A stretch of DNA of 56,500 nucleotides, from assembly GCF_000814475.1 (NCBI RefSeq), contig NZ_JSVC01000034.1, forward strand, positions 1 to 56,500, read 5' to 3'. Shown piece after piece: positions 1 through 56,500 of this stretch. How positions within the stretch are numbered: the stretch's first letter is position 1; the number at the start of each line of letters is the position of its first letter. The notes under the pieces are model-generated. The model was not told the DNA's origin, searched no databases, and saw only the letters and a program-made list of their open reading frames with translations. Source of the DNA: Flavihumibacter solisilvae (GTDB lineage Bacteria; Bacteroidota; Bacteroidia; Chitinophagales; Chitinophagaceae). Position numbers and translations under genes: made by a program.

Positions 1-1
1 A

Positions 2-157
2 TTGTATTATATCGTCCCGCTTATTAATAAAATATCGAATGATCCTCAGAAAAATTACTATGGCCCATATCAAAAAGTAAAGTTTGAAAAAATGAGGGAG
101 GCGTTAGGCGTAGGTAAAGATTTAGACTTTACCATAGTAATAAAACAATTAGAATAG
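2..157 (+). CDS. C-terminal fragment of an unknown protein (truncated by window edge)
   Basis: An open frame enters from the left edge and stops at TAG 155-157, giving about 51 residues ending in FTIVIKQLE. No start lies within the window and I recognise no family. The fragment is basic (several KFEKMREAL-type residues) and is followed after 22 bases by a small acidic gene. That order resembles the tail of a polymorphic toxin followed by its immunity gene, and an RHS gene lies at the far end of the window. This is inference from context only; the fragment could be any protein. Confidence 0.55.
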   Translation: MYYIVPLINKISNDPQKNYYGPYQKVKFEKMREALGVGKDLDFTIVIKQLE

Positions 158-179
158 GGCGTCATAGGATTATCCTGGT

Positions 180-515
180 ATGAATAACGAACTTAATTTA
201 GCACTCGACATATTGAAGGAAACCGGATCTGCCAGGGTTGGCGATTTTCGGTTAGAGCTGGATGGTAGTGACTCTCTTTTAGTTATTGGTTGGTCCCAGT
301 ATTTAACTTTCTCAAATTTGACAAAGCAGATTTGTATAAATGAATTAGCGGAAGTGAAGGATGGTTATAACAGGATGCTGACTTTATCCCGTGAATTTGA
401 AGAATTTACTAGGAGCAAATCAATTGAATTTAAACTCTACTATGATGATGGAGGTAGAGTGTCCATTGAAATATGTTCTGAGAAGAATGGCGTTATTAAA
501 TGTTTTCTAGACTAA
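180..515 (+). CDS. small acidic protein, possible immunity protein
   Basis: A 111-residue soluble protein with no signal peptide or membrane segment. It is rich in Asp and Glu (for example FRLELDGSD and LYYDDGG), with alternating strand-like segments. I do not recognise the family. It begins 22 bases after the stop of the truncated upstream gene, and its last codons overlap the next ORF. Size, acidity and position behind an incomplete C-terminus fit an immunity protein for a toxin encoded to the left, but this is inference; nothing in the sequence proves it. Confidence 0.6.
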   Translation: MNNELNLALDILKETGSARVGDFRLELDGSDSLLVIGWSQYLTFSNLTKQICINELAEVKDGYNRMLTLSREFEEFTRSKSIEFKLYYDDGGRVSIEICSEKNGVIKCFLD

Positions 516-772
516 CTAACGTCACCGGGCCTGATTGTTCTAAATTAAAACGTAGTGATTTGAAATATGTATTATTGGCTGCAACGGTGATAGTGATTGC
601 TCTTTTGGGATTTAATGTTTTTATTTGGGTAATTGCGCAAGGTGCAGGACATAATATTCCCTCGCGAACTAATTTTATTTTTGGAGTAAGAACAGTTGTG
701 CTTGCAGGTCTTGCTGCTTTTTTAATTACTGTAAAAAGAAAAAGGGCTAACAAACGAAAAGATCCAGAATAA
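500..772 (+). CDS. small two-TM membrane protein
   Basis: A 90-residue protein whose ATG lies inside the end of the preceding gene (16-base overlap in another frame). Two hydrophobic stretches are visible, roughly residues 22-46 (LKYVLLAATVIVIALLGF onwards) and 63-77 (RTVVLAGLAAFLITV), followed by a strongly basic tail (KRKRANKRK), so the C-terminus is probably cytoplasmic. No family is recognised. The overlap suggests translational coupling with the upstream small protein. The reverse strand is also open here, but that frame lacks membrane or domain character. Confidence 0.5.
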   Translation: MFSRLTNVTGPDCSKLKRSDLKYVLLAATVIVIALLGFNVFIWVIAQGAGHNIPSRTNFIFGVRTVVLAGLAAFLITVKRKRANKRKDPE

Positions 773-1121
773 GAATCCAACGAAAAGCCAGCAGCCTGCT
801 GCCGGATCAGTTTGACTCCCACATTTTATCAAATAATTCGGACAAACGGCTCTGATGCTGTCCGGATCTTCCTCTTTCAAGGTGAACTCGAATAGCATCT
901 TACCCTGATATGAGCCCGCAGGACGCTTGTCCTGCGGGCTTTTGTATTTGAAATTGTACTGTTCGCCTGTTGAAATGCCTGCTTCACCCTATCCAATGGC
1001 TGCTTACACTTTCTTCGGGTTGGATACCCCCTGCCTCGGGAGGTACTTTTACAAAGTCAAATTTAAAACACAGATGATAAGCCAATCATCGAAAGCAATT
1101 CAAAAACTAAAAAAGAATAAA
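773..1121 (+). other. intergenic region with terminator and leader of the epoxide hydrolase
   Basis: No gene is supported here. It contains the strong terminator hairpin at 913-943 and about 180 bases of leader before the hydrolase ATG. The hydrolase frame stays open upstream to 927, but that extension begins inside the terminator stem and encodes no signal-like sequence, so it is taken as untranslated. Confidence 0.5.
913..943 (+). terminator. rho-independent terminator
   Basis: A perfect 12-bp stem (AGCCCGCAGGAC paired with GTCCTGCGGGCT), a GCTT tetraloop and then a T run. It probably ends the transcript of the small genes at 180-772 and insulates the epoxide hydrolase downstream. Confidence 0.85.
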
Positions 1122-2405
1122 ATGAAAATGGCAAAATTTCTAATTGCAGGTATGGTGCTCGGAGCAGCACTGACTTTGCAGAGCACAGCTGCCAAAGCAC
1201 AAGGCAGTTCAAGTGCAGGTGTAAACACAGCTGAAGCAATCCGTCCCTTCAGGGTGAACGTTTCGGAAGCTGAAATTCAGGATCTCCGCAAACGGATCCA
1301 GGCGACAAAATGGCCCAGCAAGGAACTGGTTAAGGATGCGACGCAGGGCGTGCAACTGGAAACCATGCAGAAGCTTGCACAGTATTGGGCAACAGGTTAC
1401 GATTGGAGAAAGGTTGAAGCAAAGCTGAACGCCCTTCCACAGTTCACAACGAACATAGACGGAGTGGATATTCACTTCATCCATGTCCGGTCTAAAGAGA
1501 AGAACGCAATGCCCGTCATCATTACCCATGGATGGCCTGGCTCAGTCATCGAGTTGCTGAAAATTATCGATCCGTTAACGAATCCGACTGCTCATGGTGG
1601 AAAAGCGGAAGATGCTTTTGACGTTGTAATTCCATCCTTACCAGGTTACGGATTTTCCGCTGCGCCCGGCACTACCGGTTGGGGTCCTGATCGGATTGCG
1701 AAGGCCTGGACAACATTGATGAAGCGCCTTGGCTATACCAAATTTGTTGCACAGGGCGGTGATTGGGGTGCAATGGTCGTAGATGTAATGGGTACGCAGG
1801 CGCCCAAGGAATTACTTGGTATTCACCTTAACTGGATTTTCGCGGTTCCGCCGGACATCGATAAAGCGATCCAGTCCGGTGCCTCACAACCTGCTGATAT
1901 TTCCGCCGACGAAAAACATGCATGGGACCAATTGGACTTCTTCTACAAGCATGGTGTAGGTTATGCAGTGGAGATGAGCAATCGGCCACAAACTCTTTAC
2001 AGTGTTGGCGATTCCCCTATCGGACTCGCAGCATGGCTTCTTGATCACGACGCATTGAGTTATGCACTGATCGCAAGGGTTTTTGACGGTCAGACAGAGG
2101 GGCTTACAAAGGATGATATCCTCGACAACATCACACTTTACTGGCTCACAAACACAGCGGTTTCGTCGGCGCGGATCTATTGGGAAAACAAGTACGCCTT
2201 CTTTGCACCGAAACACGTCAATATCCCCGTTGCCGTGAGCGCATTTCCTGATGAAGTTTACCAGGCACCGAAGAGCTGGGCAGAGCAGGCTTATCCAAAA
2301 CTTATCTACTACAACAAGGTGAGTAAAGGTGGCCACTTTGCAGCATGGGAACAACCTCAGCTTTTCGTATCAGAAGTAAGGTCAGCATTTCGCTCACTGC
2401 GTTAA
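1122..2405 (+). CDS. epoxide hydrolase (EHN domain, alpha/beta hydrolase), exported
   Basis: A 427-residue protein related to microsomal-type epoxide hydrolases, which open epoxides to diols. The chosen ATG at 1122 (MKMAKFLIAGM) gives a signal peptide ending near AKAQ, so the enzyme is probably periplasmic. An N-terminal EHN-type lid covers about residues 40-150 (FRVNVSEAEIQDLRKRI and TKWP). The oxyanion motif HGWPGS, the nucleophile elbow GGDWG (catalytic Asp) and a C-terminal GGHFAAWEQP (catalytic His) are all visible. Length fits the family. The gene is followed 40 bases later by a tautomerase, probably in one transcript ending at the 2692 hairpin. Confidence 0.88.
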   Translation: MKMAKFLIAGMVLGAALTLQSTAAKAQGSSSAGVNTAEAIRPFRVNVSEAEIQDLRKRIQATKWPSKELVKDATQGVQLETMQKLAQYWATGYDWRKVEAKLNALPQFTTNIDGVDIHFIHVRSKEKNAMPVIITHGWPGSVIELLKIIDPLTNPTAHGGKAEDAFDVVIPSLPGYGFSAAPGTTGWGPDRIAKAWTTLMKRLGYTKFVAQGGDWGAMVVDVMGTQAPKELLGIHLNWIFAVPPDIDKAIQSGASQPADISADEKHAWDQLDFFYKHGVGYAVEMSNRPQTLYSVGDSPIGLAAWLLDHDALSYALIARVFDGQTEGLTKDDILDNITLYWLTNTAVSSARIYWENKYAFFAPKHVNIPVAVSAFPDEVYQAPKSWAEQAYPKLIYYNKVSKGGHFAAWEQPQLFVSEVRSAFRSLR

Positions 2406-2445
2406 TCTCTGTGACCAGCATTATTAAATTATTAAATTTAAAATT

Positions 2446-2667
2446 ATGCCTTACGTAAAAATTGAATTTACCCGTGAAGGGGGAGTATCCCGCGAACAAA
2501 AGCGAACAATTATTAAAGGTGTGACAGATGTTATCACCAGTACACTGAATAGGGATCCTAATTTAACCCATGTAGTGATCCAGGAAGTGAACCTCGATGA
2601 CTGGGGAGTTGCCGGTGAACAGACCTCCGTTTTGAGGGAACAGGGATTCACTGCAGAAAAAAAATGA
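2446..2667 (+). CDS. 4-oxalocrotonate tautomerase family protein
   Basis: A 73-residue protein of the small 4-oxalocrotonate tautomerase family. After removal of Met the chain begins with Pro, the catalytic base of this family (MPYVKIEF). The beta-alpha-beta pattern (VKIEFTREGGVSREQKR, then a helix, then HVVIQEVNLDDWG) is typical. Such enzymes tautomerise or dehalogenate small dicarboxylate-like substrates. It lies directly after the epoxide hydrolase, so both may act on the same xenobiotic or stress-derived substrate; the substrate is not evident. Confidence 0.85.
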   Translation: MPYVKIEFTREGGVSREQKRTIIKGVTDVITSTLNRDPNLTHVVIQEVNLDDWGVAGEQTSVLREQGFTAEKK

Positions 2668-2691
2668 GTGTATAAATACCTCTACACCTTC

Positions 2692-2723
2692 AAACATCTC
2701 TCGGTTAAGAGAGATGTTTTTTT
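2692..2723 (+). terminator. rho-independent terminator
   Basis: The stem AACATCTCTC paired with GAGAGATGTT, separated by a short loop, is followed by seven Ts. It ends the epoxide hydrolase-tautomerase transcript. Confidence 0.85.
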
Positions 2724-2835
2724 ATTGCCATCAACTCATTCCTGGCTAACTTTATGCACTCCAAAATTGCTGTCCATGGAAACGTAATAATCCATCTGTC
2801 GGTATAACGCTGTGATTCGATAGGTTAAAGCACAA

Positions 2836-3240
2836 ATGAGTTATATGGACTATCATAAGGTTAGCAATTTCGATTTATCCCAATTCAATAGTGAGATCAT
2901 CAAGAAGAATTTCCTGGTATTCAGGGATAATAAATATTCTACTATTCCAACGGAGCAAATTGCATATTTCTTTGTAAAACATGAAATAGTTGTATTGGTG
3001 ACTTTTGGCAGGGAGGAATATTTTGTACATTATTCCCTGGAGCATCTCCAACGCCTTTTATCTGAGCAGTTGTTCTACAGGTTAAATCGGCAATACCTTG
3101 TCAGTTTTAATGCAATAAAGGAAGTTGAGCATTACTTTGCCCGAAAACTCCTGGTGACACTTTCTTTGACAAACATGGATAAGTTAGTTGTTTCGAAAGA
3201 AAAAGCAAGCAGTTTCCTGCACTGGCTTGGCAACAGGTGA
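2836..3240 (+). CDS. LytTR-domain DNA-binding regulator (copy 1)
   Basis: A 134-residue protein consisting almost entirely of a LytTR DNA-binding domain (about residues 30-132) with a short N-terminal extension and no receiver or membrane segment. Typical features are IAYFFVKHE, the central RLNRQYLVSFNAI signature and the C-terminal LVVSKEKASSFLHWL. LytTR domains bind imperfect 9-bp direct repeats spaced about 21 bp apart. A second protein of the same length and signature lies at 3889, with a YceI gene between them. With no receiver domain, its activity is probably set by another protein or by expression level. Confidence 0.85.
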   Translation: MSYMDYHKVSNFDLSQFNSEIIKKNFLVFRDNKYSTIPTEQIAYFFVKHEIVVLVTFGREEYFVHYSLEHLQRLLSEQLFYRLNRQYLVSFNAIKEVEHYFARKLLVTLSLTNMDKLVVSKEKASSFLHWLGNR

Positions 3241-3332
3241 CCCATCAAGCCAATGATTGAATATGTGAGCCAGGTCACACGATCAGACTCCCGGTATGCA
3301 CCATCTTTGTGATGAATTAAAAACAACAAATC

Positions 3333-3866
3333 ATGGAAACGAAAAGATTTAAACTGCTTGCCAACCAGAGTAATATTGACTGGGTAGGTCGCAAGGTTAC
3401 CGGTGCACACAATGGCACCATTGATTTCAAAGAGGGTTCATTGGTTTTTGATGAAGGCCAGCTTACTGGTGGACAATTTGTAGTTGATATCAGTTCACTG
3501 AAAATTCTTGACATTGCTGATCCTGAAACAAATGCAAATATGGCCGGACACCTGGCTTCGGATGATTTTTTTGCATCGGACAGGTTTCCCGAGGCTTTTT
3601 TTGAAATCAAGTCGGTAGTAAGGGCAGGAGACAACAGTTACAACATTTATGGGGATCTGACTATCAAGGGTATAACCCACGCTGCAAATTTTTCAGCAAT
3701 ATATTACCAGCAGGATGGCACCTTTTCAGCATCTGGTAAGATCGTAGTGGATCGCACCCGTTACAATATGAAGTTCCGTTCAGGCAATTTTTTCAGGAAC
3801 CTGGGTGATACTTTGATCTACAATGAATTCGATCTGAATGTTACCATTTTGGCAAAAGCTGCCTGA
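3333..3866 (+). CDS. YceI family protein, cytoplasmic form
   Basis: A 177-residue YceI-type lipocalin-like barrel, a family that binds isoprenoid or other lipids. The usual landmarks are present: WVGRKVTGAHNGTIDF near the start, FDEGQLTGGQFVVDISSL, MAGHLASDDFF with FPEAFFEI, and YGDLTIKGITH. Most bacterial YceI proteins carry a signal peptide; this one starts directly with METKRFKLL and should stay in the cytoplasm. It is flanked by two LytTR paralogues on the same strand, probably its regulators. Confidence 0.88.
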   Translation: METKRFKLLANQSNIDWVGRKVTGAHNGTIDFKEGSLVFDEGQLTGGQFVVDISSLKILDIADPETNANMAGHLASDDFFASDRFPEAFFEIKSVVRAGDNSYNIYGDLTIKGITHAANFSAIYYQQDGTFSASGKIVVDRTRYNMKFRSGNFFRNLGDTLIYNEFDLNVTILAKAA

Positions 3867-3888
3867 TTCATATCTAAAAACAATTGTT

Positions 3889-4293
3889 ATGGAATTTCCA
3901 GTTAGTGGAAACAGTTTCGTTGTAGCAGATGCAGGCATAAATAATTATGTTGGTAAAAGAAGCTTCCTGGTACATAAGAGGAACAAGTATTATACTGTTC
4001 CTACGGACCAGGTCGCATACTTCTATATAAGTCATGAAATTCCTGTCCTGGTGACCTATGACCGGCAGGAGTATTTTGTGAATTATTCGCTGGAAAGTCT
4101 CCAGCAAATGTTGACCGGCAGGCAGTTCTATCGTTTGAACAGGCAATACCTGGTAAGTTTTAACGCGATCAAAGAGATCGAACATTATTTCGCGCGGAAG
4201 TTACTGGTCGCCCTCACAATTCCCACTAAGGAGAAATTGCTGGTATCCAAGGAAAAGGCAAGCAGCTTTTTGAAATGGCTGGAGAACAGGTAA
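3889..4293 (+). CDS. LytTR-domain DNA-binding regulator (copy 2)
   Basis: A 134-residue LytTR protein, the same length as the copy at 2836, sharing the core FYRLNRQYLVSFNAIKE and the ending KEKASSFL.WL.NR. The ATG at 3889 (MEFPVSGNS) is chosen over the upstream in-frame ATG at 3838 because it lies 22 bases after the YceI stop rather than inside that gene, and because it makes the two paralogues equal in length. The N-terminal 25 residues differ between copies, the most likely site of functional divergence. It meets the ternary-system operon tail to tail, 19 bases away. Confidence 0.85.
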   Translation: MEFPVSGNSFVVADAGINNYVGKRSFLVHKRNKYYTVPTDQVAYFYISHEIPVLVTYDRQEYFVNYSLESLQQMLTGRQFYRLNRQYLVSFNAIKEIEHYFARKLLVALTIPTKEKLLVSKEKASSFLKWLENR

Positions 4294-4312
4294 ATAATCC
4301 ATAGCTGATCCA

Positions 4313-6025
4313 TTACAGACCGATTGGTTTATTTTTCTTTTCCTGCAACAACTGGTGCCTGTACAGCACAATATCTTTCTGCAACTTATTGTCATCAGGA
4401 ATGAGCAGCTTCAGCTCTGACAATATATGCGGGTTCTCTGGCGCAAGCGAGGAGATTATTTCAAATAAAATTGGACGAACCTCAACACTTATATCCACCA
4501 AAGCGTCATAGTCTATTTTAAGCACCTGCAGGAATTTTTCGCTGTTACGCTTATGGATGTTCGTTGAATAGAAAAGTTTGATCTCTTTGATGCGTTCTTT
4601 TTCGTCTCCGATATGGGAAAAATATCTGCCCAGGCAGGTAACGGCTTCTTTCCCTTCATTCCAGCCACGCAATAGTGTAGCCTGTGCCATCTCATGGTCT
4701 TCAAGCTTGTGACGATAGATCCGGGAAGCATCTAGGTATTGGTATTGCTCCTGTTGCCTCGTAGCTGCCTGCAGGTAATAATTGCGCGCATCTTCATATT
4801 CTTTTAATGATGCGTGCAGGTCGCCGACTTTTTCGGGGTTGTTGAGTTGTTTATACAAATCAATGGCGCGACGGGTCATGTCTGCTTTTGTATAACATTC
4901 TGCAGCTTTTTCCAGCTGGTTGTTCTTATGATAAAGCGCTGCGGCTTCTGCATAGAATTTCCCTGTTTCCAGCACCTCGGCTGCTCTATGCGGATTAGCC
5001 AGCAGTTTCAGGTAAATGAACGCTGCTTTTTCATATTGCTGCCGTTCGATCAAATCATTTGCTGCTTTATGGTATTGTTCCTGCAGCCTGGCCATTTCAT
5101 TATTTGCCAGGTAGACTGTTGCACCTGAGCCCGAACCCGTTCCCGAAAACAAAGAAAAATTCATCCAGCGCCTCGACAGTTCAAATGCTCCCGGTTGCGA
5201 TCCCCGTGACGCACCGCGGCTGTCGATCGGGATCGCGTATTTAAGCGCCTCTGCGGGATTGTCGCGAAATAGTTCCAGCAGTTTATCTACTTCCTTTTTA
5301 TTCCGCTCCTCCAGCATTTCCAGGTTAGCAGCAAGCTTTTGCATTGGCTTTTCCAGTCCTGATTGCGAAAACAGTTTCGCCATAAAGTTCCGGAAACGCG
5401 ACCTCGGGGCAGCTGCATCTGGCTTGCCTCCAAGTAGCAGTCGCAACAAATACAGTTTGATCTTCTCAAAGAAATTTAATGGTCCGGCAGTCAATGGTGC
5501 AGGGAACAACTCTTTATTCATCTGTTCGATCAGGTCGTCCGGCGATCTTTCTTCCACGATGAAAATTTTGATATCGCCGGGAATAAAGACAGTTTCTGCA
5601 GGCACAACAGATTCAACCTGCTCAACTGCGGGCAGGCCAACAATCTCTTCCCAAATGATTGGAGCCGGCAACTCTATGAGTCCGAGTTCGGGATGCATTA
5701 GGTGCCTTGCACCCCTGAATAGTTGCTGGTAGTCGGTCGATATTAAAATTGGCCGGAGTGCAGTGCAGGCGGGTATGAACAAAACATCCCCGGCAAGCTG
5801 GAATAATGGATGCCTCGTGTTAGGCAAATTTCCTTCGTTCATCACTACCAGGCACCCCCATACGCTGTTGGCAGTTTTCCCGGGCAGCGGGTATACAACT
5901 GTTTCCTTTAGTTGAATACCGGCCTGGAAAATATCCCTTAGCCAGGTGCTGGGTGAAGCGGCCTCGACCAGGAATGCCTTTACCGGCCAGGAATTATTTT
6001 GTACGGGTGCGATGGCCAGTTTCAT
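4313..6025 (-). CDS. TPR-containing component of MoxR-vWA-propeller ternary system
   Basis: A 570-residue cytoplasmic protein, last gene of the five-gene minus-strand operon. The N-terminal ~200 residues (MKLAIAPVQNNSWPVKAF onwards) form a domain I associate with the bpX-type accessory domains of MoxR-vWA-propeller systems, without being able to name which. A basic helical linker follows (about 200-290). Residues ~320-470 are TPR-like helical repeats (YEKAAFIYLKLL, YAEAAALYHKN, LEKAAECYTKA, RRAIDLYKQL, YEDARNYYLQA). The start at 6025 is preferred to 6052; it overlaps the upstream gene by 32 bases, indicating coupling. The TPR part probably binds partner proteins or the target. Confidence 0.65.
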   Translation of the reverse strand: MKLAIAPVQNNSWPVKAFLVEAASPSTWLRDIFQAGIQLKETVVYPLPGKTANSVWGCLVVMNEGNLPNTRHPLFQLAGDVLFIPACTALRPILISTDYQQLFRGARHLMHPELGLIELPAPIIWEEIVGLPAVEQVESVVPAETVFIPGDIKIFIVEERSPDDLIEQMNKELFPAPLTAGPLNFFEKIKLYLLRLLLGGKPDAAAPRSRFRNFMAKLFSQSGLEKPMQKLAANLEMLEERNKKEVDKLLELFRDNPAEALKYAIPIDSRGASRGSQPGAFELSRRWMNFSLFSGTGSGSGATVYLANNEMARLQEQYHKAANDLIERQQYEKAAFIYLKLLANPHRAAEVLETGKFYAEAAALYHKNNQLEKAAECYTKADMTRRAIDLYKQLNNPEKVGDLHASLKEYEDARNYYLQAATRQQEQYQYLDASRIYRHKLEDHEMAQATLLRGWNEGKEAVTCLGRYFSHIGDEKERIKEIKLFYSTNIHKRNSEKFLQVLKIDYDALVDISVEVRPILFEIISSLAPENPHILSELKLLIPDDNKLQKDIVLYRHQLLQEKKNKPIGL

Positions 6026-8345
6026 GATTGAAAATATGATGGATGAATGCAACTATATGTCTATTGTAGAAGTCAGGAACGGAAATCTTTTTCTGCCCGT
6101 TCTCAGGTGCCAGGTAATATTCGTTCCCCGAAAACTCTGTAGCGGTTGCCATAGCACCAGAAGTATCCAGCACGGCGGGAAGGTGGATAGCAGGTAAACC
6201 TTCATGGCTGCTCACGAGCGTAATCACTCCGGTTTCATAAATGGTTACCGAACTTCCGTCATTGAAAACAAAAAAGGCACTTGTTCTGTCGCTGTCTTTT
6301 CTTTCAGCCCTGATCATTTCCGTAGTGGGGCTGCCATGCACATGTTCAAAAGATATTCTTCTTTCATGCATTACCAGTTGGTGGTTATTAATTCTGAGAT
6401 GTCCTGCTGTTGTTATCCCAACGTAATTTGCGTTCTTCAAAATGGGATATCCATTTTTTTGTACGCTTATTTCACTGTTGTTTTTCTCCACGTATTCATG
6501 ATATTCCGTCAACCATTCATTACCGGGAGTCGCTTCCACTTTTTGTAACAGGTAATCAAATTTATATGTCTGGGAATCCGTCATATACCAAAAGCAATCT
6601 TTGTGAAAGAAGAACTCGGGGTGGCTCCTGGTTGTACGCCATTCGGTAAATGTTATATTCCATATTGTGTCGTTCGCAAAATTGACGATCTCCAGCTTTT
6701 TCCTGCCGGTATTGAAACTCAGGAAAACGAATGTTCCTGTTGACTCTTTTGCCATGGCGAACAGGCTCGCACCAGTCTGGATTTTTTTTCCGGTCAGCCA
6801 AAGGCCTTTACTGCTGGTTGTTCTGCGTGTCATGAAGAGATACCTCGAGGAAAGAATGAACTCCTGGTCATCACATTTGAAGATCCTGTACTTTCCTGGC
6901 AGGTACTGGTAAAGCAGTGGTGGTAACGACGGGCTCGTACGCTGCAATGCAACAGTGTCCATGGGAGCCTCAATTTTCGGCTTGCCGTTTTTCCAGATCT
7001 CTGCCAATGGAAGTTCAAGCTGCTGAATGAAGATCCTTCCTTTCCTGCTGTTCTGGTACATCCGGATCAAGCCGGAATGATCTACTGTCAGCAGGTATTT
7101 GAATGACTGCTGGAATTCCCCGAGTACTTTTTGCACTGGCGTCGTTTCCAGCGACTCGGCGGCAATGACAAGAATCACCTCATGTGATTTCTTTGGTGTG
7201 TGCTGTTCCAGGAATTGCCGAAGTCCTGCAGCGGGATCCACAACTGCATCCAGGTGACGCAGGCTGTTGATCAGCTCTTCTTTGGAATTCATCAACACGG
7301 GTGCGACGGAACTGCCAATGGCAGCAGTATGGACGGGGATATTGGTTTTCGGATGCCGATACAGGGCCAGCATAATGCCATAGGCGATCAGCTTCGGTGT
7401 GCCCCAGTTCCGGATACTCACGTCAGCCAGTATGGTACGCGCGGCATCGGGGTTGGCGGGGGGCGCTTCCCGGTACAGGTACAGGGCTTCGTTGTTTGCG
7501 AGCCTCGACAAAAACACCAGGTTATCGTTGGCATATTCGGATACCAGTAACTTATCGAAATCCCCTTTATTCGAAAGATCCGAAATACCGCCGAAGGGCT
7601 GGTCAGACGGATCAGATTGATGGAATGGGATGCGTAGTCCCGACCAGAGATGTTTTACCAGCGATGCTACGAGGAAGGTCCTTGGTTCATCAAGTAATTC
7701 TTCCAGCAGGTCGCCCGGGGAAGTCTCTTTCGGCAGCTCTATTTCGGGAACTTCCGGCAGGGCAGCAATGGCCTTAATTAACTTTTCTGTGTCGCTGAAT
7801 TTCCGGCGCAACAGGTCAATGCATTTGATATCCCGTTGTATGATCTTAGACGTTATTGTTACGCTTTGATCGGTAAGGAAGAAAAATGCTTCCCTGTTGC
7901 TGTTGTAAATACTCTTTGCCTCCTCCAGAATCCTTTTCGAATCTTTCAGGCTGCAATTACCATGACTTTCTGCAAATAACACCTGGAGCAATTGCACCCG
8001 CTGTTTTCCTTTCAATACGCTTTTGAATACCGTGCTGATCATTTCCAGGAATTCAATAGTTGCTTTGATCTGCTCCTGTGCATTAGTCAATGTTGTTATG
8101 CCGGCAAGCTGTAGTATCGTTTTTATCCTTCCCAGCTTATTCGCGGAATCCTCATTGGTCGCAACCATTACCAGTAGGAACGCGCCGAAAGGCGGAAGTC
8201 CTTGTGCGCTTAACGGTTCAAGGGTTTCAATCAAATGCCTGCTGTACCCGATGGTCCTACCACCAGGCACTGCAATCACTTCTCCATCATCTTCCAGTTG
8301 CCAGAAGTAATTGGTGCACGGCTGGAAATACTCTTTGGAAGTCAT
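5994..8345 (-). CDS. vWA-like plus beta-propeller protein of the ternary system
   Basis: A 783-residue protein. The start at 8345 is set by an exact ATGA overlap with the upstream stop; a longer reading from 8432 would overlap 91 bases. The N-terminal ~290 residues are an alpha-helical domain with a conserved-looking LPPFGAFLLVMVAT. Residues ~300-480 resemble a vWA domain, but the metal site is degenerate: only a DVS remains where DxSxS is expected (ILADVSIRNWG) and the later Asp is lost (VILVIAAES). Residues ~490-783 show repeated short strand blocks (YRIFKCDDQEFIL, TFVFLSFNTGRKKLEI, SAFFVFNDGSSVTIYETG) consistent with a beta-propeller. In this system class the vWA protein partners the MoxR ATPase and the propeller is thought to recognise a trigger. 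Confidence 0.7.
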   Translation of the reverse strand: MTSKEYFQPCTNYFWQLEDDGEVIAVPGGRTIGYSRHLIETLEPLSAQGLPPFGAFLLVMVATNEDSANKLGRIKTILQLAGITTLTNAQEQIKATIEFLEMISTVFKSVLKGKQRVQLLQVLFAESHGNCSLKDSKRILEEAKSIYNSNREAFFFLTDQSVTITSKIIQRDIKCIDLLRRKFSDTEKLIKAIAALPEVPEIELPKETSPGDLLEELLDEPRTFLVASLVKHLWSGLRIPFHQSDPSDQPFGGISDLSNKGDFDKLLVSEYANDNLVFLSRLANNEALYLYREAPPANPDAARTILADVSIRNWGTPKLIAYGIMLALYRHPKTNIPVHTAAIGSSVAPVLMNSKEELINSLRHLDAVVDPAAGLRQFLEQHTPKKSHEVILVIAAESLETTPVQKVLGEFQQSFKYLLTVDHSGLIRMYQNSRKGRIFIQQLELPLAEIWKNGKPKIEAPMDTVALQRTSPSLPPLLYQYLPGKYRIFKCDDQEFILSSRYLFMTRRTTSSKGLWLTGKKIQTGASLFAMAKESTGTFVFLSFNTGRKKLEIVNFANDTIWNITFTEWRTTRSHPEFFFHKDCFWYMTDSQTYKFDYLLQKVEATPGNEWLTEYHEYVEKNNSEISVQKNGYPILKNANYVGITTAGHLRINNHQLVMHERRISFEHVHGSPTTEMIRAERKDSDRTSAFFVFNDGSSVTIYETGVITLVSSHEGLPAIHLPAVLDTSGAMATATEFSGNEYYLAPENGQKKISVPDFYNRHIVAFIHHIFNHETGHRTRTK

Positions 8346-9079
8346 GCTGAAATAGTTTGCCGGTATGAACTGATAGAAAGCTGGCGGAAGTTCTCTTTTT
8401 CCAACCTTAACAATGAGTCCGTATCCGGCCACAGTAATATTTCTTCATCTGTGATCTCCAGTGTTTCAACCAGCCAGTCCGTCAACGCCGGGTAAGCTGG
8501 TTTGAATCCTGTAGGCAGCAGCATGTTTTTATATAACCAGAACGCCTTGCCGGGCAAGGGCAACAAGGGCGTGCCAACTACCAATGCAAACGTTTCCGTC
8601 ATCTTCAAAATGAGCCATTGCAGGTGCCGCAGCCTTACAGCGGGTGCAGTATGTATATAGTGTTGAAGCTTGTCAAGGTGGACCAGTGATGCTACCGCTT
8701 CCTGCTCTTCGGCTGATGGTACCAGTTGGTATTTCAGCTTTGCGCCCATCCCGAAATAATTATGGTTCATGGACGGCTTTTCCACCCGCAAAACTTCATG
8801 CAGGCGATTCCAGCTTGTTATGTCGGGGTATTTAGATTGCGGGACCAATCCACCCGGGTTACAAAGCCATCCATCCCTAACTTCAAAGATCCGGGTGAAG
8901 GGGATAGACCTGATCTCCACGCTGTTAACCTGGTCGGCCGTTAGTCCACTGATGTAACAACGATCATCCTTTTCACCAAGCAACAGGTTGTCCCAATGCC
9001 TTACTGGAAAAACATATGACCGGTGATCAGCCGCCAACTCAATCAGGAAGCCGGAACTGCCTGCAGGATCTGTTGCCAT
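8342..9079 (-). CDS. accessory protein of the ternary system (bpX-type)
   Basis: A 245-residue soluble protein between the MoxR ATPase and the vWA-propeller gene. It has no signal peptide, membrane segment or enzymatic motif. It begins 37 bases inside the MoxR gene and ends with an ATGA overlap into the vWA gene, so its output is translationally tied to both. Position, size and mixed alpha/beta composition fit one of the bpX accessory domains described for MoxR-vWA-propeller systems; I cannot say which. Exact molecular role unknown. Confidence 0.62.
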   Translation of the reverse strand: MATDPAGSSGFLIELAADHRSYVFPVRHWDNLLLGEKDDRCYISGLTADQVNSVEIRSIPFTRIFEVRDGWLCNPGGLVPQSKYPDITSWNRLHEVLRVEKPSMNHNYFGMGAKLKYQLVPSAEEQEAVASLVHLDKLQHYIHTAPAVRLRHLQWLILKMTETFALVVGTPLLPLPGKAFWLYKNMLLPTGFKPAYPALTDWLVETLEITDEEILLWPDTDSLLRLEKENFRQLSISSYRQTISA

Positions 9080-10185
9080 AATTTTTCAATTTCAGATTTC
9101 ACGAATGTCCGCTGGTCGTTGTGCCTGATCCAGTCGCATCTTGTCTGCACGTATCGCAGCTTGTCTTTGATCACGTTCTTTTCCTCGTAGGAGAGGGAAT
9201 CCGATGCCCATTTTTTCGAGAGATTCACAACCTCCTTCATCAGCTCTTCTGCGTCGGGGAAATGGTTGTGCTGAACGAGCGGGTGCGCGTGACTACCGAT
9301 ATCTTTTTCAATGACGGAATTGATCATTCCCTCCAGGATCTCCATTTGTTCTTCCGTGTCCCAGATGTATTTCAACACCCACAGGTCGGAGAGTCGCGCC
9401 GCTGTTCGGCCGCAGATCATTGCGCTGGCGGCAATGAGGTTCTGTAGTTTTACTGCACGACGATCGGAGACTTTGATCCCGGTATTGCGGAGGGAGTGAA
9501 CCACATCAACAAAAGACTGGCGGATAGGGGACAGGTCAGTATTCCGGCATTCCTGCTGCAGGTGCAATATGTCAGCTGGGGTGATCGATGGCTGCATGTT
9601 GCCACGTGTTGTTGAGTCGAGGTTCCAGCCGGCCAGCAATACTTCCATGAGTTTGTCGGGGTCCACATAATCACATTTCACCCTTACCAGGAAGCGGTCG
9701 AGCAGTGCAGCCAATGATTCTTCTTCCGGCAGCTGGTTGCTGGCACCAATGAAGATCAGTGCAGGAAGCCTGCGACTTTCCTTGCCCCGCCGGAAAATTC
9801 GCTCGTTCAGTGCCGTTAGCAGGCTGTTCAGGATGGCACTGTTGGCATTGAAAATTTCGTCGAGGAATACCAGTGATGCTTCGGGCATCATGCCTTCGGT
9901 ATTGGTCGACAGCTCACCATCTCGGAGTTTCCGGATATCAAACGGACCAAAGATTTCGTTAGGTTCGGTAAACCGGGTGAGCAGGTATTCGAAGTTGTTA
10001 CCTCCGTCGAGGCATGCGGATAGCTGGCGGACGATCGCGCTTTTGGCGGTACCAGGGGGACCAAGTAAGAAAAGGTTCTCTCGGGCTACCATGCTGATTC
10101 CCAGCAGGTCAATGATCTCATCCTTTCCGACAAAGGTTTTTTTGAGGTAGTCGAGTACTGCTACCAATTTGTTCATCTCGTTCAT
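9043..10185 (-). CDS. MoxR-family AAA+ ATPase of the ternary system
   Basis: A 380-residue AAA+ ATPase of the MoxR group. Walker A is GPPGTAKS (residues 42-49), Walker B VFLDE (106-110), sensor 1 GASN (Asn150) and the arginine finger LLDRF (Arg164). A helical C-terminal lid follows. MoxR ATPases work with vWA proteins as chaperone-like remodellers. The start at 10185 (MNEMNKL) is 10 bases after the upstream stop; the longer ORF from 10236 would overlap that gene. It is the energy-supplying component of the five-gene operon. Confidence 0.88.
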   Translation of the reverse strand: MNEMNKLVAVLDYLKKTFVGKDEIIDLLGISMVARENLFLLGPPGTAKSAIVRQLSACLDGGNNFEYLLTRFTEPNEIFGPFDIRKLRDGELSTNTEGMMPEASLVFLDEIFNANSAILNSLLTALNERIFRRGKESRRLPALIFIGASNQLPEEESLAALLDRFLVRVKCDYVDPDKLMEVLLAGWNLDSTTRGNMQPSITPADILHLQQECRNTDLSPIRQSFVDVVHSLRNTGIKVSDRRAVKLQNLIAASAMICGRTAARLSDLWVLKYIWDTEEQMEILEGMINSVIEKDIGSHAHPLVQHNHFPDAEELMKEVVNLSKKWASDSLSYEEKNVIKDKLRYVQTRCDWIRHNDQRTFVKSEIEKLWQQILQAVPAS

Positions 10186-10195
10186 AAAGCAGGAC

Positions 10196-10819
10196 TTAAT
10201 TCCAAAAAGTGTCCCTGTGATTGCCCAGGGTGGCATTAATTTCTTTATTCAATGGCGGGGTTTCCGCCAGTTTTTGGTTGCGGGTTTCGATGATCCTGTT
10301 CACATACAGTTGCTGCAGGCAAGCATCACCGGTGACTGTCACCAGGTCTGGATTTGCAGGTGGCTGATTCAGCAGCAGTCCAGAGTAGTGCCAGGTTTCG
10401 AGGTGTTTTACCAGTAATGGCACCAGCGGGTCGTTGGGATCGATGGCAGCAGCTTTATGCGCAATTGCAGGTACAAAGCGCAGGCAGAGATCAGCCGACA
10501 GCATCGCTGCTGCTGTAATCTCTCCCTCGTATGACGGTAACAGACTGCTGATCTCTTCGGGTGCATGTTTCCGGAAGAGCAGGAGCTGGGCTGCGAAGTA
10601 GCAGGTTCTTGCGCCCCACAATGCGACGGCTGCGTTAAAGGCTGGCGGCGTACCTGGGTATTCTAACCGTTCTCTTTCATATTCTTCCAGCAGGAAATCC
10701 ATTACAATGGAATCTTCGTTCGTGTCTGCCTGGTGCAGGCCATTATGTAAGGTGAGCGATTCTTCCGTTCTTAACAGGTAAATAGCATCCAGGAAGCGGG
10801 ATCCGGGTGAGTGTGGCAT
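10196..10819 (-). CDS. first gene of the ternary-system operon, accessory protein
   Basis: A 207-residue mostly helical protein, starting at MPHSPGS (10819); an in-frame ATG at 10870 would add 17 residues. A recognisable block is AAVALWGARTCYFAAQLLLFR, which I associate with a bpX-type accessory family of MoxR-vWA-propeller systems. Acidic N-terminal and Leu-rich central segments suggest a scaffold or adaptor rather than an enzyme. It is the promoter-proximal gene, divergent from the DUF2750 gene, so the operon promoter should lie in about 10820-11010. Confidence 0.6.
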   Translation of the reverse strand: MPHSPGSRFLDAIYLLRTEESLTLHNGLHQADTNEDSIVMDFLLEEYERERLEYPGTPPAFNAAVALWGARTCYFAAQLLLFRKHAPEEISSLLPSYEGEITAAAMLSADLCLRFVPAIAHKAAAIDPNDPLVPLLVKHLETWHYSGLLLNQPPANPDLVTVTGDACLQQLYVNRIIETRNQKLAETPPLNKEINATLGNHRDTFWN

Positions 10820-10966
10820 AAGGTTTAGTTGGTTAACGCAGGGTAGGCGTTTTTCGTTCCCAAAATACACAAAATGTTGGATGGGGAGGTAAAAAGCGGT
10901 TACGGCTTAGCGAAAGGCGAATTGATATTAGTTTCTTTTAGTATATACTGACATAGCTTTTGCCTG

Positions 10967-10980
10967 TATATTTGGTCCGG
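10967..10980 (+). repeat. 14-bp direct repeat, left copy (contains TATATTTG promoter-like element)
   Basis: TATATTTGGTCCGG, identical to 11868-11881. The first eight bases match the Bacteroidota -7 consensus TAnnTTTG and lie about 38 bases before the DUF2750 start, so this copy could be its promoter. No convincing -33 TTTG lies at the right distance. The two copies bracket the DUF2750-immunity pair. Confidence 0.55.
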
Positions 10981-11011
10981 GATTAAAATAAAGAAAATCT
11001 TAACTGTGGGA

Positions 11012-11395
11012 ATGCACGACAAAGAGATTGAGTCTGTTTCAAAACTGGAACCATTTGAGCGGTATAAATACTTTATCAAACGCGTGGCAGACACGGAGGT
11101 TATGTACACTTTAGTCGATGAGAGCGGAGAGTTTGTATTAGCTGAATTAGGTGACAATGTGCTGTTGTCTTTATGGTCGGCTTCTGAGTTTGCTGCGTTA
11201 TGTATGATTGATAAGTGGAGTGGATTGACGGTCAAGGAAATTTCGCTCGGGGAGTTTGATGAGGAAATAATTGACGAGGCAGTGGAAGGTAATTGGCTAT
11301 TGAATATTTTTTCTGTAGGAGTAAAGTCTGGTTTTGTTGTCAATTTAGACGAGTTTACCAGGGATTTAAGTGAAGAATTGAAAAGATATTCATGA
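11012..11395 (+). CDS. DUF2750 family protein
   Basis: A 127-residue soluble protein resembling DUF2750: an N-terminal YKYFIKRVADTEVMYTL, then LSLWSASEFAALCMIDKW, and a C-terminal strand/acidic segment. Family function is unknown; members often occur among orphan immunity genes. The ATG at 11012 is preferred over a GTG two codons upstream. The stop overlaps the next start as ATGA, so the two proteins are translationally coupled. Confidence 0.72.
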   Translation: MHDKEIESVSKLEPFERYKYFIKRVADTEVMYTLVDESGEFVLAELGDNVLLSLWSASEFAALCMIDKWSGLTVKEISLGEFDEEIIDEAVEGNWLLNIFSVGVKSGFVVNLDEFTRDLSEELKRYS

Positions 11396-11811
11396 AACTT
11401 GAAAATAACTGGCGACAGAAATCTCTTGAAGCATTGGAGAAACAGGACTGGGGCGACACTGCGACTGCGCCTACTACTCTTGTGAAGCGCTGCATTGGAT
11501 TAAGCAAGATTCCAGTTGGTGCTTTCACTGCGGGTGACCTGCGACTTATGATTGCGCAACAATTTGGTTTGCCCTACCTGGTCCCCTTAGCAATTGAAGA
11601 ATTAGAGAAAGATCTCCTTGTTGAGACGGATTATTATGAGGGCGACTTATTAGCCAGCATTTTAGACGTCAACCTGGAATTCTGGAAGACTAACCAGAGC
11701 TACTGGTCAGAAGTTAACCGCCTGATCCGGGACAGGAAACAGGAACTGGGTCAGAAGAAAATTTCAACTGCCAAATTTGAGAGCTTAAATTTGACTGACG
11801 CGGAAACTTAA
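11392..11811 (+). CDS. CdiI-type contact-dependent inhibition immunity protein
   Basis: A 139-residue protein with the pattern of a CDI-system immunity family: KSLEALEKQDWGD near the start, LVKRCIGLSKIPVGAFTAGDLRLMIAQQ, then PLAIEELEKDLLVETDYYEGDLL and FWKT. Such proteins protect a cell from toxins delivered by contact. No toxin or delivery gene is adjacent: upstream is the coupled DUF2750 gene and downstream is the repeat-rich non-coding region. This is therefore an orphan immunity pair, either a relic or protection against neighbours' toxins. Confidence 0.75.
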   Translation: MKLENNWRQKSLEALEKQDWGDTATAPTTLVKRCIGLSKIPVGAFTAGDLRLMIAQQFGLPYLVPLAIEELEKDLLVETDYYEGDLLASILDVNLEFWKTNQSYWSEVNRLIRDRKQELGQKKISTAKFESLNLTDAET

Positions 11812-11867
11812 CCAACCTTGCAAACCACGAAAATCCAAAAAACACTTTGGTAGTTGCGGGTACCTAC

Positions 11868-11881
11868 TATATTTGGTCCGG
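11868..11881 (+). repeat. 14-bp direct repeat, right copy
   Basis: TATATTTGGTCCGG, identical to 10967-10980. It lies about 57 bases after the immunity gene and has no gene directly downstream, so a promoter role is less likely here. It may mark the other boundary of an inserted or duplicated cassette. Confidence 0.5.
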
Positions 11882-11944
11882 AATGGCTCTCTTACTTGAG
11901 GGTACTTAAACCATTGGTTGAGTGAAACTTTTTTGTTACTTCGA

Positions 11945-12043
11945 CAGAAATTTCTCTCAGTCGTGCTTTACTTTTCTCCCAGTTTTGCTTCACATTCCTA
12001 GTACTTTTCTAGCACTTTCCTCTAGCTTTTCTCTTGCGTTCAC
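11945..12043 (+). repeat. array A: nine degenerate 11-bp units
   Basis: Cutting the sequence every 11 bases from 11945 gives units such as TTTACTTTTCT, CCCAGTTTTGC, TTCACATTCCT, AGTACTTTTCT, AGCACTTTCCT and CTAGCTTTTCT, all on a pattern near AGCACTTTTCT. No base is inserted or lost across nine units although few units are identical. The period is not a multiple of three and no frame through it looks coding. Confidence 0.7.
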
Positions 12044-12332
12044 AGCAAATTGACGGCAAATTGGCCTTGCTTTCACCTTACTATAACCGTCATTTGAATT
12101 CCGGGGGTTTTTTTGGAGACGGAGGTTTTGAGATGGGAGGAGCAAAGTTGGCTATACATCCTGTCACTTAGAAATTTTTGTCAGAATCGTACCAAAGTCC
12201 GGAATAATGGGCGCGGGATATGGCAGAATTGGTCATTACCTTTTCTCGCTACTCGAAGTATTCGAACCCCGAGACGGTTACTATGGCTTGTTGGGGAAGT
12301 GCAGCATGGCGGGAAGGCCCTGAGTGCTGCGT

Positions 12333-12575
12333 CTACTCCCGTGCCAGCAGTTCCTGCAATTGCTGGTCGACTACCGACTGTGGGCCAATTTTAGTGATCC
12401 GAAACACGCTGGTGAGTTTGTGCAGCTGCCTGTCGCTCAGTGGTTTTGTTCCTTTGATTGCCCTGCTGATGGCGCCTTTCGGGAAGGCACAGAAGTGGTC
12501 CAGCTTGGACAGGTTAAATACCTGGGCGTCAAGCACAAACTGGAGTATTGGTGGGAGCGGTGTTGTCATGAGCAC
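12333..12575 (-). CDS. small helix-turn-helix-like protein
   Basis: An 80-residue protein with the spacing of a compact lambda-repressor/Cro-like fold: FNLSKLDHFCAFPKGAISRAI followed by KGTKPLSDRQLHKLTSVF, where AISRAIKG would be the recognition segment. It lies 47 bases downstream of the 117-residue minus-strand gene and is probably co-transcribed. It sits inside the repeat-rich region and could regulate its neighbours, which is inference. Overlapping plus-strand frames are not convincing. Confidence 0.5.
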   Translation of the reverse strand: MLMTTPLPPILQFVLDAQVFNLSKLDHFCAFPKGAISRAIKGTKPLSDRQLHKLTSVFRITKIGPQSVVDQQLQELLARE

Positions 12576-12622
12576 AAGGTAAAAAGGGGCTCGATTTTAC
12601 GCAACCGTGTTTTAACGGTATT

Positions 12623-12976
12623 TCAGGTTTTTTCAATCCATCCCTTCTGGGTGTCTAAGATGATCGGGTAAAGTGAATAGTCGAACCAATCGCAAAACAT
12701 TTTGAATGTTCTCTTTTTGGGCCACATCGTTTCGTCGATGATCCAGTCGAATAACTCTTCTTCGAATAACTCGAAGAAGTTCTTCTTCAGCCATTTTTCC
12801 ATTTCTGCCTTGTTTCCGTAGGCAGGAGCCAGATAAACGTTAGTTTCCATGTCGTCGTCCTTGAGATCCAGTCCAGGGGCGCCCGCCACAACCCAGTCTT
12901 TGAAAGGTTGCTTTGGCCGTAGGACAATGGCAGAGCGTTTCAAATGTGCAAAGTTGTCGTCTAACATAACCGGCAA
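12623..12976 (-). CDS. conserved hypothetical protein of Bacteroidota type
   Basis: A 117-residue acidic protein. Characteristic segments are LKRSAIVLRPKQPFKDWV, EEELFDWIIDETMWPKKRT and FKMFCDWFDYSLYPIILD. From memory this pattern (Trp-rich core, WPK.RT, FDW motif) recurs in small uncharacterised proteins of the phylum, but no function is known to me. No signal peptide or membrane segment. It heads a two-gene minus-strand unit with the HTH-like gene at 12333-12575. Confidence 0.6.
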   Translation of the reverse strand: MPVMLDDNFAHLKRSAIVLRPKQPFKDWVVAGAPGLDLKDDDMETNVYLAPAYGNKAEMEKWLKKNFFELFEEELFDWIIDETMWPKKRTFKMFCDWFDYSLYPIILDTQKGWIEKT

Positions 12977-13244
12977 TATACAAACTGGTCATTAAACCGA
13001 GGCACGTTGTGCAGGCCAGTATGTAACCTTCCATTTTCGCTATAGTATAGCCGAAATCTGGCGTTTTCGGGTTGACGTGGCCCTTGGCTCATTTGCGCGG
13101 TCCGAGGGCAACCACGAGGCTTAAAATGGGCATGGCGGCGCTTTTTGTCGGTTGTGTGCAGGAGGTCGATAGGCTGGGCCACCGGCCGTATGGACTGCAG
13201 ATTATGGTCATTCGGGTATATACAGGTAGCCATTCATGCAAATT

Positions 13245-13321
13245 TCACTACTAAGTCACTGGTGAATCACTAGTGTCGGCACTAAGGTTTCACTAGTCGT
13301 TTACTGGTGTCTGACATATGT
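13245..13321 (+). repeat. array B: seven degenerate 11-bp units
   Basis: Units include TCACTACTAAG, TCACTGGTGAA, TCACTAGTGTC, GGCACTAAGGT and TTCACTAGTCG, with consensus close to TCACTAGTGNN. The period is 11 with one single-base phase shift in the middle. CACTAGTG is itself nearly palindromic. Confidence 0.65.
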
Positions 13322-13506
13322 CGGAAGCACTTTTGACTGCTCTTCTAAGCTTCTTCATTGCTTTATGAAAGGTTCATCTACTGGTTAGGGGTTGGCGGCG
13401 AATTCCTGGTTATCACTTCAGTCATTCATGCCACCCAGGGAATGTTATTCACGCCATTTTCTCCGGGCGAGCTATGGTTATTCTCCGCAAATCCTCCCTG
13501 CTCAGT

Positions 13507-13594
13507 AGCACTTTTCCAGCACTTTTCCAGCACGTTTGTTGCGCTTTTCTCTGGCTCTCCCGGCACTCTCCCGGCTCTTTCCCAGCACTCAGGC
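13507..13594 (+). repeat. array C: eight degenerate 11-bp units
   Basis: Exact 11-base phasing: AGCACTTTTCC twice, then AGCACGTTTGT, TGCGCTTTTCT, CTGGCTCTCCC, GGCACTCTCCC, GGCTCTTTCCC, AGCACTCAGGC. The consensus AGCACTTTTCC nearly equals that of array A, 1.5 kb away. Confidence 0.75.
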
Positions 13595-13674
13595 CAGGTT
13601 CACATGGTGTAAGCAACCTGGGAAAAGAACCGGCGTATTCCAGGTGCGGTATGTATTGAATTAATTGAAAAAAA

Positions 13675-13861
13675 CGTGTCGTTCACGCATCCCTGTGTAT
13701 GTCGTTCATGCATTTCTGTGGCTTCCGGCATGCTTCTGGGACGCTTGTTTCTGGCTTCCAGGATGCTTCCAACATGCTTCCGAGATACTTTTCGGATGCT
13801 TTTTTTATGCTCCGTTTATTCTTATAGACGGCTCTTTCACGGCTTTGTGAAGGCTTCCATC
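13675..13861 (+). repeat. array D: about seventeen degenerate 11-bp units
   Basis: The longest array. From 13675 each 11-base cut gives a related unit, for example TGGCTTCCGGC, ATGCTTCTGGG, ACGCTTGTTTC, TGGCTTCCAGG, ATGCTTCCAAC, ATGCTTCCGAG, ATACTTTTCGG, ATGCTTTTTTT, CGGCTCTTTCA and AGGCTTCCATC. The phase is kept for about 187 bases; consensus ATGCTTCCNGG. Confidence 0.75.
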
Positions 13862-13907
13862 CAGGACAATGATATGCAAAAGGAAAATGATTTCCAGGCG
13901 CTATTTC

Positions 13908-13957
13908 ATAATCCGATAAAAAAAGGGAATAATCCGATTAAAAGGCGGAATAATCCG
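13908..13957 (+). repeat. three AATAATCCG-type direct repeats at 21-bp spacing
   Basis: ATAATCCG begins at 13908, 13929 and 13950, exactly 21 bases apart. The third copy continues as TCCGTTTG. Spacing equals two helical turns and matches the geometry of LytTR-type binding sites. The sensor kinase gene starts about 415 bases downstream. Confidence 0.6.
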
Positions 13958-14005
13958 TTTGCCACTCCTGGAATGTACCGTTCAATACGAGAATGTTGAA
14001 ACGCT

Positions 14006-14176
14006 TTATTTCAACCTGTATTCATACTTTAAGTAAGCCATAGTTGATAAGGCTTTCGTCCTGATCTCAGCGAGCTCTGATTTGTTGAATTCCAAAATTC
14101 GCCTTAAAATGAATAGTTTGTTATACAGGGGAACTAGCAGGGCAGGATCATAACTTGCCAACTGTATTGGATTTGT
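14006..14176 (-). pseudogene. possible C-terminal gene fragment (about 56 codons)
   Basis: On the minus strand 56 codons stay open to a TAA at 14006-14008 and read as plausible globular protein (LVPLYNKLFILRRILEFN, then KSELAEIRTKALSTMAYLKYE). A TGA blocks the frame upstream and no ATG lies before the coherent part. It looks like the tail of a decayed gene, or a tiny gene starting at TTG. Family not recognised. Confidence 0.3.
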
Positions 14177-14372
14177 TCAGTTATTATTTCTTTCGTCTCC
14201 TGGGATTCGGAAGCCGGGTTGCTGGAGCTGGCAGTATGATCCTGATCTGTTGACATGAAGAAAATAAAACAATGATATATGCCAAAAAGGGCGTTTTTAC
14301 CGGGTATAAATGTGCCAGGTGAAATGGCAAAAATCTTCCTAAATTGTAGTAAGGCTGGCTCCTAACCACGGT

Positions 14373-16613
14373 ATGCGGACTGCCATCACTATACTATTCC
14401 TGCTTTCCGTTTATGCAACCAGATTATGTGCACAACAAGGAAACTCAGATCCTGCACTAATTGACAAACTGTTGCAAAACGCCAAAACACTTATATTCAA
14501 AAAAGGCGAAGAGCCTAAAGACCTGGACAGCAGTATCACACTCCTGGTAAAAGCTGAGGAACAGGCTAAACTCAGCGGCGATCGGAACCAACTGGGGGCA
14601 GCACACCTGCTGCACTCGCAGGCCTTACGCGAACTAAAACAATCCCAATCCGGGAAACCATTTGCCGACTCGGCACTCGCAATCTTTACCAAAACCCATG
14701 CCGTCAACAAAATCGCACATGCTTACATTGAGATCGCTCAATACTATAATGCGTTTGATGCCAAAGAACTTCCCCAAAAGATCGTGTATTATGAAAATGC
14801 CCGGGAATATTTCCTTTTGTCCCGTGATACCCTGAACGCCGCCGATGCTTACAAAGTCATCGGTGAGCTTTATGGTATGAAGTACGACTATGCAAGCGCC
14901 ATCTCCCAACTTCACAAAGCACTGGAATTAGGTCAGCCATTCAAAGGATTTGACCTGCAGGGAACATATGACCTGTTGGGTGACCACTACACTTCGAACG
15001 GTAACTCACTTGAGGGTATCCGCTACGGTTTACTTGCCGTTAAAACTGCGGAAGTTCAGCAGGACTCCAGTCAATTGGGCACCCTTTACAATCGCCTGGG
15101 AACTACCTACCTGGGACTGGATCAATTTGAAAAGGCCGATGAATATTTTCAAAAATCCCTGGCCATTGCCATTCATAACAGCGACACAGTTTCAATTTAT
15201 ATCCTGGCCACTAACATTGGGATTAACTACGTCCTTATGAACAGGGGCAGGGAGACCCTGGACCTCATCAATAAAATCACTAAAACTTACCCACGCCCTC
15301 CCAATTCAATGATAAACCGGCTTTATATGAGTAGTTATATCCTGGTGAACCAGCCGGATTCGGCAACACGTTATTATAATCTTCTCAGCAAAGCCCTAAC
15401 CGAATTATCGCCAACGGATCCCACACGCCGGGCATTAGAAGGCCCCATTATTAAATATTTAATTGCAACAGATCAATTATCCAAAGCCTACCAGCATCTC
15501 AGTTCTTATTACGAAATGCGAAAGACCTCACCTTCCGCAATTGCTGACAGGCAATACCATTTGTGGTCGTTCATAGTGGATTCAATGAGCGGACAACTTG
15601 CATCGGCCGTTCGTCATTTCCAACAGTACAAGATCATCTCTGACTCGCTGTATAATTCTCAAAAAAATAACCTGGTAGAACAACTTAAAATCGAATATGA
15701 GACCGGCAAGAAAGATATGGAGCTGCAGTCGCGCCAGGCAAATATCCAACTGCTCACACAGCAGAGCCAATCGCAGCAGAAGATCATCAGCCAGGAAAGA
15801 CTTATCAGGAACATGATCATTTTTATTTCCATCGCCTTGCTGCTGCTGCTCATCATTGCATATAACCGGTACCGGCTTAAGCAGCGCAGCAATCTTCAAC
15901 TGGAAAGTCAGCAACAGGAAATTAACCGGAAAAATCAAACACTGCAAAGACTGGTGGGCGAAAAAGAGTGGCTTATGAAGGAAATCCATCACCGCGTTAA
16001 GAATAACCTCCAGACCGTTATTGGATTACTGAATGCCCAGATCGCCCATCTGCAGCACAAAGACATGAAAGAAACCCTTCGCAGCAGCCAGAACAGGATC
16101 ACTGCCATGTCGCTTATCCATCAGAAGTTATATCAAACGGAAGGCAGTGCAGAAACCTATATGCCCGCTTACATTTATGAACTGGTAGATCACCTGCGGG
16201 AAGTTTACGGGGTAAAAGGAAAGATCGGGTTTGACCTGGACCTCGATAAAGCCACGCTTAATGTAGCCCTGGCAGTGCCTGTTGGATTGATCATTAACGA
16301 AGCAGTTACCAACGCGATCAAGTATGCCTTCCCTGGTAGCCGCACCGGTGTTATTGAAATTCGTTTCAAGGATAATATCGAAACGTATATGTTATCAGTA
16401 AGTGATAATGGGTGTGGTATGCCCTACGGGAACGAAACTACACATACCAACACTTTGGGATTCCAGTTAATGGCAGGACTGGCCAGGGAGATCGGTACTG
16501 AACTCGAAGTAGTTGCGAGTCCCGGCCATGGTACCAGCATCTCGCTTCAATTTTCACCTAATCCTGAAATGCTCAATATCAAAGAATATGCGGGGGAAAA
16601 TTCTGATCGTTGA
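14373..16613 (+). CDS. TPR sensor histidine kinase (HisKA_2 type)
   Basis: A 746-residue membrane sensor kinase. A signal peptide (MRTAITILFLLSVYATRLCA) leads a periplasmic domain of TPR-like repeats (about 60-400; e.g. LGTLYNRLGTTYLGLDQFEKA). One transmembrane helix lies near 484-503 (MIIFISIALLLLLIIAY), then a coiled coil and a HisKA_2 dimerisation domain with EIHHRVKNNL (His539/540). The HATPase has its N box INEAVTNAIKYA and DNGCGMP. The partner response regulator follows with a 26-base overlap, so the pair is translationally coupled. TPR sensor domains suggest sensing through protein contact; the signal is unknown. Confidence 0.88.
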   Translation: MRTAITILFLLSVYATRLCAQQGNSDPALIDKLLQNAKTLIFKKGEEPKDLDSSITLLVKAEEQAKLSGDRNQLGAAHLLHSQALRELKQSQSGKPFADSALAIFTKTHAVNKIAHAYIEIAQYYNAFDAKELPQKIVYYENAREYFLLSRDTLNAADAYKVIGELYGMKYDYASAISQLHKALELGQPFKGFDLQGTYDLLGDHYTSNGNSLEGIRYGLLAVKTAEVQQDSSQLGTLYNRLGTTYLGLDQFEKADEYFQKSLAIAIHNSDTVSIYILATNIGINYVLMNRGRETLDLINKITKTYPRPPNSMINRLYMSSYILVNQPDSATRYYNLLSKALTELSPTDPTRRALEGPIIKYLIATDQLSKAYQHLSSYYEMRKTSPSAIADRQYHLWSFIVDSMSGQLASAVRHFQQYKIISDSLYNSQKNNLVEQLKIEYETGKKDMELQSRQANIQLLTQQSQSQQKIISQERLIRNMIIFISIALLLLLIIAYNRYRLKQRSNLQLESQQQEINRKNQTLQRLVGEKEWLMKEIHHRVKNNLQTVIGLLNAQIAHLQHKDMKETLRSSQNRITAMSLIHQKLYQTEGSAETYMPAYIYELVDHLREVYGVKGKIGFDLDLDKATLNVALAVPVGLIINEAVTNAIKYAFPGSRTGVIEIRFKDNIETYMLSVSDNGCGMPYGNETTHTNTLGFQLMAGLAREIGTELEVVASPGHGTSISLQFSPNPEMLNIKEYAGENSDR

Positions 16614-18486
16614 AGACCAGTTTATTGAAGCACTTAACCTCAAGATCATCCTGGAAAATGCGGGATACCCGGTCTGTGAACCTGCGCAATCTGTCTATGA
16701 AGCATTACAGTCAATTAAGAAGCACACCCCGCAACTGGTAATAGTGGATATCTTCCTGAAAGGGCCAAAGACAGGGATAGACCTTGCCAGGTACCTCAGG
16801 GAAAATCATATTCCCTTTATTTACCTGTCTGCCAATACCAATGCAGATGTGCTCGAAGCAGCAAAAAAAACACATCCTTACGGTTTTCTTGTCAAACCTT
16901 TCAGGGAAAAGGATGTTTTGGTAGCGTTGGATATTGCGCAATATCATCATGATCACAGCCTCGAGTCACAACTGTTCCGGGAGAAAGTACTGGCTAACGA
17001 GCTGGATCATATATCTGCAGGTGAGGAGGACAAAATCCACCGTATAGCCAGTTCGCTACAGGCACATATCCCTTTTGATTATTTTGCAATAGAGTCTCCG
17101 TCAAACGTTCAATCGCAGCATGGGAAAGGGTTACTGAGGATCGGTTTCAAAGAGTACCAGGAGATTGGCCCGACTGAACTGAGGAATATTAGCCGGCAGG
17201 CCTTGCCCATCGATGATTCGATCAAACTACAGTTGCAGTTTTTAAAAAGGCCTGCGATCTATTCCGGCGAAACAATGGAAACCATCACTAAAAATCAACC
17301 ATTGTTCCGTTTGCTGGCAGATTCGTTTTCCTTCTCCTCTGGCCTGGTATATCCATTTGATAATGGAAGCGATCAAAAGCCAGTCTTATATTGTTTCAGC
17401 AGGAAAGAAAATGCATTTCAAAAGGAGCACCTCGAATTGTTGGGCCGGGTAGAACGGAAGATCCAAAGTATGCTTCATCCAGTTCCAACCGGCGAAAACC
17501 AAATTCACACCAAAAATGAAGCAATCAGCAGGCGACCCCTGGCTCATGATGATGACCTGATCATTGGCACAAGTGACGCCTTAATGAAAGCCCTGGATAA
17601 ATTATCACTTGTAGCTCCCTGTGATGCGTCAGTGCTGCTGATTGGTGAAAGCGGGACCGGCAAAGAAAAATTCGCTGCTTACCTGCATCAGCATTCGGCA
17701 AGAAGCAGTCAGCCCTTTATAAAGATCAATTGTGCCGCTATACCCGCCAACCTCGTCGAATCTGAATTATTTGGCCATGAGAAAGGTGCTTTTACCGGGG
17801 CGCTGGCACGCCGGATTGGAAAGTTTGAACTGGCAGATGGTGGCACTTTATTCCTTGATGAAATAGGTGAAATGCCACCCGAGCTGCAGGTGAAATTGCT
17901 GCGTGTTCTACAGGAAAAAGAAATTGAAAGGATAGGAAGCCATAATACAATCAAAGTAAATGTAAGAATAGTTGCTGCCACAAATAAGGACCTGGAAAAG
18001 GAAATTGCCGAATCGAGGTTTCGGCTCGACCTGTATTACAGGCTGAACGTTTTTCCCATCGAGCTTCCACCACTTCGGCTACGCCAGGATGATATCATAT
18101 TGCTGGCCAGGCATTTTCTGCAACTGGCTTGCAGCAAACAACATAAAGAAGTCCCAACCATAAATGCAGCAGCCTGTGAGGAATTGCTGCAATACTATTG
18201 GCCTGGAAATATCAGGGAACTCCAGCACATCATTGAACGAAGCGTTATCCTTTGCCAGGGGAAGGAAATCCAAAGCTTTCACCTGCCATTATCAACCTCT
18301 CACGCTGACAAACAAGCGCCGCTTAAAACCTGGGAAGAACAGGAACGCGACTATATCATTTCCATTCTTAAGAGCTGTTCAGGAAGGATCAGTGGTGAAA
18401 AAGGGGCGGCCAAAGTCATGGGAATACCCGCCACCACGCTGGAATACAAAATGAAGAAGCTTGGGATCAAAGGGAAAATTTCCTGA
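16588..18486 (+). CDS. sigma54-dependent response regulator (REC-AAA+-Fis)
   Basis: A 632-residue NtrC-type activator. The start at 16588 (MRGKILIVEDQ) gives a complete receiver domain with phospho-acceptor Asp54 (VIVDIF), switch Ser in YLSAN and Lys in LVKPF. A variable, GAF-like region covers about 130-320. The AAA+ domain has Walker A GESGTGKE (353-360), the sigma54 contact loop GAFTGA (from 400) and LFLDEIGEMP. The C-terminus is a Fis-type HTH (GAAKVMGIPATTLEYKMKKLG). It should activate sigma54 promoters when phosphorylated by the overlapping upstream kinase. Candidate targets are the enzyme genes downstream, though I found no clear -24/-12 element before 18667. Confidence 0.9.
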   Translation: MRGKILIVEDQFIEALNLKIILENAGYPVCEPAQSVYEALQSIKKHTPQLVIVDIFLKGPKTGIDLARYLRENHIPFIYLSANTNADVLEAAKKTHPYGFLVKPFREKDVLVALDIAQYHHDHSLESQLFREKVLANELDHISAGEEDKIHRIASSLQAHIPFDYFAIESPSNVQSQHGKGLLRIGFKEYQEIGPTELRNISRQALPIDDSIKLQLQFLKRPAIYSGETMETITKNQPLFRLLADSFSFSSGLVYPFDNGSDQKPVLYCFSRKENAFQKEHLELLGRVERKIQSMLHPVPTGENQIHTKNEAISRRPLAHDDDLIIGTSDALMKALDKLSLVAPCDASVLLIGESGTGKEKFAAYLHQHSARSSQPFIKINCAAIPANLVESELFGHEKGAFTGALARRIGKFELADGGTLFLDEIGEMPPELQVKLLRVLQEKEIERIGSHNTIKVNVRIVAATNKDLEKEIAESRFRLDLYYRLNVFPIELPPLRLRQDDIILLARHFLQLACSKQHKEVPTINAAACEELLQYYWPGNIRELQHIIERSVILCQGKEIQSFHLPLSTSHADKQAPLKTWEEQERDYIISILKSCSGRISGEKGAAKVMGIPATTLEYKMKKLGIKGKIS

Positions 18487-18521
18487 AGCTTTTTCACGAA
18501 TAGCCGTGAATCCCACTACCT

Positions 18522-18545
18522 GTTTTCCCGATTAACCGGGAAAAC
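18522..18545 (+). promoter_or_regulatory. perfect inverted repeat, terminator or operator
   Basis: GTTTTCCCG, a six-base loop, then CGGGAAAAC: a perfect 9-bp inverted repeat 36 bases after the response regulator stop. The following sequence is pyrimidine-rich but lacks a clean T run, so it may be a weak terminator or a protein-binding palindrome in front of the 18667 gene. Confidence 0.45.
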
Positions 18546-18666
18546 CGTCCTTCTTTTCAAACACCCGTTTCTGCAAAATCTTGTTACTCAGTTTGTTGTC
18601 AATTCCGGAACAGGATTTGGCATTACTACCTCGTCCACCACGTTGAACTATTGAAAATTAACTTCT

Positions 18667-18963
18667 ATGAACCAGCTTAACCAGGAAGCATCCGCTGTGT
18701 TCTCCGCACTTCGGGCCATGGGATTCCATCAAAATTTCAAAATGGAAGGTGACTATATCCTGTCAGTAACTGTAAAAGTACATGTATCGGAGTTTGTAAT
18801 ACTGGAAGTACGCCCGCTCCAGTGCGGCCTAAGACAAGTGACACGATTGAATATCTACCTGGTAGAAAGCTATTCCGGCATCAGGGGCCTCCTGATCACC
18901 AGCGTCAAGCACAGGATGGAAAACCTGACTGAATCAATGCTTGAGAAGTTATGGGTGGGATGA
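18667..18963 (+). CDS. small protein of unknown function
   Basis: A 98-residue soluble protein starting MNQLNQEASAVFSALRAMG. It shows an alpha-beta-beta-alpha-like pattern (YILSVTVKVHVSEFVILEVRP, then RLNIYLVESYSGIRGLLI and a C-terminal helix) but no motif I recognise. It lies between the two-component system and the DUF1348/hydrolase genes on the same strand and 38 bases before the DUF1348 start, so it probably belongs to that transcript. Confidence 0.6.
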   Translation: MNQLNQEASAVFSALRAMGFHQNFKMEGDYILSVTVKVHVSEFVILEVRPLQCGLRQVTRLNIYLVESYSGIRGLLITSVKHRMENLTESMLEKLWVG

Positions 18964-19000
18964 ATAACAAAAATATTTTCTAAACATAAAAAACAACAAC

Positions 19001-19414
19001 ATGGAACAAAGACCACCTTTCCCCCCGTTCACGAGGGAAACAGCACTACAGAAAGTTCAGCTCGCAGAAGATGCCTGGAACACCAAAGACCCGCATAAGG
19101 TGTCCCTTGCTTACACCGAAGACACCGAATGGCGTAACCGCGACCAGTTTATGAATGGCCGCGAGGCGGCAGCAAAATTCCTGGAAGCTAAATGGAAGAA
19201 GGAGCTCGACTACAAACTGAAAAAAGAATTGTGGGCATTTACCGACAACCGTATAGCAGTGCGGTTTGAATATGAATGGCACGATGAAAAGGGCAACTGG
19301 TTTCGATCATATGGTAATGAGAACTGGGAGTTCGAACCCAATGGATTAATGAAGAAAAGATACGCGTCCATCAATGACGTTCCTATCCAGGAGAAAGACA
19401 GAAAATTCAAATAG
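19001..19414 (+). CDS. DUF1348 / NTF2-like protein (copy 1)
   Basis: A 137-residue NTF2-like protein of the DUF1348 group. The family hallmarks are PPFPPFT at the N-terminus, [25 protein letters not shown] and the core [12 protein letters not shown] with NENWEF. The cone-shaped fold usually hosts a small-molecule site; function is unproven. A close paralogue lies at 24044-24454 on the other strand, with a 25-residue identical stretch in the core. It is followed 14 bases later by an esterase-like gene, in an apparent stress/detoxification operon under the adjacent two-component system. Confidence 0.85.
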
Positions 19415-19428
19415 TAAAAACTCCAGCC

Positions 19429-20469
19429 ATGACCACATCCAGTTTTGTTCCCGGGAAACTCTTCCTGGTTTTATTAACGAGTACAACACTTCAACTAAAA
19501 GCTCAGAAAATGAATTACGCAACGGATCCCCATTTAAGCGTGGGCACGAAACAATTTTTAAAGGTTCTAAATGCCGGCGGTCCGCCGGTAGAAAGCCTGC
19601 CGCCACTCGAAGCCAGGAAAGTTCTCGAAAATGCCCAGTCAGCTGTGAAGGTCGACCTGTCCGGTGTTGATTTTTCAACCAGAACCATCAACACTGATGG
19701 TTACAGCATTGTGCTGGACATTGTAAAGCCAACCGGAACAAAAGAGGTCCTGCCTGTTTTTGTATTCATTCACGGCGGCGGTTGGGTGCTGGGAGATTTT
19801 CCCACGCACAAGCGACTGGTACGTGATCTCGTGGTTGAATCAGGATTAACAGCAGTGTTTGTAAACTATACAAGAACGCCTGATGCACGGTATCCCCGTG
19901 CAGTACACGAGATCTATGCAGCGACCAAATGGGTGGCGGAACATGGTAATGAAATTGGAGTGGACGGGAAAAGGCTGGCAGTAGTAGGAAATAGTGTCGG
20001 GGGTAATATGACGGCAGTGACTACCCTGATGGCAAAAGCCAATGGTGGTCCGGAGATTAAATTACAGGTCATGATGTGGCCCATTGTTGATGCACAGTTC
20101 AATACAGAATCGTACAAACTGTATGGCGAGCAACGTTTCCTGACAACGCCGCTCATGAAGTGGATGTATGACCTGTATACAACCGATCCAAAGGAGAGGA
20201 AGGAAATCTATGCATCACCGTTACAGGCGAGTGTTGAACAACTGAAAGGACTTCCCCCGGCACTTATCCAGGTTGCGGAAAACGATATCCTGCGCGATGA
20301 AGGTGAAGCTTATGGGCGTAAGCTTGATGAGGCTGGCGTTCCCGTTACAACAGTACGTTATAATGGCGTTATCCATGATTTCGGGATGTTGAATGGAATG
20401 GCTGATCTTCCTCCGACCCATTCGCTGATCTTACATGCAGCCGCTGAGTTGAAAAAGTATCTGCGTTAA
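19429..20469 (+). CDS. exported alpha/beta hydrolase of the HSL (esterase) type
   Basis: A 346-residue alpha/beta hydrolase related to hormone-sensitive-lipase-type carboxylesterases. The N-terminus (FVPGKLFLVLLTSTTLQLKAQ) looks like a signal peptide, so it is probably periplasmic. The oxyanion motif HGGGW, the nucleophile elbow GNSVGG (Ser), the acid in AENDILRDEG and the base in GVIHDFGMLN are all present. Members hydrolyse short acyl esters or lactones. Same-strand spacing of 14 bases from the DUF1348 gene and 29 to the next hydrolase supports an operon. Confidence 0.85.
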   Translation: MTTSSFVPGKLFLVLLTSTTLQLKAQKMNYATDPHLSVGTKQFLKVLNAGGPPVESLPPLEARKVLENAQSAVKVDLSGVDFSTRTINTDGYSIVLDIVKPTGTKEVLPVFVFIHGGGWVLGDFPTHKRLVRDLVVESGLTAVFVNYTRTPDARYPRAVHEIYAATKWVAEHGNEIGVDGKRLAVVGNSVGGNMTAVTTLMAKANGGPEIKLQVMMWPIVDAQFNTESYKLYGEQRFLTTPLMKWMYDLYTTDPKERKEIYASPLQASVEQLKGLPPALIQVAENDILRDEGEAYGRKLDEAGVPVTTVRYNGVIHDFGMLNGMADLPPTHSLILHAAAELKKYLR

Positions 20470-20498
20470 CCAGATTTATCACCAATTATTAATTATTT

Positions 20499-21359
20499 AT
20501 GAATGCTATACATTATCGCAAGGTTGCCGCCTTGGGCACCGAAATTTTCTACCGGGAGGCAGGAGAGAGGCATAATCCACACATTCTTTTACTGCACGGG
20601 TATCCAAGTTCATCTTTCATGTTCAGGAACCTTTTGCCCATCCTGGGTAAGGACTATCATGTAATAGCCCCTGATCTTCCCGCGTTCGGCTTTTCAGGTG
20701 TGCCTGACCCGGCAAGCTTTGCTTACACTTTTGAAAACATTACTGCCGTTATACAGCATTTTATTGATTTGCTGCAGATAGAGCGTTTTGCGGTATACAT
20801 CTTCGATTACGGTGCACCAATCGGCCTAAGGCTGGCGATGGCGAATCCTGGAAGAATTACTGGGATAATCTCACAGAATGGAAATGCATACGAGGAGGGA
20901 TTAAGTGAAGGCTGGAATCCCATTCAGAAATACTGGTATGATCCCAGCGAGGCGAACCGGGATGAACTCCGGAAATTCATGACAGCCGAATTCACGGCGT
21001 ATCAATACCGGGAAGGGGTAAGCGACCAGACATTGATTTCGCCGGACGGCATCGAGCTGGATCAGTATTTCCTTGATCGGCCAGGTAATATGGAAATCCA
21101 GCTGGACCTGCTGAAAGACTATGTAAGCAATGTCAGGTTATATCCTTCTTTTCATCGCTACCTGAACCAGTACCAGCCGCCATTCCTGGCGGTCTGGGGT
21201 GACAAGGATCCCTATTTTTTACCCGCGGGTGCCAAGGCTTATAAAAAGGACCTTCCCAACGCAACCATCAAATTCTTCGACACCGGTCATTTCGCATTGG
21301 AGACTCATGCAGATGAAATTGGCAAGGAAATTTTGTTGTTCATGGAAACTATAACTTGA
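20499..21359 (+). CDS. alpha/beta hydrolase, haloalkane dehalogenase/epoxide hydrolase type
   Basis: A 286-residue cytoplasmic alpha/beta hydrolase. HGYPSSSFMFRN supplies the oxyanion region, YIFDYGAPIG carries an Asp nucleophile at the elbow (as in dehalogenases and epoxide hydrolases rather than Ser esterases), and FDTGHFALE has the catalytic His. APDLPAFGFS is typical of this branch. The substrate cannot be told; the context beside another hydrolase and DUF1348 suggests detoxification. Last gene of the plus-strand cluster, facing the haloperoxidase-like gene. Confidence 0.85.
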   Translation: MNAIHYRKVAALGTEIFYREAGERHNPHILLLHGYPSSSFMFRNLLPILGKDYHVIAPDLPAFGFSGVPDPASFAYTFENITAVIQHFIDLLQIERFAVYIFDYGAPIGLRLAMANPGRITGIISQNGNAYEEGLSEGWNPIQKYWYDPSEANRDELRKFMTAEFTAYQYREGVSDQTLISPDGIELDQYFLDRPGNMEIQLDLLKDYVSNVRLYPSFHRYLNQYQPPFLAVWGDKDPYFLPAGAKAYKKDLPNATIKFFDTGHFALETHADEIGKEILLFMETIT

Positions 21360-21438
21360 TCAGTAATAAACTTTCCCGGTAATACGTACCTGGCCTTTCC
21401 TCCCTTGCCCCCCCTTCATTTCGGCTTCAGTGTATATT

Positions 21439-22737
21439 TTAGTGCACAGGTTGCAGATGATTCTTTATTGTCCATTTTCCCACATTATTTCCCATTTCCT
21501 GCCCCGCTTCACAGGCAAAGCGGAAGTGGATGCCAACCACGACTCTGGAATCGGCGTTTTCATCCGCTGCCTGTTTGAAAGTTTCAAAACTTCTTATCGC
21601 GCCTTCAGGAACAGCAGTGGTACTTGTCATGGAAAAAGGACTTTGGTTTCCAAAAAAATGAGTCAATACCGTTGCAGCGGCGTTTGCCACGGTGGCATGT
21701 CCTGAAGGATAATCCGGTACCGGGGGTGTTGCTATTAAAGGTTCCCAGTTCGGATCAGGTGTCGTGTTATCATTACCATCGGTAGCGGCGGCGCGAATAG
21801 CTGTATATGGTCTCCAGAAATTATAATAATACTTGGCCTCCCAACAGGCAATATAGGCATCAGCCATAGCAATATTGACGAGTGCAAACAAACGGGCAGT
21901 CTGGTATAACCCTGTACTATGTTCCGTTGCCTGTATCCTGGTAATCCTGTTCCAGCCTATATCAGAGAGCTCAAACCACCAATGCGCATAAGCAGTCTGG
22001 TCAGCTGTACGGGTTGTACTGTTGATTATACCCACTTCCTTTACTTCTTCAAAATCCTCCGTATAGAGAGGGCTGCCCAGGTCAGGAGGAGGTGATGAGC
22101 GGAACTGGTCATTCGCCTGGAGCGAAAATGCTGGTATACTGCCCCAGAAAGGTGCATATACAACATCGAACGGAGGCACTTCAATGTAGACTCCAGGTAC
22201 AGTGGATGCAGGCCAGTCTGCTAACGGATTCTGAAATGCGCCATCTCCGTCACGCATCTCCAGGATGGCATTCCCGGATGCAATGCCCAGGGCGATGCCC
22301 TGCGTCTTAGCGGTTCCGTCAGGAATGCCTGACAGTGATTCGGTAAGCTTAGCATCGAGCGTTGCACCATAATCAGGCCACGATGCCTTTAATACAGTGT
22401 GGGCAGCACTGGCGGTGGCTGCAAAAGGGTTAGCCAAAGCGTATTCCTGGTGATAACTATATTGTTCGTAAACCGGAACAATTGCGTTCAGCGCATCATG
22501 CATGGCTATATGCATCATAGCCGCGATACGTGCAGCCAATGCCGGATGTCCTTCCGCAGGACCACCCGCAGCGTCAAAAGCCACGTTACTCCATTTAATG
22601 ATTTCGTCATTTGGAAGGACGTCCGCAAAGTGTCCGCCCTTACCATGATGCTTATACAGGTTTACTTTTTCGCAACCAGCCATCGTGATTACTATCGCTG
22701 CAATGAACAATAGCAATAGATTTCTCTTCTGTCTCAT
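21439..22737 (-). CDS. vanadium-dependent haloperoxidase-like lipoprotein (PAP2 superfamily)
   Basis: A 432-residue lipoprotein (signal ending in MAGCEK, with Cys22 as probable lipidation site). Its C-terminal half has the signature of vanadium chloroperoxidase/PAP2 enzymes: YNFWRPYTAIR (Lys/Arg contacts), PDYPSGHATVANAAA (Ser-Gly-His) and SRVVVGIHFRFAC (Arg...His). These oxidise halides with peroxide or act as phosphatases; which cannot be read from sequence. The N-terminal helical part (HIAMHDALNAI) is common to bacterial members. Transcribed alone on the minus strand, with a 299-base gap to the PKD lipoprotein. Confidence 0.88.
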   Translation of the reverse strand: MRQKRNLLLLFIAAIVITMAGCEKVNLYKHHGKGGHFADVLPNDEIIKWSNVAFDAAGGPAEGHPALAARIAAMMHIAMHDALNAIVPVYEQYSYHQEYALANPFAATASAAHTVLKASWPDYGATLDAKLTESLSGIPDGTAKTQGIALGIASGNAILEMRDGDGAFQNPLADWPASTVPGVYIEVPPFDVVYAPFWGSIPAFSLQANDQFRSSPPPDLGSPLYTEDFEEVKEVGIINSTTRTADQTAYAHWWFELSDIGWNRITRIQATEHSTGLYQTARLFALVNIAMADAYIACWEAKYYYNFWRPYTAIRAAATDGNDNTTPDPNWEPLIATPPVPDYPSGHATVANAAATVLTHFFGNQSPFSMTSTTAVPEGAIRSFETFKQAADENADSRVVVGIHFRFACEAGQEMGNNVGKWTIKNHLQPVH

Positions 22738-23036
22738 TGATGAAGGTTTAAATGATGAATAATAGAATTGTCTTTTGCGAAAGTGAAGGAGCAGGAACTC
22801 CGTTGCGGGCGCGTTATCAGAAGGATCTGGGTAAAACAGTCAGGCTTAGAAATTAAACCCTGTTAATATTTCGCGGAGATACGATCTGTGAAAGTTTTGA
22901 TCGAAAATTTAGTGGCCCAAAAGTAGATCAATCCGCTGGATATTGGATGTTTTTTAATTACTCGATTTTACGTAGTAGTACCTCCACGTTTAACCCAATG
23001 CAATTCAATGCATAAGGTGAAGTTGCGTGTAGTTGC

Positions 23037-23864
23037 TCAGTAAATTGCTTTTCCAACTATACGCAGGTTGATTTTCTTGGTCGCTTTATTAAGGGTGCCG
23101 GTTACTTTTAATGGAGGCAGATCAGCAGGGATCCCTATAAACTCAATACGGTCACATGACAATTGGTAAAGGTTGAATGTGCCCTTGACCGGTCCGCCAT
23201 TTTCCTGGATCATTTTTTTAAATTTTATGGTAGACTCACCCCTGAAATAGCCATTAGGAAAAAGTATTTCTATGTAGGTAAAGGAATCATATTCCGTATC
23301 AATTTCATTGGCAGATTCAGTAATAGAAACAGTGTAGTTCCCAAGGGAGAAACTCCCGGTAGCAACAGCATACGTTAGATCCCAATTACCACCCCAGCCA
23401 TCATCATAGTCGTTGGTATAATTGTATAGGCTGGTAAAGCTAATGTCAAGGTCGTATTCCTGGGGATTGACACTATTTACTTTTACTTCTACCCGGTCTG
23501 AAGACGATAAACCGCCTGCATCCGTGACAACCAATTCAAAGACATAGGTACCCGTGGTGAGGTTCTCAACTTTTGCCGTTGCCACATTTGCATTGGTTAA
23601 TGTGTACGTGGGAGGCCCGGAAATGAAAGACCACCTGTAGCTTGTAATATTTCTATCAGGATCAGTGGATCCTGTTCCATCCAGTTCTATAAAAGTAAAG
23701 TTTGTTTCGCAGGCAGATTTGTCCTCTCCGGCCTTGGCAACAGGTGGATTGTTCGGTGCTGAATTTGATGGATTTGCAGCATCGTCGTCGTCTTTATCAC
23801 AGCCTGCAATTGCTGTAGTGCACATTAGTATGACTATTACACACGAATGTAGAATTGCTTTCAT
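23037..23864 (-). CDS. PKD-domain lipoprotein
   Basis: A 275-residue lipoprotein (signal sequence ending IAGCDKDD, Cys21). Residues about 38-130 form a PKD-type immunoglobulin-like domain (PPVAKAGEDKS, LDGTGSTDPD, YRWSFISGP, TGTYVFELVVTDAGG). The C-terminal ~140 residues form an all-beta region without a recognised family. PKD domains mediate protein or glycan contacts on the cell surface. No linked polysaccharide-utilisation genes are visible. Confidence 0.8.
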   Translation of the reverse strand: MKAILHSCVIVILMCTTAIAGCDKDDDDAANPSNSAPNNPPVAKAGEDKSACETNFTFIELDGTGSTDPDRNITSYRWSFISGPPTYTLTNANVATAKVENLTTGTYVFELVVTDAGGLSSSDRVEVKVNSVNPQEYDLDISFTSLYNYTNDYDDGWGGNWDLTYAVATGSFSLGNYTVSITESANEIDTEYDSFTYIEILFPNGYFRGESTIKFKKMIQENGGPVKGTFNLYQLSCDRIEFIGIPADLPPLKVTGTLNKATKKINLRIVGKAIY

Positions 23865-24043
23865 AATCGAAAGGTTAAATGGTTAAAGAATTGGGGTATC
23901 CTTTTACATCACTTTTTTTCGATCATTTCCAGGCGCCATATTCAGCTTGGCTTCTAAAACTGGCTGGTTGATAGCTTAGGTGAGGGACAAGATTGTTTGA
24001 CGGTAGAAGCTTTCAGATATGCAATATAAATTTCGGAAAATAT

Positions 24044-24454
24044 TTATAATTTCCGTTCTGTTTCAGAAATAGGCAGGTCGTTGATAGAGGCGTACCGCCT
24101 TTGCATTAAGCCATTTTCATCAAACTCCCAGTTTTCATTACCGTAAGCCCTGAACCATTCGCCGTCACTATTCCGGTATTCATATTCGAAGCGTACAGCA
24201 ATGCGATTGTCCGTAAAAGCCCACAGCTCTTTTTTTAGTTTGTAATCCAGCTCTTTTTGCCATTTCTCCGTCAGGAATTTTACAATTTCTTCCCTGCCGT
24301 TTATAAAGGCTGACCTGTTGCGCCATTCACTGTCGATAGTATAAGCCAACGAAACCCTTTTGGGGTCACAACTGTTCCATGCATCTTCAGCTAACTGGAT
24401 TTTCTCTTTTGCGGTTTCCAGAGTAAATGGTGGGAGGGGATGTCTTTTTTCCAT
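24044..24454 (-). CDS. DUF1348 / NTF2-like protein (copy 2)
   Basis: A 136-residue paralogue of the protein at 19001. It shares PPFT near the N-terminus, AEDAWN, WRNRSAF and the identical core from [11 protein letters not shown] through RFEYE, and likewise ends near YASIND.PI. Last gene of a five-gene minus-strand run: DsbA-like, GlcG/HbpS-like, SDR, SnoaL-like, DUF1348. The high identity to copy 1, despite very different neighbours, points to a duplication within this genome or transfer of one module. Confidence 0.85.
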
Positions 24455-24503
24455 GATTAATGTTTGAATGGTTGACGTGTTTGATTGTATTCGTGTTTTA
24501 GGA

Positions 24504-24989
24504 TCATTTAATTCTTTTCATTATATCCGTAAATTCTATCCCATCGAGGAAAGCTACTACATCCATTATTTTTCCGTTCCTCATTTTCATGTACCAGGAA
24601 TATGACGACCGGTAAGGCCTGTTGTCTAGAGCGATGGCTTCTCCGTCCCACAAGGCAATCACCATATCTTTATCAACAAATATATTCCGGACGGTTGGCT
24701 TGATTTTTACCTTCAGTTTATTATTCAGTGGAATAATAACTTTATCCAGGAATTCCTGCTTTGATCTGTAAACTTTTGAGTAAGGGGAGGAGCCGGTGAT
24801 TTCCCAATGCATGTCTTCAGCAAGCAGGTCAAAAAAATTGCCATTTCCGTCGTACCATGCCTGGAATGCTCTTGAAATAATTTCTTTGTTGGAAGCTTCT
24901 TCTTTGCTGTATTCCTGCGCGACTGCCGGCGTTGAAAAGATAATCATGGCAAATATTGTTTTTATATTTTTTGGGAAATCAAATTGCAT
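24504..24989 (-). CDS. secreted SnoaL/NTF2-like protein
   Basis: A 161-residue protein with a signal peptide ([16 protein letters not shown]) and an NTF2-like SnoaL fold: [29 protein letters not shown], followed by [17 protein letters not shown] and [15 protein letters not shown]. Family members are isomerases, cyclases or binding proteins with a hydrophobic pocket. It overlaps the end of the SDR gene by 11 bases and so is translationally coupled to it; the two may act on a related substrate in different compartments. Confidence 0.8.
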
Positions 24990-25788
24990 TTTCCCAGGCC
25001 TTTAACTGGTGATCTTTCAGCATATCCTCAATTGCTTTAGGAACAACATTTCTGAATTTTCCTTTGTCAGCAGGCACAATTTCGATCATCCGGTCAATCA
25101 TTTCTTTCGGATCCATTTTTCCTTCCGGAGTAGCGAAGAAGTCATCAAAACCTTTGCGGAGGTCAGCTCTCTTTGTGAAGTTTACTTCATCATCCAGCCA
25201 ACGGAACGGGTTGTCAGCCATGGTTTCGTTGTAGCCTGTATAGTAGGCACCCGGGTTGATCGTCTGAATTTTGATCCCGTATGCTGCAAGCTCCTGCTGT
25301 AAAGCTTCTGCCAGAGATTCCAATGCGTGTTTTGTTGATACATAGGTTCCCCAGTTCGCAGGGGTAAACAAGCCTCCCATCGAAGAGGTAAAGACTATTT
25401 TTCCTTTTTTGCCTTCCCTTACCCATTTCTGAACAACTCCCTGTGTAAGTACCAGTGGTAAAAAGACGTTCACTTCATAATTTTTTCTCACAATGTCAAC
25501 AGGGATTTCCCAAACCGGGCCTGCCTCTCCCATTCCTGCATTGTTCCAAAGAATATCAAAGTTCCATTTTAAGGCTTGTTTTATATCGTATTGATCAGTG
25601 AGGTCCAAACGTTCAACCCGTATTTTGTTTGACAGGCCTAAAGCCGCAACTTCTTCGCGCAGCGGTGTTACCTGTGATGACACGTGCGCAGTTGCGATGA
25701 TATTGTGCCCGTTTTTAGCCATTCCTATCGCAGCACCTTTTCCGAATCCTGAACCTGCACCTGTAATTAGAATTGTTTTCGTTTCCAT
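24979..25788 (-). CDS. short-chain dehydrogenase/reductase (SDR)
   Basis: A 269-residue classical SDR. The cofactor motif TGAGSGFGKG is near the N-terminus, NNAGMGEAGP follows, the catalytic Ser is in FTSSMGG, and the active-site pair is YVSTK (Tyr and Lys). A Rossmann-fold NAD(P)-dependent oxidoreductase; substrate not evident. It is coupled to the SnoaL-like gene and preceded 36 bases upstream by the GlcG/HbpS-like gene. Confidence 0.9.
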   Translation of the reverse strand: METKTILITGAGSGFGKGAAIGMAKNGHNIIATAHVSSQVTPLREEVAALGLSNKIRVERLDLTDQYDIKQALKWNFDILWNNAGMGEAGPVWEIPVDIVRKNYEVNVFLPLVLTQGVVQKWVREGKKGKIVFTSSMGGLFTPANWGTYVSTKHALESLAEALQQELAAYGIKIQTINPGAYYTGYNETMADNPFRWLDDEVNFTKRADLRKGFDDFFATPEGKMDPKEMIDRMIEIVPADKGKFRNVVPKAIEDMLKDHQLKAWENAI

Positions 25789-25824
25789 TGTTTTTTAATT
25801 ATTGAATTATGGTAATAAAATGTT

Positions 25825-26220
25825 TTACTTGATAAAACTCCCTGCATATGCGATCATTGAATCCTGCGGAACGGCGCCACCAGACACCCCGATATAGCCG
25901 ATAATTGCATTGCCATTCATGATTGGCCTGCCTCCCGGAAAGGCAACGAGTCCTCCATTGGTATTCTCTAACCCGTAAGCTGCAGCTTCAGGTTTCAGGA
26001 ACTCGCCTACTGTCTCTGAATTGGCACGGAATAACATGGATGTCTTTGCTTTTTGGATAGCGATATCAATCGATCCAAGGAAAGCATCATCCATCCTGAT
26101 AAAAGACTTGAGGTAGCCGGCTGTGTCCAGCACGACGATGTTTACCGGTATTTTTATTTCTTCGGCTTTTTCCCTGGCCTGTTGTATGACCATACTGGCC
26201 AGATGAAGCGTAATGCTCAT
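25825..26220 (-). CDS. GlcG/HbpS family heme-binding-like protein
   Basis: A 131-residue protein of the GlcG/HbpS family: VNIVVLDTAGYLKSFIRMDDAFLGSIDIAIQKAKTS, a central loop and the Gly-rich end GGRPIMNGNAIIGYIGVSGG. Related proteins bind heme or degradation products and occur beside oxidoreductases. No signal peptide. Part of the minus-strand five-gene run opposite the second sensor kinase. Confidence 0.85.
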   Translation of the reverse strand: MSITLHLASMVIQQAREKAEEIKIPVNIVVLDTAGYLKSFIRMDDAFLGSIDIAIQKAKTSMLFRANSETVGEFLKPEAAAYGLENTNGGLVAFPGGRPIMNGNAIIGYIGVSGGAVPQDSMIAYAGSFIK

Positions 26221-26337
26221 ATCAATTGTTTTAGTGTTGGATAAATTTGATGTTTGCAGTGATGTAAAATTCAGTCATCAGCACCAGTTGCATTTTATTG
26301 TTCTGTTCAACCTGTTTGACTGTTTAGTTCAATTTCT

Positions 26338-26898
26338 TCAGCCTGCTTCTAATGAAAGCATTGAAATATTACAAGCCGCCAGCAACCCATTGAAATCAGG
26401 CATCCCGTTATATTTTAATCCGTTTACAAAAAATGTCGGTGTGCCGGATACGCCGCTTCGCACCCCGCTTTCGAAGTCGCTGACAACTTTCATCAACCTT
26501 TTTTTATATTCAACCGGGTCGGTAAATAAACTGGTATCTATATCTAATTCCTCAGCAAACCTCAGCAGTGACGCGCGCGACAAGTACAATTGGTTTTCGA
26601 AAATAAGATCGTGCATATACCAGAACCTGTCCAGTTGTGCGGCCGCCTCAGTGACCACTGCCGCTTCCAGGGCTAATGGGTGCAGGTTCTGAAGCGGGTA
26701 ATGACGAAAGGCGAATTTCAACTGGTCGCCCATCACCTCCTGCAACATTTTTATCTCGGGATATACTTCAGCACAATGTGGACATTGAAAATCACCATAT
26801 TCAATAAGCGTAATTGTGGCAAACCCGTTGCCGCTAATATGGTCCCTGGAAGAATCAAGTTCTGGTTGTAACATGTAGTATGGTTTTAGTTGCTTCAA
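26338..26898 (-). CDS. DsbA-like thiol-disulfide oxidoreductase
   Basis: A 186-residue thioredoxin-fold protein with active site Cys39-Pro-His-Cys42 (FQCPHCAEVYPE), an inserted helical domain and the cis-Pro loop SGTPTFFVNG. No signal peptide, so unlike periplasmic DsbA it should be cytoplasmic. CPHC indicates an oxidising or isomerising character. First gene of the minus-strand run; the 99-base gap to the divergent kinase gene must hold both promoters. Confidence 0.88.
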   Translation of the reverse strand: MKQLKPYYMLQPELDSSRDHISGNGFATITLIEYGDFQCPHCAEVYPEIKMLQEVMGDQLKFAFRHYPLQNLHPLALEAAVVTEAAAQLDRFWYMHDLIFENQLYLSRASLLRFAEELDIDTSLFTDPVEYKKRLMKVVSDFESGVRSGVSGTPTFFVNGLKYNGMPDFNGLLAACNISMLSLEAG

Positions 26899-26951
26899 AT
26901 TTCAACCAGTAGGCATCTGCTAAAAATGGATAAACCATGACAACAGATATA

Positions 26952-26959
26952 TATCTTTG
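26952..26959 (+). promoter_or_regulatory. candidate -7 element TATCTTTG for the second sensor kinase
   Basis: TATCTTTG matches the Bacteroidota -7 consensus TAnnTTTG and lies 39 bases before the kinase ATG. No clear -33 TTTG is seen upstream, so support is partial. Confidence 0.4.
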
Positions 26960-26997
26960 GAATCGTCACTTCGTTTGATCATCTCGATTTTTTGACC

Positions 26998-29382
26998 ATG
27001 GGAAAGAAAAGTTTGATTGGGGGTGTCCTTGTATTGTTAAGTCTTGCGTTGTTTGCTCAACGAGGGGCGTCGCCATTGGATGATTTGACCTGGCTGAATG
27101 AGATCCCCGCTTCCAAAAGAAGCCGTGCCGAAGTGCATAGGCTCATCGATTTAAGCAAACAGCACATTAATAAGCCTGGCGAGAACAAAGCCGACCTGGA
27201 CAAAGCCTGGGAACTGGCCAGCCAGGCCAAACGATTGAGCCATTACCTGCACTATGAAGCTGGCTACCAGGAGACGCTGCAGGCCATGTGCATGACGCAG
27301 GTGGAAAGAGGTAATAGCAGGGCTGCCTGGCAGTTGATAGAACAGGCACAGGATTCCACAAAGGTGGAAATGCTGCTGGCGATGCAGGGATATTATTTTT
27401 TCGGCGGGCAGTTGACCAAGAGTCTTGATAGTTCCATCATATGTCTGGAAAAAGCATCCATGATCGCGAAATCGCAAGGATATGCCCCGCTTGAATTTAA
27501 TGTGAGAAGTTTTCTTGCGGCCCGTTACATCATGGCAAGGAACCTCTCAGAATTTACAGAACATAATTCGCGTTCCTTCCAACTCCAAAAAAGCGTTTCT
27601 CAGAAAGCGCTCCTTGATCACTACGTGCGGACAGCCCAGAGTTTTTACCAGGTGGGAATGTATAAAGATGCACTTGATTATGCTTTAAGTGGGTTGAGAC
27701 TGTCGGAGGAAAACACCCACTTGAAGGCCGACTTCGGTGCCGGCTCGCTCTATAATTTGCTTGGGATCATTTATTACCGTGAAAAACAATATGATAAAGC
27801 CGTCGAGGTACATAAAAGAGCCTGGGAAATCTTTAAAGCGGGTGGTGATACACAAAGAACGTGGTTAGTGTGCGAGTCGCTGGTGATTGACTATGTTCGC
27901 ATGGTTGAACCAGCCAAGGCGTTGCAAATTATTGAGCGAACGGAGAAAGAAATTGGCTTTGCCAATGTAAGAGATGAAGTTGACTACCTGCGAATCCTGG
28001 GCAATTATTATCAGAGAACCGGGCAGGTCACTCTTACCGGGCAAACCAATGACAGATTAGTTGACCTCGTAGAAAAAAACGGGATTGTGGACCAGCACAT
28101 TTATAATCTGATCGGCAACTTTTATATACAAAGCAAGGAATTCATTAAGGCTCGCCATTACCTCGTGAAAGCGATGGAGCTGCCTCAGACCCCGCCCCAA
28201 TTCAGAGCCTCCATTCATCGCACTCTATACACGCTGGATTCCACTACCGGCAATTATCTGTCCGCAATTCAACACTTGCGCAAAGGGCAGCAACTTGACG
28301 ACTCGATGAAGAGTCTTGACAAAGAAAAACAAATACAGGATTTGCTGGTACAATACGAATCGGAAAAAAAGGACCGGGATCTCCGGCTTAAAGAACAGTC
28401 TTTCACGCTTCTCGCCCGGCAAAGTGAACTGCGTCAAAAGGACCTGGACCAGGCGCGTCTCGAACTGGCCTACGAAACCCAGGCCAAACAACAGCAGCTC
28501 CAGCTCGCCAGCATGGAGGCAAAGGCAAAAGACAGGAGCATCCTGCTGCATCGCAACAGTCTCCAGCAAGCGAAGACAACACGCAACCTCACCATTGCCG
28601 GGGCAGTGTTGTTGCTCATTATCCTGCTGCTCGTAGTCAATAGCTATCGCCTGAAAAAAGCAGCCAGCCTGGAGTTGAACAAGAAGAACAGCAAACTCGA
28701 GAGCCTGGTCAACGAGAAAGAACTGCTGCTCCGGGAAGTGCACCACCGGGTGAAAAATAACCTGCAGATGGTCGTTAGCCTGTTGGAATTGCAGGCCGAC
28801 GACCTGAGCAGTGATGCGCTGGTCGCTATCCAGGCCAGCCAGAATCGCATCTATGCCACTTCCCTGCTTCATCAGAAGCTTTACCAGGATGATACCATTT
28901 CCTCGGTCAATATGAGGAGCTATCTTCCCGAACTGGTAGGTTACCTGAAACAAGCCTTTAACCTGCGAAACGAAATTGAATTTGTTACCGATATCGACAA
29001 TGTCGACCTGGATGTATCCCAGGCCGTTCCCATTGGACTGATCGTGAATGAAACGATCACCAATTCGATCAAGTATGCGTTCAGGGGCAGTTACGAGCAT
29101 GCCCGTATCAGTGTTTCATTAAAAATTTATGAAAATGAAACAGCCGTGCTGGATATTGTCGACAATGGGATTGGGCTACCCGATTGTAATGAAAGCAGGA
29201 CCACCGGCCTGGGTTTGACATTGGTAAAGGGGCTTGCAGGTGATATAGATGGCGAACCCAGTATCGAGTCAGTGAATGGAACAAAGATTTCTATCCGGTT
29301 TAAGGCAATGTCGCCACTGTCGGCTATAAACAATCAATTAAAACGTTCAAACTTCAACCATACCGCAACGCAGTTTTCTTGA
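26998..29382 (+). CDS. TPR sensor histidine kinase (HisKA_2 type), orphan
   Basis: A 794-residue sensor kinase, same architecture as the one at 14373. A signal peptide (KSLIGGVLVLLSLALFAQ), periplasmic TPR-like helices (for example LYNLLGIIYYREKQYDKAVEVH), a long coiled coil, one membrane helix (NLTIAGAVLLLIILLLVV), a HisKA_2 domain with EVHHRVKNNL (His582/583) and HATPase (VNETITNSIKYAF, DNGIGLP) are seen. No response regulator is adjacent: downstream is a convergent AraC gene overlapping by 29 bases. It is divergent from the DsbA-SDR-DUF1348 operon, its likeliest target pathway. Confidence 0.88.
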   Translation: MGKKSLIGGVLVLLSLALFAQRGASPLDDLTWLNEIPASKRSRAEVHRLIDLSKQHINKPGENKADLDKAWELASQAKRLSHYLHYEAGYQETLQAMCMTQVERGNSRAAWQLIEQAQDSTKVEMLLAMQGYYFFGGQLTKSLDSSIICLEKASMIAKSQGYAPLEFNVRSFLAARYIMARNLSEFTEHNSRSFQLQKSVSQKALLDHYVRTAQSFYQVGMYKDALDYALSGLRLSEENTHLKADFGAGSLYNLLGIIYYREKQYDKAVEVHKRAWEIFKAGGDTQRTWLVCESLVIDYVRMVEPAKALQIIERTEKEIGFANVRDEVDYLRILGNYYQRTGQVTLTGQTNDRLVDLVEKNGIVDQHIYNLIGNFYIQSKEFIKARHYLVKAMELPQTPPQFRASIHRTLYTLDSTTGNYLSAIQHLRKGQQLDDSMKSLDKEKQIQDLLVQYESEKKDRDLRLKEQSFTLLARQSELRQKDLDQARLELAYETQAKQQQLQLASMEAKAKDRSILLHRNSLQQAKTTRNLTIAGAVLLLIILLLVVNSYRLKKAASLELNKKNSKLESLVNEKELLLREVHHRVKNNLQMVVSLLELQADDLSSDALVAIQASQNRIYATSLLHQKLYQDDTISSVNMRSYLPELVGYLKQAFNLRNEIEFVTDIDNVDLDVSQAVPIGLIVNETITNSIKYAFRGSYEHARISVSLKIYENETAVLDIVDNGIGLPDCNESRTTGLGLTLVKGLAGDIDGEPSIESVNGTKISIRFKAMSPLSAINNQLKRSNFNHTATQFS

Positions 29383-30205
29383 ATTCAGTAAAATTGATGC
29401 CGGAACTTACTTTGAAAAATTTACTGAAATGCGACGGGTCGGGAAATCCTAATGTATAAGAGATTTCTTTCAGGCTACTGTCATTAAATATTGCTCTCCG
29501 TTTGGCTTCGAGGATGATACGCTGTTGAATATGGTAGCTGGCCGGGAACCCGGATATACACTTGATGACCTTATTCAGGTAGCCGGGTGTAATATTCATT
29601 ATATCGGCATAATCTTTTACCATTCTTTTGTCTATGTAATGTTTTTCCAGCAACCCAAAAAAGCCATTAGCGATCCGGTCATCATTTCCGGCCTCATCTT
29701 TTTTCAACTGGCACTGCCGGCCAAGGTAGATCAGGAATATTCGTAAAAAACTGGAGATAGCCTCGGCGCGTGACTCGTGGTAGTTTGCATGCTCGTACAA
29801 CATCTTTTCTGCAATACTGTCGAGGAACATATCCATACCAGGATCTATGCGGATCAAAGGAAGTGCCTGGTAAAGGTTGGATAATAAAGTATGACTGAGT
29901 CCATTCGAACCTTTCTCAAAAAGCATAAGGAATTCACGCTCAAAGTCAACCAGGTAGCCACTGACAGGCTCGTCGAGCGTAATGTGCAACGCCTGTCCCG
30001 GTTTAATAAAATAAAGTGAATTATTCTCTATAAAGAACCGGTCCAGGTCAATCTTTATTTCTCCTTTTCCATCCTGGATCCATAAAATCACATACTTATT
30101 TTGGAACAGCGTAAGCTGGCCAGCCTCGCTTTGGAGCCGGTGGATCTCAAATTGAGCTGCACCATTAGTACTCCGCACATTTTTAATGCTACGAATTATT
30201 TCCAT
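29354..30205 (-). CDS. AraC-family transcriptional regulator
   Basis: A 283-residue regulator starting at MEIIRSIKNV (30205; an upstream in-frame start is less likely because it runs into the divergent lipoprotein's promoter area). The N-terminal cupin-like effector domain has YFIKPGQALHI. The C-terminal double HTH reads VKDYADIMNITPGYLNKVIK and KEISYTLGFPDPSHFSKFFK. It is divergent from a lipoprotein gene 111 bases away, a probable target. Its 3' end overlaps the sensor kinase 3' end by 29 bases. Confidence 0.88.
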   Translation of the reverse strand: MEIIRSIKNVRSTNGAAQFEIHRLQSEAGQLTLFQNKYVILWIQDGKGEIKIDLDRFFIENNSLYFIKPGQALHITLDEPVSGYLVDFEREFLMLFEKGSNGLSHTLLSNLYQALPLIRIDPGMDMFLDSIAEKMLYEHANYHESRAEAISSFLRIFLIYLGRQCQLKKDEAGNDDRIANGFFGLLEKHYIDKRMVKDYADIMNITPGYLNKVIKCISGFPASYHIQQRIILEAKRRAIFNDSSLKEISYTLGFPDPSHFSKFFKVSSGINFTEFKKTALRYG

Positions 30206-30315
30206 TGCAGGTGATCTTTGTTTATTGCAAAAATCAGCGCTGCATAAACGACGTGTTTGATATTTGGATTCTGTTTCTTTGTCTATTTTGTGCATTACTT
30301 CCTAAACCCCCGACT

Positions 30316-30921
30316 ATGAAATTTCGTCTGTTAGTAGCCGTTGCCTCCGCATGTGCCTTTTTATCCTGCCAGAAAACCATTAATGAAAACTTTGAACAGC
30401 CCTCTTCCCAGGACCTGTTAGGGACATATGATTTTGTGGAAATGAATATGAATGAAACCATTATCCAGACAGATACGATTAGTGGAATCATCAGTAAAGC
30501 AACCAACATAGATACGCTGTTGACTGAGAATAACACCGGCACACTCCAGGTTACGGCTGATAAGTTCATCCTGGCGAATTTTAATTATACTGGCTTCACG
30601 TACACCAAATACATTTACGAAGTACAAGGTCAGCTGCCACAGATCGAAGAAATTATTGAACCATTTGGCCTGGGAGATCCTATCAGTTACCCGTGCGATT
30701 ATACCAGGTTAGGCCGGGATTCAATTTCATTAACGAATATCCAGGAAGTCGAAGATGGGTCTGTCAGTCCTGGCATGGAATCTAATCACTACCGCTTCTC
30801 AGGAGATACGCTGATCCTCACCTTCCAGGAGAAGGAGATCAGGTATTATGCTGACGATGACAGGAAAGGATCGTATGATGAGACTTTCACCAAACGCCTG
30901 AAGTTCAAAAGGAAGAAATGA
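30316..30921 (+). CDS. lipoprotein of unknown function
   Basis: A 201-residue lipoprotein. The start at 30316 gives MKFRLLVAVASACAFLSCQ with a good lipobox (Cys19); the frame extends further upstream but without a signal. The mature part is beta-rich and acidic (GTYDFVEMNMNETI, LGDPISYPCDYTRLGRDSI) and resembles lipocalin-like lipoproteins of the phylum, a weak assignment. Divergent from the AraC regulator, followed 76 bases later by the GH2 enzyme. Confidence 0.7.
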   Translation: MKFRLLVAVASACAFLSCQKTINENFEQPSSQDLLGTYDFVEMNMNETIIQTDTISGIISKATNIDTLLTENNTGTLQVTADKFILANFNYTGFTYTKYIYEVQGQLPQIEEIIEPFGLGDPISYPCDYTRLGRDSISLTNIQEVEDGSVSPGMESNHYRFSGDTLILTFQEKEIRYYADDDRKGSYDETFTKRLKFKRKK

Positions 30922-30997
30922 GGTTGCGGGTAAAATAACATCGGCTTTTGTCAAAAATGAAATGGTACCGAAGTGCTACCGGGCGATAAATTTGGCT

Positions 30998-33547
30998 ATG
31001 CATTTCAATAAGTTTCATTCTGCCTGTTCGTTGCTGATCCTGGCATTTATAACTACAGTTTCTAGCAATGTGTTTTCGCAAAGCCACCCCATCAAAAGAA
31101 TGGGATCGCTGAATACAGTTTCGTTTGATGACGCCTGGCTGTTTGCGCGATTTGGATTGCAAGCCGATGGTACGAGAAAAGAGGAACCTGCAGGACTGGA
31201 GTCCGGTAGTTTCAATGATGCAGCATGGCAGAAGCTCAGTCTTCCGCACGACTGGGCGATCACCGGTCCGTTCAGGATAGAACTGGATGGGGGTACCGGT
31301 AAGTTGCCCTGGAAGGGAATTGGCTGGTACAGGAAACATTTTACCATCCCTGCAGCTGACGCCAATAAAAAGATCTTTATTGATTTTGACGGGGCGATGG
31401 CCAATGCTAAGATCTGGCTTAATGGGAGATATGTAGGTACATGGCCTTACGGGTATACTTCTTTTCGGATGGACCTGTCGCCTTATATTCAACCAGGAAA
31501 GGAAAATGTACTGGCAGTACGACTTGACACTGAGCAGTGGGATTCACGCTGGTATCCCGGCGCCGGCATTTACCGTCATGTCTGGCTGGTTAAAACTGAT
31601 CCCGTTCATGTGGATCATTGGGGCACTTATATCACAACACCTCGTATTACGGAAGCCAGCGCCGATGTAAACATCGCTGTAACTGTCCGCAACCATTCAA
31701 AAAAAGACGCACGCGCAACCGTTCGTACTGAATTGTATGAGTTGGATGCCGCCAATAAACCAACAGTTAAGGTTGCCGAAATGAAAGCGACCGTAACAGA
31801 TCTCCGGGCAGGTGAACAGAAAGTTATCGAATCACAGTCCACTGTCAATCATCCTAAACGTTGGGACATTGAAACTCCCAACAGGTATGTTGCAAAAACG
31901 ACCATCAGCATAGGCGGCCGCGTTATTGATACCTACCATACTCCTTTTGGCATCCGCACACTTGAGTTTACGGCCCGTAACGGGTTTTTATTAAACGGGA
32001 AACGGGTTCAGATAAAAGGCACCTGTAATCACCATGATCTTGGCGCCTTGGGTGCAGCTTTTAACCTGAGCGCTTTGACCCGGCAATTGAAGATGCTGAA
32101 AGAAATGGGTTGTAACTCCTTGCGGACTTCCCACAATCCGCCTGCCCCCGAATTATTGGAACTGGCTGATAAAATGGGATTCCTGGTGTGGGATGAAGCT
32201 TTCGATGCCTGGAAAAAAGGGAAGCGGAAAAATGACTACAATCAATTGTTTGATCAATGGCATGAAAAAGATTTAACTGCGCTCGTGTACCGCGATCGCA
32301 ACCATCCTTCGGTATTCATCTGGTCAATCGGAAATGAAGTGATGGAACAGCAGGATGTGGCCCTCACCAAACACCTGGTGGATCTTGTGTACAAGGCAGA
32401 CCCGACACGTCCTGTTTCTAACGGGTATAATGATCCTGATGGTGGGCGTAACTCAGGGGCTGCAGTGGCGCTTGATATAATGGGCGTGAATTATTTTTTC
32501 GGCCAGCAACGCAAATGGGATGCCGATCCCCGTTATGCCAACAAGCCCACTCTCGGTAGTGAAACATCTTCCTGTGTTTCTTCGCGCGGTGAATATTTCT
32601 TCGGGACTGACGAATACAAAAACTGGCAGATCTCTTCTTATGATTATGCAAAGCCAGGCTGGGGCTGTTCGCCTGATGAGCAATTCAGGACCAATGCCAG
32701 GTATCCGCACCTGTTAGGTGAATATGTGTGGACGGGCTTCGACTATCTAGGAGAACCCACTCCTTACAATTCGGATGAAACCAACCTGCTAAACTTCAGG
32801 ACTGATCCCAATAAAAAAGCGGAACTGGAAAGACAACTGGAACTCATCCGGAAAAATAACCCGCCGTCGAGAAGCAGTTACTTTGGCATTATTGACCTGG
32901 CCGGGTTCCCGAAAGACCGCTTTTACAGTTACCAGTCGCACTGGCGCCCTGAGTTGCCTGTCGCACATATATTTCCGCACTGGAACTGGCCCGAAAGGAT
33001 CGACTCCATCACACCGGTGCATGTATACACTTCAGGAGATGAAGCTGAATTGTTTTTAAATGGTGTAAGTATGGGGCGGAAAGCCAAATCGGCAGGGAAA
33101 GATTATCGCCTGGTTTGGGATAGTGTAAGATATCAACCAGGGCAACTGAAAGTGATTTGTTATAAAGACGGAAAACAATGGGCAACCGATGAGGTGCGGA
33201 CAACCGGTGAAATGAAGAAACTTGAAATGTCGCCTGACCGTACTGTTATCAAAGCAGGTGAAGATGAGCTGTGTTTTATCACGGTGAAAGTGACTGACAA
33301 AGATGGCCTGATGGTGCCTCGTTCCCATCCAGTTATTCATTTCTCAGTTGAAGGGGCAGGGGAGATAGTTGCCACAGACAATGGTGATGCAACCAGTTTT
33401 GTGCCCTTTCAAAGCCATGATCGCCCGGCTTACAACGGGATGGCATTACTGATCATAAAAGCTAAGAAAGGAGTGAAAGGAAAGGTCGTTGTTAAAGCTT
33501 CTTCGGATGCGTTAATGACGGGGCAGACCGTTGTTACAGTACAATAA
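30998..33547 (+). CDS. exported glycoside hydrolase family 2 beta-galactosidase-like
   Basis: An 849-residue GH2 enzyme. The start at 30998 gives a signal peptide (LLILAFITTVSSNVFSQ). Domain order: N-terminal sugar-binding jelly roll (about 45-215, LPHDWAITGPF, WLNGRYVGTWPYGYTSF), an immunoglobulin-like domain, the TIM barrel (about 320-630), and C-terminal domains of the kind seen in secreted Bacteroidota beta-galactosidases. The acid/base Glu447 is in WSIGNEV and the likely nucleophile Glu522 in GSETSS. RTSHNPP is a typical substrate-site motif. No SusC/SusD pair is nearby, so this is not a complete utilisation locus. Confidence 0.88.
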   Translation: MHFNKFHSACSLLILAFITTVSSNVFSQSHPIKRMGSLNTVSFDDAWLFARFGLQADGTRKEEPAGLESGSFNDAAWQKLSLPHDWAITGPFRIELDGGTGKLPWKGIGWYRKHFTIPAADANKKIFIDFDGAMANAKIWLNGRYVGTWPYGYTSFRMDLSPYIQPGKENVLAVRLDTEQWDSRWYPGAGIYRHVWLVKTDPVHVDHWGTYITTPRITEASADVNIAVTVRNHSKKDARATVRTELYELDAANKPTVKVAEMKATVTDLRAGEQKVIESQSTVNHPKRWDIETPNRYVAKTTISIGGRVIDTYHTPFGIRTLEFTARNGFLLNGKRVQIKGTCNHHDLGALGAAFNLSALTRQLKMLKEMGCNSLRTSHNPPAPELLELADKMGFLVWDEAFDAWKKGKRKNDYNQLFDQWHEKDLTALVYRDRNHPSVFIWSIGNEVMEQQDVALTKHLVDLVYKADPTRPVSNGYNDPDGGRNSGAAVALDIMGVNYFFGQQRKWDADPRYANKPTLGSETSSCVSSRGEYFFGTDEYKNWQISSYDYAKPGWGCSPDEQFRTNARYPHLLGEYVWTGFDYLGEPTPYNSDETNLLNFRTDPNKKAELERQLELIRKNNPPSRSSYFGIIDLAGFPKDRFYSYQSHWRPELPVAHIFPHWNWPERIDSITPVHVYTSGDEAELFLNGVSMGRKAKSAGKDYRLVWDSVRYQPGQLKVICYKDGKQWATDEVRTTGEMKKLEMSPDRTVIKAGEDELCFITVKVTDKDGLMVPRSHPVIHFSVEGAGEIVATDNGDATSFVPFQSHDRPAYNGMALLIIKAKKGVKGKVVVKASSDALMTGQTVVTVQ

Positions 33548-33586
33548 CCGGAAGACGGAATTCTAAAGAAAAATGACAAAAGCGTT

Positions 33587-34031
33587 TTATTCCGATTCCA
33601 CTCCATAGAATTTCAGCCCGTCCTTTACTTTTACAAATTCAAAAGTATGCGTCTGTTCGCTATACCAGGCACCGAAATCTATATTGGTTTTAAATGATAC
33701 TTCATAAATAACCAGGTTTCCTGGTTTTGTCAGGCGGAAGTGAGTGGGCTGGATGTCTCCCTCATAGTTGCTTGCTCCCAGTTCGTATCTCCCTTTCCGG
33801 ATATTGTCCCATAGTTCGCTGCTCGGCTACCTGCACCGATGTTCCTTTATCGACAGTAACAGGAAGCACCTTGCAACCGTTATGTCGTCATTTTCCCGGA
33901 TTGCCTTTTCCTTATAGCCAGCGGCGGCTGATATTCGTTTCAATATTGGTCCAGTTGATGGGGGATTGCTGTGCATAGGTGTTAGTCGAAACAAGTAGGA
34001 TAATAGCAACGATTCGGATAAGGTATTTCAT
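33587..34031 (-). pseudogene. chimeric remnant: macroglobulin 5' end fused to tail of the 48002-type gene
   Basis: Three homologous pieces lie on the minus strand. 34031 to about 33863 repeats the start of the alpha-2-macroglobulin at 47948 (TYAQQSPINWTNIET, then a short deletion and frameshift, then YKEKAIRENDD.TVARCF). About 33862-33828 matches a mid-protein piece (VTVDKGTSVQ). The rest to 33587 matches the C-terminus of the 48002-49144 protein (about 78 codons, SELWDN to KFYGVES) with an open frame. The first junction falls on a shared AGGTGC, which suggests microhomology-mediated deletion. Even the leader before the start codon is conserved. Confidence 0.85.
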
Positions 34032-34220
34032 TCCGGTAGGGGTAAAGGTTAGTTGTGCGCAGCTAATATAAAATATCTTTATGCTAAAATCCCTGATTTG
34101 CAATGCTCTCATGAAATAATCAGGTGGATAACTTATGCAGAGCTCTGAACTCTTATCTTGCGGAACATTTAACCCTGCCCTGAAATTGATATATTGGATA
34201 TTATTTCTATTTATTGCCCG

Positions 34221-35681
34221 ATGAAAAAAAATACCGTAACCTTTTTTATTCTTATTACATCTTTCTATGCCAGTGCTCAAAATCTATTTCCCAAAAAGTT
34301 AGATGGATGTACTACTGATAAGTTTTGTCTTGATTGTGGCGACGTTAAAGCAAATGTCGACATCGTTAAGTTCAATTCATTAATCTCCGGGTTGAACAGG
34401 ACCAACAACTTAAAAGGTATAAAAGGAAGGGTAGTATTCCAGGTACTTGTTGATGCGATTGGTAAGGGTTGTGTTTTGAGTTATACTGATGTGTCAGAAC
34501 ATGTTATTTCAAGGAATATTGTAAATGCGCTTAATGGTTTTGATGGATTTATTCCTGCAAAAACAAATGGAAAGAATGAAGAGAGGACCTCTTTCAACCT
34601 GTCTTTCGATATACAGGATGGCGCAATTTCAGGTAAGGTGGACAGGGTAGATTTGAACGCGTTTAAAAAATCGTTTGATAAGCCAAATAGTCCGGAGATA
34701 TACAACAAGGATTATGTTTATAATAACGACAATTTAAAGAACTACAGGATAACGGTATGGAACACAAATAACTCGAGCCTTCCGAGTAATATGAATGACC
34801 TTATTGCGATAGACAAAAAAGGAATTATTTGGCTCAATGCTGATGATCAGTTCGTTAGGTTTGATGGTAAACAATTCGATGTTGTGGAACCGAAAAATGA
34901 TGAACTTAAAAAACCTGTTGAAGTTTACAGGTTTGCGACGGACAGCAGGAATAAGATTTGGGTGTATGGGGACAGGAAGTTTTTGAGTTTTGACGGTAAG
35001 AAGTGGACGCTGTATGACCAAAGTAAAATTGTTATTAACGAGGCTTCCAAAATGATTTTCAATGAAAAATCTGACGAACTATTTATTTGTTCGGGGCGGG
35101 GACTGACAATCGTTAAAAATAATACCTGGACTGATTTTAATAGAGTTAAAAAGTATCCGTTTGCCAGTGTATATTTTGCAAAACGGGACAGCAGGAACCG
35201 GATTTGGATTGGAACCTTTAATGGTTCATATCTTATAGACTCTATTGGTAATTGTACGAGCTTTAATGAAACGAGTTCAGTTTTGAAGGGTCAGTGTATT
35301 TCTGCGATGGATGAGGATGAATATGGCAATTTGTACTTCGGCTTATATGAATATGATAGTAAGCCTCCCGGGCAGATTAACAGGAATGAGGGAATAGCAA
35401 TCAGGTCAATAGACGGCACATGGAAGCAGTTCACAACATCAAATTCGGGAATGCCATTCAACAATACCACTGACGTTCGGTATGACAAACGAGAAAAAGT
35501 ACTGTGGATTTCTACAGATAGAGCAGGCCTCGTGAGATATGATCTGAAGGGTGGGTGGGAGAATTATCATCCGGGAAATTCTGGAATTCCTACTTCCTAT
35601 ATTTCACAAATGGCATTTGATAATAACGGAGTGCTGTACCTGGCTACAAGGCAGGGGCTGGTAAAAGTTGAGCGTCTGTAG
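34221..35681 (+). CDS. exported TonB-C-like plus sensor beta-propeller protein
   Basis: A 486-residue exported protein (signal MKKNTVTFFILITSFYASAQ, start at 34221). Residues about 55-135 resemble a TonB C-terminal fold (IKGRVVFQVLVDAIGKG...PAKTNGKNEERTSFNLSFDI). Residues about 170-486 are repeats of the two-component-regulator propeller type (LIAIDKKGIIWLNADDQFVRFDG, FATDSRNKIWVYGDRKFLSFDG, AKRDSRNRIWIGTFNG, YDKREKVLWISTDRAGLVRYD). No kinase or regulator module is attached. It may be a surface sensor or structural propeller. It ends 21 bases before the convergent permease gene. Confidence 0.75.
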   Translation: MKKNTVTFFILITSFYASAQNLFPKKLDGCTTDKFCLDCGDVKANVDIVKFNSLISGLNRTNNLKGIKGRVVFQVLVDAIGKGCVLSYTDVSEHVISRNIVNALNGFDGFIPAKTNGKNEERTSFNLSFDIQDGAISGKVDRVDLNAFKKSFDKPNSPEIYNKDYVYNNDNLKNYRITVWNTNNSSLPSNMNDLIAIDKKGIIWLNADDQFVRFDGKQFDVVEPKNDELKKPVEVYRFATDSRNKIWVYGDRKFLSFDGKKWTLYDQSKIVINEASKMIFNEKSDELFICSGRGLTIVKNNTWTDFNRVKKYPFASVYFAKRDSRNRIWIGTFNGSYLIDSIGNCTSFNETSSVLKGQCISAMDEDEYGNLYFGLYEYDSKPPGQINRNEGIAIRSIDGTWKQFTTSNSGMPFNNTTDVRYDKREKVLWISTDRAGLVRYDLKGGWENYHPGNSGIPTSYISQMAFDNNGVLYLATRQGLVKVERL

Positions 35682-35702
35682 ATGGCGGTACGTCGCACAT
35701 GT

Positions 35703-38084
35703 CTATTCCGTTTTCAAACTTTTTGCAGGATTGGCAATTGCCGCCTTAATGGCCTGGAAACTGACAGTTGCCAATGCAATCGTTAATGCTATGGCTCCCG
35801 CCGCTATAAATACCCACCAGCTGATGTCTATCCTGTATTCAAAATCCTGCAGCCACCGGTCCATTAAATAATAGGCGACCGGTGCTGCAAGTACGATGGC
35901 TATGCCTACTAATTTTATGAAATCTTTCGACAAAAGAGTAACAAGACTTTTGATGTCTGCACCGAGTACTTTGCGGATGCCAATTTCCTTTGTACGACGC
36001 TCGGTGTCATAAGCGGCCAGACCGGATAAGCCCAGGCAGGATATCAAGATGGTCAGGTAAGCAAAGTATTTTGCCAGCGTAAGCGTTCGCTCTTCGGATA
36101 AATATTGAGCTTTGAAAGTTTCGTCAAGAAACCCGAGGTTTAAGCCATAGCCGGGATTTACTTTTGAATAGAAGGAAGTAAGGTTGTCAATCACTTTTCT
36201 CTCAGCACCCGCCTGGATCCGGACCATTGCCATACTTACCCCATCCGGATCGCATTTGAAAATAAAAGGCGATATGGGCTGATGAACCGAAGCGGTATGA
36301 AAATCCTTTACCACACCAAGTATGGTTTTGTCCTCTCCCCATAATTTTACTTTTGTTCCAACGGGTTCTTTTAATCCCATGATCTTTACGGCAGTTTCAT
36401 TCAATAACAGGTAAGAAGAATTGCTGCCCAAACTATCCGAAAATGATTTTCCTTCCTTTACCTGCATCCCAAGCGTCTGTACCAGGTTTTCGTCAACGTT
36501 CCTGATGACGAAATCAATATTCTTACTCTGAATCTTTCCCGGCCACTCTATACCATAAGTCGATGAACCCCCGTCTTCCCGGATCAGGGTTTGATTTATG
36601 CCGCCCGCCTGGACAACACCATCCACTCTTCTCAGTTGTTCAAAGAAATTCTTTTTGTTTTCGAAGATCTTTCCTTCCAGATCAAAGTAGACCACGTTTT
36701 CTTTGGCATACCCGATTGATTTGGTTTGCGCATACTCAATTTGCCGGTAAACGATAAATACAGATACGATCAATACAAGCGAGATGATAAATTGAAAGAT
36801 GACAAGACCCTTTCTTACAAATAGTTCCCGTACTCCGCCTTCCAATTTTCCCTTTAAAGTAGCCAGCGGCCTGAAGCCTGAAAGATAAAAAGCCGGGTAA
36901 CTTCCGGACAGGATTCCGGTTACCAGGGCAATGATAAAGAGCCCCGATAGCTGGGCAACGGAAAAATGAAAGGACAATTGCTTCCCGGTTATAAAATTAA
37001 ATTGGTCAATTAGTAAGGCGACAAGCATCAATGCAACACCGGCAGAAATCGCTGTGACAAAAATGGATTCACCAAGAAACTGGTAAACCAGGTTTCGCCT
37101 GCTGCTGCCTATCGTTTTTTTAATGCCGATCTCTTTGAGCCTGCCCGATACTTTTGCCGTTGAAAGATTCATGAAATTGATAGAGGCAATTATTAACAGG
37201 AGAATGGCAATGACAGTAAACAACCTCACATTTGTGATCCTGCCACCGACCTGTTTTCCGTTCTCATAATTTCCGTACAGGTAAGCATCCGAATACTTTC
37301 TTACGAAAAGAGAGAAATGATTGCCCTTATCATATTTGTCAATAAACTTTTCAATCTTCTTATTGAAAGCGGTTATATTCACTCCTTCCTTCAGAAGAAG
37401 AAAGGTTTCGGGACCTGTGTTGGACCATTTGGTACCATTCTGCCATAGATCTTCCAGCAACTTTTGTTTGGTCAGGACAAAATCAAACTTCATCGTTGAT
37501 GCGCTGGTTACATCATTAAAAACGCCGGTTACAGACGATAAATGATCGCTTCCGAATGCATTCCATTGCAAAGACTTTCCCAAGGCTGCGTCAACGGAGC
37601 CATATAACTTCCGGGCAAGGCTTTCCGAGATCACTACATTATTTTTCTCAGTCAATACGGTGCCGGCATTGCCGGAGAGAAGTGGAAATGAAAAGACCTG
37701 GAAAAAGGCGTCACCGGAAAAAATGCCACTCGTCTTGAAAGAGTTCTCGCCATTTTTCATCGTAATATCCATGCCTTCTTTGGAAAGATTCATAACGGTC
37801 ACAGCTTTTTCCACTTCCGGCAGATCTTTTTCCAACGCTTCTGACAAAGGACCCTGGGTGTGATCCTGTATCCTTACCAGGTCGTTTTCGGTGCTTTGCA
37901 TCATTGCCTGGTATAGCCTGCTGTCATTTGCATGAAACTTGTCAATACTCTTCTCATCCTGCACCCACAGGTAAAGAAGAAAAGCAAATGCCAATCCTGT
38001 AGAAAGCCCGGTAAGATTGATTATAAAAGAAGACTTGTGTTTCTGTATACTCCGGACTGCAATGGTGAGGATGTGTTTCAGCAT
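35703..38084 (-). CDS. FtsX/MacB-type ABC transporter permease
   Basis: A 793-residue permease of the large tandem FtsX type common in Bacteroidota. A first membrane helix near residues 20-42 (FIINLTGLSTGLAFAFLLYLW) is followed by a MacB-type periplasmic domain, three helices (about 280-420), a further helix and second periplasmic domain, and three C-terminal helices with the FtsX signature RRTKEIGIRKVLGA; the first module has GRLKEIGIKKTIGSS. No ATPase gene is adjacent, so it must use a subunit encoded elsewhere. Such proteins export peptides or lipoprotein cargo, or act in stress resistance. Confidence 0.88.
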   Translation of the reverse strand: MLKHILTIAVRSIQKHKSSFIINLTGLSTGLAFAFLLYLWVQDEKSIDKFHANDSRLYQAMMQSTENDLVRIQDHTQGPLSEALEKDLPEVEKAVTVMNLSKEGMDITMKNGENSFKTSGIFSGDAFFQVFSFPLLSGNAGTVLTEKNNVVISESLARKLYGSVDAALGKSLQWNAFGSDHLSSVTGVFNDVTSASTMKFDFVLTKQKLLEDLWQNGTKWSNTGPETFLLLKEGVNITAFNKKIEKFIDKYDKGNHFSLFVRKYSDAYLYGNYENGKQVGGRITNVRLFTVIAILLLIIASINFMNLSTAKVSGRLKEIGIKKTIGSSRRNLVYQFLGESIFVTAISAGVALMLVALLIDQFNFITGKQLSFHFSVAQLSGLFIIALVTGILSGSYPAFYLSGFRPLATLKGKLEGGVRELFVRKGLVIFQFIISLVLIVSVFIVYRQIEYAQTKSIGYAKENVVYFDLEGKIFENKKNFFEQLRRVDGVVQAGGINQTLIREDGGSSTYGIEWPGKIQSKNIDFVIRNVDENLVQTLGMQVKEGKSFSDSLGSNSSYLLLNETAVKIMGLKEPVGTKVKLWGEDKTILGVVKDFHTASVHQPISPFIFKCDPDGVSMAMVRIQAGAERKVIDNLTSFYSKVNPGYGLNLGFLDETFKAQYLSEERTLTLAKYFAYLTILISCLGLSGLAAYDTERRTKEIGIRKVLGADIKSLVTLLSKDFIKLVGIAIVLAAPVAYYLMDRWLQDFEYRIDISWWVFIAAGAIALTIALATVSFQAIKAAIANPAKSLKTE

Positions 38085-38272
38085 AGATTAGGTTTTAAGC
38101 GGGGAGCAAGGCCATTACGCCAGGGGTTCAAATATTCAGCCATTATGTAAAGCGTTTATAATCTGACAGTTATAGGTCCTCAGCCTGCATTTGTTGTTCG
38201 TTTTCGATACAGTCATTGACCGGTTTTGGGACGCCCGGTCACTGGTTACCTCCGACTATGAAACTTCAATTA

Positions 38273-38539
38273 TTAGTAGCCGAAACTGGCGTACTTGCAC
38301 AAATGATGTCGCGCGCGGATAGTGTCCGCTTCGGTATTTGTCAAATGGCGGACGATTAAAAAATCACGACCTTTTACGGACACAATATCGATTTGCCCAG
38401 ATGGATATTCCAGGTATGCCTCTGTCTTGGGTAAGTCTTTGGAAGCGATCAAAAAAGGAAGCCCCCGCTGAAACTTTTGGTGACGTAAACGACGCACTGC
38501 CGTGTACCCGATGTTTTCTATTTTATTTGGGTCAATCAT
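38273..38539 (-). CDS. small conserved hypothetical protein
   Basis: An 88-residue protein starting MIDPNKIENIGYTAVRRLRHQ. The pattern GLPFLIASKDLPKTEAYLEYPSGQIDIV and RHLTNTEADTIRARH recalls, from memory, a small uncharacterised Bacteroidota family. Soluble and basic at the N-terminus. It is divergent from the DUF6934 gene at 38699; together they form a small accessory cluster of unknown role. Confidence 0.55.
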   Translation of the reverse strand: MIDPNKIENIGYTAVRRLRHQKFQRGLPFLIASKDLPKTEAYLEYPSGQIDIVSVKGRDFLIVRHLTNTEADTIRARHHLCKYASFGY

Positions 38540-38698
38540 CCTGTAATTATAAAGAAAAATATGGCTTTGTCAATATTGCAAGAGCTCTATAGTCGGGGGT
38601 ATTGGCGGCGGAAAGAGGGAGGGAATATCAGGTGTTTAAACGGTTGACTTTTATTTCAGGACGGCTTTGCTTTGTTGTGTTAACCCCTTAGTACTTCC

Positions 38699-39145
38699 AT
38701 GCAAGTTGAGGCATATCCTTATACAAAACGTCCCGAAAGCTTTTATTATGAATTTGAAAGCGATGGGCCGAATGGCCGAATAAAGAAAGTGGTTGAGTTT
38801 TACCGGCTTCAGCAGCGGGAGCAGGAAGTGTACAACCTGGCATTTGGCGACTGGGATGAAAATACTCACTGTATTAATGATCTTGCAATTTCCAATAATG
38901 GTGACCGGGATAAAGTGTTGGCAACAGTTGCCGCTACTGTTATAGAATTTATGCGTGAACGTCCCGGAGCTTTAGTTTTTGCTACAGGCAGCAGTAGTTC
39001 CCGCACTCGGTTATATCAAATGGGAATTGCAAGGATATGGCATGATGTAACTTCCCTGTTTGACATACAAGGCTATATTGGCGATGTCTGGCAGCCCTTT
39101 CAAAAAGGTGTTAATTATACAGCATTCTTGCTTAAAGCGCGGTAA
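38699..39145 (+). CDS. DUF6934 family protein
   Basis: A 148-residue soluble protein. The second half carries the pattern I associate with DUF6934: FATGSSSSRTRLYQMGIARIWHDV, then VWQPFQKGVNYTAFLLK. The first half (NGRIKKVVEFYRL, YNLAFGDWDENTHCINDLAISNNGDR) also fits. Function unknown; such genes occur scattered in accessory regions of Bacteroidota. A 54-codon gene follows 34 bases downstream, probably co-transcribed. Confidence 0.7.
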   Translation: MQVEAYPYTKRPESFYYEFESDGPNGRIKKVVEFYRLQQREQEVYNLAFGDWDENTHCINDLAISNNGDRDKVLATVAATVIEFMRERPGALVFATGSSSSRTRLYQMGIARIWHDVTSLFDIQGYIGDVWQPFQKGVNYTAFLLKAR

Positions 39146-39179
39146 AATCATAAATTTGAATAAGTAAATTGTTTGGACT

Positions 39180-39344
39180 ATGGCATCGCCTACTAAAAAG
39201 AGAGCAACCAGCAAAACGAAGATGACGGTAGATAAAGACCTCAGGGATTATTCAAATGATCCTTTCTTTATTAAAAAGAGAGAAGAGGCTGAAAAGTTTC
39301 TTAAAAGGGCCGGTTTGCCGGAATCGTTTAAAACAAAAAAATAA
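39180..39344 (+). CDS. 54-residue basic protein downstream of the DUF6934 gene
   Basis: ATG at 39180 to TAA at 39344. The protein is Lys-rich (MASPTKKRATSKTKMTVD...) with a plausible C-terminal helical segment (DPFFIKKREEAEKFLKRAGLP). It starts 34 bases after the DUF6934 stop on the same strand. The balanced amino-acid pattern and position suggest a real small gene, possibly an antitoxin-like or partner protein of DUF6934; function unknown. Confidence 0.55.
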   Translation: MASPTKKRATSKTKMTVDKDLRDYSNDPFFIKKREEAEKFLKRAGLPESFKTKK

Positions 39345-39402
39345 TTAGCTTATAAGCCACTAGTTTTATTTCCATTTGCCTCCTGGCTTCATCTAAAGAC
39401 CT

Positions 39403-40236
39403 TTAGTTGCGGTGGTAGATTTTTCCATGTATGAAGAACAATTCAATTCCGGCATGAAAGTAACCTTAGGGTTTTATTCTGTCATGTTCAAGAATTTTTG
39501 CGTCAACAAAATGAAATACGGCCAGAAGTCTTACGATTTCCAGGAAGGCAGTTTGATTTGCATTGCACCCCGGCAGGTTATAACAATGGACGAACAATTG
39601 CAAAAGCCGGTTGACCCCTCAGGCTGGGGTTTATTCTTTCATCCTGACCTGGTAAGGGGTACGTCACTAGGCAAAACAATAAAGAACTATTCATTTTTCT
39701 CCTACGAAACGAATGAGGCCCTTCATCTTTCTTAAAAAGAAAAGAGCGTATTGCAGGATATTGTACAGAAGATAGATGCTGAATTACTTGAAAATATTGA
39801 CAAGCACAGCCAGGCATTAATCGTTTCAAATATTGAATTGTTGCTCAACTACTGCACAAGGTATTACGACCGGCAGTTTATAACCCGTAAGCTTGTGAAT
39901 AAAGATATACTTGCAAGAGTTGAAAAAGAATTGCAGGAGTACCTGCATTCATCCTTACCTGGCGAAAAGGGGTTACCAACCGTGAAGTTCCTGGCAGATA
40001 AAATGTATTTATCCTCTAACTATCTTAGCGACTTACTAAAAAGGGAAACAGGAATGAATGCGCAGGACCGCATCCATTATTACCTGATTGAAGAAGCGAA
40101 AAATATGTTATTGAATTCAAATAAATCTGTCAGTGACCTGGCATATTCGCTGGGCTTCGGATACCCGCAATATTTCTCCCGGCTATTCAAATCTAAAACT
40201 GGAATGACCCCAGTTGAATATAGAAATATGAATTGA
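39403..40236 (+). pseudogene. AraC-family regulator broken by in-frame stops
   Basis: One continuous reading frame encodes an AraC-type regulator: PLVAVVDFS at the N-terminal end, a cupin-like part (ICIAPRQVITMD, GWGLFFHPDLV) and a complete C-terminal HTH (FLADKMYLSSNYLSDLLKRET, SDLAYSLGFGYPQYFSRLFK). A TAA at 39733-39735 interrupts it at HLS*KEK, where the family usually has Glu, so a single G-to-T change (GAA to TAA) explains it. Another in-frame TAA at 39394 and the lack of a start remove the first ~40 residues. The C-terminal HTH could still be made from an internal start. Confidence 0.85.
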
Positions 40237-40280
40237 AATGGTTTCGATCCATTGTCCCGGGAAAAATACCCTCTTTGGCA

Positions 40281-40388
40281 TCACAGAATTTGAATAAATT
40301 TATTCCAGTCCTTACCAATCTTCACGTACACCCTAACCGCACCTTTATTTTTCCCCATAGCCACATCGCCCAGCTCCCGCTTTCGCAT
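40281..40388 (-). CDS. possible 35-residue basic microprotein
   Basis: ATG at 40388, TGA at 40281: MRKRELGDVAMGKNKG then VRVYVKIGKDWNKFIQIL. It is preceded by GGAAAGGAGCA, an unusual Shine-Dalgarno-like stretch for this phylum but placed very close to the ATG. It lies in the gap between the broken AraC gene and the cupin gene. It could be a microprotein or the decayed tail of a larger gene; support is weak. Confidence 0.25.
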   Translation of the reverse strand: MRKRELGDVAMGKNKGAVRVYVKIGKDWNKFIQIL

Positions 40389-40470
40389 TGCTCCTTTCCA
40401 CAGTGTTTCGTTGGCTATAATTTGTGATTTAAATCACCTGCCGAACATTGACAGTTAAAAAACTAAACTT

Positions 40471-41046
40471 ATGAAACGAAATTCATTTTTAAAACTTGGC
40501 CTTACCCTTGGCACTCTTATGGCAACCCCTTTTACTATTTATGCAAGAATTAGAAACGGGAACCGGGATGACAAAGGCTTCAAAGTAGATGCCGGAAAGG
40601 ACCGTTTTGACAAAAGCATTTCTCCTTTTGAAGGAGATGCTTTTTACACTAAAGTATCAACCAAAGACACTGACGGGGATATGTATGTTTTTGAATCCAC
40701 ACGAATAAAAGAAGGCGGTCCCATATTGCACACGCATTATGAAACTGATGAATGGTGGTATGTTTTACAGGGAGAGTTTCTTATCAAAGTAGGCGATAAA
40801 CTTTATAATGCCAGGGCTGGAGATCTTGTATTCGGCCCGCGAAAGGTACCTCATACCTTTGCAAAGGTTGGACAAGGAGAAGCAAAAGTGATGATATGCC
40901 ATCAACCTGCCGGTAAAATGGAAGAATATTTCAGAAAGCTCAGTGAAGGGGTCGCTAAGAATATGTCTGAAGAAGAAAGAGACAATTTTAGAAAAGAGTA
41001 CGGTTTTGAAAAGGTTGGACCACCGTTAACGTTCTTAAAGCAGTGA
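40471..41046 (+). CDS. exported cupin-domain protein
   Basis: A 191-residue protein with an N-terminal export signal (MKRNSFLKLGLTLGTLMATPF) and one cupin barrel. Metal-binding residues are visible in LHTHYETDEWWYVLQGEF (two His and Glu) and in FGPRKVPHTFAKV (His). A C-terminal acidic helical segment follows. Cupins of this type are dioxygenases, isomerases or sensors; substrate unknown. The adjacent broken AraC regulator was probably its activator, so it may now be unregulated or silent. Confidence 0.8.
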   Translation: MKRNSFLKLGLTLGTLMATPFTIYARIRNGNRDDKGFKVDAGKDRFDKSISPFEGDAFYTKVSTKDTDGDMYVFESTRIKEGGPILHTHYETDEWWYVLQGEFLIKVGDKLYNARAGDLVFGPRKVPHTFAKVGQGEAKVMICHQPAGKMEEYFRKLSEGVAKNMSEEERDNFRKEYGFEKVGPPLTFLKQ

Positions 41047-41068
41047 AATGCTTTTAAAGCTATCAGCT

Positions 41069-41854
41069 ATGAAAAAGGAAAAGGAGCAGCTGCAAAGGAC
41101 AACTCATCATGCCAGTCCGCTCATTTCTCAATCTTTTACAGGCGGAATGATCATCGGCATTGTACTGTTGATCATATTGGCTCATGTTGGGTTTTATAAT
41201 ACTTATATCAGCCATTTCCCAAAGTTTGAAGACTACATTAATCCGCGTCGTGGTCTTATTCATTTTACTGCGATAATACATTTTCATGGGATGATGATGA
41301 TGGGCTGGCTTTTAATGCTGCTGGTTCAGCCCATTCTTATCCGGAAAGGAAATATGAAACTTCATCGCCTTGCAGGTCGCCTGAGTTATGTACTTGCACC
41401 ATTGGTGCTGCTCTCCATGTATTTAGTTACCTATAGCAGCCTTCATCGTGAGTCAGTACATGAGGGAGAAATAGCAGTAGCAAGAAGAGTGGCGCTCGAT
41501 GTGCCCTTGATCATATTTTTTGCTATACTTTATCTGCTCGCCATTTTTTCTACACACAAACCGGCCCTGCACAGCCGCTTTATGTGCAGTACAGCTTTTA
41601 TATTTATCAGCCCGCCTTTGGCCAGGACGTTTAGAGCCTACCTCGATCTCAGCCGTGATGGTAGTATCGATATGTCCAAAAACATTATTATGATTCTTGC
41701 AGGAATAATTACAGTTATAGATTCCTGGCGGACCAAACGTATCAGCCCCTTTGCCCTGGTGCTGGGCTTCATGGTGTTGAACAGAGTCATCTGGTATATC
41801 AGGGACACTCCTTTTTGGCACTCAATAGCAAATGCGATTGTAAAAATATTCTGA
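41069..41854 (+). CDS. multi-pass membrane protein, possibly heme- or quinone-linked
   Basis: A 261-residue integral membrane protein (MKKEKEQLQ start at 41069; an ATG at 41048 adds 7 residues). About seven hydrophobic helices are visible, from MIIGIVLLIILAHVGFY onward. Several His lie near helix ends (FTAIIHFHGMMMMGW, KLHRLAGRLSYVL, KPALHSRFM), reminiscent of DUF2306-like or cytochrome-b561-like proteins; the resemblance is suggestive only. It follows the cupin gene by 22 bases and is probably co-transcribed with it. Confidence 0.65.
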   Translation: MKKEKEQLQRTTHHASPLISQSFTGGMIIGIVLLIILAHVGFYNTYISHFPKFEDYINPRRGLIHFTAIIHFHGMMMMGWLLMLLVQPILIRKGNMKLHRLAGRLSYVLAPLVLLSMYLVTYSSLHRESVHEGEIAVARRVALDVPLIIFFAILYLLAIFSTHKPALHSRFMCSTAFIFISPPLARTFRAYLDLSRDGSIDMSKNIIMILAGIITVIDSWRTKRISPFALVLGFMVLNRVIWYIRDTPFWHSIANAIVKIF

Positions 41855-41890
41855 TGTACAAAATAAAGCGCGTAACAGGCAAGCGCAAGA

Positions 41891-41999
41891 GCCGACCCTG
41901 CCCGGGATTCTCCATGCAACTGGTAGCGACCTTTGGTTTAGGATTTCAGGAAATTACTGCAGCGAGCAAAAACAAGGGTTTGCTAAATATAGAAATTCT
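41891..41999 (-). pseudogene. 5' remnant of a second 48002-type gene
   Basis: On the minus strand this stretch aligns with the promoter and first ~30 codons of the gene at 48002-49144. The TATATTTAGCAAACCC block before the start is conserved, the signal-peptide region is mutated with a stop (LLAAVIS*), and the motif C-MENPGQG matches CMENSGQG of the intact gene. It starts just 12 bases after the macroglobulin stop, exactly where the next copy of an alternating array would lie. Confidence 0.75.
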
Positions 42000-42011
42000 A
42001 CTCTCACACCT

Positions 42012-45000
42012 TCACTCCACCGCCACCACCACGTTCTTTCCGTACGCCCTTACGCCGGGCTGATACATGCACTGCAGCGACGGCAACCCGGTGCTGAAAA
42101 CTCCCTGCTTGGAAACAGTTACCTGGTAAGTCAGGGTTGACGTGCCTGCCGGGATACTTTCAGCGAAGAATTGGTAGCCGGCATCCCTGATCGACTTGTA
42201 GTAGGAAATCCCGTTTTCATATTCATGTCCACTCCGGTCGTTGAGTGGCTCGAAACATGCAGCCCGTCTGTCATCAAGAAATACATATTTCAGCATGCGC
42301 CGCGTTTCAATGGATAGCCGAACCTCAACCTTGTCGCCAGGCTTCAGCCGGAAAGCGGCTGGATCGATCGTTTCCCATGTATTAGCAGCTGAATTGTATA
42401 GGCGGTAGATCTTGCTGATCCTAACGGGACTGGACTCTGCCACATCCTGCATGTCGGAAAAGTAATACAGCATTATTTCGCCGGTGGTAGTATCATTATT
42501 TGTTCGACTAACTGTTAACTCACCTGGTATTGGTCCGCCTTGCAACAACACAATGTCTGCCAGTTTCCCGGTTAATAAATTGTCGGTTACCCGCAATGAA
42601 TTTTTGTTCCATTCTGTGTTGAGTCCGGAAGGAGTGCTGCGGGCATGTCCCGGATGCTTTACCAAGAGGTTTGCCACTGCAGCTGTCGCCTTTGTCGTTC
42701 CCCAGGCATGGTCACTCTTTGCCCGGAGCAGCCACCTGATGATGCCATCAACTATTTCGGGCGACGAACCCGCTGTCTCAAATGCTTCCGCGATCATGGC
42801 GATACACTCATCTTTGGATACGTTGAGGTCGTCTGTATCCGACAGCGCTTTCCATCTTGTACCGGTCTCGTCGTTTATTGCCTGCTGGCGGATAGTCTCA
42901 AGCTGTAACTGCGCCTTTCGGTATAGTGGCGACCCGGGTTGTGCATAACGGAGGGTTACAGTGATCAACAGGGCTTCCAGTTTAATCGGCATCCTTCCTG
43001 CTAACTGCCAGGAATCCTCCAGCGCACGGTCCGCTTTGAGTTTTAAAGAGTCCTTCATCGGGTAATCCGATTTCCAGTAGGTCCGGGCATATAGGTATTT
43101 CAGCGGATCGTCCTGGTTAAGGATATTTCCAAATTGGCTGTCACAATATTTTACAAGGTTCCGGATAAAGGTGTTGAATTTTTCATCATACAGGCTCTCT
43201 GGCCATAGCAGTTTATCCTGCTTCAATTTTCCAAAACCGGCAAGCACGTATGTAGAAATATAACTGCTGCTTTTTCCCCCGTTGAACCAACTGACACCGC
43301 CATCTTCATTCCCGGCTTCAATGATTTTAGCCAACAGTTTTTTCACCTGCTCGCCGGCCGGCAGGGTGTCGAAAATCAACTTTAATTTTTGTTGGTTTAA
43401 CGCATGTGCGTGGGACAGTTGCAACCAGGGCATCGTTTGCTCTCCAGGTTCATAGGGGAGGGGAGCTAATCCAGAGCCGGCAGTATCGGACCTCAACCGG
43501 TTCCATGCCCTGGCAAGCCCGGTATCAGTGCGCAACATATTCCTGGCGGTTGTGTATGCCAGCAGCTTATTGAAGGTTTGCTCCGTACAACCATAGGGAT
43601 ATAAGGCCAGGTAGGGCAGTGCGTTGACCAGGGTTGACTGTGCCTGGGGTGAGATCCCAAGACTTAACGCATATGGTTCGGCGTTTGCTGGCAATGGCGA
43701 CAATGGCACCTGCACCGATGTTCCTTTATCGACAGTTACAGGCACCTGCCTGCTTACCAACACTTTCCGGGACAGAACCGGAATCGTGTATTCCTCCCCG
43801 TCAGAAAAATTCCCGGCCCTTGCCGCGACCCTTATCACCAGGGGATGCAAAAAATCAACCGGGACTGCCAGCCTGAAGGATACAAAACCATTAGAAGAAG
43901 AGTTAACGCTGATCCGCTGTTCAAATGATGTGAGCAATTTGTGGGTGAGATCCTCACCTGTCACTGCGTCCTCTATAATGCATTTCAAAGAACCTGAAAC
44001 ACCAATGGTATCAAGATTGATGATCCTTGTTTTGAGTACCAGCTGGTCGCCCTGGTAAAGAAACCTGGGCATATCGGTCTGAACCATTAACGGAAGCTGG
44101 CTCACGATCTTTCTTTCCTCGTAAATGAAAGTAGAGCGTTTGTCGTGCGCAAGCATTTTCCAGTTCCATTCCGTAACACTTTCCGGCATCGTGAAAGATA
44201 TATGGTACATGCCATCCCTGCCCGCATGTAGCTGTGGGTAAAAGAAAGCAGTTTCTGAAAAATTCTTCCGAATCTTAACTGGAAGCTCTTCCTTATTCTC
44301 CGGCAACTGTACAGGTCCTTTTGTACTCATGATCAATACGCCCCCTGCTGCGCGAGCACCATATAGTGCCGTCGCCTCTGCGCCTTTCAGTACTATCGAA
44401 CCAGTGATGGCATCCAGGTTCAAAGTGGAAAGATCTTTCTCATATACCTGGCCGTCAAGAATAACAAGCATTCCCTTGTAGGTTGACAGGGAAGCCACAC
44501 CACGTATCACAACAGCCGAGGCAGTCGATTGCAGTTTACGCTCGCCAGAATAAGCCATCACCACCACTTCTTGTAAACCAGCCGTATTCATGACGCTTAA
44601 ACCGGCAACGCTACCCTGCAATGCCCCCGCAAGGTCATGTTTTAAAACTTCTTCAGAAACCCGCTTCGAGTTTTTCCTGTTGATACTGCGATCCCAGTCA
44701 CTGCTTATCCCAACATGATTTTCCCTGTATGGAAGGTGCCATTCATGTGGCTCAATTTTTTCCAGTGAGGCATCATACATTCCAGTCATCAGTTCCATCG
44801 CTTTGTTCCCATCCCTGGTTTTTATGGAGACGTTGAAGGTTTCCTTTTCACCCGGAACAATTTTTTTGCGGTATTGCTCAATGATCAGCTCGGGATTTTC
44901 AGATACCTTCCCGGGTATGAATACCTGCTCTTCTTTCCTGTACAGTCGATTATTGAATACATAGATATGAGTCAGTAATACTCTTTCCACCGCGCCGGAT

Positions 45001-47948
45001 GGCAAACGATATTTCCACTCCTGTAGTCCCTTTTTCTCGGTCCGGGTGAAATATTCATATTTTTCTTTCAGACCTGACTTACTCTTTACCAGGTAAGTTA
45101 CCTGGTAAATGGAGTAGATTTCTCCCGCGCTGTTTCCACTATACCAATTGATCTCAATGGCCTCGCCAGTTGAACGGGTTACGAGGTGATGAAACGGATC
45201 CTTGAGCATTGGAAAGCTGCCATTGGCAGGGTCAAAGACCTTGAACGTTTTACTGTTAGTTCCCACGAGTAGGCCATCTTTATAACAATTCGCTTCAAGT
45301 TCAAAATAACCGCTGCCAATGATCTCTGCAGGTAAGGAAAATTTATTGTTTTCACCCGTTGTATAGGTTGTCGTGTAAAGCAATTTTTCGCCATCGCTTA
45401 TCTCATAGAGCTTAAGTTCCAGTGATTTGGCGAGAGGTTGACTTAACGCTGTTTTGGCGCTAATGAAAACGGGGGACAGCTTATTCTTTTCGAAGGCTGT
45501 AGGAATACGAATATCGATCATCACCGGCGTGGATTCCAGGTTAACCTCCAAAGACTCCTCGTGATTTTCCCCGGTTCCATCAATTGCTGTGACTGTGATG
45601 CCATACCAGTTTCTCTTCTCTTTGCCTTCCAGCATCAAACGCCTTACCAGCGTATCATTGATCCGCAAATCATATTCACCTTTAGCATTTGTTTGCACTT
45701 CACCCTGCAGGAACAATTTTTCGCTATAACCACTAGATTTCACCTGGTATCGCAAAGTGACATTATTCATTGAAGCGCCGGTAAATGACCTGGCAATCAT
45801 TTTCACGTCGAACGGATCGCCTAAGTATATTTCGCCCTCAGGTTTTTTCAGCACCAGTTCGAAAGTGGGTCTTTTGTATTCTTCCACTTTGAATATGCCT
45901 TCGTTGTCATATGAATTTTCAAATTCCTCACAATAGAAATCCCACTCGCCGGTCGCTGCGTTTTTAGGGATCACGAAGGATCCTGCGAAAGAGCCGTATG
46001 CGTTAGGCAACACTTTAATGGAATCAACTTCCCGGCCGAAGCTGTCATTTATGTAGATGTTGATCCTTTTTTTGCCCAAATTCACCAGTAGCCGGTAATA
46101 CAGCTTTTTAATCGCAGAGTATCCCAGGTTCTTCCAGTTCAGAATTTCCATCTTGCCTGTCTTAGGATCCGGGGCCAGCAGGATTCCTTTGTAATGCACA
46201 GTTTGCCCGGGACGGTAAACAGAGCGATCCGTGAAAATATTCACCTTAACATTGTCTTCATAGAATTCCATCAGGTTGTCATAATCCTCTTTGTTGTAGG
46301 TATCCTGGTTGTTATAATTTTTGCTTTCATTGGCCCAGGTAGCCAGTGTGTCCAGTCCTTGGTAAATGGTGACCGAGGCTGATTTCTTTTTCGGATTGAT
46401 CAGGTAGCCGGCTTCATTGACCTGCAGTGGCTTGTTGATGCCTCCAATTAACACATTGGCGCCTTTAAGTGGCTGGCCGGTTTTCCTGTCTAGGGTAAAG
46501 AGCCGGCTGTCATTTTTGATCATCACGATATTGGTCACGTGGATGGGCAGGAATTCAATCCGTGTATTGCCTTCAACAAGGGGCTGGTCTGAGTAAAGGA
46601 ACATATACTTGCCGTATGCAAGTGGACTGGTGTGAACGATTGTATCATGCCAATGGAAATCTAATCGCGCCAGTGTTGTATGTATACCGCTGTCGGCTTT
46701 AGGCTGCGCCAACAAAAAAGAAATTCCTTTGTCGTCTAAGTGATCTCTTGTTTCCTTTACCCTTACGGTGCGGTAATACAATTTTCCGATATTCCTGAAT
46801 TTTAGTTCTATCGGGATCGGCTCACCCGGAAGCTGGTAGACGTTAAATGAAAAGTGGAACTCCGGCTTTACGATCTTTTTTTCCATGGTCGCCAGTAGCT
46901 GGTCCAGGACCGGGAAGCTGTCGAGTGTTGTTTTATGCCGGTGATACAGGTCCAGTGTCCTCCTGTAAATGCCATTGACCAGGGTGTCCCCCTCTCTGTA
47001 TTTTGAGGCTTTTTCATTCCAGGCAAGACACAGCTGGAATACGCCGTTTGCCCTGGCTATCGGGTATTGGGAATTTAGCAATCGCTGAAGATATGCTTCG
47101 TAAAGTGCATGTTTGGTACTGTCATCAACTCCCTGTTGGTAGAAACGCTTACGGGCCAGTGATTCAATGTAGTAGAATATTCCCGGTGATTTAAGGTGCG
47201 TATTTGCCCAGTCTTTGAAGCAGTTGTAAACTTCCAGGTTCCTTTTGTCGAAATAAATTGCAGGGTCAGTCATGCTGAAAAACTCATCCTGGCTTAAGTT
47301 TAGCCAATCAAGCCGTTCAATGAATTTATAGGATAGCCGATCAAGAAATTCTACCTGTTCGGCATAGGCTATATCAGTGAACCTGGGTTCAAACAGGAAA
47401 GTTTCGGGACTCGAAGAAAGCCAAAGCAATTGCCTGCCGTCTGTATAGTTGAAGTTTTTTGCTTCCCGCAAGGCTTGTGAAAGATGTTGGAGAATAATAG
47501 AGTCAAGTTCACCAATCCCGATCGTGCCGTAATTGACTTCATCATTGGCGCCTGAAAATGCCTGCTTATTCCTGGTATTAAAAAATCTGTGCCGGAACTC
47601 TTTCAGCCTTTCTGCTTTCGTGAGGTGGGTGATTGCAGTAAACAACGATGGCGATGTACTGTGCTTAAGTATGCTGTCCATGTATGCACTGTTCCGCAGG
47701 AACATGCTGTCTTCGCTCCTGATGTCGGCTATTTTCAGCAGGTTATGGAAGCACCTTGCAACTGTTACGTCATCATTTTCCCGGATTGCCTTTTCCTTGT
47801 ACTGCAATAATTTCCCTTTTACATCTTCTAAAAGCCAGCGCCGCCTGATACTCGTTTCAATATCAGTCCAGTTAATGGAGGATTGTTGTGCATAGGTATG
47901 AACCGAAGAAAGTAGGATAAAAACAGCGGTTCGGATAAGGTGCTTCAT
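42012..47948 (-). CDS. alpha-2-macroglobulin family protein with TonB-plug-like insert
   Basis: A 1978-residue exported protein (signal MKHLIRTAVFILLSSVHTYA). MG-type domains are present, with the MG2 signature TDRSVYRPGQTVHYKG near residue 577. About residues 1090-1205 look like a TonB-dependent-receptor plug (EVVVMAYS, VIRGVAS, ILDGQVYE, KGAEATALYGARAAGGVL). The macroglobulin core follows (WNWKMLAHD...), with an intact thioester motif CTEQ (Cys1454) in YPYGCTEQT, then the helical complement-like domain and a C-terminal receptor-like part. Such proteins trap proteases after bait cleavage. It lies 53 bases after the 48002 gene, an apparent two-gene operon. Confidence 0.9.
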   Translation of the reverse strand: MKHLIRTAVFILLSSVHTYAQQSSINWTDIETSIRRRWLLEDVKGKLLQYKEKAIRENDDVTVARCFHNLLKIADIRSEDSMFLRNSAYMDSILKHSTSPSLFTAITHLTKAERLKEFRHRFFNTRNKQAFSGANDEVNYGTIGIGELDSIILQHLSQALREAKNFNYTDGRQLLWLSSSPETFLFEPRFTDIAYAEQVEFLDRLSYKFIERLDWLNLSQDEFFSMTDPAIYFDKRNLEVYNCFKDWANTHLKSPGIFYYIESLARKRFYQQGVDDSTKHALYEAYLQRLLNSQYPIARANGVFQLCLAWNEKASKYREGDTLVNGIYRRTLDLYHRHKTTLDSFPVLDQLLATMEKKIVKPEFHFSFNVYQLPGEPIPIELKFRNIGKLYYRTVRVKETRDHLDDKGISFLLAQPKADSGIHTTLARLDFHWHDTIVHTSPLAYGKYMFLYSDQPLVEGNTRIEFLPIHVTNIVMIKNDSRLFTLDRKTGQPLKGANVLIGGINKPLQVNEAGYLINPKKKSASVTIYQGLDTLATWANESKNYNNQDTYNKEDYDNLMEFYEDNVKVNIFTDRSVYRPGQTVHYKGILLAPDPKTGKMEILNWKNLGYSAIKKLYYRLLVNLGKKRINIYINDSFGREVDSIKVLPNAYGSFAGSFVIPKNAATGEWDFYCEEFENSYDNEGIFKVEEYKRPTFELVLKKPEGEIYLGDPFDVKMIARSFTGASMNNVTLRYQVKSSGYSEKLFLQGEVQTNAKGEYDLRINDTLVRRLMLEGKEKRNWYGITVTAIDGTGENHEESLEVNLESTPVMIDIRIPTAFEKNKLSPVFISAKTALSQPLAKSLELKLYEISDGEKLLYTTTYTTGENNKFSLPAEIIGSGYFELEANCYKDGLLVGTNSKTFKVFDPANGSFPMLKDPFHHLVTRSTGEAIEINWYSGNSAGEIYSIYQVTYLVKSKSGLKEKYEYFTRTEKKGLQEWKYRLPSGAVERVLLTHIYVFNNRLYRKEEQVFIPGKVSENPELIIEQYRKKIVPGEKETFNVSIKTRDGNKAMELMTGMYDASLEKIEPHEWHLPYRENHVGISSDWDRSINRKNSKRVSEEVLKHDLAGALQGSVAGLSVMNTAGLQEVVVMAYSGERKLQSTASAVVIRGVASLSTYKGMLVILDGQVYEKDLSTLNLDAITGSIVLKGAEATALYGARAAGGVLIMSTKGPVQLPENKEELPVKIRKNFSETAFFYPQLHAGRDGMYHISFTMPESVTEWNWKMLAHDKRSTFIYEERKIVSQLPLMVQTDMPRFLYQGDQLVLKTRIINLDTIGVSGSLKCIIEDAVTGEDLTHKLLTSFEQRISVNSSSNGFVSFRLAVPVDFLHPLVIRVAARAGNFSDGEEYTIPVLSRKVLVSRQVPVTVDKGTSVQVPLSPLPANAEPYALSLGISPQAQSTLVNALPYLALYPYGCTEQTFNKLLAYTTARNMLRTDTGLARAWNRLRSDTAGSGLAPLPYEPGEQTMPWLQLSHAHALNQQKLKLIFDTLPAGEQVKKLLAKIIEAGNEDGGVSWFNGGKSSSYISTYVLAGFGKLKQDKLLWPESLYDEKFNTFIRNLVKYCDSQFGNILNQDDPLKYLYARTYWKSDYPMKDSLKLKADRALEDSWQLAGRMPIKLEALLITVTLRYAQPGSPLYRKAQLQLETIRQQAINDETGTRWKALSDTDDLNVSKDECIAMIAEAFETAGSSPEIVDGIIRWLLRAKSDHAWGTTKATAAVANLLVKHPGHARSTPSGLNTEWNKNSLRVTDNLLTGKLADIVLLQGGPIPGELTVSRTNNDTTTGEIMLYYFSDMQDVAESSPVRISKIYRLYNSAANTWETIDPAAFRLKPGDKVEVRLSIETRRMLKYVFLDDRRAACFEPLNDRSGHEYENGISYYKSIRDAGYQFFAESIPAGTSTLTYQVTVSKQGVFSTGLPSLQCMYQPGVRAYGKNVVVAVE

Positions 47949-48001
47949 TCCGGTAGGGGTAAAGGTTAGTCTTGCGGCTAATTTAATTCGATATCAGCAT
48001 T

Positions 48002-49144
48002 TTATCGGGATTCCACTCCGTAAAATTTAAACCCATTATTCACTTTCACAAATTGAAAATTGTGTACCTGGTTGTTATACCAAACGCCGAAGTTTATCTG
48101 GGTTCTAATTGACACTTCGTAAATGATCAGCTTCCCTGGTTTGGAGGGACGAAAGTGGGAGGGCTCCATGTCCTGGTAATCTGTTGCGCTGATCTTAAAC
48201 TCACCGTTCTTCATATTGTTCCAAAGTTCACTGCCAGGAAGGATGGTCCTTGTAGAAGTTATGAAAGTATCAATTGGTTCCACATCATTATAAAAATCGG
48301 GTGAAGCAAATCCTTCACATACGGAACATACTACACTGTCGAGCGATAGTTGCTTTATTTTTTGTGTATCATTCCTGTTTATTGCTTCCAGTAGGTTTTC
48401 CCAGGCTTTGAGAAGTAGCTTTTTATCTTTTTTTGAAATTTTGTACTCACCGGAAAAAACAACGCTTTGGAGAGGGATATCGTGTGTTGTTGTGTCTGGA
48501 ACGCCAAAATAGCCTCTTGCCCGAAGTACGCCCCTTTTCTTAAGTTCAAAGAGTTCGTTCACATAGTTTCCGTAAACCGCAATGGCTTTGCCGCCAGCTA
48601 CCCTGTAGTACGGTTCCGGATAGTAGCGCCTGATTTCTTGTTTTTTCAACCTGGTTATATCAAATGAAACTTCGTCTGCAAATTCTAACACGACAGGCTT
48701 TACAGGATTGATTGTATCATCAGTCCGGTCATGATCATAAAAGTCATACGGCCCGGCCCATCTGCCATCGTTGGTCTTATACAGGTCCTGGTACTGGTAT
48801 TTTTCATGGTAGTATTTCCCGCTGTCTTCCACGAGATACAACAGTACTGTCGGATACTTTTCAAACGGTGGCCGGCCATAATGATCTAAGACAGTGAATT
48901 CTATAGTGTCGCTATTGTAGTTGCCGCAAACTATTTCGAGGATCCTGTACCTGGCAGTAAATATTGCGTCGAATGTAGCTTTTTCAGTCTTCACCACCTG
49001 CAGGTCTATTTTCTGACCGATAAAGACAAGCATGTTGCCCTGCCCCGAATTCTCCATGCAGCCTGTCATCCGGGTTTGCGAATTGGAGGATACTGCTACA
49101 AAGAGCAGCATGAATGGCAAGATGATTCGGGGAAGCTTTTTCAT
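48002..49144 (-). CDS. secreted protein of unknown function, partner of the macroglobulin
   Basis: A 380-residue exported protein (signal MKKLPRIILPFMLLFVAVSSNSQ). The N-terminal half is beta-rich (ARYRILEIVCGNYNSDTIEFTVLDHYG); the last ~130 residues (LKAWENLLEAINRNDTQKIKQLSLDSVVCSVCEG, ending QFVKVNNGFKFYG) resemble an NTF2/SnoaL-like or DUF4440-type fold, a tentative reading. It carries a CSVC pair. It is transcribed directly ahead of the macroglobulin, and two degraded copies of it lie beside macroglobulin sequence, so the two genes travelled together as a unit. Confidence 0.75.
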   Translation of the reverse strand: MKKLPRIILPFMLLFVAVSSNSQTRMTGCMENSGQGNMLVFIGQKIDLQVVKTEKATFDAIFTARYRILEIVCGNYNSDTIEFTVLDHYGRPPFEKYPTVLLYLVEDSGKYYHEKYQYQDLYKTNDGRWAGPYDFYDHDRTDDTINPVKPVVLEFADEVSFDITRLKKQEIRRYYPEPYYRVAGGKAIAVYGNYVNELFELKKRGVLRARGYFGVPDTTTHDIPLQSVVFSGEYKISKKDKKLLLKAWENLLEAINRNDTQKIKQLSLDSVVCSVCEGFASPDFYNDVEPIDTFITSTRTILPGSELWNNMKNGEFKISATDYQDMEPSHFRPSKPGKLIIYEVSIRTQINFGVWYNNQVHNFQFVKVNNGFKFYGVESR

Positions 49145-49160
49145 TGGAAAGAGTAGGGTT

Positions 49161-49171
49161 TGCTAAATATA
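49161..49171 (-). promoter_or_regulatory. conserved TATATTTAGCA block upstream of the 49144 gene
   Basis: Reading the minus strand, TATATTTAGCA lies 17 bases before the ATG and recurs in front of the degraded copy at 41980-41990. It is one base from the TAnnTTTG -7 consensus. Its conservation between the intact and remnant copies supports a promoter or leader function. Confidence 0.4.
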
Positions 49172-49264
49172 AAAATTCTCTTGAAGACCGGGAATTTTCC
49201 CGGTTGACATAAATTCAAACGAATGTTATTTTGTGATACGGGTAAATATTTAAAACAACTGTTT

Positions 49265-51514
49265 ATGAAGTTCAAAAATCTTTTTGACGGGCTTGTGAAA
49301 GACATACTCGAAGATCCCGACAGCAGCGCCATGTTCCGCGAATTTATTGATAGGTTTAAGGACCCAGTTAGATTGCTGGGAATACAAATTGATGGAGTGG
49401 AGGTGACGCAATCCATACAATACTTCCACGCCGACGAACACCTTACCTCCGCTGCAGATAGAGGGCCAGACAATTCTATTACCCTGGTTGTCGACAAACC
49501 TGCTATGGTTAGGGTATACGTAAGCAGTCGTATAACACCTGTGAATAACGTTACCGCCGAGGTTACTGTTCAACGGCGCCGTTATGGGGTGTGGGTTGAC
49601 GCGGAAAAGCTGACACAGCAATTTCCCGGATCGATAAATGCGGATACCTCCCCGGATTATGCAACGCGAAGGCGATCGCTATGGAATACGCTCAATTTTA
49701 TTATTCCTGCTGCTAACATGCGCGGCCGTATGCGACTGAAAGTAAAAATTACCTCCGGCGGTTCAGATCCACTCATCGCTGAAAAGACTATTGAGATTAG
49801 TGCTTTTCTCAAACAAACACTGCGTGTTCGCGGGATCCCCGTTCAATATTGGGGACCCGATAATGCCGGCAACCAGGTAAAGCTCAGCGCCCCAACTCTT
49901 GCAGATTTTCAAACCACCAGTGCAACAGCGGCGCAGATGTTCCCGGTATGCACCCAGCCTGATATTACTCTGGCAGGCACCTTCACATGGAGTAACCCGC
50001 TAACAGGTAATATGAAAGACGGTAACTGTCCCAAAAGTTGGGACGACCTGCTTTTCTGGCTTTCCATTGCCAAAGCCATCGACGGCAACAAAACCGACCG
50101 AACCTATTATGCGTTACTACCAAACAATATCCCGGTCGGCAATACAGGAGGCTGCGGGGGCGGAGGGGCTGTTGGCGCCGGGTTTATCAATCGCGGCATG
50201 AGTATGGCACATGAAATTGGTCATGTGTTCAACTTTTCTCATGCGCCTGGCTGCCTCCCTGCTGATGATAAAAAATTCGATACAAACTACCCCGCCTATG
50301 AACCCTATGATAGTGAGAGCAGCAAAATGGCCAGCATCGGAGAGTATGGTATCGACACTTCTGATAACTGGGTCTATGATCCGGCTTCAGCAAGAGATTT
50401 CATGTCTTACTGTCCCACACGCTGGATTTCCCTGTACCATTATAAGGCATTGATCGAAAATCCCATCCTGGATCCGCAGATCGTAAGCAGCAGCACTGAT
50501 GAGCTGCCTCCCTGGGTAGAGGAACAATATATCGATCCCCTTCGTGTGCCTGACCCAACACCGCCCTGGCTGGGGAGAAGATTGTTTGAAAAGATGGACC
50601 TTCCGCAGGTATCCGTTATCGTTATTAGTGGATTCACCCAGTTCGACCGGATCGACGTGCAAAGTGTGATGCGGCTGAAAACACGGTTATGGTCACAGGG
50701 CAGGGCCGTAAAAGACACCCTGGTGGAACTGCTCAATGCAAATAATGAGGTGGTAGACAGGCAGCAACTGTATAATCTCGAGACGCAGCCCTGCGGCTGT
50801 GGTTGCGGGGGGCATGGCAAGGCAGCTGCCGATACGATCGGCATCATACAAGCCATACTCCCCGACAGGGATGATATTGCTGCTATCCGGATCACCCGGA
50901 GCCAGGAAGAAATATGGTCGCGCCGGGCTCCTGCCGGAAGGCCGGAGATCAGGGATTTCAACGTCGAGGTACACGGTGAGGAGTTGTTCCTGTCCTGGGT
51001 AACCATTACCAATCAAAATACTATCGAACGATTCGTTCGCTATTCAACAGACAATGGCGCCGAATGGCACATGCTGGCGTTGAACCTTTCGGAAGACCGT
51101 TTGCAGGCTCCAGTCAGTAACCTGCCACCTGGTAACCTGGTATTACAGGTGTCTGTATCAGATGGCTTCCATACCGTCACCGCTCAAACGACCGTGGACA
51201 TTCCTCGTGCCAGCGGATCCGTTGCCATCATGTGGCCCACACAGGGTTGCGTGGTTAAATCTGATACTGCGCTGCATTGCTGGGGAATGGCATCAGATCC
51301 AAATGGCCAAGCCATTCCTGGAAGATCCCTGCGGTGGGAGCTCAATGGACAAGCCATTGGTGAAGGCACTGAGCTCTGGGCAGCCTTGCCACCATGGGAA
51401 AGCGAGCACTGCCTGAAACTGGTTGCCGGTGATGGTGACCGTGAGATTTCCACGAGTGTCAATTTCCTTGCAACTGCATCGGGAAAGAGGCCATACCGGA
51501 AAAGCGACTGTTAA
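49265..51514 (+). CDS. metzincin-like zinc metalloprotease, no signal peptide
   Basis: A 749-residue protein starting MKFKNLFDGLVKDI (49265). The zinc motif HEIGHVFNFSH (His316, Glu317, His320, His326) has the HExxHxxxxxH spacing of metzincins, and a Met-turn is seen downstream in RDFMSYCP. The usual Gly after the second His is replaced by Asn. A Gly/Cys-rich segment (GGCGGGGAVGAG) precedes the site, and a Cys cluster (CGCGCGGHG) lies near residue 515. C-terminal ~200 residues are beta-sandwich-like (SWVTITNQNTIERFVRYSTDNG). No signal is visible, so it is cytoplasmic or exported by another route. Confidence 0.8.
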   Translation: MKFKNLFDGLVKDILEDPDSSAMFREFIDRFKDPVRLLGIQIDGVEVTQSIQYFHADEHLTSAADRGPDNSITLVVDKPAMVRVYVSSRITPVNNVTAEVTVQRRRYGVWVDAEKLTQQFPGSINADTSPDYATRRRSLWNTLNFIIPAANMRGRMRLKVKITSGGSDPLIAEKTIEISAFLKQTLRVRGIPVQYWGPDNAGNQVKLSAPTLADFQTTSATAAQMFPVCTQPDITLAGTFTWSNPLTGNMKDGNCPKSWDDLLFWLSIAKAIDGNKTDRTYYALLPNNIPVGNTGGCGGGGAVGAGFINRGMSMAHEIGHVFNFSHAPGCLPADDKKFDTNYPAYEPYDSESSKMASIGEYGIDTSDNWVYDPASARDFMSYCPTRWISLYHYKALIENPILDPQIVSSSTDELPPWVEEQYIDPLRVPDPTPPWLGRRLFEKMDLPQVSVIVISGFTQFDRIDVQSVMRLKTRLWSQGRAVKDTLVELLNANNEVVDRQQLYNLETQPCGCGCGGHGKAAADTIGIIQAILPDRDDIAAIRITRSQEEIWSRRAPAGRPEIRDFNVEVHGEELFLSWVTITNQNTIERFVRYSTDNGAEWHMLALNLSEDRLQAPVSNLPPGNLVLQVSVSDGFHTVTAQTTVDIPRASGSVAIMWPTQGCVVKSDTALHCWGMASDPNGQAIPGRSLRWELNGQAIGEGTELWAALPPWESEHCLKLVAGDGDREISTSVNFLATASGKRPYRKSDC

Positions 51515-51520
51515 GTGGTG

Positions 51521-51545
51521 CAGGCCAACCTTCGCTATTGGCCTG
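51521..51545. terminator. bidirectional terminator hairpin between convergent genes
   Basis: CAGGCCAA and TTGGCCTG form an 8-bp stem with a 9-base loop, directly after the protease stop and overlapping the stop of the convergent gene. No long T run, so efficiency is uncertain. Confidence 0.5.
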
Positions 51546-52134
51546 AAGCTGTCAAAACTAAAACCGCAACCAGGTTAACGCCAAAGGCTATTCCCCAGTT
51601 CTTCCACACTTTGCCGCTTTTGATGCTTTTGGCCTTTTTTGTGTAGCCATTAAAGTAATCGGGTTTATTCATTAACTCAGCTGAAGGGTAATTAAGGTTG
51701 CTGTCCTTAGGTGTTGTTGTTGAGCAGGTGATGGCAGGTATCAATCCTAACAAGGGCGAAACTAAACCAGTTATAAGCGTTCCGCCACCTGCGCCTTTGT
51801 AACCCTTATAATGTTTTGAAGCATCGGATTGCCCCAGGTGATACAAATCTTCCCTGGAGTATTTGTCATATGGTTTTAATTCAACGTTTTTGGGTTCGTC
51901 TATAAACATATCCCTTGTCCCATTTGAATATCGGATCATCACAATTTCGGATTTAAGTAAGGAAAATGTCGGGCCCTCAAGGTTGTCGTATTTTTTATAT
52001 TTGATATCACTCTGGTTTACTTCCAGAACCTTAACTCTCATATCCTCTCCCGACCTTTTAGTTATAGTGTCCTGCGAAAAACAAACTGATACTGAGAATA
52101 GCATGCATAATGATGATAAGATTAATAGTTTCAT
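51535..52134 (-). CDS. secreted protein of unknown function with C-terminal hydrophobic segment
   Basis: A 199-residue exported protein (MKLLILSSLCMLFSVSVCFS signal). The first mature part follows a pattern common in Bacteroidota: ITKRSGEDMRVKVLEVNQSDIKYKKYDN, then LLKSEIVMIRYSNGTRD, a small beta domain. A Gly-rich, hydrophobic stretch (GAGGGTLITGLVSPLLGLIPAI) and a C-terminal helix (IAFGVNLVAVLVL) may insert in a membrane. Function unknown. Convergent with the protease gene and divergent from the coiled-coil gene at 52453. Confidence 0.65.
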   Translation of the reverse strand: MKLLILSSLCMLFSVSVCFSQDTITKRSGEDMRVKVLEVNQSDIKYKKYDNLEGPTFSLLKSEIVMIRYSNGTRDMFIDEPKNVELKPYDKYSREDLYHLGQSDASKHYKGYKGAGGGTLITGLVSPLLGLIPAITCSTTTPKDSNLNYPSAELMNKPDYFNGYTKKAKSIKSGKVWKNWGIAFGVNLVAVLVLTASGQ

Positions 52135-52452
52135 CTGCTTATAGTTGGTTTAAGGCTTGAAGGGTGCGGGATCAAACGGGTTAATATATTAAACCCTAAT
52201 GGAATTTGCAAGTAGTCTCTGTGGAATTGTGATCTGGCATATGCGAAATGTTCTCCTTGCAGTAAACTGTTGTTTCCGTCTAGTTGGTTTTTTAAAGTTA
52301 ACGTACCCCTCACCGTTTGCAGTAAACAGCCTCAAAAAAACGGTTCATGGTCATTTTCCTACGGTTCATGGGCGAATTTCTACGGTTCGACAAGAAAAAG
52401 TTGCGGGATGCCTTCAGGTGTTACACCTTTATTCCAACCTTTCCTAACCTAG
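52135..52452 (+). other. divergent intergenic region with 21-bp-spaced repeats
   Basis: About 320 bases between divergent genes, with no gene supported. Its notable content is the three ACGGTTC repeats at 52340-52390. Short plus-strand frames through it carry no recognisable protein. Confidence 0.5.
52340..52390 (+). promoter_or_regulatory. three ACGGTTC direct repeats at exact 21-bp spacing, LytTR-site-like
   Basis: ACGGTTCAT at 52340, ACGGTTCAT at 52361 and ACGGTTCGA at 52382. Each of the first two matches the published-type LytTR half-site pattern [TA][AC][CA]GTTN[AG][TG] at eight of nine positions, and the 21-bp period is the known spacing of such sites. They lie 63-113 bases before the 52453 start, a suitable activator position. 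Two LytTR genes are in this window. Confidence 0.5.
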
Positions 52453-53895
52453 ATGCCTAGCCGACTGCTATTAATTTTACTGGTTCTCACCTTAATCTGC
52501 TCAACCTCGCCGGTAAGCGCCCAGGATACACCGCCGAGCCGTATGGATCAGGTTCTTTCGTTCCCAGATAAGCTCTCCCGGTCACTGGCTACACAGCAAT
52601 CCAAACTTGCAGGTAAACTTGACCGGCAAACCGAAAAATACCTTCAACGCTTACTCCGCCAGGAGAAGAAATTACGTCGTAAACTTGACAGCAAAGACAG
52701 CCTCATGGCCAACCAACTTGGCTTGGGTAGCGATTCTTTAGTCAATTCCTGGAAGAATGTGTTAAGCGCAGATTCCATTAATATTTCATCTCTTCCTGCT
52801 CAATACAGCGGCAAACTGGATTCCATGAATACCGCTCTTAAGTTCCTCAAGGAGCAACCAGGGCTTAACGGTATTTCAACTGCGCAATATGACAAGTTAA
52901 TGCAGCAGTACGGCGGACTCCAGGGCCAATTGAACCAGACGGAACAGCTGAAGAAACTCGTACAGGAGCGTAAGCAGCTATTGATGGACAAACTGGCAAA
53001 TTCCGGTGTCTCTAAGCAGTTGAAGCAATACCAGAAGCAGGTTTTTTATTACCAACAACAGCTACAGGAATATCGTGCGGCACTGGAAAATCCCCAGATG
53101 TTGGAAAAGAAGGCGCTTGAGGTATTGAGCAAAGTGCCGGCTTTCAGGAAATACTTTGACAAGTTCTCTCAATTGGGAAGCATGTTCCGCTTACCGGGAC
53201 AGACAGAAGATATGGATCCGTCAGCAATGCTCGCAGGTTTGCAAACCCGGCAGAATGTTTTGGCTGAACTCAATAACCGTCTCGGTGGAAGTGCAAACAC
53301 CCAGCAGGCAATGGCCAATGGATTTAAAGAAGGTCAATCTGAGCTTTCTTCTCTTAAAAGCAAGTTGACCTCCTCTTTAAACAGAGGTGAACCGGTAGAT
53401 ATGCCCGGTTTCAAGCCTAATACTGAAAAAAGCAAGTCTTTTTTAAAACGGCTCGAGCTTGGTACAAATATGCAAAGCACCCGGGCCAATAATTATTTTC
53501 CAACGACTTCAGATCTGGGTCTGAGCGTGGGGTATAAACTGAATCCCAAATCGATCATTGGAATCGGCGCTTCCTATAAAGTAGGGTGGGGTGAGAGTAT
53601 CCGAAAAATCCGCGTTACTCATGAGGGCATGGGATTGAGAACATTTTTTGACTGGAAAATAAAAGGCAAGATATGGGCTACCGGCGGCGGCGAGTGGAAT
53701 TATCGTAGCCGGTTTGATAACCTGTCAGTGGTAAAGAGTATCAGTCAATGGCAGCAAAGCGCGCTTTTGGGAATGCAGATGAAGCAGTCGGTTGGAAAGT
53801 ACAAGGCCACTGCTTCTTTGCTGTATGATGCGTTGTGGCAAAACCAGGTTCCTAAGGCACAGCCAGTTCTTTTCAGGGTCGGATATAATTTTTGA
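52453..53895 (+). CDS. exported coiled-coil protein with C-terminal outer-membrane-like domain
   Basis: A 480-residue exported protein (MPSRLLLILLVLTLICSTSPVSAQ). Residues about 35-290 are Gln/Lys/Leu-rich and strongly predicted as coiled coil (e.g. LQRLLRQEKKLRRKLDSKD, QLKQYQKQVFYYQQQLQEY). The last ~150 residues have the alternating, aromatic-ended strands of an outer-membrane barrel fragment (LGLSVGYKLNPKSIIGIGASYKV, ending FRVGYNF). It ends 2 bases before the RHS gene, so the two are co-transcribed and probably act together, perhaps as surface anchor or exporter for the RHS protein. Confidence 0.7.
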   Translation: MPSRLLLILLVLTLICSTSPVSAQDTPPSRMDQVLSFPDKLSRSLATQQSKLAGKLDRQTEKYLQRLLRQEKKLRRKLDSKDSLMANQLGLGSDSLVNSWKNVLSADSINISSLPAQYSGKLDSMNTALKFLKEQPGLNGISTAQYDKLMQQYGGLQGQLNQTEQLKKLVQERKQLLMDKLANSGVSKQLKQYQKQVFYYQQQLQEYRAALENPQMLEKKALEVLSKVPAFRKYFDKFSQLGSMFRLPGQTEDMDPSAMLAGLQTRQNVLAELNNRLGGSANTQQAMANGFKEGQSELSSLKSKLTSSLNRGEPVDMPGFKPNTEKSKSFLKRLELGTNMQSTRANNYFPTTSDLGLSVGYKLNPKSIIGIGASYKVGWGESIRKIRVTHEGMGLRTFFDWKIKGKIWATGGGEWNYRSRFDNLSVVKSISQWQQSALLGMQMKQSVGKYKATASLLYDALWQNQVPKAQPVLFRVGYNF

Positions 53896-53897
53896 AA

Positions 53898-56500
53898 ATG
53901 CAGTTATTAAAACATTTGGTTGTTAATATGTCAAAAACATTTGTTCCTATGAGGCTTTTGTTGACTTGTTTCAGTCTGTTTCTAGCTATTGGATTGTCCG
54001 CTCAACTCACAAAGGTTGACAATCTAAATTCACAGGAGTTTTCAAGAATTATCCCTGCTTCGCCTACAGCTTCTGCACTGGGCAGGTATGGAGATTGGCC
54101 GGTAAGTTATGCGACCGGAACGCCTTCTATATCTATTCCGATTTACGATATTAAGGTGGGTAAGTTATCACTGCCTGTGAACCTCAGTTATCACGCGTCC
54201 GGTATAAAGGTTGAAGACATACCCTCATGGACCGGTGCTGGCTGGTCGTTGAACGCAGGTGGCGCAATCAGCAGAACCGTTTTCGGATCAATGGATGAAA
54301 ATACATTGTGGTATCCGAATTTAAAGGGGGCAAATATGCCGGCTTCGTTTGATGTTGTTAATAACCAAAGTCACTATGATTATTTTACTAAAGTCGTTGG
54401 TGAACTTGGTATTGGGCAGTACGATGCTGAGCCTGATATTTACTTTTTTAATTTTGCCGGCCAGTCCGGGAAAGCATATATGGATGAGAATGGGAGCTTT
54501 CATTTTATTCCGCGGAAGAATCTGAAGATTAACGTACATGCTATTACCACACAGCCCAGGAGCCAGCAATACTGGGAGGTCGTAGATGAGTCGGGCGTTA
54601 CCTATATACTCGGCCAGAATGAGACGCTGGAAACGGCTATCACGACTATTTACCCCCCGCCTCTGTATGCTCCGACTCCATATCATGCCGGACCAGTAAC
54701 CGCATGGTACCTCAATAAAATGATCTCTGCTGATAAAGCCGACACTATCCATTTTGAATATGTCAACAAATTTGAGTTTTATGTTAAAAAGGCTGAGCAG
54801 TCGTATAGAGTACCATTAAGTCAATACTCTCCGGGTTCATTAACGGAAGCCGGATTTGGATATAATTCAAATGTAGTGTCGGGTATTAAGATGGGTGATT
54901 ACAATATGTCGTATACTGGCAAGGCACAAATCAGTCGGATTTATTGGCGAAATGGAGAAGTTAAGTTCATTCCAGGTGCAAACCGTACTGATATTTCGGG
55001 AGTTGTGCTTGATCGGATCGAAATATATAATGCAGCTGCGCAAAAGATCAAATCCTTTCAACTTTCCTATATTAATGATCCAAAGCGACTGTTTCTCGAC
55101 AAGGTGACGGAAACAGGAAAAGACGGGTCAGTTTTGCCACCTCACCAGTTTTCATACACCCCAGGACTTCCGGATCGTTATTCGGATAGCCAGGATTACT
55201 GGGGATATTTTAATAATGCGTCCAACACTCACATGTTGCCTTACGAGAGTGAGCTTGACAAGTTCTACCTCAGATCGGCGCTGGGAGCTTTGCCAAATGC
55301 AAACAGGGCTCCCGTAGAGGACTATATGAAAGCCGGCAGCCTGGAGAAGATAACCTATCCTACCGGGGGTTATACGTTGTTTGACTTTGAAGCCAACAAA
55401 TACTATAAAACTGGCTATGCTCAATATTTAATGTCTCTAAACGAACCAGGAACTTTGACATATCCTACGGTGACGCTTGAAGCATTGGATCAAACACAAT
55501 TTCCTTCACCCTATAACCCGCGTGTTAAGGAAGTTTATTTATTCAATCCCGAGGTCATGAGTTTTTCTATAGACTTTCGAAACTACAGGAAGGGCGCTTG
55601 GGAGCGGGATTCATGGTTACCGAAATTCAAAATTCAACGTGTATTGAACGACGGCTCAGTACAGGATATAATTGTCAAGGATGCATTTAACAACTGGGAC
55701 GAGGCCGCCAAGGATTTTAGTCAGGCGTCCTCCCTGGGCGTTGTCCACCTTCACATTGACATTTATAACCAGCTATTAGAACCCGGACTTTATCGCTTTG
55801 TCACGGACCTGACCTGTGGAAAACCAGGTGGTGATTGTGGACAAGCGATACCTGCGTCAAGCGCAAAAGCCGTTTTCAATTGTCAGTATTATACGCCCCC
55901 TTCTTCTACCGTAGAAAATTCACGGCTATGCGGTGGGCTTCGGATAAAGAAGATCTCTAGTTTTTCTTCAAACGGTGCTATGGCAAATGAAAAGAGTTTT
56001 GAATATACCGATGTGACATCCGGGGAACAACCTGTAATAATTTCGACTGGGAAGCTATTGTCGAAACCGAAGTTTGCCAGTGTGTCTTATCAACCTTATT
56101 CGAATGGGACCAGTAATGGCTGTACAGAGTGTCTTCATGTCATGTCTTTATCGATAACTACGCACGACCTATCAATAAATGGGTTATCCCAGGGGCCGCA
56201 TATCGGTTATAGTAAAGTTCGGGAGCTGTTTTCAGGGAAGGAAAATGGCTACAAGGAGTATGAGTTTACTGCCTTTGATGATGAGTTCAATGATCCGTCT
56301 TTTGATTTTTCTCTGTTTGGAAATTTCGGAAGACCCCTATTCCTTCCCTCAACTAGTAACGAGTTCAAGCGAGGCTTACTCTTAAAAGAAACGACCTATA
56401 AAAAAAGTGGACCCACTCAGTTTTTACCTGTTAGTCAGATCATCAATGAGTACAATTATGGTGATAGCCTTAATGATAACAGCTTTCATTTGATGAAAGT
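53898..56500 (+). CDS. RHS-family large surface protein, N-terminal part (runs off window)
   Basis: A frame open from ATG 53898 to the end of the window (over 860 codons). Later ATGs at 53931 and 53949 are possible; the last gives a clean signal peptide MRLLLTCFSLFLAIGLSA. The start of the mature protein (SPTASALGRYGDWPVSYATGTPSISIPIYDI, then LPVNLSYHASGIKV and WTGAGWSLNAGG) is characteristic of the large RHS-repeat proteins of Bacteroidota. These carry a variable C-terminal toxin in many cases; that end lies outside the window. Coupled to the coiled-coil/outer-membrane gene upstream. Confidence 0.85.
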   Translation, partial: MQLLKHLVVNMSKTFVPMRLLLTCFSLFLAIGLSAQLTKVDNLNSQEFSRIIPASPTASALGRYGDWPVSYATGTPSISIPIYDIKVGKLSLPVNLSYHASGIKVEDIPSWTGAGWSLNAGGAISRTVFGSMDENTLWYPNLKGANMPASFDVVNNQSHYDYFTKVVGELGIGQYDAEPDIYFFNFAGQSGKAYMDENGSFHFIPRKNLKINVHAITTQPRSQQYWEVVDESGVTYILGQNETLETAITTIYPPPLYAPTPYHAGPVTAWYLNKMISADKADTIHFEYVNKFEFYVKKAEQSYRVPLSQYSPGSLTEAGFGYNSNVVSGIKMGDYNMSYTGKAQISRIYWRNGEVKFIPGANRTDISGVVLDRIEIYNAAAQKIKSFQLSYINDPKRLFLDKVTETGKDGSVLPPHQFSYTPGLPDRYSDSQDYWGYFNNASNTHMLPYESELDKFYLRSALGALPNANRAPVEDYMKAGSLEKITYPTGGYTLFDFEANKYYKTGYAQYLMSLNEPGTLTYPTVTLEALDQTQFPSPYNPRVKEVYLFNPEVMSFSIDFRNYRKGAWERDSWLPKFKIQRVLNDGSVQDIIVKDAFNNWDEAAKDFSQASSLGVVHLHIDIYNQLLEPGLYRFVTDLTCGKPGGDCGQAIPASSAKAVFNCQYYTPPSSTVENSRLCGGLRIKKISSFSSNGAMANEKSFEYTDVTSGEQPVIISTGKLLSKPKFASVSYQPYSNGTSNGCTECLHVMSLSITTHDLSINGLSQGPHIGYSKVRELFSGKENGYKEYEFTAFDDEFNDPSFDFSLFGNFGRPLFLPSTSNEFKRGLLLKETTYKKSGPTQFLPVSQIINEYNYGDSLNDNSFHLMK

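Follow-up and report, generated by a model that had tools for sequence, protein, structure and literature searches.

Small dispersed elements with a strict 11-bp internal spacing in Flavihumibacter solisilvae and related bacteria

At least three of four 11-bp-period arrays in the genome of Flavihumibacter solisilvae form the body of short intergenic elements, about 100-300 bp long, that are scattered through the genome. These elements carry conserved ends and keep a strict 11-bp spacing that changes mostly by whole units, and in two families the core of the unit is conserved relative to its spacer. We tentatively read the arrays, with somewhat less than even confidence, as a phased row of docking sites for a putative protein, one site per helical turn. 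Such a protein may bind and polymerise on the DNA, and may have a role in chromosome organisation or in insulation between genes.

The DNA examined, called the window hereafter, comprises positions 1-56,500 of contig NZ_JSVC01000034.1 (GCF_000814475.1), and all numbering refers to this whole stretch. A first-pass annotation had reported four arrays of 11-bp period within 11945-13861, and they are confirmed: the four highest lag-11 peaks of the 56.5 kb are these arrays, with 52, 48, 46 and 39 matches in 77-base windows. The comparison of lag-11 autocorrelation with shuffled sequence that it had proposed gave identities of 0.49, 0.52, 0.68 and 0.50 for arrays 1 to 4 (z 3.6, 4.8, 7.1 and 6.7), against means of 0.25-0.31 and maxima of 0.41-0.48 in 2000 dinucleotide shuffles per array, the observed value exceeding every shuffle in all four. 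Array 2 is the weakest, with 39 matches of 77 against 38 at the best non-array lag (lags 7-39, leaving aside 11, 22 and 33), so that its margin is slight; at a cut-off of 36/66, arrays 1, 3 and 4 pass and array 2 fails. With that cut-off and lags from 5 to 40, the window shows three peaks at lag 11 and another three at lag 22, its double, and no remaining lag yields more than one; 200 kb of the same genome not picked for arrays contain one lag-11 array. Three of the four window arrays, perhaps all four, share one orientation. The limits first given to them need revision: the arrays are real, but arrays 2, 3 and 4 sit inside larger elements at 13206-13384, 13416-13590 and 13678-13957.

The most complete of these is element 4 (family A, minus strand, 13678..13957), formed by array 4, a right end and a left module. 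Its copies on contigs C12, C5 and C7 are about 79% identical over about 290-300 bp (13669-13960 compared), and its array also recurs on C1 (74%). The 11-bp units (13712..13858, minus strand) are made of a GAAGC core and six variable bases, with divergence between copies depending on phase 11 (p=0.0005). The right-end motif (13678..13711, minus strand) is GCATGAACGAC followed by GCGTGAACGAC at 23-bp spacing, with zero mismatches to the pattern described below and a match to the right-end model (R1) at E 6.3e-16. The left module (13904..13957, minus strand) holds CGGATTATTCC-type repeats about 21 bp apart (TRF period 21); its order is kept in C12, C5 and C7, it is missing from C1, and a GATTATTAC pair resembling it occurs in five of the seven copies of the congeners G012 and G013. 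Element 3 (family B, minus strand, 13416..13590) joins array 3 to a right end and has copies on C11, C75 and C45, whose arrays are 73-83% identical. Its right-end motif, GCGTGAATAAC plus GCATGAATGAC at 23-bp spacing (13421..13454, minus strand), has one mismatch to the pattern, and the model matches at 13411-13496 (E 1.9e-12). Element 2 (family D, minus strand, 13206..13384) was delimited by alignment with five other copies, on C2, C12, C5 and C75 (two), and comprises array 2 and a degenerate right end (13206-13238) with a pair motif at 22-bp spacing; by eye its left edge is sharp. Two further family D copies lie on C20 and at C12:180951.

Array 1 (11945..12043, no strand assigned) forms a family of its own, without a recognised conserved end. 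It has one weak relative in the same genome, at C2:222081-222154 (E 1.9e-6), and a near-perfect CTCTTACTTTC array at this locus runs into the end of contig C2 and is probably young. Immediately before array 1 stand two genes of the DUF2750 and CdiI_3 immunity types with a 4-base overlap (11006-11811). Further 11-bp arrays, one of them near-perfect, are found elsewhere in the genome, and a second cluster of several differing 11-bp arrays within about 2 kb, like that of the window, occurs at L045:8570-10760 (C11:116.5-118.8 kb). An integron-like cassette array was considered and dropped, most other copies being single and their flanking genes unrelated.

The right end ties the elements together within the genus. 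On the minus strand of the window, the body enters it in register and GCRTGAAYGAC follows twice, about 23 bp apart. With at most one mismatch, this pair has 11 matches in the F. solisilvae genome and none for the control, and of the 98 relatives searched G012 alone has it (two matches). A sequence model built from 17 copies, with the best 150 of 899 first-look candidates scored, finds at least 24 matches in the same genome (E up to 0.05). At the model matches inspected, 11-bp units stand before the pair, some copies having two or three units only, and a T-rich run lies past the right end in many copies. Model matches occur in eight of the 15 genomes searched, F. solisilvae included, with clear copies in three of the 14 congeners, namely G012 (four), G013 (three) and G001 (three); single weak matches in G007, G011, G009 and G004 were left uncounted. 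A stricter search of 147 genomes of the family, limited to the best 29 candidates each among the matches listed, returned F. solisilvae alone, so that the right end was not found outside the genus in a search that was not exhaustive.

A scan of the whole collection for the pair gave 14 stretches, with about two expected by chance under uniform composition. They were rejected as instances of the same element, several of them occurring in unrelated bacteria as tandem repeats with a period of about 23 bp, and no clear lag-11 array stands upstream of the 14 (lag-11 identity 0.18-0.36). Among the repeats encountered, tandem arrays of about 22-23 bp with GCGYGAATGAC resemble the right end and are devoid of a clear 11-bp body (L175:4040-4200, L176:2040-2250, L170:4440-4560, L180:3760-3890); their hosts are two Anaerolineae records, where they lie inside long ORFs and look iteron-like, and two places of one Bacteroidaceae MAG. 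A phage origin was rejected as well, the right-end pattern having no exact match in viral contigs.

Unit length had been described as strict and unit sequence as loose, and the comparison of copies upholds this. In matched copies of two families with homologous flanks, the arrays show 97 substitutions and no indel other than of 11 bp, against 157 and 10 in the flanks (parsimony, p=0.015), a contrast between copies of common ancestry that are not independent. With all copies of three array sets, the count becomes 210 substitutions and one non-11 indel against the same 157 and 10 (p=0.003), which supports a constraint on spacing, bearing in mind that the flanks are more diverged than the arrays and that misalignment may inflate their indels. 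The array of family A has no indel for 78 parsimony substitutions in five copies, and in family D about 239 estimated substitutions are accompanied by two deletions, one of 11 bp and one of 1 bp; the arrays of G001 contain a 2-base gap that falls outside the indel count. The further claim that the pattern speaks against recent slippage was too strong: the two 11-bp events in the indel count are whole units, and whole-unit changes of 11 and 33 bp occur between copies.

These gains and losses bring in the main rival to docking, doubtful as a whole and yet a serious possibility. Selfish or neutral repeats would be moved in trans by some transposase, their body would be a minisatellite with unit slippage, and 11 bp would tell of origin, not of function. 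Changes of copy number by whole units and the near-perfect arrays agree with such a history, as do the sharp edges of the dispersed copies and the existence of shortened ones (C11a, close behind a stop codon; C11b, with few units; C12:180951). Non-11 indels are nevertheless few per substitution, and conservation depends on phase in two families.

To assess this dependence, each period from 5 to 23 was tested for a relation between phase and the divergence of copies. Family A gave p=0.0005 at period 11, with 22 the only other period below 0.05 (0.018). The body of the elements of G028, a genome of another genus, gave p=0.019 at 11 and at least 0.05 at all other periods (0.049 for the whole element). 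Dependence on phase 11 was not significant in family B (0.074), G012/G013 (0.10) or family D (0.92). In family A and G028, a 5-bp core per unit is conserved between copies at period 11; in G028, GA and GCT are almost invariant in four successive units, with A or T between them, and several bases before the next unit vary. A conserved core has strong support in one family and fair support in a second; for the remaining three the case is undecided or absent.

Going further, the design recurs outside the genus. Three GAAGC cores at 11-bp spacing, with at most one mismatch, match 38 times in the F. solisilvae genome, many matches overlapping in one array, and never for the reversed control. The exact pattern is found in nine of 59 genomes, F. 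solisilvae included; the reversed control has three hits in G001 and one each in G005 and G009, so that single matches are weak, and the match in G007 resembles ordinary sequence. G028 has 17 matches and none for the control. Its elements have inverted ends, TTGCTAAAAAA ... TTTTTTAGCA, unrelated to those of the window's genus, and this end pattern is absent from G000, G001, G012, G013 and the control. All 35 pattern hits in G028, at 19 places, span 103 bp although 81-111 were allowed, and 15 distinct sequences align without internal gap at 76% mean identity. The corresponding model adds two longer full copies, of which one measured 115 bp (+12, not +11), and about eight partial matches, and two arrays whose ends are reversed measure 138 and 139 bp. 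It matches in four of 39 genomes, counting G028 itself; the match in G021 is no array, and that in G008 lies at a place already known from the GAAGC search. A third genus, represented by G020, contributes four arrays built from ACATGCTTTAA-type units, which carry their own conserved ends. Across the three genera the unit cores read GAAGC, GA[AT]GC and CATGC.

For a repeat of selfish or neutral nature, the inverted ends of G028 would be natural, and so would the lack of matches to G028-type ends in two mates of its genus. An identical period in three genera with unrelated ends would not.

Period spectra were drawn at a cut-off of 31/55 from samples not chosen for arrays unless stated. The 200 kb of F. 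solisilvae have one lag-11 peak and no lag that stands out, and 195 kb of G012 and G007 have four peaks at lag 7 and three at lag 11. In 509 kb from other genera of the family, G028 included, 18 peaks fall at lag 7 and four at lag 11; leaving aside multiples of 3, 7 and 11, no other lag has more than three. The 79 kb from other families of the order show no peak at lags 7 and 11. The search in relatives that had been suggested thus finds such arrays, with eight lag-11 peaks in stretches of seven congeners picked for earlier hits, but 79.5 kb sampled from four congeners (G002, G005, G013 and G014) had no peak at lag 7 or 11. Among periods that three does not divide, 7 is the most frequent in the other genera of the family. 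The 7-bp tandem arrays (L092:436-533 and 4721-4846 and L094:3874-4156 in G012; L104:2197-2362 in G018) include a perfect one (CTGACTT about 12 times) and some made of two inverted arms. That 7-bp arrays exist in the same bacterial family fits the selfish repeat.

The genomic surroundings were considered for 17 of 24 F. solisilvae copies (ORFs of at least 110 aa) and 14 of 15 G028 copies (ORFs of at least 90 aa, one copy without upstream ORF being dropped). Among these 31 copies, 12 lie between convergent genes against eight of 74 background gaps (p 0.002), and three between divergent genes against 24 of 74 (p 0.015). An earlier count with shorter ORFs, on 26 copies of the genus of which 24 had both neighbours, gave seven convergent and seven divergent and was less clear, so the preference for convergent genes is provisional. 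Eleven of 20 flanking proteins, taken from the window and eight other loci of its genome, have a family above cut-off, those of the window including a CdiI_3 immunity protein and a DUF2750 protein. The loci have no family in common, apart from LytTR at two of them, where LytTR-domain proteins adjoin element copies (L133:949-1269, L158:1010-1414). LytTR proteins recognise pairs of direct repeats separated by about two helical turns, an arrangement that the right-end pair resembles; the spacing is suggestive of a LytTR binding site and offers a lead only. The 20 proteins scanned include no transposase, and the genome has no IS21 IstB (E up to 1e-10), which weighs against repeats moved by a transposase. 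IS21-like ends were accordingly dropped, five of 14 control genomes having an IstB match.

On other aspects, transcription was considered. Coding had been excluded on the ground that the period is not a multiple of three; this argument is insufficient alone, but stops stand in most frames of most copies, and no reading frame is open in all 17 copies examined. A structured RNA, also put forward at first, finds no backing: folding z-scores of 17 copies are around zero on both strands, with the exception of some family A copies (z below -2.5), both-sided change affects two of 23 predicted pairs in G028, and Rfam 15 has no match on elements in 10 loci of the window's genus, its hits there being a tRNA and two sub-threshold ones elsewhere. 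No evidence for diversity generation, likewise put forward at first, was encountered. We consider it improbable that the elements are multi-copy genes whose product is an unstructured small RNA with an 11-nt register, transcribed from a promoter next to the left module in the direction of the right end. An A-form helix completes one turn in about 11 bp, and a promoter-like pair (CTG, 20 bp, TATCATTG; 13867..13897, minus strand) lies between the left module and the array of element 4. A similar TTG-N18/20-TATnAT-like arrangement is visible by eye in C12, C5, C7 and the module-bearing copies of G012 and G013, and, judged by the Bacteroidota promoter consensus, the pair is a candidate promoter and a weak lead. 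The similar spacing of this pair and the T-rich run beyond the right end of many copies would suit a transcript. The folds and Rfam lend it nothing, several copies are without the left part, the ends of G028 are inverted, and four G028 copies follow apparent intrinsic terminators (by eye).

Curved DNA had been proposed too. In all 17 copies examined, curvature exceeds that of dinucleotide shuffles; it is weak, however, in the F. solisilvae genome, and the excess is partly automatic, because any 11-periodic sequence gains curvature. In a wedge model with assumed angles, strong curvature is seen in two copies each of G012 and G001 (z -4.3 to -8.8), with z of -0.1 to -2.8 in the own genome and a mean z of -1.4 in G028 (mononucleotide shuffles). 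AA dinucleotides are phased at 11 bp: at phases 5-7 their frequency is 0.31-0.32, at phases 0-3 it is 0.03-0.04 (eight-group mean, in register with the right end). A periodicity of 10-11 bp among the A-tracts of bacterial genomes is known (PMC3940949). That intrinsic curvature, alone or together with a general nucleoid protein (HU, for example), would account for the arrays is to us very improbable: the AA phasing and the four strongly curved copies favour it, but GAAGC, the conserved core, does not form an A-tract, and the weak values in F. solisilvae and G028 add to the partly automatic excess.

Docking at one site per turn is the best explanation because it accounts for both the spacing and the cores. 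The body of the element would present a short binding core at each 11-bp step, roughly once per helical turn; copies of a putative DNA-binding protein would sit on neighbouring cores, forming a polymer or wrapping the DNA, and the family-specific ends might nucleate or bound the protein complex. The recurrence of the design in three genera, with unrelated ends and differing cores, argues for such docking, as do the uniform 103-bp span of the G028 pattern hits, the phasing of AA dinucleotides and the provisional preference for convergent genes. The phased protein-binding platform of the first-pass annotation is therefore retained in part, with the constraint on spacing and the phased core of family A in its favour and no partner protein identified, nor a common neighbour gene, among the proteins flanking the elements. 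Against docking, the divergence of units between families is too great for one sequence-specific protein to read them all, and the length lock of G028 is not absolute, given its 115-bp, 138/139-bp and partial copies. If a polymerising protein does exist, the elements would represent a new way of organising bacterial chromosomes.

No named element and no report of such 11-bp arrays was found among the matches listed in the open-access literature, which does not prove their absence. REP/BIME and MITEs are dispersed short intergenic repeats, and the elements resemble them in their many short intergenic copies and in the inverted ends of G028. They differ from them by an 11-bp phased interior and by the lack of a hairpin body in most copies: terminal inverted repeats are present in G028 and direct pairs in the window's genus, and the 17 copies folded give no consistent signal of REP/BIME-type palindromic hairpin units. 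The TAACTGA repeats of PMC4679880 are different, with a 7-base unit.

The nearest precedent for an 11-bp docking row is parC of plasmid R1, whose 11-bp direct repeats are bound by ParR in complexes that form higher-order structures (PMC9426499). That locus lies on a plasmid, upstream of parM, whereas the present elements have many chromosomal copies; no ParM-type ATPase or ribbon-helix-helix gene occurs among the 20 flanking proteins, so membership of the parC/ParR systems fails. A more ambitious reading, which we hold to be unlikely, would see a class of chromosomal docking array not described before in this bacterial family, parC-like, with about 3-24 dispersed, length-locked platforms in each lineage that possesses it. 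Every helical turn would offer one binding core, a dedicated polymerising protein would read the rapidly changing core and co-evolve with it, and the arrays would help to organise the chromosome or to keep convergent genes apart.

Closest in kind are the constant-size satellites described by Subirana and Messeguer (PMC8161180, with a survey by the same authors in PMC6749651). These bacterial tandem repeats of constant size (20-21 and 52 nt) and variable sequence are called enigmatic, of function not known, and a polymerising protein or RNA is proposed for them. The elements share with them a fixed length not divisible by three, a sequence that differs by species or family and the presence of several families per genome. 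They differ in size, their period being 11 and their modules of 21- and about 23-bp spacing holding only two or three copies, in units that are often very degenerate, and in arrays that sit inside elements with conserved ends. Being compact and present many times per genome, with defined ends and a core that can be measured, these elements make the purpose of such spacing testable.
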